From positions 1 through 34,012 of the forward strand of contig WGEZ01000132.1 in the NCBI GenBank assembly GCA_015492515.1: a stretch of DNA of 34,012 nucleotides. The letters run 5' to 3'. Position 1 is the stretch's first letter. Every line of letters begins with the position of its first letter. The notes below the pieces were generated by a model. The model had not been told where the DNA came from, ran no database searches, and saw nothing but the letters and a program-made list of their open reading frames with translations. The translations under genes were made by a program, and so were the position numbers. Source of the DNA: Nitrospirota bacterium. Lineage in GTDB: Bacteria; Nitrospirota; Thermodesulfovibrionia; Thermodesulfovibrionales; JdFR-85. This document shows positions 1-34,012 of this stretch, piece after piece.

Positions 1-1367
1 ATCCCCTCCCTGCCGAACCCGGACATCTTCACCCCTCCGTAGGGCATATGGTCCACCCGGTAGGTGGGCACGTCGTTGATCACCACGCCGCCGACCTCCA
101 GCTCTTCGAAGGCCCTGAAGGCGTTCCCTATATCCGTTGTGAACACCCCGGCCTGGAGTCCGTAGACGGAGTCGTTCACGGCCTTGATCCCCTCCCGGAA
201 GTCCTTTATCCTCTGGACGGTGACCACCGGTGCAAACACCTCCATGCAGGAGACCTTCATCTCCGGGGAGACCTCGGTCAGGATGGTCGGCTCGTAGAAG
301 ACCTCATCCCTTATCCTCCCTCCCGTTACGAGGCGCGCACCCCCCCTCACGGCCTCATCGACCCAGGACCGGACCCTGACGAGGTTCTCCCTGTCGATCA
401 TGGGGCCTATGTCGGTTTCTTCATCCATGGGGTCTCCGAGCCTGAGCCCGGAGGCAGAGGCTGCAAGGGCGTCGAGGAAACCCTCGTACAGCCCTTCATG
501 GACGTACACCCTCTGCAGGGATATGCAGATCTGCCCTGCATAGGAGAAGGCACCCACGGTACACCTCTTCACCGCATATCCGAGCTCTGCAGAGGCATCG
601 ATTATCAGCCCCGCATTCCCGCCGAGTTCAAGGAGGGTCTTCTTCCGGGGCACCCTCGCCTTGAGCCTCCAGCCCACCTCGGCGCTGCCGGTGAAGCTGA
701 AGACCTTCGTCCTTTCATCCTCAAGGAGGCGGCCCGCCACATCGGTACCGGACGGTATCACGCTGAGGACCCCTTCAGGCAGTCCCGCGTCGTAGAGGAT
801 CTCGGCAAGGAGGATGGCTGAAAGGGGGGTCTTCGACGACGGCCTGATGATCACCGTATTGCCCGAGGCTATGGCCGGCGCCACCTTGTGCGCCACGAGG
901 TTCATCGGAAAGTTGAAGGGCGTGATGCCGAAGACCACACCGAGGGGGAACCTCCGCGTCAGCCCCCATCTGCCCACGGAGCGGGCGTTCAGGTCGAGGG
1001 GGATCACCTCTCCACCCATCCTCTTCGCCTCCTCGGAGGCGATCCTGAAGGTGAGGGAGGTCCGCTCCACCTCTGCGACGGAGTCCCTTATCGGTTTACC
1101 GCACTCCACGGTGATCACCCTCGAGAGCGCCTCGACCCGCTCGCTGATCTTCCGGGAGGCTTCAAGGAGTATCTCAGCCCTCGCATACGACGGCAGACGC
1201 CGCAGCCCCTCCCTTGCACCCTCCGCTGCGGCGAGGGCCCTCATCGCCTCATCCACGCCTGCCCTGCAGACCCTGTGGGCCACCTCGCCTGAATAGGGGT
1301 TGACGACGTCTATGAACTCTCCTGTCCTGACGGCCTCACCGCCGATGTTGAGAGGATACGTCTCCAA
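1..1367 (-). CDS. Aldehyde dehydrogenase (NAD(P)-dependent), C-terminus beyond window
   Basis: This gene encodes an aldehyde dehydrogenase superfamily enzyme, which oxidises an aldehyde to an acid with NAD(P)+. The translated minus strand contains the cofactor-fold segment GITPFNFPMNL, the TGSAEVGW loop, the LELGGNAGLI motif with the general-base Glu, and the catalytic-Cys motif AGQICISLQR. The Cys context (GQICIS rather than GQxCxA) resembles the lactaldehyde/GapN-like and succinate-semialdehyde-like branches; the substrate cannot be told. The start is a TTG at 1367-1365 with AGGAGG six bases upstream, 13 bases after the phosphatase stop, so translation within an operon is likely. There is no usable ATG near the N-terminus. 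About 455 residues are visible and the frame runs off the left edge, so the last few dozen residues are missing. It is the last visible gene of the operon that begins at 3316. Confidence 0.93.
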   Translation of the reverse strand, partial: METYPLNIGGEAVRTGEFIDVVNPYSGEVAHRVCRAGVDEAMRALAAAEGAREGLRRLPSYARAEILLEASRKISERVEALSRVITVECGKPIRDSVAEVERTSLTFRIASEEAKRMGGEVIPLDLNARSVGRWGLTRRFPLGVVFGITPFNFPMNLVAHKVAPAIASGNTVIIRPSSKTPLSAILLAEILYDAGLPEGVLSVIPSGTDVAGRLLEDERTKVFSFTGSAEVGWRLKARVPRKKTLLELGGNAGLIIDASAELGYAVKRCTVGAFSYAGQICISLQRVYVHEGLYEGFLDALAASASGLRLGDPMDEETDIGPMIDRENLVRVRSWVDEAVRGGARLVTGGRIRDEVFYEPTILTEVSPEMKVSCMEVFAPVVTVQRIKDFREGIKAVNDSVYGLQAGVFTTDIGNAFRAFEELEVGGVVINDVPTYRVDHMPYGGVKMSGFGREG

Positions 1368-1380
1368 TGCCTTCCTCCTT

Positions 1381-1854
1381 TCACAGCCCGCCGGAGACCA
1401 TCTCCGGCCTCAGCACCCAGTGTACCGACCATACACCCGTGTCGTCCCTCTCCAGACAGACCACCCCTGCGGTCCTGAAGGCGACGGCCCTCCTGCCCGC
1501 CTCCCCGCAGAGCAGCAGGGAGGCCAGCCTCTCGAGGTGGGGCAGGTGCCCCACGAGCATGAGGTCCTCCCTCCGCCCCTGAAGGCGCTCCGCCCAGACG
1601 CCGGGGTCGTCGAGGGGAGAGAGGCCGTCGCTCTCCCGGAGGCCCCTCCCGGGTCTGAGGGCCCCGGAGAGGACCTCCGCCGTCTGCTTCGCCCTGAGCT
1701 TCGTGCTGTGGTGTATCTCGCTCACCCCGACCTTCAGGGCGGCGAGTTGACGGGCCACCTTCCGGATCTCCTGAAGCCCCCTCTCGGAGAGGGGCCTCTC
1801 GGGGTCTTCCTCCTTTGTCTTCGACTCTGCATGCTGGACGAGGTACAGGAGCAC
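1381..1854 (-). CDS. sixA: SixA-type histidine phosphatase
   Basis: This is a 157-residue histidine phosphatase superfamily protein of the SixA type, a family that dephosphorylates phosphohistidine, for example on HPt domains. Near the N-terminus it reads LYLVQHAES, where the phospho-accepting His follows Gln instead of the Arg of the RHG motif. EEDPERPLSERG follows, and the second catalytic His is in LVGHLPHLERL. QH in place of RH is seen in SixA-like proteins of several anaerobic lineages (recalled, not checked). I chose the GTG at 1854 because AGGGAGG lies five to six bases upstream and the conserved fold begins at once. The open frame extends further upstream but only as an overlap of the cytochrome gene, whose stop is 14 bases before. 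The receiver gene in the same operon makes a phosphorelay role plausible but unproven. Confidence 0.84.
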   Translation of the reverse strand: MLLYLVQHAESKTKEEDPERPLSERGLQEIRKVARQLAALKVGVSEIHHSTKLRAKQTAEVLSGALRPGRGLRESDGLSPLDDPGVWAERLQGRREDLMLVGHLPHLERLASLLLCGEAGRRAVAFRTAGVVCLERDDTGVWSVHWVLRPEMVSGGL

Positions 1855-1868
1855 GGCGTCCTCCCTGG

Positions 1869-2159
1869 CTAACTCTTCAGATAATCTATCAACGCCTGGA
1901 TCTCCCTGTCGGAGAGATGTCCGAAGTTGGGCATCTTCGAGTTCGGGTTGTTGACCGTGGAGTCCTTCAGCTGCTGCCTTATCCACTCATCGCTCCTCCG
2001 CTTCTTCACCTCTGTCAGGTCAGGGCCGATGCTGCCGCCCTTCCCTTTGAACCTGTGACAGTTTATACAGCCCTTCTTGCTGAAGAGCGATGCACCGTCC
2101 ACGGCGCACCCCGCGGTGAACACCAGCAGTAACAGGACCGCCGCCCCTCTCAAGCACAT
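1869..2159 (-). CDS. Small c-type cytochrome lipoprotein
   Basis: This encodes a 96-residue monohaem cytochrome c. An N-terminal hydrophobic signal ends in the lipobox FTAGC, so the mature protein is probably lipid-anchored and extracytoplasmic. The haem-binding motif is CINCH, at about residues 37-41, and the likely axial Met is in SKMPNF. The C-terminal helix DREIQALIDYLKS is typical of class I cytochromes. The start ATG at 2159 has AGGAGG six bases upstream. The gene lies 34 bases after the receiver gene and 14 bases before the phosphatase. It is probably an electron carrier or redox sensor subunit; the partner is unknown. Confidence 0.9.
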   Translation of the reverse strand: MCLRGAAVLLLLVFTAGCAVDGASLFSKKGCINCHRFKGKGGSIGPDLTEVKKRRSDEWIRQQLKDSTVNNPNSKMPNFGHLSDREIQALIDYLKS

Positions 2160-2193
2160 GACACACCTCCTGATCTTCCTTGTTTCAACAGGG

Positions 2194-2643
2194 CTATGGA
2201 GGCCCACCCGCCGTTGCTGAGGACCCCCCTCTGCCCAGATGAAGCTCCACGCGCCTCGCCCTTTCAGGGGCGGTCTTCTGGAGATGACCAAGGATCGATT
2301 CAACCACATCCGCACACCTGAAGGGCTTGACCAGATAACCCTGGATACCGAGCTCCCTGAACCCCTTGAAGTCATCCCCCGGGGACATGAAGGTGGCCAC
2401 GATGACCGGGGTGGAGACGTCCCCGATCTCCCGGCGTATCTCCTTCAGCACCGCATAACCGTTCTTTTCGGGGATCATGAAGTCCAGGATGATGATCTCC
2501 GGCTGCCAGGAGGCGTAGACCTTCAGGGCGTCCCTGCCGTTGTCGACAAAGCGTTTGATGAAGAGATCGTCGTCGAGTCCGTGGTCGTAGAGCTTCTGGA
2601 TATACCTGTTGTCCTCGGCTATCAGGACCCTGATCCTCTCCAC
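2194..2643 (-). CDS. Stand-alone response regulator receiver (CheY-like)
   Basis: This is a 149-residue single receiver domain without a DNA-binding or enzymatic output domain. The acidic pair is in VLIAEDN, the phosphoacceptor Asp is at about residue 54 in IIILDFMIPEKNG, and the conserved Lys is in YLVKPF. After the receiver fold comes a short basic and glycine-rich tail, which is not a recognised output. The start is taken as the GTG at 2643, preceded by AGGAGGGGG. Another GTG two codons upstream (2649) is possible but sits too close to that site. No histidine kinase is encoded nearby, so the cognate kinase must lie elsewhere. Confidence 0.9.
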   Translation of the reverse strand: MERIRVLIAEDNRYIQKLYDHGLDDDLFIKRFVDNGRDALKVYASWQPEIIILDFMIPEKNGYAVLKEIRREIGDVSTPVIVATFMSPGDDFKGFRELGIQGYLVKPFRCADVVESILGHLQKTAPERARRVELHLGRGGSSATAGGPP

Positions 2644-2662
2644 TGACACCCCCTCCTCCCTC

Positions 2663-2890
2663 TCAGACCTTGGAGAACTCACGTTCGGCCTTCTTCCTGA
2701 TCATCTCCAGCTCCGCCTGGAGCTGATCTATCTCCCGATGGAGCTCCTCGAGGCTGACACAGAGGGGTGTTATCAGTATGAGGCCCCGTTCGTCGGTGTG
2801 GTAGTTCTTCACATATACATGCGCCCCCGGGGTGAAGGGTTGATCCCCCTCACCGTGTCTGATGACGTCGAGGTCGAGCGTGTACGTCAT
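2663..2890 (-). CDS. Hypothetical 75-residue protein with C-terminal coiled coil
   Basis: I do not recognise this gene. The 75-residue product starts with a beta-rich segment that includes GAHVYVKNYHTDERGLI. It ends in a charged heptad-like helix containing SLEELHREIDQLQAELEMI, which should form a coiled coil. There is no signal peptide or membrane segment. The case for a real gene is a strong AGGAGGGTGAG site directly before the ATG, tight spacing on both sides (21 bases after the cupin stop, 19 before the receiver start) and a protein-like composition. The function is unknown; dimerisation or partner binding through the helix is the only inference I would make. Confidence 0.78.
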   Translation of the reverse strand: MTYTLDLDVIRHGEGDQPFTPGAHVYVKNYHTDERGLILITPLCVSLEELHREIDQLQAELEMIRKKAEREFSKV

Positions 2891-2911
2891 CTCACCCTCC
2901 TCTGTATTGAT

Positions 2912-3316
2912 CTATCCCTCCTCTATCCCGAAATAGGTGAGTACCAGCGTATCAGGACCTGGGTTGACGATCTCGTGGACCTCTCCGGGCCGGACCGCCA
3001 CGCAGGTGCCGGGCGCCAGGTGATGCCTCTCACCGGCCGCCACTATCTCGCCGGAGCCGGCCTCCACGAGGAAGATCTCGTACATATCGTCATGGGAGTG
3101 TGCCGAGGCCCTCTGACCGGGCCGGAAATAGGCCTGGGAGAAGCCCCTCAGGCGGGGGACCTCACCCGGCCCGAGCATCACCTTCTTCTTGATCTCCGGA
3201 TCATGGGAGACCCCCTCTTCCTTGATGAGACCGAGGCGCACTATCTTCACAGGCCCCTCCTCGCTCCGGTGTCGTTCCTCATAGAAATTAAACCATTCCA
3301 GGCCCTCAATTGGCAA
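2912..3316 (-). CDS. Cupin-domain protein
   Basis: This 134-residue protein is a single-domain cupin. The first metal-binding motif is in SAHSHDDMYEIFLVEAGSGE (His, His, Glu). The second is in RPGEVHEIVN (His). Before the fold is a segment KIVRLGLIKEEG whose role is unclear. The fold could bind a metal and a small ligand or act as an isomerase or dioxygenase; nothing picks out a substrate. The only in-frame early start is TTG at 3316 with a weak upstream AGGT, so the start is uncertain. It is the first gene of the minus-strand run of six, and an AT-rich -10-like element lies about 30 bases upstream. Confidence 0.82.
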   Translation of the reverse strand: MPIEGLEWFNFYEERHRSEEGPVKIVRLGLIKEEGVSHDPEIKKKVMLGPGEVPRLRGFSQAYFRPGQRASAHSHDDMYEIFLVEAGSGEIVAAGERHHLAPGTCVAVRPGEVHEIVNPGPDTLVLTYFGIEEG

Positions 3317-3344
3317 CCCCTTGACCTACGGGATCGGAAGGATG

Positions 3345-3355
3345 TGCTATAATAG
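3345..3355 (+). promoter_or_regulatory. Extended -10 promoter, possibly bidirectional
   Basis: TGCTATAAT at 3345-3353 is a near-perfect extended -10 element pointing into gspA. No good -35 lies at 16-18 bases, which is usual for extended -10 promoters. On the other strand the overlapping bases 3350-3355 read TATTAT, a plausible -10 for the cupin-led operon. One AT-rich patch may therefore serve both divergent operons. Confidence 0.72.
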
Positions 3356-3417
3356 AGCGGCTTGAGGCCGGATGCCCTCCGGGGCATCCCGTGGAGACCT
3401 TATCCCTTTGGACGTCT

Positions 3418-5010
3418 ATGTACCTGGAACACTTCGCCCTTAAGGAGATGCCCTTCACGCTCGCTCCCGACCCTCGCTATCTCTATATGAGCGAAGGACA
3501 TCGGGAGGCGCTGGCCCATCTCCTGTACGGCATAAAGAGCAACGGCTGTTTCGTGCTCCTCACCGGCGAGGTGGGCACGGGGAAGACGACCCTCTGCCGT
3601 TGTCTCCTCGATCAGGTGCCCGATGACGTCGAGATCGCCTTCATCCTCAACCCGAGACTCACCGTCCAGGAGCTCCTTGCCGTCATCTGCGACGAGCTCG
3701 GCATCCGTTACAGGAAGGGCACCAGGAGCACCAAGGTCCTGGTGGACCACATCTACGCCTACCTCCTCGACGCATACTCGAAGGGGCGTAAGACGGTCCT
3801 CGTCATCGAGGAGGCGCAGAACCTCAGCCCCGACGTGCTTGAGCAGATCCGGCTCCTCACCAACCTGGAGACGGAGAAGGAGAAGCTCCTCCAGATCATC
3901 CTGATCGGACAACCGGAGCTGCGGGAGATGCTCTCCAGGGCCGAGTTCCGCCAGATCTCACAGAGGATCACCGCCCGTTACCACCTCGGCCCGCTCTCGG
4001 AAGAGGACGTCCCGGCCTACATAAGCCACCGACTCTCCGTGGCGGGGGCGCGGAGCCGGCTCTTCCCCCCCTCGACGTTCGGCACCATCTACAGGCTGAC
4101 CGGCGGGGTCCCCCGGCTCGTCAACCTCCTCTGTGACCGGGCCCTCCTCGGTGCCTACGCAGAGGGGAGGGACCGCGTCGAGATGTCGACCCTCATGAAG
4201 GCTGCACAGGAGGTGTTCGGCCTGGAGCGACCGGGGAGGAGCCCCTTCCTGGCCGCGGCCGCCGTGGTGCTGATGATCGCTGCGGTGTTATCGGCGCTCT
4301 ATCTCAGTCAGCGATGGTCTTCAAGCCCTCCGGACCACCGGACGGCACCTCAGGAGGAGGGGGTTGCGGAGGCGGGGCTGGAGAGATCAGCCACCCTCTC
4401 CTGGCCCGGAGCGAGGGAGGCCTCAAGCAGCAGGGAGACGGCCTATCAGGCGCTCTTCAAGGAGTGGGGCGCCCTCTTCGACCCCGGGCTCGAGGGCACC
4501 GCCTGCCAGCAGGCCGCGGCCCAGGGGCTGGGCTGCCTCCATAAACGGGGGGACTTCAGCACCCTCAGGCAGCTCAACAGGCCCGCGGTGATGAGGATGA
4601 GGGCTCCTGACGGTTCGGAGTTCTACGCCACGCTGACGAAGCTGAAGGGGCAGAGGGCCAGATTCGTCGTCGGGACAGGGTCAAGGGAGGTCTCCCTCCA
4701 GGAGATAGCGGACCGCTGGACCGGCGACTATACGATCCTCTGGCGGATGCCCCCGTCCTACGTGAGGGAGATAAGGCCCGGAGACGAAGGACCGATGGTC
4801 GAGTGGCTGAGCAGCCGGCTCGCCGCCGCGCAGGTCGATATCCCGGTGACCAGGGTCTTCGACGCCGCGCTGCTGAAAGAGGTCAAACGGTTCCAGATCT
4901 CCGAGGGGCTGATGCCCGACGGGATCGTGGGACCGAATACGATAATCCATCTGAACACCGCGGCGGGAGCCGATGTGCCGCTCCTGATCGACGAGGAAGA
5001 CGGAGGATAG
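3418..5010 (+). CDS. gspA: GspA/ExeA-family AAA ATPase with peptidoglycan-binding domain
   Basis: This 530-residue protein is the GspA/ExeA type. In type II secretion systems these inner-membrane ATPases work with GspB to help the secretin pass or assemble across peptidoglycan. The N-terminus MYLEHFALKEMPFTLAPDPR is typical of the family. Walker A is GEVGTGKT at about residues 50-57, Walker B is TVLVIEEAQNL near 126, and one membrane helix lies near residues 277-296. A periplasmic C-terminal peptidoglycan-binding repeat ends in GLMPDGIVGPNT. ATG 3418 matches the family N-terminus; a GTG at 3391 would add nine atypical residues, and neither start has a strong ribosome site. gspB follows two bases after the stop. 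No other type II secretion genes are in the window, so the pair is detached from its core machinery or used for another envelope task. Confidence 0.93.
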   Translation: MYLEHFALKEMPFTLAPDPRYLYMSEGHREALAHLLYGIKSNGCFVLLTGEVGTGKTTLCRCLLDQVPDDVEIAFILNPRLTVQELLAVICDELGIRYRKGTRSTKVLVDHIYAYLLDAYSKGRKTVLVIEEAQNLSPDVLEQIRLLTNLETEKEKLLQIILIGQPELREMLSRAEFRQISQRITARYHLGPLSEEDVPAYISHRLSVAGARSRLFPPSTFGTIYRLTGGVPRLVNLLCDRALLGAYAEGRDRVEMSTLMKAAQEVFGLERPGRSPFLAAAAVVLMIAAVLSALYLSQRWSSSPPDHRTAPQEEGVAEAGLERSATLSWPGAREASSSRETAYQALFKEWGALFDPGLEGTACQQAAAQGLGCLHKRGDFSTLRQLNRPAVMRMRAPDGSEFYATLTKLKGQRARFVVGTGSREVSLQEIADRWTGDYTILWRMPPSYVREIRPGDEGPMVEWLSSRLAAAQVDIPVTRVFDAALLKEVKRFQISEGLMPDGIVGPNTIIHLNTAAGADVPLLIDEEDGG

Positions 5011-5012
5011 GG

Positions 5013-5765
5013 ATGTCGTATATCCTCGAGGCCCTCAAGAAGTCGGAGAAGGAACGGAGAAGGGGGAAGGTCCCGGACCTCCTGACCGAAACGGAACCCC
5101 CTGGAGCGGGACCGAGGCGGCGCCGGGTCCTGCCCTATCTCATACTGGCGGCCCTCCTGCTCAACGCCGCCGTACTGATGCTCTGGCTGAAGCCCTGGCA
5201 GCCCGGAAAGGAGAACGGACAACCTCAAGGGGAGGTTCGTGAGGCCGAAGGAGGACCCGTAACTGCACCCTCAGGCAGCGATGCGCCCCCTCCAGGCGAG
5301 AGCATACCCATCCCGGTGCCCCCCTCACCACCTGAAGGGACGATGGAGGCAGGGACCTCACCTGAGGCACCGCCTCCAGAAGGGGGGCTCCAGATGGATG
5401 AGGCCGTGAAGCCGAAAGGACCGGTGCCTGCAGACCCGCAGCAGGATGACGGGGGCACACCAGGGGGGGAAGGCCGCGGAGCTGCAGCGCCCCGGCCTCC
5501 GACGGCGGCGGGTCCGGATGCTCCACAGCCCGGCGGGCCATTCGGTGTGAACGAGCTCCCACATGCCCTCAGACAGTCCCTGCCGGACATGACGAGGGTG
5601 GCCCACGTCTACTCGGAGCAGCGGAACGAAAGGAAGCTCATCCTGCAGGGCCGGGTCATCCGTGAAGGCGGCTATATCACGGACGAAATCCGGCTCGAGG
5701 AGATCACTCCCGACGGCGTCATAATCAGGTACAGGGAGAAGGCGTACCGCCTCCGGCTCTTCTGA
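5013..5765 (+). CDS. gspB: GspB-family general secretion protein B
   Basis: This 250-residue protein is the partner of the upstream GspA. It begins with the family signature MSYILEALKKSEKERRRG and continues with one membrane helix (LPYLILAALLLNAAVLMLWL, about residues 34-53). A long proline-, glycine- and glutamate-rich periplasmic linker follows. The conserved C-terminal GspB domain begins near LRQSLPDMTRVAHVYSE and ends EKAYRLRLF at the stop. The ATG is two bases after the gspA stop with GGAGG just upstream, inside the end of gspA, so the two are very likely co-translated. GspA-GspB pairs are known to form an inner-membrane complex that reaches peptidoglycan. Confidence 0.92.
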   Translation: MSYILEALKKSEKERRRGKVPDLLTETEPPGAGPRRRRVLPYLILAALLLNAAVLMLWLKPWQPGKENGQPQGEVREAEGGPVTAPSGSDAPPPGESIPIPVPPSPPEGTMEAGTSPEAPPPEGGLQMDEAVKPKGPVPADPQQDDGGTPGGEGRGAAAPRPPTAAGPDAPQPGGPFGVNELPHALRQSLPDMTRVAHVYSEQRNERKLILQGRVIREGGYITDEIRLEEITPDGVIIRYREKAYRLRLF

Positions 5766-5778
5766 GCGACCGGAAGCG

Positions 5779-6231
5779 TCACCCCTGTATGTTCACCGCA
5801 TCCAACCGATCGAGGGCGACCAGTCTCCTCCCCTCTCCGATCCTCTCCCTGCACTCATCAATCCACCTGTTTATATCCTTCACCTTGAAGGGCTTCTTTA
5901 TAATACTGCAGCCCAGCCCCTGGGCCTTCTTCACATCCCGCATCGTCAGCTCCGAGGATATCACCGCCGTGCACCCGGCCATCCCCCTGCAGCCCTTCTT
6001 CATCCGGTCTTCGATGAACTCCAGACCCGTCATCCCCGGCATATAATGGTCGGTGATCAGGATGTCCGCACAGACGTGATCCTCGGGGCACGGACACGTC
6101 CCGTCCAGGATCTCGATGAGTGGAAGCGGCCCCGGAAAGGACCGCACCTCGTAGCCACGCTTCTGCAGGATTATGGTGAGCAGGGAACGTATCCTCTCAT
6201 CGTCTTCGATAACCACCGCTCTTGTCCTCAT
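5779..6231 (-). CDS. Response regulator receiver with cysteine-rich insertion
   Basis: This is a 150-residue single receiver domain. It has the acidic pair in VVIEDDERI, the phosphoacceptor Asp61 in ILITDHYMPGMTG and the conserved Lys in IIKKPFKVKD. Just before the phosphoacceptor strand is an insertion, DGTCPCPEDHVCAD, with three cysteines. Three more cysteines follow (GCRGMAGC and LGCS), which is unusual for a cytoplasmic CheY-like protein and could support metal or redox sensing; that is inference. There is no output domain. The start ATG has GGGGGAGG three bases upstream. It converges with gspB, leaving 13 bases between the stops. Confidence 0.9.
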   Translation of the reverse strand: MRTRAVVIEDDERIRSLLTIILQKRGYEVRSFPGPLPLIEILDGTCPCPEDHVCADILITDHYMPGMTGLEFIEDRMKKGCRGMAGCTAVISSELTMRDVKKAQGLGCSIIKKPFKVKDINRWIDECRERIGEGRRLVALDRLDAVNIQG

Positions 6232-6318
6232 AACCTCCCCCTTGAAGAAAAGAATTATTGTATATCACTGCAAGCACCGCTCCCCGGTCCGCGGCAGGGT
6301 CGGCCCCGGGTGCCCGCT

Positions 6319-6837
6319 TCAAGGACGTCCGGCCGCCTCGCAGCCGAGCATATCCAGATGCCTCACGTCCTCGACCCGCTCTATCCCGCCGTCCTTCCTC
6401 CGGTAGATCACCCGCTCGATCTGGGCGTTGACGATCATCCTCCGGCAGAGCAGACACGGACGGGACTCTGCATATGCACCCCCCTCCTCAAAGCCTGCTA
6501 TATAGATGGTAGCCCCCTTCATCCTCTCCGGCGGGGCATTGACGATCGCGTTCTGCTCCGCATGGACCGCCACACAGAGCTCGTACCGCTCACCTGAAGG
6601 GACGTTCAGCTCCTTCCTCCTGCACACCCCTCTCTCTATACAGTTCGCCGCCCCCCTCGGTGAGCCGTTGTAACCGGTGCTCACGATCACCCTGTCCTTG
6701 ACGATGACGGCACCGTAACGCCGCCTGAGACAGGTCGACCTCGAGGAGACGACCCTCGCTATCTCGAGGAAGTACTCATCCCAGGACGGCCGCCGCCGCG
6801 GGCCGCCGCCTCCGTTGCCACCGTCACCCCTCTCCAT
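6319..6837 (-). CDS. comEB: Deoxycytidylate (dCMP) deaminase family protein
   Basis: This 172-residue zinc-dependent deaminase probably converts dCMP to dUMP, the route to dTMP. The catalytic motif HAEQNAI supplies the zinc-binding His and proton-shuttling Glu, and PCLLC supplies the two zinc Cys. The family N-terminal block WDEYFLEIARVVSSRSTC and the nucleotide-binding loop GYNGSPRGAANC are present. A short Gly-rich leader (GDGGNGGGG) precedes the domain. I chose ATG 6837 because AGGGAGGTGAGGGGC lies directly upstream; another ATG eight codons earlier lacks a site. It follows the B12-dependent ribonucleotide reductase on the same strand, so both supply deoxynucleotides. A TATAAA at 6862-6867 could also drive it alone. 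Confidence 0.9.
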   Translation of the reverse strand: MERGDGGNGGGGPRRRPSWDEYFLEIARVVSSRSTCLRRRYGAVIVKDRVIVSTGYNGSPRGAANCIERGVCRRKELNVPSGERYELCVAVHAEQNAIVNAPPERMKGATIYIAGFEEGGAYAESRPCLLCRRMIVNAQIERVIYRRKDGGIERVEDVRHLDMLGCEAAGRP

Positions 6838-6885
6838 GCCCCTCACCTCCCTTCGCCTCATTTTATACCCGGGGCTACGGCCTGA

Positions 6886-9108
6886 TCAGCACCTCGTATG
6901 GCCGCAGTTCCGGCATATGGCGCAGCCGCCCTCGTGCTCCACCGGACCGCCGCACTCCGGGCAGGCTCCGATCCGCATCACCACGTCGACCTTGCCGCTT
7001 CCGCCGTTTCCGCCGCCCTTGGTCATGTACAGCTCCAGCGCCTTGGCGATTGCATCGGCGCAGGAGGAGATCTTGCCCGTGCTCGACCAGGCGTGCTGGT
7101 GGCAGGATATGCCCTTCAGGTGTGCGATGATCTCCTCAGGCGCTATGTTCGAGCGGAGGGCCAGGGAGACGAGCCTCCCGATGGCCTCTGACTGGCTCGC
7201 GGCACAGCCGCCCGCCTTCCCGATGTGGTTGAAGACCTCGAAGGGGAGCCCCTGTTCGTCCTCGTTCACGGTGACGTAGAGGTTGCCGCAGCCCGTCTTT
7301 ATGGCCCTCGTTGTACCCTTTATCACCTCGGGCCTCTTCCTCGGGACGATCTTCCTGAACTCCTCCTCTTCCCGTCCTTCGGCAGCCCCCTCCTGCCCCT
7401 TGCTGAGCACCTGGCTCTCCCTTGAGCCGTCCCTGTACACGGTGACCCCCTTGCAGCCGAGCCTGTAGGCGAGGCGGTAGACCTTCTTCACGTCCTCCAC
7501 CGTGGCGTGGCGCGGAAAGTTCACGGTCTTTGAGACCGCGTTGTCCACATGCCTCTGAAAGGCGGCCTGCATACGGATGTGGTCCTCGGGGGATATGTCG
7601 TGGGCGGTGACGAAGATCTCCTTCACGTCGTCTGGTATATCGGGGATGTCATGGACGGAGCCCGTCTCCGAGATCCTCTCCATCAGCTCCCTGGAGAAGA
7701 ACCCCCTCTCCCTGGCCACCTTCTCGAAGTAGGGGTTCACCTCGAAGAGCCTGGTCCCCTCCATGACGGTCCTGACGAAGCAGACGGCGAAGATCGGCTC
7801 TATGCCGGAGGAGCATCCCGCGATGATGCTCAGGCTCCCGGTGGGTGCAATGGTGCTGATCGTTGCGTTCCGGACCCTCACGCCGCCTGCATAGATGCTT
7901 TTGTCGTGATTCGGGAAAACACCCCTCTCCTCGGCAAGCCTCTCCGAGGCCTTCCTCCCCTCGGAGGTTATGAAACCCATCACCTCCTCGGCCAGCCTGA
8001 GGGCCGCCTCTGAGTTGTAAGGGATGCCGAGCTGGATCAGCATATCGGCCCACCCCATCACGCCGAGGCCTATCTTCCTGTTGGCCCTGGTCATCTCCTC
8101 GATCCTCTCAAGGGGGTATCGGTTGACGTCGATCACGTTGTCCAGGAAGTGGACCGCCCTGTGCGTGATCTCCCTCAGGAGCTCCCAGTCCACCCCGCCT
8201 CCCCGGACCATCCTGGCGAGGTTTATGGAGCCGAGGTTGCACGACTCGTAAGGGAGCAGGGGTTGCTCGCCGCAGGGGTTGGTGCTCTCTATATCGCCCA
8301 GCTGGGGCGTGGGGTTGGTCTGGTTGATCCTGTCGAGGAAGACGATGCCCGGCTCGCCGTTTCCCCAGGCGTGCTTGACGATCAGGTCGAAGACGTCGGC
8401 CGCCCTCAGCCTCCTCACCACCCGACCGGTCCTGGGGTTTACAAGCTCGTACTCCCCGTCCTCCTCCAGCCTCTTCATGAACTCCTCGGTCAGTATGACG
8501 GAGATGTTGAAGTTGGTGAACCTGTCGTTGTCGTCCTTGCAGGTGATGAACTCGATTATATCCGGATGGTCAACGCGTAACATCCCCATGTTCGCCCCCC
8601 TACGGGTGCCTCCCTGCTTCACGGCCTCTGTGGCGGTGTCGAAGACGGTCATGAAAGAGACAGGCCCTGAGGAGATCCCCTTCGTCGATCCCACGACGTC
8701 ACCCTTGGGCCTGAGGCGGGAGAAGCTGAACCCCGTGCCTCCGCCGGATTTATGTATGATTGCGGCGTTCTTGACTGCATCGAATATGCTCTCCATGGAG
8801 TCCTCCACGGGGATCACGAAGCAGGCCGAGAGCTGACCGAGCCTCCTGCCTGCATTCATCAGGGTGGGGCTGTTGGGCAGGAAGTAAAGGGAGGTCATCA
8901 TCCGGTAGAACCCCTCCTCCACCTCAGCCACCTCCTCAGGCCTGTAGCCATAGCCGAGATCAGCCCGCGCTACCGACCGCGCCACCCTCCTGAACATCTC
9001 CTCAGGCGTCTCGACGACCCTCCCCTCTTCGTCCTTCCTCAGATACCTCCTCTGGAGGACCTTCAATGCATTCTCAGTAAGGTCGAGCCCCTGACTCAAA
9101 ACCCCCAT
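6886..9108 (-). CDS. nrdJ: Adenosylcobalamin-dependent (class II) ribonucleoside-diphosphate reductase
   Basis: This 740-residue enzyme makes deoxyribonucleotides from ribonucleotides with adenosylcobalamin as radical source, so it works with or without oxygen. The active-site motif [20 protein letters not shown] carries the Asn-Cys-Glu catalytic set. The N-terminal redox Cys lies in [10 protein letters not shown] and the substrate loop in [20 protein letters not shown] and [18 protein letters not shown] are also conserved. The C-terminus has a zinc-ribbon-like cysteine cluster (CPECGG...[12 protein letters not shown]) typical of NrdJ. I prefer ATG 9108 because GGGAGG is seven bases upstream; a GTG two codons earlier is too close to it. 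In the 292 bases upstream (9109-9400) I see no cobalamin riboswitch or NrdR-box pair. No class I or III reductase is in the window. Confidence 0.97.
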
Positions 9109-9400
9109 ATTCACACCTCCCGTTCAAGTGTCTTGTTCACTGCACAGATCCGTTAACCGCTGTTACGGGCAGCACGACCGGGTCTTCGGTCAACTCACAC
9201 CCGCACCTGGAGCGGGCCCCGGGGTGAATATTACGCGGGATTCAGAACCCCTCAGACCCGACCGTTCTGCCGTCTTCGTCGACATCCCTTATCGCCGCTT
9301 TGGGGACTACATTGACTGCTCGATGAGATGACCGTCCCGTCATCCGCGATGCCGCCGCTGCCGACCACTCCGTCCGCTGAGAACGACGGGAAAGGGCCCC

Positions 9401-9562
9401 CTACGCCTTCCGGCCCTCATCCGTCACCCCCCTCTCCAGACCCCTCATCTCTGACAGGAACCTGCCGAAGGCGTCCTCAGACTCGATGGGACAGCTCTTC
9501 GTGCAGAGATAGGGGCACCTGAGACAGTTGAACCAATCAATCAGCCCTTTACAGGAATCCAT
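9401..9562 (-). CDS. Cys-rich 53-residue small protein
   Basis: I do not recognise this short gene, but the evidence for it is good. The 53-residue product starts MDSCKGLIDWFNCLRCPYLC and has six cysteines in its first 24 residues, in a C-x8-C-x2-C-x3-C-x3-C arrangement after the Cys at position 4. The rest is a charged helix (EDAFGRFLSEMRGLERG). The clustering suggests a small iron-sulfur or zinc site. It has a GGGTGGGGA ribosome site next to the ATG and a consensus sigma70 promoter (9604-9632) about 40 bases upstream. It is divergent from another small gene at 9772, whose product also has a Cys pair. It could instead be a redox or metal-binding accessory of nrdJ, which lies downstream on the same strand. 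Confidence 0.7.
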   Translation of the reverse strand: MDSCKGLIDWFNCLRCPYLCTKSCPIESEDAFGRFLSEMRGLERGVTDEGRKA

Positions 9563-9603
9563 TCCCCACCCTACAGGTTGTGCTCATGATTGATATTTCG
9601 ACA

Positions 9604-9632
9604 ATCATACCACAAGATGTTGTCTTTGTCAA
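9604..9632 (-). promoter_or_regulatory. Consensus sigma70-type promoter for the 53-residue gene
   Basis: Read on the minus strand, TTGACA (9632-9627) is followed after exactly 17 bases by TATGAT (9609-9604). This is the best canonical promoter in the window. Transcription should begin near 9597 and reach the ATG at 9562 after about 35 bases. Nothing else lies directly downstream, so it strongly supports that small gene. It may also read on into nrdJ. Confidence 0.82.
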
Positions 9633-9758
9633 GGGAAAAATGCATATCTCGCTATGTGGTTGTTTCAAAAGCCTTTTTCCTGTGAAATGGCTGTTGGCGA
9701 GGTGTTCAAAAGATCTCCTCCCCTCCCTCCCGTGCTGCTCCGTCCGGGTCCAATCGGG

Positions 9759-9764
9759 TATAAT
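9759..9764 (+). promoter_or_regulatory. TATAAT -10 box positioned for a leaderless transcript
   Basis: TATAAT ends eight bases before the ATG at 9772. Sigma70 transcription starts about seven bases after the -10, so the predicted first base is 9771 or 9772, at the start codon itself. No clear -35 is seen at 16-18 bases. No purine-rich ribosome site exists before the ATG. Confidence 0.62.
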
Positions 9765-9771
9765 ATATTTG

Positions 9772-9969
9772 ATGATCGAGACCATAGATGCAGAGACGAC
9801 GCTTGAGACCCTGTTCAAGGAATACCCCGAGGTGACCGATTATCTCCTCTCTCTCGGGATCTGCGAGTGTGACGGCCTCTATCTCCGGAAGACCGTTGCA
9901 GAGGTGGCCGAGGACAGGGGCATGGATGTGGGCGAGCTCCTCCGTCAGATCAAGAGGCGTATAGAGTAG
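9772..9969 (+). CDS. DUF1858-like small helical protein
   Basis: This 65-residue protein resembles the DUF1858/ScdA-N type helical domain. It has a helix (TLETLFKEYPEVTDYLLSLG), then a Cys turn GICECDGLYL, then a helix pair ending GMDVGELLRQIKRRIE. Such domains are often found with redox or hybrid-cluster proteins and carry a Cys pair that may form a disulfide or bind metal; here the pair is C-E-C. The ATG at 9772 is the first sensible start: upstream residues in the same frame are unlike a protein, and the TATAAT box sits just upstream. It seems monocistronic, with a 57-base inverted-repeat structure 21 bases after the stop. Confidence 0.8.
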   Translation: MIETIDAETTLETLFKEYPEVTDYLLSLGICECDGLYLRKTVAEVAEDRGMDVGELLRQIKRRIE

Positions 9970-9990
9970 TCCGCCCCGGCGGCCTCGCAT

Positions 9991-10047
9991 CCGCTCCCTG
10001 TGCATGGGGATGGCAGAGGGGGCGATATGCGGTGCCCCAGGGAGCGG
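9991..10047. terminator. Long perfect-stem hairpin between convergent genes
   Basis: CCGCTCCCTG (9991-10000) is exactly repeated in reverse complement as CAGGGAGCGG (10038-10047) with 37 bases between. The interior offers more pairing, such as GGGGC with GCCCC and GCAT with ATGC. It lies between the convergent small gene (stop 9969) and dtd (stop 10071). There is no T-run, so it may be a symmetric transcription stop, an mRNA end stabiliser or a small structured RNA. Confidence 0.5.
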
Positions 10048-10070
10048 TCCTTGACATCTCTGTTCAGGAG

Positions 10071-10514
10071 CTACCCCCTTGAGTCGATCATGAGCGTGAC
10101 AGGGCCGTCGTTGGTGAGGCGGACCTGCATCCGCTCTCCGAAGACACCCCTCTTCACCCTCAGCCCCGTCCCTTCGAGGCCCCTGACGAAGGCCTCGAAC
10201 ATCGCCTCCGCCCTCTCCGGTGATTCAGCGTCGTCAAAGGATGGACGGTTCCCCTTCCGGACCCTTGCGGCAAGGGTGAACTGGGGGACAACGAGGACCT
10301 CTCCGCCTGCATCGGCCACGGAGAGGTTCATCCTCCCCGCCGGGTCATCGAAGACCCTCAAGCCGGAGACCTTCCTCACCACATACTCAACGTCTTCCGT
10401 GCCGTCACCCTTCAGGACACAGAGGAATACCAGGAGGCCCCTCTCTATCTCTCCCCTGACCACACCGCCTGCCTCAACGCTGGCTCCCGAGACCCTCTGG
10501 ATCAGCGCCCTCAT
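10071..10514 (-). CDS. dtd: D-aminoacyl-tRNA deacylase
   Basis: This 147-residue enzyme hydrolyses D-aminoacyl-tRNAs and glycine mischarged on tRNA-Ala, keeping D-residues out of proteins. It matches the family in length and motifs. It starts MRALIQRVSGASVE, has the catalytic-Thr strand VVPQFTLAARVRKG, and ends in the cross-subunit loop LTNDGPVTLMIDSRG, which carries the Gly-Pro-like NDGPVT motif. The usual SQFTL is PQFTL here. ATG 10514 matches the family N-terminus; an ATG two codons upstream is equally free of a clear ribosome site. The start lies 13 bases after the metallopeptidase stop, so the two are probably co-transcribed from 11357-11386. Confidence 0.95.
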   Translation of the reverse strand: MRALIQRVSGASVEAGGVVRGEIERGLLVFLCVLKGDGTEDVEYVVRKVSGLRVFDDPAGRMNLSVADAGGEVLVVPQFTLAARVRKGNRPSFDDAESPERAEAMFEAFVRGLEGTGLRVKRGVFGERMQVRLTNDGPVTLMIDSRG

Positions 10515-10527
10515 CCGCATTCGGGGC

Positions 10528-11166
10528 TCAGCCGAGCCGCTTCTCCCACTGTACCGCCCGGCTGTAGTGCCTGAACTCCCTCTCCCGCCTCTTGAACTCC
10601 CTTGTATGTATGGCGAGCCTGCCGTTCTTCCTCCGTCTGATACCCATATCGGCGTGCAGCATCTCGTGATACACCACATACTCCAGGAAGTACCTCGGCA
10701 CCCTGGCGCTGTCGAGCAGGGGGTTTATCCTTATGGTCCCGGTGTCGGCGTTGTAGCTGCCGAGGGTCCTCTTCCTCACCGCCTTTCTCGGGGAACGTTT
10801 CCCCCAGGTGATGACGGCGTCGATCCTGCCCGAGAAGTACTCCCTGTTCAGCCTCTCGAAGACCCTCTGGAGGTTGTAGACCCTCCCTGCCGGCTCTATC
10901 CTGTCGTACAAACGGGCCCTCTTCCTTATCCTCCACTGATTCCTCCTGATGAATTCGTTGATCCGGGGTGTCCTTATCGAGGGCCTCTTGATCAGCTCGG
11001 CCAGTTCCATGACCACATCCAGGGGGGCCTCGGTGAAGAGGCGCTGTATCCTCAGCACCACCCTGCCCTTCTGTTTCTTGAAACTGACGACGTTGGTCCT
11101 GTTGTCCGTCAGGATGATCTCCACCGGTCTCGATACAGCCCTCTCCAAAACCCTCTTGAGATTCAT
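10528..11166 (-). CDS. SprT-like zinc metallopeptidase
   Basis: This 212-residue protein has the zincin motif HEMLH in VVYHEMLHADMG, inside a SprT-like fold: NREYFSGRIDAVITWGKR is followed by the strand TLGSYNADTGTIRINPLLD. These features match the SprT/YgjP-type metallopeptidase-like families, which include DNA-protein-crosslink proteases, but the bacterial function is largely unknown. The N-terminal 90 residues are basic and contain RTNVVSFKKQKGRVVLRIQR. I chose ATG 11166, with GTGAGGAGGGC just upstream; the open frame upstream is not protein-like. A promoter is predicted at 11357-11386, which leaves a leader of about 185 bases containing a GGTGG/CCACC hairpin near 11195. Confidence 0.85.
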   Translation of the reverse strand: MNLKRVLERAVSRPVEIILTDNRTNVVSFKKQKGRVVLRIQRLFTEAPLDVVMELAELIKRPSIRTPRINEFIRRNQWRIRKRARLYDRIEPAGRVYNLQRVFERLNREYFSGRIDAVITWGKRSPRKAVRKRTLGSYNADTGTIRINPLLDSARVPRYFLEYVVYHEMLHADMGIRRRKNGRLAIHTREFKRREREFRHYSRAVQWEKRLG

Positions 11167-11356
11167 GCCCTCCTCACAGCAGGACAAACCCCACCTCAGG
11201 GGGTGGCGGCCTGTCGTCTCGATAGAGCCGTGTTGTTCTGCTTCTGGCCGAAGGCCCTGCCCCGGCAGGATGAAACAGGACCATCGAATAGAGAGGATCC
11301 TCGTGAACCCCTCCCCGAACAACCCGGGGCTCACCGGGAGGCCTGAGGCCTATAAA

Positions 11357-11386
11357 AATATAAAAGAAGGGTCTTCAGATTTTCAA
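11357..11386 (-). promoter_or_regulatory. Predicted sigma70 promoter for the metallopeptidase-dtd pair
   Basis: On the minus strand TTGAAA (11386-11381) is followed after 18 bases by TATATT (11362-11357), in an AT-rich island that stands out from the GC-rich surroundings. Transcription would begin near 11350 and run through a leader of about 185 bases to the ATG at 11166. Confidence 0.58.
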
Positions 11387-11437
11387 CCGTGATCTCCGCC
11401 GCCCTGCCACCGTGACAGCGGGGTTCAGCCGGGACCC

Positions 11438-11557
11438 TCAGGTTTTCTTCCTCTTTCTGAAGATATAGACGAATAAGGCGACCACGATTATCACGGTCAA
11501 GAGCTCAAGGACCGTGAAAAAGTCCGTCAAGGCCTCCAGTATCCCCGTCAAATCCAA
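11438..11557 (-). CDS. 39-residue single-pass membrane microprotein
   Basis: This very short gene is supported by a textbook ribosome site, AAAAGGAGG, six bases before a TTG at 11557. The 39-residue product begins MDLTGILEALTDFFTVLE. It continues as a hydrophobic helix, LLTVIIVVALFVYIF, and ends in the positive cluster RKRKKT. By the positive-inside rule the C-terminus is cytoplasmic and the N-terminus outside. The function is unknown; proteins of this shape often modulate membrane enzymes or transporters, or act as type I toxins. It lies alone between the prfA leader and the metallopeptidase promoter. I see no antitoxin-like RNA or overlapping antisense promoter, so I do not call it a toxin. 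Confidence 0.62.
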   Translation of the reverse strand: MDLTGILEALTDFFTVLELLTVIIVVALFVYIFRKRKKT

Positions 11558-12048
11558 GGTCGACCTCCTTTTACCTTAGGATAACTGCTCGATTTCAAAG
11601 GATAAACAAGTGGAGACCGTCACCCTCCCGATCTCCTGCCCCATAGTTAAAACTACCACATCCTGCCTTCTCTTTACAAATCAAGATCCTGATGCTTCGT
11701 CTTCTCCCGAACCCGTGGGCACCCGGGGCCCTCTTCGCCGTCGGGGCCGCTCCTCCCTGCGGCGGAAGCCTTGTAACTTCCCCGATATTGTTAGTAAAAT
11801 AGAAGGACTGACCCTGCGGCAAGCCCCGCACCTGATGCGGGGTTCGATATGCAAGGAAGTACAGTTCATCGTAATCCGCCCGCCGACCCCGCGGCAGGTC
11901 CACGGGGAGTTCGCTCGCGGTGCGTACTGAAACGAGGTTCTCCGCAGAGGAAGAACTCCGGACATCCCCCTGTCCTGTACCCTGTGGCCGGGTGTTCGCG
12001 ACCCCGGGAATCCGGGTCCGTGCGTTACGTGGGTGAGGGGGGTGCAGA
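11558..12048. other. 491-base gap upstream of prfA without a convincing gene
   Basis: No convincing coding region is visible here. Both strands contain open frames, but their composition is arginine- and proline-rich and they lack ribosome sites. The tract holds a hairpin at 11824-11842, a small TAGTT/AACTA inverted repeat near 11646-11657, and a GTTCT/AGAAC stem near 11937-11956. rpmE, often found before prfA, is absent. The prfA promoter must lie in here but I see no clear -35/-10 pair. Confidence 0.6.
11824..11842. repeat. GC-rich inverted repeat (hairpin), possible dispersed palindrome
   Basis: CCCCGCA (11824-11830) and TGCGGGG (11836-11842) form a perfect 7-bp stem with a five-base loop. 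There is no T-run after it on either strand, so a simple intrinsic terminator is unlikely. It could be an extragenic palindromic repeat; no second copy is in the window. Confidence 0.5.
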
Positions 12049-13122
12049 ATGAAGGGATTGAGAGAGAGGCTGGGCATCATAGAGGAGAGGTACGAGGGCC
12101 TGCTGAAGAGGCTCTCGGACCCCGAGGTGATAAGGGATACGGCCCTGTACATGAGGCTTTCGAAGGAGCGGTCCGACCTGAAGCCGATCGTGGAGGGGTT
12201 CAGGGAGTACAAGAAGCTCCTTCACGACGTCAGGGAGGCCGAGGACCTTCTGAGATCAGGGGACCCTGAGCTGAGGAAGCTCGCCGAAGAGGAGATCGAG
12301 ACGCTGAGGAAGAGGCTGCCCGCCCTGGAGAAGGAGCTTAGGATAATGCTGCTGCCCAGGGACCCGCGGGACGACAGGAACGTCATCCTGGAGATCAGGG
12401 CCGGAACGGGCGGTGAGGAGGCCGCGCTCTTCGCTGCCGACCTCTTCGGGATGTATGCCAGGTATGCGGAGCAGAAGGGATGGAAGGTGGAGGTGATAGA
12501 GTCCCGTCCCACAGGGCTCGGAGGCTTCAAGGAGATAATCGTCTCCATCCAGGGCCGTGGGGCCTACAGCCGCCTGAAGTACGAAAGCGGGGTACACAGG
12601 GTGCAGCGCGTCCCGGTGACGGAGACCTCGGGAAGGATCCATACCTCGGCTGCAACGGTGGCCGTGCTCCCCGAGGCCGAGGAGGTGGATGTCAGGATAG
12701 ACGACAAAGACCTCAAGGTGGATACCTACAGGGCCTCGGGCGCCGGAGGACAGCATGTGAACAAGGTCTCATCGGCGGTGAGGATCACCCACATCCCGAC
12801 GGGGATCGTCGTGCAGTGCCAGGACGAAAGGTCGCAGCACAAGAACAGGGAGAAGGCGATGAGGATACTGAGGTCTCGGCTGTACGAGCTGAAGATGGGG
12901 GAGCAGGAGAAGGAGATATCAGAGGCGCGCAAGGCGCAGGTGGGCTCCGGAGACAGGAGCGAGAGGATCAGGACGTACAACTTCCCCCAGAACAGGGTCA
13001 CTGACCACAGGATCGGCCTGACGATCAAGAAACTGGCCCAGGTCCTCGAGGGAAACCTCGACGAGATCATAGACAGCCTGATAACCCACTTCCAGACCGA
13101 GAGGCTGAAGGAGGTCGCATGA
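12049..13122 (+). CDS. prfA: Peptide chain release factor 1
   Basis: This 357-residue protein is release factor 1, which recognises UAA and UAG stop codons and triggers peptide release. The peptidyl-tRNA hydrolysis motif is in [11 protein letters not shown] (GGQ). The codon-recognition tripeptide is PVT in [16 protein letters not shown], as in class RF1; RF2 would have SPF. Length and domain order are standard. ATG 12049 has GAGGGGGG eight bases upstream. Its TGA overlaps the ATG of prmC (ATGA), so the two are translationally coupled. PrmC methylates the GGQ Gln of release factors, a conserved functional pairing. Confidence 0.98.
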
Positions 13123-13982
13123 CGGACGTCTCATCGGCAACAATGGAGGCACTGAGGGAGGTCTCCGACCTGTTGAGACTGGGTGGTATCGAAGAGCCCG
13201 AGAGAGAGGCGGAGCTGCTCCTGTGCCATACCCTCGGGGTAGGGAGGACCGAGCTCTACAGGGAGACCCCCGTCGTCGATGCACCCGCGGCGGAGACGCT
13301 GAGGTCCCTCGTAGAGAGGAGGCTCCGTCGTGAGCCGCTGCAGTACATAACAGGGTGTGTGGAGTTTTACGGACTGGTGTTCACGGTGGGCAGGGGCGTG
13401 CTCGTGCCGAGGCCCGAGACGGAGCTGCTCGTGGAGGAGGCGATCAAGGTGGTGCGGAACTCAGGGCTCTCCGCTCCCTGCGTGCTCGACCTCTGCACCG
13501 GAACAGGGTGCATCGCCATAGCCGTCGCCCGCGGCCTGCCAGCATCAAGGGTGATCGGCTCCGACATATCGGAGACCGCGATCGATTACGCCCGTCGGAA
13601 CGCAGAGCTGAACGGCGTCAACAACGTCACCTTCCTGAGAGGCGACCTCTTCGAGCCGGTGAAGGGGAGGAGGTTTCACCTCATCCTGTCCAACCCCCCT
13701 TATGTGAGGAGCTCTGATATCGCAGGGCTTCAGCAGGAGGTGAGAGGATACGAACCCCTCGTGGCGCTCGACGGCGGAGCGGACGGACTTGCCCTCGTCA
13801 GGAGGGTCCTGGAGGGGCTGCCCCTGCATCTTGAGGACCGCGGTTACGCGCTCCTCGAACTCGGTCAGGGACAGAGCGATGCCGTTGCAGGAATCGCGGA
13901 GGAGAAGGGCTGCAGGGTCGTCGGCATCGTGGAAGACCTCTCCGGGATAGAACGGGTCATGATACTCGTGAAGAGGGGCTGA
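13119..13982 (+). CDS. prmC: Release factor glutamine N5-methyltransferase
   Basis: This 287-residue enzyme uses S-adenosylmethionine to methylate the Gln of the GGQ motif in release factors, improving termination. The N-terminal helical domain includes [12 protein letters not shown]. The SAM-binding loop is [16 protein letters not shown] and the catalytic motif is LSNPPYV, which holds the substrate Gln. The C-terminus LVKRG is near the normal end. The start ATG overlaps the prfA stop by four bases, so prfA-prmC form an operon. The next gene starts 160 or more bases later without a clear promoter or terminator. Confidence 0.98.
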
Positions 13983-14149
13983 TCAAAGGATGAGCCGAGA
14001 GACCCCCGCAAGCCGGACGGATCCGCGTGAACCCTCCATGTGCACGGCCGGTGGATGAGGACGAGGCCCTCCCCTCAGGATCGAAGAGACCCTGCAGCCT
14101 GCTGCCGGGTCCTCCCTCACTGCTGTCAGGACCTGCTCCTTCTCACCCC

Positions 14150-16720
14150 ATGAAGAGCATACCGGAGAGGTTTTTCGAATCCGCCGGCATCTTCGGCGGG
14201 AAGGTCGCCTTCCGGTTCTTCCGGGAGGGCTGGAAAGAGCTCACCTACAGAGAGCTCGTCGATCATGTGGACGCCCTCTCAGGGGCGCTGCTGTCAGGGG
14301 GGCTGCGGAAGGGGGACAGGGTCTTCCTGAGCGCCGGGAACTCCCCCCTCTGGTGCGTCTGCTACCTCGCCCTCTCTTCAGCAGGCGGAGTGGCCGTCCC
14401 GGTGGACCCGGAGCTGACCGTCCCGGAGATGAGGAACCTCTTACTCGACGCCGAGGCCTCGTTCATCCTCCACGACTCCTCCACAGGGGGGAAGGTGAAG
14501 GAGGCTTCGGAGGGTCTCGCTGTCAGGGCATTCGATATGGAGAGGCTGTGCAGGCCGGGTGAGGAAGAGCCCTCCCGACGGAGACCACCCTTTCCCTCTG
14601 CCGGGGATACGGCATCGATCATATACACCTCGGGGACGACGGGAAGGCCCAAAGGGGTGGTGCTGACGCACGGCAACTTCTGTGCCGACGCCGACGCCGT
14701 CCTGGAGGCGGGCATCATCTCCGGAGAGGACAACGTCCTCTCCGTCCTTCCCCTCCATCACACCTATCCCTTCATGTGCACCTTCCTGGTACCCCTTCTT
14801 GCCGGTGCCACGGTGACATACCCTCCAGGGCTGAGCGGACCTGAACTTCTCGATACAATAAGGACCAGGGGGGTCACCATCCTTGTGGGTGTGCCTCAGC
14901 TTCTCGAGCTCTTCAGGAACAGGGTCCTGAAGGGCCTCGAGGAGGTCCCCCTGATGGGGAGGCTCGCCCCCCACGTGCTCGGCCTCCTCTACCTCCTCAG
15001 GAGCAGACTCCATCTGAACCCGGGGAGGCTTCTCTTCTCCTCGGTCCACAGCAGGTTCGGCAGGCAGTTCAGGTTCTTCACCTCAGGGGGGGCGAGGCTC
15101 GAACCGCGCGTGATGAAAGACCTCGAGGCCCTGGGGTTCACGGTCCTGGAGGGCTACGGCCTCACAGAGACCGCACCGGTTGTGGCCTTCAACCCGAAGG
15201 AGCGGAGGAAGCCCGGTTCGGCTGGAAAGCCGCTCAGCAACGCAGAGATAAAGATCGCCAGCGACGGAGAGGTGTTGATAAGGGGTCCGATGGTGATGAA
15301 GGGCTACTACAGGGACCCGGAGGAGACGGCGTCGGCCCTCCGGGAGGGATGGCTCCACACCGGAGACCTCGGCTACATGGACAGCGACGGCTATCTCTAT
15401 ATCACCGGCAGGAAGAAGGAGGTGATAGTACTCAGCTCGGGCAAGAACATCTATCCCGAAGACGTGGAGAGGCACTACCAGACCGTCCCACTGATCAAGG
15501 AACTCTGCGTCCTCGGCGGGGATGACGGACTCTATGCGGTTGTGGTGCCGGATCTGGAGAGGGCAAGGGAGCTGAAGATCGGCAATCTCCGGCAGTATCT
15601 CCGATGGGAGATCGACGCCGTATCCATGAAGCTCCCCTCCCACATGAGGCTGAAGGGCTTCGTCATCCATACCGGGCCCCTCCCGCGTACACCCCTCGGT
15701 AAGCTGAGGAGGTTCATGATCGGAGAGCTCCTCCGGCAGAGGGCGGAAGAGAGGAGGGAGACGGACGAGTCCCTTCTGAAGGATCGGGTCTCCTCGGCAG
15801 TGGTCTCATCCATCCGGGAGGTGACCGGCAGGGACACCCCGGTCAGAAGAACGGACAGCCTCGAACTGGACCTCAGGCTCGACAGCCTGAAGAGGATCGA
15901 GCTGATCGTAGCGCTCCAGAGGAACCTGGGGATGAGGCTTCCCGACGACTTCGTCCACGACGTCCAGACCGTGGATGAACTGATAGAGAAGGTGAGGTCG
16001 CTGGAGGGGGCGGAGGAGAGGGCGCTGGAGGCCGGTCTCCTCGGCGTGGAGGAAGGAGAGGAGGAGACCGCGGAGGGGCTCCTCCGGCAGGGGCTCCACG
16101 AGAGGGTCCTCTTCTTCATCCTTCATGGGCTCCTGAGGCTCCTCAGCAGGCTCTATTTCAGGCTCGAGATCAACGGCGCGGAGAGGCTTCCCGAGCCGCC
16201 CTTCATCATCGCACCGAACCACTCGAGCTATCTCGACGCCTTCCTCCTCGCCGCCGGCCTCCCCTTCAGGGTCTGCAACAACCTCTACTTCCAGGGGGCG
16301 AGGAGGTACTTCGAGGGGCCTGTCAGGGAGTGGTTCGCACATCTGACACACGTGGTGCCCATCGATCCCGACGCCTCCCTCCTCAGCGCCCTAAGGGTGA
16401 GCGCCTACCTCCTGAGGAAGGGCAGGTGTCTCTGTATCTTCCCCGAGGGCGGCAGGACCTTTGACGGAGAGGTGATGGAGTTCAAGAAGGGGGTGGGCAT
16501 GCTCGCCCTCGAGCTCGGTGTACCGGTCGTCCCGGTCTGCATCGAGGGCACCTTCAGGTCGATGCCGAGGGGTGCGGCCTTTCCGAAACCCCTCAAGGTC
16601 ACCATCCAGATCGGGACGCCGGTGGCACCGGTCGTCGAGGAGGGGACAGCCGATCCTCACCAGGCCTTCGCCGACAGGGTGAGGGCCGAGGTGCTCAGGA
16701 TGAAGGAGGAGGGGCCCTGA
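14150..16720 (+). CDS. Three-domain fusion: AMP-forming acyl ligase, acyl carrier domain, PlsC-type acyltransferase
   Basis: This 856-residue protein links three lipid-handling units. The first about 540 residues are an AMP-forming acyl-CoA/ACP synthetase. Its ATP loop is IIYTSGTTGRPKG, followed by GYGLTET, HTGDLGYMDSDGYLYITGRKKE and a late Lys in PRTPLGKLRR. A carrier-like domain at about residues 545-620 has the phosphopantetheine-type site LRLDSLKRIE. The C-terminal part is a glycerolipid acyltransferase with NHSSYLDAFL (NHxxxxD), FPEGGRTFDG and PVVPVCIEGT. It probably activates a free fatty acid, loads it on its own carrier and transfers it to a lysolipid or glycerophosphate. E. coli Aas has the same activities in the opposite order. 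ATG 14150 matches the ligase N-terminus; a GTG at 14027 would add a proline-rich, non-conserved 41 residues. Neither start has a strong ribosome site. Confidence 0.92.
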   Translation: MKSIPERFFESAGIFGGKVAFRFFREGWKELTYRELVDHVDALSGALLSGGLRKGDRVFLSAGNSPLWCVCYLALSSAGGVAVPVDPELTVPEMRNLLLDAEASFILHDSSTGGKVKEASEGLAVRAFDMERLCRPGEEEPSRRRPPFPSAGDTASIIYTSGTTGRPKGVVLTHGNFCADADAVLEAGIISGEDNVLSVLPLHHTYPFMCTFLVPLLAGATVTYPPGLSGPELLDTIRTRGVTILVGVPQLLELFRNRVLKGLEEVPLMGRLAPHVLGLLYLLRSRLHLNPGRLLFSSVHSRFGRQFRFFTSGGARLEPRVMKDLEALGFTVLEGYGLTETAPVVAFNPKERRKPGSAGKPLSNAEIKIASDGEVLIRGPMVMKGYYRDPEETASALREGWLHTGDLGYMDSDGYLYITGRKKEVIVLSSGKNIYPEDVERHYQTVPLIKELCVLGGDDGLYAVVVPDLERARELKIGNLRQYLRWEIDAVSMKLPSHMRLKGFVIHTGPLPRTPLGKLRRFMIGELLRQRAEERRETDESLLKDRVSSAVVSSIREVTGRDTPVRRTDSLELDLRLDSLKRIELIVALQRNLGMRLPDDFVHDVQTVDELIEKVRSLEGAEERALEAGLLGVEEGEEETAEGLLRQGLHERVLFFILHGLLRLLSRLYFRLEINGAERLPEPPFIIAPNHSSYLDAFLLAAGLPFRVCNNLYFQGARRYFEGPVREWFAHLTHVVPIDPDASLLSALRVSAYLLRKGRCLCIFPEGGRTFDGEVMEFKKGVGMLALELGVPVVPVCIEGTFRSMPRGAAFPKPLKVTIQIGTPVAPVVEEGTADPHQAFADRVRAEVLRMKEEGP

Positions 16721-16726
16721 CCCCTC

Positions 16727-17824
16727 TCAGCGGAGGAGGTGGAGGTTGCCGATCCTGACGTTGTCGAGCCCTGCATCCCGGGCGGCCTCGAGGCATCTAT
16801 AGGCCTGAGACTTCGAGGTCAGGGGCATGTCAGACATGTAAAAGTGCGGGTAAAAGGCGAGCAGGCTGTAAGGTATGCTCCGGTCTATGGAGGCGATGAA
16901 CCCCGCGATACCCCTCACCTCTTCTTCGTCGATGTACCCGGGGACAAGGAGGGTGCTTGCCACAAGCAGTGGAGGACGGGGTCTCCTCCCGATCTCCTCG
17001 CCCGCCAGGGCGAAGTTCTCCAGGGTCCTCCTGTTCGTGACGCCCGTGAGGGCGGTGTGCAGGTTCTCATCCCATGCCTTCAGGTCAAACTTGATACAGC
17101 CGCCGGATACAAGGGAGAGCTCTATCATCCCCTTGAGGAGCCCCCTCTGCATCGATCCATTAGTCTCCCAGCATATCCTGAGGATCCTGCCGGTGGTTCT
17201 CTCGAGGGCGAGCCTCGAGGCCTTCAGCGCGAAGGGGAGCTGTGGTGTCGGGTCTCCGCCGAAGTAGCATATGCAGGCGGTCCTGTCGTCGATATCGGAG
17301 AGGAGCCTCTCGACAGAGACCGTCTCCGCTCTCCTGGTCTCCTCCCTGAAGCGCCAGTTCTGGCAGTAGAGGCAGTTGAACGAGCAGGCGTGGAAGAAGA
17401 CCGCCAGGTTGGTGTAGCCGTATTCAGGGCCTGGACGGTGGGCGTAATCCGGATAGCCTGCCCCTGTGCCGCCAGGGCACACCCAGTCGGCGACGCAGTT
17501 CGTCGGTAGGGGGTCGTGGTACCACGACAGCCTCCCCTCATCCGATGACACACCGAGAAGCCTTCCGCCCTCGTTCCGCCGCAACCCGCAGTATCCCAGA
17601 CCGCCCTCCGGAATCCTGCACTCATTGACGCATATGTTACAGGGAAGCCCTCCGGGGTCCTCAGGAGGCCGCTCCGGCAGTCCGAAGGCCGCCCTGCTCC
17701 TTCCGTGGGCCTCCATCGCAACGGGGAGGGCCCTCTCCGGCCTTTCCCTGATACATCCCGGACAGACGCCCATCCCGGCCGAGATGTACCCCGAGGCTTC
17801 ACCACATATGCTGCACCGGGCCAC
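16727..17824 (-). CDS. Radical SAM protein (PflA/AmmeMemoRadiSam-like)
   Basis: This 365-residue protein is a radical SAM enzyme of the pyruvate-formate-lyase-activating-like group (COG1180). The iron-sulfur motif is CSFNCLYCQNW (CxxxCxxC). Further SAM-domain motifs include YFGGDPTPQ, ICWETNG and IKFDLKAW. Two extra Cys clusters precede it: a zinc-ribbon-like CSICG...CPGC, and CNICVNEC...CGLRRN. Such enzymes install glycyl radicals or modify other targets, but the target is not evident: no glycyl-radical enzyme, AMMECR1 or MEMO gene is in the window. It starts with GTG at 17824, with GAGGAGG ten bases upstream and a TATAAT box at 17855-17850. It converges with the ligase fusion, leaving six bases between the stops. 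Confidence 0.93.
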   Translation of the reverse strand: MARCSICGEASGYISAGMGVCPGCIRERPERALPVAMEAHGRSRAAFGLPERPPEDPGGLPCNICVNECRIPEGGLGYCGLRRNEGGRLLGVSSDEGRLSWYHDPLPTNCVADWVCPGGTGAGYPDYAHRPGPEYGYTNLAVFFHACSFNCLYCQNWRFREETRRAETVSVERLLSDIDDRTACICYFGGDPTPQLPFALKASRLALERTTGRILRICWETNGSMQRGLLKGMIELSLVSGGCIKFDLKAWDENLHTALTGVTNRRTLENFALAGEEIGRRPRPPLLVASTLLVPGYIDEEEVRGIAGFIASIDRSIPYSLLAFYPHFYMSDMPLTSKSQAYRCLEAARDAGLDNVRIGNLHLLR

Positions 17825-17849
17825 CCTTCAGGGACCTCCTCATACAACC

Positions 17850-17855
17850 ATTATA
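17850..17855 (-). promoter_or_regulatory. TATAAT -10 box for the radical SAM gene
   Basis: TATAAT on the minus strand gives a predicted start near 17843 and a leader of about 20 bases that includes the GAGGAGG ribosome site. No clear -35 is seen. It is divergent from the uvrA promoter 40 bases away. Confidence 0.58.
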
Positions 17856-17895
17856 CAGGATCACCCGGAGGGCTTCGCCATGGAGAGACCGGGTC

Positions 17896-17904
17896 TGCTA
17901 TAAT
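17896..17904 (+). promoter_or_regulatory. Extended -10 promoter of uvrA
   Basis: TGCTATAAT is a strong extended -10 element, identical to those at 3345 and 28231. Transcription should start near 17911, giving an unusually long leader of about 119 bases before the uvrA ATG at 18030. No LexA-like operator is recognised. Confidence 0.7.
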
Positions 17905-17927
17905 GTCTATTCAGGGGCCGGCCGTTC

Positions 17928-18016
17928 CCGCGGCCTCGCCGCGGAGAGGAGGACCCCCTCTTTCGGTGCTCTCTTTCAGAGAGCAGCTGAAACCCCACGG
18001 TGTTTGACCCTGTGGG
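17928..18016 (+). promoter_or_regulatory. Serial hairpins in the uvrA leader
   Basis: Three inverted repeats lie in the uvrA leader. CCGCGG pairs across five bases (17928-17944). GCTCTCT pairs with AGAGAGC across three bases (17968-17984). CCCAC pairs with GTGGG across 13 bases (17994-18016), just before the ATG. The last could affect ribosome access. No known riboswitch class is recognised. Confidence 0.45.
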
Positions 18017-18029
18017 CGGGACGAAGCAT

Positions 18030-20822
18030 ATGCACTATCTGGTGATCGAAGGGGCTCGACAGAACAACCTGAAGAACATATCCCTCAGGCTTCCCCACAA
18101 CAGCGTCATCGCCGTGACAGGGCTCTCCGGATCGGGGAAGTCCTCCCTCGCCTTCGACACCATATTCGCCGAAGGGCAGTGGAGGTTCATCGAATCCCTC
18201 TCCACCTATGCGAGGCTCTTCCTCGAGAAGCTCGACCGTCCCGACGTCGACGCCATACACAACATCAGACCCGCCATCGCCCTTGAGCAGAAGAACCCCG
18301 TGAAGGGTTCGCGTTCCACCGTGGGCACCCTCACCGAGCTGTACGACCTCTTCCGTGTACTCTTCGCCAGGGTCGCGAGGCCCTACTGTCCGGAGTGCGG
18401 TGAGGAGGTGAGGAGGTGGAGCGTGGACGCCGTAATAACGGAGCTCCTCGGACATCACCGGGGTGAACGCGCGCTGATCACCTTCGAGACCGACCAGGCC
18501 CCCGGAGAGCTGATGAAGAGGGGCTACTACCGCATATGGGACGGCCGGGAGATAACGGAGCTGGAGGCTCACGGGACCGGACGGAGGAGGACCCGGCCCC
18601 TGGAGGTGGTTGTCGACAGGCTCGTGATAAAGGACGACCCGAGGATGGCCGATTCGATCGAGCTCGCCTACAGGGAAGGCGGCGGGAGGGTGAGGGTCTA
18701 CATCTTCAGACAGGACGACGGCTCCCTCACCATCACACCCCTGAGCTTCTCCGTGGAGAACAGGTGCGACTCCTGCGGCACCGAGGTGCCTGAACCGACC
18801 CCCCTGCTCTTCTCCTTCAACCATCCCGTCGGCGCCTGTCCGGAATGCAAGGGGTTCGGCAACCTGTTGAGATACGACAGGGAGCTCATCGTACCCGACC
18901 CGTCCCTCTCCATCGCAGAGGGGGCGATAGAGCCCTGGGAGAAGCCCGGTGCCAGGTGGTGGAAGGAGCAGCTCCTCAGACATGCCAAGAAGGCGGGCAT
19001 CGACGTCCAGAAGCCCTTCTCCGAACTGACGGAGAGGGAGAAGGAGAGGGTGTTCTCGGGCGACAGCCACTTCTACGGGGTGGATGACTTCTTCGAGGAC
19101 CTCGAGGGCAGACGTTACAAGCTCCACGTCAGGGTCTTCCTCAGCCGCTACAGGTCTCCTGTGAGATGCCCCTCCTGCAGGGGCAAGAGGCTGAGGCGGG
19201 AGTCGCTCGCCTACCGGATAGCCGGGCTGGATATCGCAGAGCTCGGGGAGATGCCGATAGGGGAACTCATCGATTTCTTCAGAAGACTGACGCTCACCCC
19301 CTATGAACACAGGGTCTCCAGGGAGGTGCTGAGGCAGATAAAGATGAAGCTGGGGTTCCTCGCAAGGGTGGGGCTGGACTATCTTACCCTCAACCGGCTG
19401 GGCAAGACCCTCTCAGGAGGCGAGTACCAGAGGGTCAACCTGGCGAACCAGATCGGGGCGCGCCTCACCGGCACCCTCTACGTCCTGGACGAGCCCACCG
19501 TGGGGCTCCACGCAAGGGACACCGAGAGGATTGCAGAGATCATCAGGGAGATCGCCTCCCTGGGCAACACGGTGGTCGTGGTGGAGCATGACAGGAAGGT
19601 GATCGACTCCTCGGACTGGATCGTCGAACTCGGCCCCGGTGGAGGCCAGAAGGGCGGTGAGGTCATCTACTCCGGTGAGAGGGAGGGCTTTCTGAGGACC
19701 GATACCCTGACGGCGAGATACCTGAAGGGGCTCGACAGAGAAAGGCTGAGGCCCCTCCGCAAGGAGGGACCCCTCCGCGGAGGACGCCTCACCCTCCGGG
19801 GGGCCAGGGGAAACAACCTCAAGGGCATAGACCTCGCGATCCCCCTCGGCAGCTTCACCGTCGTCACCGGTGTCTCGGGCTCCGGCAAGAGCTCCCTCGT
19901 CGTGGAGACCCTGTACAGGGCGCTGGCCCGTCATTTCAGGCAGTCCTACGAACACCCCCTCCCCTTCGACTCTCTCGAAGGGGTTGAAGAGCTGAAGGGG
20001 GTGCGTCTCATCGACCAGACGCCCATCGGGAGGACGCCCCGTTCAAACCCTGTGACCTACCTCAAGATATTCGATCTCATAAGGAGGCTCTTTGCAGAGC
20101 AGCCCCACTCGAGGACCCACGGATACAGCCCCGGTTTCTTCTCTTTCAACGTCCCCGGCGGCAGGTGCGAGCGGTGCAAGGGGGAGGGGTTCGAGAGGCT
20201 CGAGATGTACTTCTTCGAGGACCTCTTCGTCAGGTGCGAGGAGTGTGGGGGCAGACGGTACGGACCGGAGGCGCTGAAGGTGACCTACCGCGGCAGGAAC
20301 ATACACGAGGTCCTCGAGATGACCGTGGACGAGGCGGTACGGTTCTTCTCCTCGGAGGAGCAGATTCGTGCACGGCTTTCGATCATGCAGGAGATCGCCC
20401 TCGGCTACCTCAGGCTCGGCCAGTCGGCGACGACCCTATCGGGAGGCGAGGCCCAGAGGCTGAAGATCTGTGCGGAGCTGGGCGGTGCAAAGAGGAAGGG
20501 CCTTCTGTACATACTTGATGAGCCGACCGTGGGGCTCCATTACAGGGACGTCCTTGCCCTCCTGAGGGTGCTCAGACGCCTCGTGGACGAGGGGAGCACC
20601 GTGGTCGTGATAGAGCACAACCTCGACGTTGTGAGCGTTGCCGACTGGGTGGTCGACCTCGGCCCGGAGGGAGGGCCTGACGGCGGCGGCATCATCTTCG
20701 AGGGCCCTCCGGCAGGGCTCCTGCACTGCAGGAGGTCCTACACGGGGAGGCATCTCGCTAAGGAAGGCTACGGGCTGGAGGGGGCGTTCCAGACCTCCGG
20801 CGTCTCAGGCGATGTTCCTTAA
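18030..20822 (+). CDS. uvrA: UvrA excinuclease ATPase subunit (divergent)
   Basis: This 930-residue protein is UvrA, the damage-scanning ATPase of nucleotide excision repair that loads UvrB. Two ABC modules are visible: Walker A GLSGSGKSS at residues 31-39 with signature LSGGEYQRVNLANQ, and GVSGSGKSS near 612 with LSGGEAQRLKICAE. Both zinc modules remain: one CxxC-20-CxxC at about residues 246-274, and one pair near 713-740 (CERC, CEEC). The UvrB-binding region between the first Cys pair and the zinc module is present. Divergent points include EGQWRFIESLSTYARLF and LEQKNPVKGSRSTVGT, where canonical UvrA has RYVESLS and DQKTTSRNPRSTVGT, so a paralogue cannot be excluded. ATG 18030 fits the family N-terminus; a GTG at 18000 is in frame. 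The stop overlaps fxsA by 11 bases. Confidence 0.93.
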   Translation: MHYLVIEGARQNNLKNISLRLPHNSVIAVTGLSGSGKSSLAFDTIFAEGQWRFIESLSTYARLFLEKLDRPDVDAIHNIRPAIALEQKNPVKGSRSTVGTLTELYDLFRVLFARVARPYCPECGEEVRRWSVDAVITELLGHHRGERALITFETDQAPGELMKRGYYRIWDGREITELEAHGTGRRRTRPLEVVVDRLVIKDDPRMADSIELAYREGGGRVRVYIFRQDDGSLTITPLSFSVENRCDSCGTEVPEPTPLLFSFNHPVGACPECKGFGNLLRYDRELIVPDPSLSIAEGAIEPWEKPGARWWKEQLLRHAKKAGIDVQKPFSELTEREKERVFSGDSHFYGVDDFFEDLEGRRYKLHVRVFLSRYRSPVRCPSCRGKRLRRESLAYRIAGLDIAELGEMPIGELIDFFRRLTLTPYEHRVSREVLRQIKMKLGFLARVGLDYLTLNRLGKTLSGGEYQRVNLANQIGARLTGTLYVLDEPTVGLHARDTERIAEIIREIASLGNTVVVVEHDRKVIDSSDWIVELGPGGGQKGGEVIYSGEREGFLRTDTLTARYLKGLDRERLRPLRKEGPLRGGRLTLRGARGNNLKGIDLAIPLGSFTVVTGVSGSGKSSLVVETLYRALARHFRQSYEHPLPFDSLEGVEELKGVRLIDQTPIGRTPRSNPVTYLKIFDLIRRLFAEQPHSRTHGYSPGFFSFNVPGGRCERCKGEGFERLEMYFFEDLFVRCEECGGRRYGPEALKVTYRGRNIHEVLEMTVDEAVRFFSSEEQIRARLSIMQEIALGYLRLGQSATTLSGGEAQRLKICAELGGAKRKGLLYILDEPTVGLHYRDVLALLRVLRRLVDEGSTVVVIEHNLDVVSVADWVVDLGPEGGPDGGGIIFEGPPAGLLHCRRSYTGRHLAKEGYGLEGAFQTSGVSGDVP

Positions 20823-21192
20823 GCTCTTCCTGATATTCACCGTCGTCCCCGTTGTGGAGCTCACCCTCCTGATTAAGGTGGGCTCGATCATCGGTGCCCT
20901 GAACACGATAGCGCTCGTGATACTGACCGCCGTCGTCGGAGCATACATGGTGAGGCTGGAGGGGCTCGGGGTGATGTACCGCATCCAGCGGAACATGATG
21001 GAAGGCGTATTCCCGGCCGAGGAGCTGATCGACGGGACGATGATCCTCGTTGCTGGAGCCCTCCTTCTCACTCCCGGGTTCATCACCGACTTCATCGGCT
21101 TCCTGATGGTCTTCCCCGGCTCCAGGAGGGTGATCAAGGGGGTTGCAAAGCGTTATATACAGAGGCGGATAACCACGATACATCCCGGGTAG
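20812..21192 (+). CDS. fxsA: FxsA family inner-membrane protein
   Basis: This 126-residue protein is FxsA-like, a small inner-membrane protein known in E. coli for easing phage T7 exclusion by the F plasmid; its normal role is unknown. The N-terminus MFLKLFLIFTVVPVVELTLL is the family signature. Three or four hydrophobic helices follow, including LNTIALVILTAVVGAYMV and GALLLTPGFITDFIGFLMV, and the protein ends in a basic tail. The ATG at 20812 lies inside the last codons of uvrA, so it is translationally coupled. The downstream gene begins 13 bases after its stop. Confidence 0.93.
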   Translation: MFLKLFLIFTVVPVVELTLLIKVGSIIGALNTIALVILTAVVGAYMVRLEGLGVMYRIQRNMMEGVFPAEELIDGTMILVAGALLLTPGFITDFIGFLMVFPGSRRVIKGVAKRYIQRRITTIHPG

Positions 21193-21205
21193 CACCGATC
21201 CGTAA

Positions 21206-23299
21206 ATGAACAGGGAGACAGCAGAGAAGATCGAGACCATAATAAGGGCCCTCACAGGTCCTGGAGACCGCGGGGAGCCGTTGACCGGGATCGATATCTC
21301 GGAGCAGTTCCGTCCGGAGGAGGTGTCTCCCGCTGCAATCGCCGCAAACCTGAACGCGGCCTTTCTGATCGTCCTCTCCGGAGGGTTCCATCCCCTGTAC
21401 CGGGAGGCGGAGGATTATATCCGTAGAAGGAAGGCCGATCCATCCTGGCGGGAGGCGGTCGAGTTCTACGATGAGGGCCCCGGCATCCTCCACTCCGAGA
21501 TCGCTGACGCATGCTCCAGGGAGAGGCGGTTTGAAGAGGAGCTCCACCGGTTGTATTCATGGATCAGGGGGGCCGGGGACCTGACGGACCGCAAGGAGAC
21601 GATCAAGAGGTTATGGGCGGTCTTCTTTCCCGAGGGCCTCTCCCTCTGTGAGGAGAGGGAGAGGGCGATCGGACTGCTCCGGGAGAAGAGGAGGGTGGAC
21701 CTCACGGGGCTGAACCCCTCACCGATAAGGGACCCGGCGCGGGAGGTCCTTTTCACGTCCAACGTCCTGCTCACCATACCCTCCCGTTCCGTGGACATAG
21801 ACGAGCTTCCCTTCGGCACCTCCCTCCGGGAGGGGTTGAAGAGGGCCGTAGAGGAGGAGCAGCTCTACTGGTATGACCATCCGATCCAGATCGGGGTGGA
21901 GAGGGAGAGGAACGAGGTGATATACGGGCTGACGGGGCTGGATGAGGCGGTGGCCTTCGAGAAGGAGCGCGGAACAGTGGACGGAGGTGCGAGGCTCAGC
22001 TGTCTCCTCTCCGTCTCCGTCACCCACAGGGGGCTTCAGGGGATAGCGAAGGAGTATCTGGAGGGTGAGCTCCGGAGGAGCGACATCCGGCACCTCGACC
22101 TCTATATATTCACAGAGGCAGAGACGTCGAGGCTCCTGGAGGAGGTACTGATCCCGGCAGCGGAGCGGTATATGGAAGGCGCCGACTGCGGCCTGCTGAG
22201 GGAGGTCATCGGGGTGGACGGCGAGTACGGCAGGCATTACAGCTTCCTGAAGGCGATCGCGGCCCTGTGGCAGGTCCTCGTCGATCAGAGGGTCAGGGGG
22301 ACCTTCAAGATAGACCTGGATCAGGTCTTCCCCCAGAGGGAGCTGGTGGAGCAGAGCGGTGCCTCCGCCTTTGAGCATCTCAAGACACCCCTCTGGGGTG
22401 CGGAAGGGATAGAGAGCGGGGGCGGTGAGGTGGAGCTGGGAATGATAGCCGGCGCCCTCGTGAACAAGGCCGACATAGCAACCTCCCTGTACACCCCGGA
22501 TGTATGCCTCCAGGAGAGGGAGCTCACCGCCGACGAGCTCGTCTTCTTCAGCCGGCTCCCCCAGGCCCTCTCCACCGAAGCGGAGATGATGACACGCTAC
22601 AGGGGCGAGGATATCGACGGTGAGAGGCGGTGCATCCAGAGGGTCCATGTGACAGGGGGCACCTGCGGCATCCTTGTCCGGAGCCTGAGGAGACACAGGC
22701 CCTTCACTCCGACCTTCATAGGCCGTGCGGAGGACCAGGCCTACCTCCTGTCCGTGCTCTTCAAGGGCAGGGGGAAGAGACTCAGATACGTCCACAAGGA
22801 CGGGCTGATCATGCGTCATGACAAGGAGGCCTTTGCCGGAGAGGCGATCAGGACGGCCTATGCGGGAAAGCTGATCGGCGATTACGCCCGCGGCCTCTGG
22901 TTCACCTTCTATGCACGCGCCCTGCCGTGGCCTCTGGAGGAGACAAAGAAGGTGATCGATCCCTTCACGGGTTGCTTCGTATCCTCCGTGCCGTTCACCC
23001 TGGCCTATCTGAGACTGGCGCTGAAGGCGGCCTCGTTCTTCAAGGATGGGAAGGATCAGGAGGGGCTCGAACTCCTGCAGATTGGCACAAGACGTCTTCA
23101 CCGGGTGATCGGGAGGCTCCTCGGTGAACCCGAGCCCCTGACCAAGGCCTACCAGAGGGAAAGGGATGGATGGGAGATGTACTATGACGTCCTGGACCGC
23201 CTCGAGGAGGGTCTTCACAGAGGCGATGCCTTCGCCCTCGAGATCCGGAGGAGGGCGAGGGGCCTGATCGAGGACTGCAGGATGAATCTGAAGGCATAG
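21206..23299 (+). CDS. Large uncharacterised protein, possible GT-A glycosyltransferase-like
   Basis: I do not recognise this 697-residue protein with certainty. It is soluble, with no signal peptide or membrane segment. The centre resembles a GT-A nucleotide-sugar transferase: a DxD-like GTFKIDLDQVFPQ, then ADIATSLYTPDV, then FIGRAEDQAYLLS, where an ED(Q) motif might be the catalytic base, and LRYVHKDGLIMRHDKEAF with late histidines. Before it is a helical N-terminal part of about 180 residues; after it is a helical region (LRLALKAASFFKDG). A nucleotide-sugar transferase or transferase-like regulator is my best guess, held weakly. The ATG at 21206 has no good ribosome site. The gene lies 13 bases after fxsA and nine bases before a cupin gene, which suggests an operon. 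Confidence 0.7.
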   Translation: MNRETAEKIETIIRALTGPGDRGEPLTGIDISEQFRPEEVSPAAIAANLNAAFLIVLSGGFHPLYREAEDYIRRRKADPSWREAVEFYDEGPGILHSEIADACSRERRFEEELHRLYSWIRGAGDLTDRKETIKRLWAVFFPEGLSLCEERERAIGLLREKRRVDLTGLNPSPIRDPAREVLFTSNVLLTIPSRSVDIDELPFGTSLREGLKRAVEEEQLYWYDHPIQIGVERERNEVIYGLTGLDEAVAFEKERGTVDGGARLSCLLSVSVTHRGLQGIAKEYLEGELRRSDIRHLDLYIFTEAETSRLLEEVLIPAAERYMEGADCGLLREVIGVDGEYGRHYSFLKAIAALWQVLVDQRVRGTFKIDLDQVFPQRELVEQSGASAFEHLKTPLWGAEGIESGGGEVELGMIAGALVNKADIATSLYTPDVCLQERELTADELVFFSRLPQALSTEAEMMTRYRGEDIDGERRCIQRVHVTGGTCGILVRSLRRHRPFTPTFIGRAEDQAYLLSVLFKGRGKRLRYVHKDGLIMRHDKEAFAGEAIRTAYAGKLIGDYARGLWFTFYARALPWPLEETKKVIDPFTGCFVSSVPFTLAYLRLALKAASFFKDGKDQEGLELLQIGTRRLHRVIGRLLGEPEPLTKAYQRERDGWEMYYDVLDRLEEGLHRGDAFALEIRRRARGLIEDCRMNLKA

Positions 23300-23308
23300 G
23301 AGGGCTTT

Positions 23309-23638
23309 ATGGAGGTCTTTGAGGTGAGAGGCATGGTGGGGGAATCGGGTGAATACATCCTTGGAGCAGGTCAGACGGGGAGCCATGCCTGCTATCTCAT
23401 CTACGGCGTGATGAAGCCCGGTGAGAAGGGCAGGAGGCTCAAGCCCGGCAGGGGACACGAGGAGCTCCTGATCGCCCTGAAGGGTGACCTCAGGGTCACC
23501 GGAGACCGCGAAGGACTGCTCAGGGAGGGACAGGCCCTGCATCTGAAGGGTGAGGAGACCTGCTGGCTCGACAACGGCACCGACTCGGAGGCCCTCTACA
23601 TCATCGCCGGAGGCCACTCGGAGGGAGGACACCACTGA
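23309..23638 (+). CDS. Small cupin-domain protein
   Basis: This 109-residue protein is a single cupin barrel. Visible elements are the loop GRGHEELLIALKGDLRV (His, Glu, Glu), the turn REGQALHLKGEE, and the C-terminal strand EALYIIAGGHSEGGHH. The His-rich tail may add metal ligands. The ATG has GGAGG five bases upstream, nine bases after the stop of the large gene at 21206, so the two are likely co-translated. A ligand-binding or isomerase role acting on the product of its partner would fit, but this is inference. Confidence 0.85.
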   Translation: MEVFEVRGMVGESGEYILGAGQTGSHACYLIYGVMKPGEKGRRLKPGRGHEELLIALKGDLRVTGDREGLLREGQALHLKGEETCWLDNGTDSEALYIIAGGHSEGGHH

Positions 23639-23642
23639 GCCC

Positions 23643-23659
23643 CCGGGCGGGCCCGGTTT
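23643..23659 (+). terminator. Short GC hairpin after the cupin gene
   Basis: CCGGG (23643-23647) pairs with CCCGG (23652-23656) across four bases and is followed by only three T residues, seven bases after the cupin stop region. It is a weak intrinsic terminator at best. It abuts the -35 of the next promoter. Confidence 0.45.
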
Positions 23660-23686
23660 GCAAAAGGGCATAACATCCCGTATAAT
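23658..23686 (+). promoter_or_regulatory. Sigma70 promoter of the Crp/Fnr gene
   Basis: TTGCAA (23658-23663) is followed after 17 bases by TATAAT (23681-23686). The predicted start is near 23693, giving a leader of about 70 bases with a small GCCC/GGGC hairpin before the ATG at 23764. Confidence 0.76.
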
Positions 23687-23763
23687 ACCCGTGGGGTCCG
23701 CCCGAGAGGGCAGCCCGACAGGCCTCTGGCCCCCACAAACCCGCCGGAGGGGGTGCAATCTCC

Positions 23764-24465
23764 ATGAGGGACCGTGATAGGGCGCTTATCGAGAGGTTCC
23801 TGAGAAGGGTCCATATATTCAGGGGCCTCCCGGAGGACCATCTGAGAGAGGTGACCGAGGACTTCGACATCCTCAGCGTCAAGGGAGGGGAGACCGTCCT
23901 CTCCCAGGCCGACGAGAGCACCGACCTGTACATGGTCCTGAGGGGCGGGGTGAGGGTGACCTTTCTCGATGAGGAGGGCAACGAGCTCATATTGACGAAC
24001 TTCAACGAAGGCGACTTCTTCGGAGAGATGAGCCTCATCGACGGCAAGCCGAGGTCTGCCACCGTGGTTGCAGAGGGGGATGTGATCCTCGGTGTACTGA
24101 AGCGGGAGAGGTTCCTCGAGGCGATAAAGGAAAACCCGATGATCGCGATCGAGATCCTCGGCGCCCTCGTGGAGAGGCTGAGGAAGGCCGATGAGATGAT
24201 AGAGTCCCTCGCATTCCTGGACGTGCGCGAGAGGCTCGTCAGGCTCCTTGTGAACACGGCGGAGAGGGAGGGAGAGAGGGGCGAAGACGGTTACTACAGG
24301 ATCAGGAAACAGACGCACAAGGAACTGGCGGTAAGGATAGGCGCCTCGAGGGAGGCGATTACAAAGGCGCTGAAGGCCCTGGCAGAGGATCAGGCCGTCG
24401 TGGAGAGAGGAGGTTACTTCCTGATCTCACCGGATACATTCGCCAGGGGAGGCCGGTCCTTCTGA
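23764..24465 (+). CDS. Crp/Fnr family transcriptional regulator
   Basis: This 233-residue regulator has an N-terminal cyclic-nucleotide-binding beta-barrel and a C-terminal winged helix. The barrel carries a phosphate-binding-cassette-like stretch FFGEMSLIDGKPRSATVVA. That keeps Gly-Glu and Arg-Ser-Ala as in cAMP-responsive Crp, so cyclic nucleotide binding is plausible; Fnr iron-sulfur cysteines are absent. The long dimer helix follows, then the recognition helix in ELAVRIGASREAITKALKAL. ATG 23764 has GGAGGGGG ten bases upstream. Its placement before the envelope sensors and an adenylate cyclase at 29726 suggests it may be the cAMP receptor of that system, which remains inference. Confidence 0.93.
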   Translation: MRDRDRALIERFLRRVHIFRGLPEDHLREVTEDFDILSVKGGETVLSQADESTDLYMVLRGGVRVTFLDEEGNELILTNFNEGDFFGEMSLIDGKPRSATVVAEGDVILGVLKRERFLEAIKENPMIAIEILGALVERLRKADEMIESLAFLDVRERLVRLLVNTAEREGERGEDGYYRIRKQTHKELAVRIGASREAITKALKALAEDQAVVERGGYFLISPDTFARGGRSF

Positions 24466-24543
24466 TCGGGCCCGTGCCGACGCTCCGAATTCCTGAGAAC
24501 ATGCCGCAAAGGCCCGTCCCTGACGTCACCCCGGAAATTCTCC

Positions 24544-24573
24544 TTGACATTCACGGCCGGGATATGATATCTA
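24544..24573 (+). promoter_or_regulatory. Likely promoter of the TPR/FecR/lipoprotein genes
   Basis: A perfect -35 TTGACA (24544-24549) precedes a weak -10, TATCTA (24568-24573), at 18 bases. TATGAT at 24563 is a better hexamer but only 13 bases away. A weak -10 with a strong -35 is the usual pattern of an activator-dependent promoter. The predicted start is about 20 bases before the ATG at 24599. Confidence 0.55.
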
Positions 24574-24598
24574 CAACAGAAAATCGGAGAGTGAGGGT

Positions 24599-25903
24599 AT
24601 GAGGAGAGAGCTCGCCTTGTTAGAGAGTCCTGTCGGGGTCCTGTCGGTGGTCCTCTTTCTCTTCCTCTTTCCGCTCCATCTATACGCCGGGACTCATGAG
24701 CTCTATCTGGCCCGGGGGATAGAGAAGATGAACGAGGGAAGGATGGAGGACGCCCTGAGGCTGCTTGAAGAGGCCCTCAGGCTCTCGCCCGACGACCCTG
24801 AGACGACCTACTACGCAGGGGTCGCCCACGCGAGGGTCGGCAACCACGGGAAGGCCGAGGAGCTCTTCCTCAAAACACTCAGCCTCGACGGCTCCGCTGT
24901 GGAGGCCTACCTTGAGCTCGGCCGTCTCTACTATGTCACTTCCCGCTGTGAGAAGGCGGTGGAGTACCTCTCCAGATACACGGCACTCTCAGAAGACGAA
25001 CCCCTCAAGGAGTATGCCCGGAGGTTGATCAACGGCTGCGGGAGGGAGGAAAGACCCTACCGGCTCGATATCTATACAGGACTGCAGTATGACAGCAACG
25101 TGATACTGGAGCCCTCCAACCCGCCGGTCGAGGCGGATAAGAAGGCCGACGGGAGGGCCGTCTTCCATCTGAAGGCCGGCGCCGTGCCGTTGAAGGGCGA
25201 CAGGGCGGCCCTGAAGCTCGATTACAGCTTCTACCAGAGCATCCACTTCGACCTGAACGATTTCAACGTCCATTACCACAAGATCGCACCCGCCGTCGAG
25301 GTCGCTCTCACCGAGGCCCTGAGCCTCTCTGCAGGATACTCGCTGGAGTATACGCTCTTCGGCGGTGATCGTTACAGCAGGGTACACACCTACCACGGCG
25401 GGCTCGCCCTGATGAAGGGGAGGAGATGCTACACCGAGGCGATATACGAGTACAGGGACCATAAGTACTGGGACACCGAGATATACAGGACCAACTCCGA
25501 GAGGACAGGATATCTGACCAGCATCGGCCTGAGACAGAACTTCCTCTCCGGGAGGCTGAAGGGGAAGGTCTATCTCTTCAGCGACAGGGACAGGACGGAG
25601 CGGGAGTACTGGGACTACGACGGCTACAGGTTCGGCGCCGAGGTCCTCTACAGGGTCTCTTCTCCCCTCTATCTGAGCCTCTCCGGTGAATTCAACAGGA
25701 GGCGGTACAGGGACGATTATCCGGGGTACGGCGAGAGGCGACTGGACAGGATGCAGCAGTACTCCCTCGCGCTGACGTATCTGCTCTCCGGAAGGATGAG
25801 CGTCTCGGTGACGGAGAGCTACACCGTCAATGACTCCAATATCGGGATATTCGACTACAGGAGGAGCATAACAGGGGTATTCCTGAGGGTTGGTGTACTA
25901 TGA
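24599..25903 (+). CDS. TPR protein with C-terminal outer-membrane beta-barrel
   Basis: This 434-residue protein begins with a signal peptide (hydrophobic VLSVVLFLFLFPLHLYAG). Three TPR units follow, including IEKMNEGRMEDALRLLEEAL, AHARVGNHGKAEELFLKTL and LGRLYYVTSRCEKAVEYLS. From about residue 155 it turns into alternating aromatic strands such as LDIYTGLQYDSNVILEP and YSLALTYLLSGRMSVSVTES, ending in FLRVGVL, the usual look of an outer-membrane barrel. Proteins of this build sit beside FecR-domain genes in many diderms. The start is ATG 24599 with GGAGAGTGAGGG upstream. Its stop overlaps the FecR start by four bases (ATGA). It is likely an outer-membrane assembly or sensor partner of the next two products. 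Confidence 0.86.
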   Translation: MRRELALLESPVGVLSVVLFLFLFPLHLYAGTHELYLARGIEKMNEGRMEDALRLLEEALRLSPDDPETTYYAGVAHARVGNHGKAEELFLKTLSLDGSAVEAYLELGRLYYVTSRCEKAVEYLSRYTALSEDEPLKEYARRLINGCGREERPYRLDIYTGLQYDSNVILEPSNPPVEADKKADGRAVFHLKAGAVPLKGDRAALKLDYSFYQSIHFDLNDFNVHYHKIAPAVEVALTEALSLSAGYSLEYTLFGGDRYSRVHTYHGGLALMKGRRCYTEAIYEYRDHKYWDTEIYRTNSERTGYLTSIGLRQNFLSGRLKGKVYLFSDRDRTEREYWDYDGYRFGAEVLYRVSSPLYLSLSGEFNRRRYRDDYPGYGERRLDRMQQYSLALTYLLSGRMSVSVTESYTVNDSNIGIFDYRRSITGVFLRVGVL

Positions 25904-26709
25904 AGAGAAGCCTCGTGAAGATATCCTCTCTGGCATTCTGCCTTGCATTCGTGCTCCTTCTCGGCACCGACTCCTACCCTGAGACAGAGGCGGGACGGGT
26001 GTTGATGGTGAAGAGGAAGGTGTATCTTCTGAGGGACGGAGAGAGGATGGATGCCAGAGCGCGTATGCCGCTGCTTCTGAAGGACGCGGTGGAGACCGAC
26101 GTGAAGTCGAGGACGAAGCTCTTCTTCACCGATGACAGCGTCCTCAACCTCGGCGAGCTGAGCCGGGTGGTGGTGGAGGAGTACCTGTACAGCCCTGAGA
26201 AGAGGAGGTCACGGTCCATATACAGGCTGATCAAGGGCTCCCTGAGGGTGGTGGTCGGCAGGACCGAGCTGCAGATCCATACACCCACCGCAGTGGCCGC
26301 CGCCAGGGGTACGAGGTTCATCCTCTGGACGGAGAGAGACTCGGCCCTCTCATGCGTCACCGTGCTGGAGGGAGAGGTCTCGCTCCGGAACGTGAGGGAG
26401 GAGATAGGGGGCGTGGTGAGCGTCAAGGAGGGCTTCAAGAGCTGTGTCCCGGCAGGGAGGCCGCCCGTGAAGGCCTCACCTGCAGGACCGGAGGAGATGA
26501 GGAGGCTCACCCTCGATACGGTGACCATCGGCAGCATACCAGAGGACAGGACCGTACTGCCCGGGAGGATGCCCGGCCTCTCCGCCCCGGGACCGGCTGT
26601 GGAGACAAGCGAGCTGATGAGGTATCAACCGCCGGTGGTCCAGGTCCCGGCAGCCGCCTTCGGAGCAGGCCAGACCCCGGTGGAGCTGATAATAGTCTTT
26701 CCAGATTAG
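25900..26709 (+). CDS. FecR-domain periplasmic protein
   Basis: This 269-residue protein has an N-terminal signal peptide (SLAFCLAFVLLLGTDSYPETEA) followed by a FecR domain at about residues 30-185. The domain includes LLLKDAVETDVKSRTKLFF, DDSVLNLGELSRVVVEEY, the core strand IYRLIKGSLRVVVGR and the hallmark IHTPTAVAAARGTRFIL. FecR proteins pass envelope signals, classically from TonB receptors to ECF sigma factors. No sigma factor or TonB receptor is in the window, and FecR genes are also commonly found beside CHASE2 cyclases, as here. The C-terminal 80 residues are proline-rich without a known fold. ATG overlaps the upstream stop, and the lipoprotein gene follows 11 bases later. Confidence 0.9.
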   Translation: MKRSLVKISSLAFCLAFVLLLGTDSYPETEAGRVLMVKRKVYLLRDGERMDARARMPLLLKDAVETDVKSRTKLFFTDDSVLNLGELSRVVVEEYLYSPEKRRSRSIYRLIKGSLRVVVGRTELQIHTPTAVAAARGTRFILWTERDSALSCVTVLEGEVSLRNVREEIGGVVSVKEGFKSCVPAGRPPVKASPAGPEEMRRLTLDTVTIGSIPEDRTVLPGRMPGLSAPGPAVETSELMRYQPPVVQVPAAAFGAGQTPVELIIVFPD

Positions 26710-26720
26710 GGAGCACAGGT

Positions 26721-28190
26721 ATGAGGCATCTGCTATACACAGGACTTCTCGGCATGGTCTTCCTGGTCATCGCCTCCTGCGGCGGCACAGGTGGAGGGGG
26801 CGGCGGCACGGAGAGGACCGGCGTCGTGATAGAGCTCGGCCAGAGGGAGGTGAGCTCGATCGCCACGGCGGCGGTTGAGTACGACTATCTGGTGATCAGG
26901 GTCTCAGCACCTGACATGGAGAGCATCGAGGAGAGGATAGGCCTCCAGGGCCGGGAGAGCGTCCAGGTCTCCCTCCTGGTGCCCAACGGCCTGAACAGGC
27001 ACTTCGAGGCCTTCGCCTACAGCTCTTCGGCACAGGGTGTGGGTGAAGACGGGCTCCTCTGCTATGGAGACGCCTATGCAGACCTTTTCGGCGATCCTCT
27101 GACGATCACGTTGATCATGGTCTGTGGAGCGGACGACACACCACCCCTCTTCGACGGCCTTGTCTCGGCCACAGCGGTCTCAGCCACCGAGATAGCCCTG
27201 GGGTGGGACCCTGCCACGGACGACGTGACACCGTCGTCGAACATCCAGTACCTGATATACCTCTCCACCTCACCGGGAGGCCAGGACTTCAGCACCCCGG
27301 ACTACACCACAGGGCCGGGTGCCGTGACCTACACGGTCACCGGTCTCAACCCTTCAACGACATACTGCTTCGTGGTGAGGGCCAAGGATGAGGCCGGCAA
27401 CACGGACGACAACACCGTGGAGAGGTGTGCGACCACCTTCCCCCTCACCGGGAAGTTCACCCTCACGGTGAACACCGCTGGTTCGGGAAGCGGTACGGTG
27501 ACGAGCTACCCGCCGGGGATCGCCTGCGGTGTGAACTGCATCGAGTCATACGATGCCGGGACGGTGGTGACCCTTACGCCGGAACCCGATCCAGGCTCTA
27601 TCTTTGAAGGCTGGAGCGGTGACCCTGACTGCTCAGACGGGGTGGTGACCATGGACGCCGACAAGGCCTGCACCGCGATCTTTGAACAGTACCAGTCCTG
27701 GTACAACCTCACAGTGTACAAGGCCGGCGCGGGAAGCGGCACGGTGACCAGCGACCCGCCGGGGATCACCTGCGGACAGGACTGCTCTGCCCTGTTTCTT
27801 GAGGGCACCCTCGTCTCGTTGACGCCCGAGCCGGAGAAGGGCTCCCTCTTTGCAGGCTGGAGCGGTGACTGCAACTCCGACGGCATAGTGGTGATGACCG
27901 GAGACAAGGCCTGTACAGCCACCTTCGAGCCCCTGAGATACACCCTCACGGTGGAGATATCAGGGCAGGGGAGCATAAACATATGGAGTGATCCGCCGGG
28001 CATCGACTGCAACGAGAGCGGAGGAGACTGTACCGAGCCCTATGACTACGGCACGATCGTGACCCTGCAGTATGAGCTGAGCAATGGATACTTCTGCGGC
28101 TGGAGCGGTGACCCTGACTGCTCTGACGGCATGGTGACCATGACCGGCGACAGGACCTGTACAGCCATCACCTCCCTTACGACATGTTAA
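26721..28190 (+). CDS. Lipoprotein with fibronectin III and three Cys-rich InlB-like repeats
   Basis: This 489-residue protein starts with a lipoprotein signal whose lipobox is VIASC. A glycine run follows, then a region of about 110 residues with no recognised fold. A fibronectin type III domain follows at about residues 137-235 (TPPLFDGLVSATAVSATEIA, then NPSTTYCFVVRAKDEAGN). Three tandem repeats of about 75 residues come next, built on GSGTVTSxPPGIxCGxxC, xVTLTPEP and FxGWSGDxxCS, ending CTAxF. They match the divergent InlB B-repeat type found in bacterial surface proteins, but each carries an ordered set of cysteines likely to form disulfides. It is probably an extracytoplasmic binding module. 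The ATG at 26721 is preceded by AGGGAGCACAGGT. Confidence 0.87.
   Translation: MRHLLYTGLLGMVFLVIASCGGTGGGGGGTERTGVVIELGQREVSSIATAAVEYDYLVIRVSAPDMESIEERIGLQGRESVQVSLLVPNGLNRHFEAFAYSSSAQGVGEDGLLCYGDAYADLFGDPLTITLIMVCGADDTPPLFDGLVSATAVSATEIALGWDPATDDVTPSSNIQYLIYLSTSPGGQDFSTPDYTTGPGAVTYTVTGLNPSTTYCFVVRAKDEAGNTDDNTVERCATTFPLTGKFTLTVNTAGSGSGTVTSYPPGIACGVNCIESYDAGTVVTLTPEPDPGSIFEGWSGDPDCSDGVVTMDADKACTAIFEQYQSWYNLTVYKAGAGSGTVTSDPPGITCGQDCSALFLEGTLVSLTPEPEKGSLFAGWSGDCNSDGIVVMTGDKACTATFEPLRYTLTVEISGQGSINIWSDPPGIDCNESGGDCTEPYDYGTIVTLQYELSNGYFCGWSGDPDCSDGMVTMTGDRTCTAITSLTTC
27459..28181 (+). repeat. Three tandem coding repeats (about 230-240 bases each)
   Basis: Unit 1 is 27459-27688, unit 2 is 27704-27930 and unit 3 is about 27940-28181. 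Units 1 and 2 are closest; unit 3 diverges in its first half, losing the CG-C pair motif but gaining two other cysteines. The pattern fits old duplication rather than recent expansion, because the DNA identity is only partial. Confidence 0.8.
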
Positions 28191-28230
28191 GGACACCTCG
28201 TCAGCACCCTTTTCAGCCCCACGGGTTCAC

Positions 28231-28239
28231 TGCTATAAT
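28231..28239 (+). promoter_or_regulatory. Extended -10 promoter, predicted leaderless start
   Basis: TGCTATAAT ends nine bases before the ATG at 28249. With transcription starting six to nine bases after the -10, the mRNA would have zero to about four leader bases. No ribosome site lies before the ATG. It separates the hydrolase-cyclase genes from the upstream lipoprotein. Confidence 0.66.
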
Positions 28240-28248
28240 ATCCTGCTG

Positions 28249-29751
28249 ATGACCAAGGGTATAACGGTACGCATACTCGGTGACTTCGGACCCTTCTCCA
28301 GGATGGGCAAGAGCATCGGCTACCAGATAAGGATAGGACGGGCCGTCTATCTCCTTGACTGCGGCGCCCCCCTCTTCCAGCAGATCGGCGGCGAGGGGCT
28401 GAAGGAGACAAAGGGGCTGATCATCACCCACTGCCACGACGACCACAAGAGGTGGTTCACCGACCTCGCCCTCTTCAACATGTACATACCCGACGTCCTG
28501 AACAGGGTCTTCCTCCTCACCTCCGAGGACGTCCAGAACGAACTCCTCAGGGCCTCTGCTCCGGCCCTTGACAGGAGCCTCTCGGAGGACTCAAAGAGGG
28601 TGGTGGATATCCCTTACGAGGAGTATGTGAACCACCGGAGGATCGGTCCGGAGGCGAGGTACAGGATCGCCTCTGTGGAGGAGGGCGGCGGCAGGACGAG
28701 CCTCTGCGTGATGGACAGCGACGGTAAAGTGGTCGGTCCTGAGAGGGCGAAGGTCGTGATAAGCAGGAAGACCGGCAGAGCCCGGATGCTCTTCAAGGAC
28801 CCCGACTACGGGGAATGGGTCGAGCCCGAGTGCTTCTATCCCTATTGCTCGGACACCTTCTACAAACAGGACGGAGACGTCTATGTCGACGAGGAGGAGG
28901 GCTTCACCGTCGAGGCGCTGAAGGCGCCTGTATGGCACGGGATACCGGCCATAGGGATAAGGATAAGGACCGGAGGGGAGACGCTCATATTCAGCTCCGA
29001 TACGGTGAACGACCTGGAGCTCTGGCGGGCCCTCTACAGCGAGAAGAGGCAGCAGAGGCTCGGAATGACGGTGGAGGAGTTCGAGGCCGCCTCCGTCATC
29101 TACGGCGATATCAACGACTACATCGAACGGGTGTGGAGCGAGGAGCGGTACAGGGAGGCGGTGGAGATCATGAGCGACGAAGAGGCGGTGGTGATACATG
29201 ACGTGACGACGAGGGCCACGGCGGTCCATACGGACTACAGGATACTGAAGGACTCCCTCCTTGACAGAGAGAGGGCGATACTGACCCACAGCCCCGACAG
29301 GCTGGTCTCGGAGTGGCCCCTCTGCGACACGGAGAAGACCTTCAGGATAGAGGGGAGGAGGTTCTTCGAGGTGGTGGACGGCGAGCTCTACCCCATGGAT
29401 GCGGACATATACCTGAAGGATACCGGCAGATACTACGTGGGCTACAGGAACGACAACGGCAGATACAGGGTCTACGAGCGGGACGGCCTGCTGAGCATAT
29501 CGGCAGAGGAGGGAGGCGACAGGGGGACCCTCCTCTACAGGATCGACCTGTACGAGGATATAGGGGGCAGGTACTTCCCGAAGCTGGAGAGGGACGACGC
29601 CATGTATCTGAAGCGGAGGGACGGCAGGGTGGAGCTGATCGAGTTCACCGAAGAGGGGAGCAGGGGGAGGATCGTGGAGAACCAGAGGGGGAGGATCCTG
29701 AAGGCAGGGGCGTCGGGAGGTCGCGATCGGGTCTCTGGGATCAGCCGGTAA
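28249..29751 (+). CDS. Metallo-beta-lactamase-fold hydrolase with C-terminal extension
   Basis: This 500-residue protein is an MBL-fold metallohydrolase. The di-metal motif is THCHDDHKRW (HxHxDH). Further ligands are likely in APVWHGIPAIG and in IFSSDTVND (Asp), with a late His in AILTHSPDRL. The strand YQIRIGRAVYLLDCG is typical of the fold start. Class II/III cyclic nucleotide phosphodiesterases share this fold and motif, so hydrolysis of the product of the adjacent adenylate cyclase is possible, though many other substrates are equally so. The last roughly 140 residues form an extra beta-rich domain of unknown type (YYVGYRNDNGRYRVYERDG). No signal peptide. It is the first gene of a pair with the cyclase, whose likely start lies inside its end, and it seems to be leaderless. 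Confidence 0.86.
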   Translation: MTKGITVRILGDFGPFSRMGKSIGYQIRIGRAVYLLDCGAPLFQQIGGEGLKETKGLIITHCHDDHKRWFTDLALFNMYIPDVLNRVFLLTSEDVQNELLRASAPALDRSLSEDSKRVVDIPYEEYVNHRRIGPEARYRIASVEEGGGRTSLCVMDSDGKVVGPERAKVVISRKTGRARMLFKDPDYGEWVEPECFYPYCSDTFYKQDGDVYVDEEEGFTVEALKAPVWHGIPAIGIRIRTGGETLIFSSDTVNDLELWRALYSEKRQQRLGMTVEEFEAASVIYGDINDYIERVWSEERYREAVEIMSDEEAVVIHDVTTRATAVHTDYRILKDSLLDRERAILTHSPDRLVSEWPLCDTEKTFRIEGRRFFEVVDGELYPMDADIYLKDTGRYYVGYRNDNGRYRVYERDGLLSISAEEGGDRGTLLYRIDLYEDIGGRYFPKLERDDAMYLKRRDGRVELIEFTEEGSRGRIVENQRGRILKAGASGGRDRVSGISR

Positions 29752-31684
29752 GCGGGTCAGCAGGACGGCGTCCTCCGTTTCCCTGGCCATAATCCTCACC
29801 GGTGCACTCCTGGCCTACCTGAACCCCGGCATCATCGACGGGTATGCAGAGTCACTCCTGCTGGACTACAGGTTCAGGATGAGAAACCTCCTGTTACCTC
29901 CACAGGTCCCTGAGGGGATATCCATCGTCGCCGTGGACGAGAGGAGCCTCTCGGAGTACGGCAGATGGCCCTGGCCGAGGAAGCTTCAGGCTGAGCTGCT
30001 CCGGAAGGTCCTGGAGGGCGGGCCCAGGGTCGTGGCTGTGGATATATTCTACTCCGAGCCTGAATCACCAGAGGCGGACGGGGCGCTCGCCAGGGTCTTC
30101 AGCAGCCATAGAGAAAGGGTCGTCGTGGCCCTCGTCTTCGAGATCGAGGAGGGGAAGGCCTTCGAGGGTGAAATCGATGACTCCCTCTATGACCAGGTGA
30201 TACCGAGGATCTACAACCTGAGCCGCCTCAGGGACTTCAGGTTCAACGCCCGCAGGGTCCTCCTTCCTCCGGAGCCTATCAGGGGCTCCGCCACCTTCGG
30301 ACATGTCTACTCACTGCCTGACAGGGACGGAAAGCTCCGGTGGGAGAACCTCTACATCAGGTATGGAGACGAGTACTTCCCCTCCCTGGCGCTCCAGGCT
30401 GCGCGGATCGCCCTCGGCGTCCCCCTGGAGAAGACGGCCATAATCGGGGGTGAAGGGGTCGAGATCGGCGGAAGGGTCGTCCCCACCGACGGGTTCGGCC
30501 GGCTCCATATCAACTATCCGGGGCCCGAGGGGAGCTTCCCCTATCTCTCGGCCTCAGCCGTCCTCTCCGGAGAGATAGACCCCGAGGTCTTCAGAGACGG
30601 GATCGTCCTGATCGGCACCTCCGCCATAGCGACCTATGACATGAAGGTCACGCCCTTCTCCGCCAACACACCCGGGGTGGAGAAGAACGCCGCTGTGGTG
30701 GCGAACCTGCTCAACAACGACTACATCGTGAAGGCCCCTGCCTACGTGGATATACTCGCCGTCTTGCTGGCAGGGGGGCTCGCGTTGATCATGGGCAGGA
30801 GGAAGAGGGCGGTCTATCTGATCCTGCTGTATGTGTCGTTGATACTGGTCATCGTCGTGCTCAACCAGGGCCTCTTCATGTACGGCCGTATAAGGCTGAA
30901 CCTCATCTATCCGGTCCTCACGGTCCTTGCCGAGGGCGCGTTCATCATAAGCCACAGCTACTTCACCGAGGAGAGGAGGGCGAGGGAGATCAGGAGGATG
31001 TTCTCAAGCTATGTGACGGAGAGGGTGGTGGACGAGCTGATCAGGAACCCCGATATGGCGAGGCTCGGGGGCGAGAGGCGCGAGACCACGGTGTTGTTCT
31101 CCGACATAAAGGCCTTCACCGCCTTCTCCGAGAGGCATCCGCCCGAAGAGGTGGTGGCCTTGCTGAACGACTACCTCGGTGCGATGACGGAGGTGATATT
31201 CCGGTGGGACGGCACGCTGGACAAGTTCGTCGGAGACGAGATCGTCGCCTTCTGGGGCGCACCGATGCCGCAGGAAAACCACGCCGAGCTCGCCGTCAGG
31301 TGTGCACTGAACATGGTCCAGAGGCTCGGGGAGCTGCAGGCCAGGTGGAGATCGGAAGGCAGACCGGTCCTTGACGCGGGTATCGGGATAAACACCGGAG
31401 AGGTGGTGGTCGGGAACATCGGCGCCGAGGGCAAGAAGATGGACTACACGGTGATAGGGGACCACGTCAATCTCGGAGCAAGGGTGGAGGCCCTCACAAG
31501 GGAGTACGGCGTCCCGATCCTGATAACGGAGTTTACACTGGAGAGGATCAGGGAGCTGATCTCCTCGGGAAGGATCGGACACCTCACGGTAAGGCGCCTG
31601 GCGGAGGTGGTCGTGAAGGGGAGGAGGGAGCCTGTGAGGATCTATGAGCTGAGGTCCCTGGAGTCCGCCAGCCGATCGAGATGA
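29726..31684 (+). CDS. CHASE2-domain class III adenylate cyclase (non-standard start)
   Basis: This sensor enzyme makes cAMP from ATP. The CHASE2 sensor begins at SLLLDYRFRMRNLLL and includes ISIVAVDERSLSEYGRWPW. Three membrane helices follow (DILAVLLAGGLALIMG, VYLILLYVSLILVIVVL, IYPVLTVLAEGAFIIS), then the cyclase domain. Both metal Asp are present (LFSDIKAFT, VGDEIVAFWG). The adenine-specifying Lys (TLDKFVGDE) and Asp (MDYTVIGD) and the transition-state Asn/Arg (DHVNLGARVE) are also present, so it should be active on ATP. The first standard ATG is 29879, but the frame stays open upstream to 29702 and encodes the expected first membrane helix (VSLAIILTGALLAYLN). No ATG, GTG or TTG lies there. 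I propose ATC 29726, five bases after GGGAGG; CTG 29735 is a second option. That start overlaps the hydrolase by 26 bases, implying coupling. Confidence 0.93.
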   Translation: MGSLGSAGKRVSRTASSVSLAIILTGALLAYLNPGIIDGYAESLLLDYRFRMRNLLLPPQVPEGISIVAVDERSLSEYGRWPWPRKLQAELLRKVLEGGPRVVAVDIFYSEPESPEADGALARVFSSHRERVVVALVFEIEEGKAFEGEIDDSLYDQVIPRIYNLSRLRDFRFNARRVLLPPEPIRGSATFGHVYSLPDRDGKLRWENLYIRYGDEYFPSLALQAARIALGVPLEKTAIIGGEGVEIGGRVVPTDGFGRLHINYPGPEGSFPYLSASAVLSGEIDPEVFRDGIVLIGTSAIATYDMKVTPFSANTPGVEKNAAVVANLLNNDYIVKAPAYVDILAVLLAGGLALIMGRRKRAVYLILLYVSLILVIVVLNQGLFMYGRIRLNLIYPVLTVLAEGAFIISHSYFTEERRAREIRRMFSSYVTERVVDELIRNPDMARLGGERRETTVLFSDIKAFTAFSERHPPEEVVALLNDYLGAMTEVIFRWDGTLDKFVGDEIVAFWGAPMPQENHAELAVRCALNMVQRLGELQARWRSEGRPVLDAGIGINTGEVVVGNIGAEGKKMDYTVIGDHVNLGARVEALTREYGVPILITEFTLERIRELISSGRIGHLTVRRLAEVVVKGRREPVRIYELRSLESASRSR

Positions 31685-31704
31685 GCACCCCCCATGGGGG
31701 TGCT
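31684..31704. terminator. Bidirectional hairpin between convergent cyclase and ftsH
   Basis: AGCACCCCC (31684-31692) pairs with GGGGGTGCT (31696-31704) across three bases, a 9-bp perfect stem. It fills the gap between the cyclase TGA (31682-31684) and the ftsH TAG (31705-31703), overlapping both stop codons. There is no T-run on either side, so it may act with Rho or as an RNA-end stabiliser. Confidence 0.7.
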
Positions 31705-33586
31705 AAGAGGGCCTCCTCTTCCGTGCCTCCTTGATGATCCTCTCCACGTCGTCCCTCTCGAGGACCTCCTCTTTCAGGAGGGCCTCGGCCAGGCTGTCAA
31801 GCAGGTCCCTGTTGGCTGACAGTATCTCCTCCGCCCTGGACTCGGCGTCGATGATCAGCTTCCTTATCTCCTGGTCCATGAGCCAGGCCATCTCCTCACT
31901 GTAGCGTTTGGGCTGTGCGAGTTCCCTGCCCAGGAAGGGGTGTTCCTCCCCCCTGCCGAGGCTCAGGGGACCGATCCTGTCGCTCATGCCCCACTGGGCC
32001 ACCATCTTCTCCGCCAGGGAGGTCGCCTCCTTCAGGTCGTTCTGGGCACCTGAGCTCACGTCGTTGAAGACGATCTTCTCGGCGATCCTCCCGGCGAGGG
32101 TTATGCAGAGCCTGCTCATCAGGTACGACTTGGGGTAGTAGTGCCGGTCCTCCTCCGGCAGCAGCTGCGTGGCACCCATGGACATCCCCCGGGGCAGGAT
32201 GCTCACCTTGTGCAGCGGATCGGTGTTGGGGAGCTCCCGGGCAACCAGGGCGTGTCCGGCCTCGTGGTAGGCGGTTATCCTCTTCTCCATCTCACTGATC
32301 GTCTCCTCCCTCACGGCGCCCATCAGTATCTTGTCCCTCGCCTCCTCGAAATCAGCCATATCGATCCTGTCCTTGTTCTTCCTGATGGCGATCAGTGCAG
32401 CCTCGTTTGCAAGGTTCTCAAGGTCGGCCCCGGTCATCCCCGGTGTCCCCCTCGCTATATCCTCGAGGTCAACGTCGTCTGCGAGCTTCTTGTCCCGCAC
32501 ATGGACCTCGAGTATCGCCTTCCGGTCCTTCCAGCCCGGTCTGTCTATCACGATCTGACGATCGAACCGGCCGGGCCTCAGCAGTGCCGGGTCGAGGACG
32601 TCGGGCCTGTTGGTGGCCGCCATCACGATCACCTCCTCATGGGGTTCGAAGCCGTCCATCTCGCTCAGCAGCTGGTTCAGCGTCTGTTCCCGCTCGTCAT
32701 GGCCGCCACCGAGGCCGGTGCCGCGGGTACGGCCGACGGAGTCGATCTCGTCTATGAAGATGATGCTCGGATGGGAGGCCTTCGCCTTCTGGAACATGTC
32801 CCTGACCCGTGAGGCACCCACCCCCACGAACATCTCTATGAACTCCGATGCACTGATACTGTAGAAGGGGACCCCCGCCTCACCTGCCACGGCACGGGCA
32901 AGGAGCGTCTTCCCCGTGCCTGGCGGCCCTACCAGGAGCACACCCTTCGGCACCTTCGCCCCGAGCTTCCTGAACTTTGCGGGGTCCTTCAGGAACTCGA
33001 TCGTCTCTCTCAGCTCCTGCTTGACGTGCTCCATGCCCGCCACATCCTTGAAGGTCACGCTCGGCCGCTTGACGTCGTAGAGCTTCGCCCTGCTGGCACC
33101 GAACTTGAAGAGCCCTCCCGGGCCGCCCTGGATCTGCTGGGTCCGCCTCATGATCAGTACCCAGAGCCCGATGATAAGGACCCAGGGGAGGATCCCCATC
33201 AGGATGTTCCAGAGGAGGGAGGTCTCCTCCGGCGGCTCTACATTCACCGTCACGTGCCGCTCCCTCAGCTCCGAGAGGAGCCCCTCGCCCTGAAAGGAGG
33301 GCAGGTAGGTGCGGAAACGCTTCACCGTCACCTTCCCCTCGGGCAGCCGCCTCTCCACCTCCTTGACGAACTCACCCCTCACCAGGAGCTCCTTGATGGT
33401 GACGGACTCTATGTTCTCTGCCTCAAGCTGTTCGATGAATTCGCTGTAGCTGATCTGTTGCTCTGAAGGCGGCCTGACGTCGAAGAGCTGTCCCCAGAGC
33501 AGCATGAAGAGGACGACGAGCAGTATCGCGATGCCGAGCCTCCAGCCCCTGAACCAGTCGGCCGTCTTCCTTCCTTCGTCATCCAT
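31703..33586 (-). CDS. ftsH: ATP-dependent zinc metalloprotease FtsH
   Basis: This 627-residue membrane AAA protease degrades misfolded membrane proteins and regulated cytoplasmic substrates. It has two N-terminal membrane helices ([19 protein letters not shown], and near [14 protein letters not shown]) with a periplasmic domain between. The AAA motor has Walker A GPPGTGKT at about residue 216-223, Walker B IIFIDEID, the pore loop [10 protein letters not shown] and [22 protein letters not shown]. The zinc protease motif is HEAGH near residue 438, with a distal Asp in AQNDLKEAT. Length and order are standard. ATG 33586 has AGGG upstream. It is on its own, convergent with the cyclase, with a strong hairpin before it (33666-33701) that separates it from the chemoreceptor gene. 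Confidence 0.98.
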
Positions 33587-33665
33587 GGCTACCCTATTTT
33601 AGCCGAACCGGTCCACCTTCTGCACTGAGAGGGGTTGAAGGCGGAGAACAGGGTGTGAGAGGAGG

Positions 33666-33701
33666 GTCACCCGGCCCGGGAGATCATCCCCGCCGGGTGA
33701 C
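33666..33701. terminator. Long inverted repeat between chemoreceptor gene and ftsH
   Basis: GTCACCCGGC (33666-33675) is matched exactly by GCCGGGTGAC (33692-33701) around a 16-base loop that can itself pair GGG with CCC. It lies ten bases past the chemoreceptor stop (33712) on the minus strand. No T-run follows, so it is a probable but atypical terminator. Confidence 0.6.
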
Positions 33702-33711
33702 GTCGATGATG

Positions 33712-34012
33712 CTACCGTCCTGACTCTCCGTTCCCGGAGGAGGCGGCTGATGTATGGTAATCGGCTTCGGGCAGATAGGCCTCTTCGCCGTAGTGGGCGG
33801 CCTGGACCCGGCTCGGTTCTATCTTGAACCACGCCACAAGGGTCTTGAACTCGCTCGCCAGCCTGGCCAGCTCGTTAGTGGCCGTATTGATCTGGGAGAT
33901 ACCCGTCTGGGTCGACTTCGAGACAGCGGCGATGTTCTCCATGTTCGTGGACACCTCCTCGACCGCCGCAGACTGCTCCTCGGTGGCCGTGGCGATCGCC
34001 TGGACCATGTCG
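33712..34012 (-). CDS. Methyl-accepting chemotaxis protein, C-terminal fragment
   Basis: Only the last 100 or so residues are in the window; the gene continues beyond the right edge. The helix MVQAIATATEEQSAAVEEV followed by STNMENIAAVSKSTQTG is the classic C-terminal methylation helix (MH2) of chemoreceptors, with the Glu/Gln pairs that CheR and CheB modify. A hydrophobic-basic stretch (SEFKTLVAWFKIE) follows, then an acidic, serine-rich tail ending SGNGESGR. There is no CheR-binding NWETF-type pentapeptide at the end. The sensor part and membrane helices are not visible, so the ligand is unknown. Confidence 0.92.
   Translation of the reverse strand, partial: DMVQAIATATEEQSAAVEEVSTNMENIAAVSKSTQTGISQINTATNELARLASEFKTLVAWFKIEPSRVQAAHYGEEAYLPEADYHTSAASSGNGESGR

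Follow-up and report, generated by a model that had tools for sequence, protein, structure and literature searches.

The locus

In the window, i.e. the whole stretch of 34,012 nucleotides analysed, the minus-strand ORF 9562..9401 starts with ATG, counts 53 codons and encodes a Cys-rich small protein of pattern C4-x8-C13-x2-C16-x3-C20-x3-C24-P. The preliminary description had delimited this frame correctly, and the good ribosome site that it proposed corresponds to the G-rich stretch GGGTGGGGA ahead of the ATG; it had however announced six Cys in the first 24 residues, where we count five (C4, C13, C16, C20 and C24). Homologues and marks of selection back this ORF, which is almost certainly a real gene.

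Upstream on the same strand, the promoter scan detected a -35 hexamer TTGACA (9627..9632) and a -10 hexamer TATGAT (9604..9609), 17 nt apart and preceded by TG at the -10. With 11 of 12 consensus bases, this site (9632..9604) scores highest among the 9 promoter-like sites found in the whole window—shuffles expect about 2.8-2.9 per part—and deserves its earlier qualification as the best promoter present. The strong promoter was thus rightly pointed out, but its NrdR-type operators had been overlooked, as had the constant partner of the small gene, nrdJ, lying downstream. A first NrdR-box-like palindrome, CCACAAGATGTTGTCT (9610..9625), sits between the -35 and the -10 and scores 12/16 against ACACwATATATwGTGT, which we take to be the NrdR box consensus; a second NrdR-box-like site, ACCCTACAGGTTGTGC (9568..9583), scores 11/16 at 42 bp from the first.

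The box of the window is rather weak, its score of 12/16 being reached by 4 of 100 shuffles. Over the family, a NrdR-like box of at least 12/16 is found in 43 of 47 upstream regions, versus 2.4 expected from shuffles (L029, with 25 nt of upstream sequence, was left out), and in 45 of 47 after two start corrections; the two regions devoid of a box belong to small-gene copies away from nrdJ. Nearly all relatives have TTGAC at 7 nt ahead of the box. As for the second site, it is weak and variably spaced: 41-42 bp in 22 of 43 cases, 31-32 bp in 7 of 43. The genome of the window also possesses a nrdR gene (G000:C116:8355-8795, E 1.7e-59, above cut-off).

The gene nrdJ (6886..9114, minus strand) encodes a class II, B12-dependent, ribonucleotide reductase (RNR) of 742 aa (NF006417, 1218.9 bits for a cut-off of 961), whose true start may be the in-frame ATG at 9108, behind GGGAGG. 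It is followed on the same strand by a ComEB/dCMP-deaminase-like gene (6319..6861; TIGR02571, 75 bits, below the cut-off of 219), a gene of the same cluster being found downstream of nrdJ in 13 of 26 loci, then by a response-regulator receiver-like gene (5779..6231, all matches below cut-offs), possibly the last of the run. The small gene and nrdJ are separated in the window by a gap of 286 nt, which does not significantly resemble the long gaps that two relatives have; no terminator-like site was detected in 8400-10600, and a search for known RNAs or riboswitches gave no Rfam match in the window. We infer that both genes are probably carried by one transcript, and propose for the operon the order small gene, nrdJ, dCMP-deaminase-like gene, the small gene coming first.

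Among the genomes that do not carry the small gene, 26 of 37 have a NrdR box within 250 nt of nrdJ, which argues that the promoter belongs to nrdJ and that the small gene is placed inside that operon. The position of the small gene within a nrdJ operon behind a NrdR promoter is thus very likely, and control by NrdR is predicted. Being the first gene of a NrdR-box operon, rich in Cys and lost without loss of nrdJ, the small gene might also encode a regulator that senses redox state or metals and controls dNTP synthesis through NrdR, the promoter or the activity of NrdJ. However, the boxes of the non-carriers indicate a switch independent of the small gene, and the window protein has no DNA-binding family hit, so that we consider such a regulator quite unlikely.

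The divergent gene deserves a word, since a redox or metal role shared with the small gene had been suggested from its Cys pair. It does exist (9772..9969, plus strand, 65 aa with CEC, DUF1858/prismane_assoc-like below both curated cut-offs), but of the 26 loci examined, only 3 show such a gene in divergent orientation next to the small gene. This lack of conservation leaves the shared role unsupported, and we rejected it.

Linkage to nrdJ

According to tblastn, 44 of the 48 loci have a same-strand nrdJ downstream of the small gene; L144, a locus cut short, adds a 45th, its coordinates placing nrdJ next to the small gene. Two contigs, those of L034 and L129, stop within about 310 nt of the small gene, and in L136 nrdJ is absent among the ORFs of the 6129-nt contig. 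The spacing between the two genes goes from -19 to 305 nt, with the single exception of 760 nt in G122. In this genome an ORF that looks antitoxin-like by eye (L133:336-620) stands between the degenerate small gene and nrdJ.

Two intact copies, in G118 and G126, are orphans: neither nrdJ on the stretch examined nor a NrdR box accompanies them, and their surroundings look like glycan or secondary-product clusters; in G118, nrdJ is on another contig. One orphan copy (L059:431-601) is followed by a second Cys-rich ORF of 60 residues (L059:669-851, plus strand) with no Pfam hit, then by ORFs that resemble, by eye, asparagine synthase, carrier protein and AMP ligase. In G021 a diverged paralogue of pattern W-x2-C-x2-C-x7-CP is unlinked to nrdJ (L121:807-1010, minus strand; G021:C1:1421845-1421946), and the nrdJ-linked copy of the same genome has lost C20.

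The orphans and the paralogue of G021 are what one would expect if the small gene were an unrelated passenger, merely co-expressed with nrdJ while functioning elsewhere. Against this stand the 45 of 48 copies placed upstream of nrdJ across many genera, which make a passenger improbable. The two intact copies away from nrdJ indicate that the small protein can probably act in trans.

Distribution and conservation of the family

The tblastn check for homologous frames was positive: 26 of 61 relatives carry one, including 15 of 17 within the window's own family. A profile search then found 48 carriers among 176 genomes belonging to the same order as the window. In a sample of the phylum, 27 of 295 genomes possess a homologue, all 27 in the window's order, and none was found outside it in this sample. 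An exact motif scan of genome contigs retrieved 32 matching stretches, with titles referring to Nitrospirae/Nitrospirota, Thermodesulfovibrio(nales) and Nitrospira(ceae), and one to Nitrospinota; the matches with names are Thermodesulfovibrionales/Nitrospirota MAGs. A phage, plasmid or defence origin was looked for in viral contigs (by motif), phages, plasmids, PHROGs and PADLOC, and rejected for lack of any match.

C4 and C16 are invariant in the family (48/48 copies), C13 and C24 are kept in 47 and C20 in 44, the latter being missing in family f6; W10 is kept in 47. The conserved spacing of Cys anticipated by the preliminary description is therefore found, with all five intact in 43 of the 48 copies, each of them being encoded by both TGT and TGC across copies. 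Low dN/dS ratios are found as well. Of 22 pairs tested, saturation affected 8; another 3, of nearly identical sequences, gave omega values of 0.61-1.09 from few changes; in the 11 informative pairs omega is invariably low (0.18-0.58), which denotes purifying selection. The selection operates at the amino-acid level and includes W10, P25 and E27; the Cys/W/P core of the protein is under selection. Altogether these comparisons identify the small gene as a conserved protein-coding gene between a predicted NrdR-box promoter and nrdJ, and they support the view, already expressed, of a genuine short gene plausibly redox- or metal-related.

A short, Cys-rich frame ahead of nrdJ evokes a leader peptide, or an upstream ORF tuning the translation of nrdJ, for instance according to cysteine supply. 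We rejected this candidate, which appears highly improbable: the distance to nrdJ is too variable, the selection bears on amino acids other than Cys as well as on the conserved Cys, and intact copies exist away from nrdJ.

Frame-breaking changes in relatives, which were to weigh against the gene, do occur, but in a minority only: the copy of G017 is truncated, those of G122 and G149 are altered, and G140 has kept an apparent frame-broken remnant. Such decayed copies could recall a chance ORF; nevertheless the homologous frames in more than a quarter of the order, the omega values, the conservation of Cys and the linkage to nrdJ refute it, and its probability is negligible. As most copies remain intact, we interpret the decay as repeated loss, not as the sign of a false gene.

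While nrdJ is present in 168 of the 176 genomes of the order, the small gene is present in 48, which implies that NrdJ works without it. In a NrdJ tree of 45 sequences, the 25 carriers require 7 changes, at least 5 of them on well-supported branches. This fits an old gene with many losses, as the decayed copies also support, the alternative being independent gains. Repeated loss and the two intact copies away from nrdJ indicate that the small gene is dispensable.

The RNR partner

The C-terminal part of NrdJ combines a TSCPD domain (PF12637; 7024..7308, minus strand) and a six-Cys zinc-finger tail of pattern C-x2-C-x9-C-x2-C-x2-C-x4-C (6889..6963, minus strand), recognized from the sequence and by comparison with the tail portrayed in PMC5704485. 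For long class II C-termini, PMC9669993 mentions an IscU-like domain of unknown role together with a zinc finger; we infer that the TSCPD domain is probably this IscU-like domain. For the Stackebrandtia enzyme, PMC5704485 describes such a tail as relaying electrons and holding Zn; there, the tested thioredoxins and glutaredoxin were not donors, and the search for a native reductant, made in a single organism, had no success.

The four TSCPD Cys and the six tail Cys are kept in all 45 NrdJ sequences, in 25 of 25 carriers and in 20 of 20 non-carriers of the small gene. There is thus no co-variation between the Cys sites of NrdJ and the small gene. In the same comparison of 25 carriers with 20 non-carriers, the NrdJ columns that best separate the two groups look largely like a signal of family f1, and we set them aside.

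These results are relevant for another possible function, in which the small protein would load metal on the C-terminal domain of NrdJ, or serve its oligomerisation or stability, without electron transfer. The same linkage to nrdJ, and the encounter of a small Cys protein with an enzyme bearing a Zn finger and a TSCPD domain, agree with this function; the cysteine-rich domain is also described, in PMC5704485, as aggregation-prone and driving oligomers in the enzymes studied. But the Cys sites of NrdJ are kept equally where the small gene is absent, and we regard this function as unlikely.

The genome of the window yields no match to PF00268 (class I small subunit) nor to NrdD; it encodes two NrdJ, and shows class II RNRs only. 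The second NrdJ (L178, G000:C32:4528-6237) counts about 570 residues, is 61% identical and is without the cysteine-rich tail; no NrdR box of at least 12/16 was found in the stretch examined for it. The class III RNR, NrdD, was found in the order in only 21 genomes out of 176, with no tie to the small gene evident by eye.

The small protein

The small-protein family is named in none of the libraries searched, among them Pfam, NCBIfam, PHROGs and PADLOC, and we found no mention of a small gene before nrdJ in the open-licence literature searched. The nearest signal comes from Fer4_10, matched weakly by 11 of 26 members (best E 0.0032-0.0036) because of the C-x2-C-x3-C-x3-CP stretch. The window protein obtains 15.9 bits with this model, below the cut-off of 25.5, and reaches the curated cut-off of none of the Fer4 models. 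For this protein AlphaFold2 produced a weak all-helical model (pLDDT 67; helices at 7-15 and 31-49); a PDB fold search with this model gave no match (one hit, E 9.8, was disregarded), and a sequence search of solved structures gave two peptide hits, E about 1, also disregarded. No redoxin family of Pfam or NCBIfam was hit, nor was the TSCPD domain. That the small protein could be a fragment of the NrdJ domain was rejected, hhalign giving a probability of 0.3% versus NrdJ tails.

Discussion

The small gene thus belongs to a family unnamed in the libraries searched and tied to class II RNR. That its product is an accessory of NrdJ is reasonably likely from the comparisons of sequence presented here, and this accessory would most likely be small and carry a metal or dithiol. 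The weak Fer4_10 signal, the Cys tail of NrdJ, the Stackebrandtia precedent and the RNR set of the genome together lead us to prefer an accessory based on a metal or a dithiol, which would feed or protect the NrdJ tail. Our best explanation overall, which we hold tentatively, is therefore that the small gene, first of a nrdJ operon behind a NrdR promoter, encodes a metal/thiol helper acting in trans on NrdJ, an electron relay being its likeliest form.

For such a helper we propose the following mechanism. The small protein would be helical, with C4, C13, C16, C24 and possibly C20 holding a [4Fe-4S] or Zn centre, or acting as redox-active thiols. Acting in trans on NrdJ, its likeliest job would be to provide electrons to the cysteine-rich C-terminal domain, or to keep it reduced, and this domain would in turn re-reduce the active-site disulfide. 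The many relatives that lost the gene indicate a protein helpful but not obligatory. As regards the electron relay in particular, we would put it at somewhat less than an even chance; that the small protein is a dedicated Fe-S (or dithiol) electron donor for class II RNRs with a cysteine-rich C-terminal domain appears doubtful.

If true nevertheless, a dedicated donor would be a natural reductant so far missing for these enzymes, in one bacterial order at least. Ribonucleotide reduction is an essential process, for which the genome of the window shows only class II RNRs; a conserved Cys-rich protein encoded upstream of nrdJ, and predicted to be co-regulated with it, offers a concrete candidate for the missing electron donor. 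It would also represent a lineage-restricted RNR accessory.

Several known systems can be compared with this one. The 4Fe-4S ferredoxin-type domains (Pfam Fer4_10, Fer4_8 and Fer4_20) have the spacing CxxCxxCxxxCP; the small protein shares with them the CxxC...CxxxCP pattern, hence weak hits, but reads CxxCxxxCxxxCP and adds C4 and W10 on its N-terminal side. NrdH, thioredoxin and glutaredoxin are the partners of class I RNR, and they too provide the example of a small CxxC protein encoded with a RNR; the pair C13-x2-C16 would be its equivalent here, in a protein that differs by its 53 aa, its five Cys, the lack of redoxin family hits and its class II partner. NrdJb, or the cysteine-rich domain of class II RNR, as presented in PMC5704485 and PMC9669993, is likewise Cys-rich and tied to NrdJ; the small protein has however no profile similarity with it, and the NrdJ considered here already has its own domain. 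Finally, the NrdR regulon of RNR operons, as presented in PMC9110341, displays the same palindromic boxes over the promoter, with NrdR in the genome; the boxes are separated there by about three helix turns, whereas here the distance is mostly 42 bp, that is four turns.
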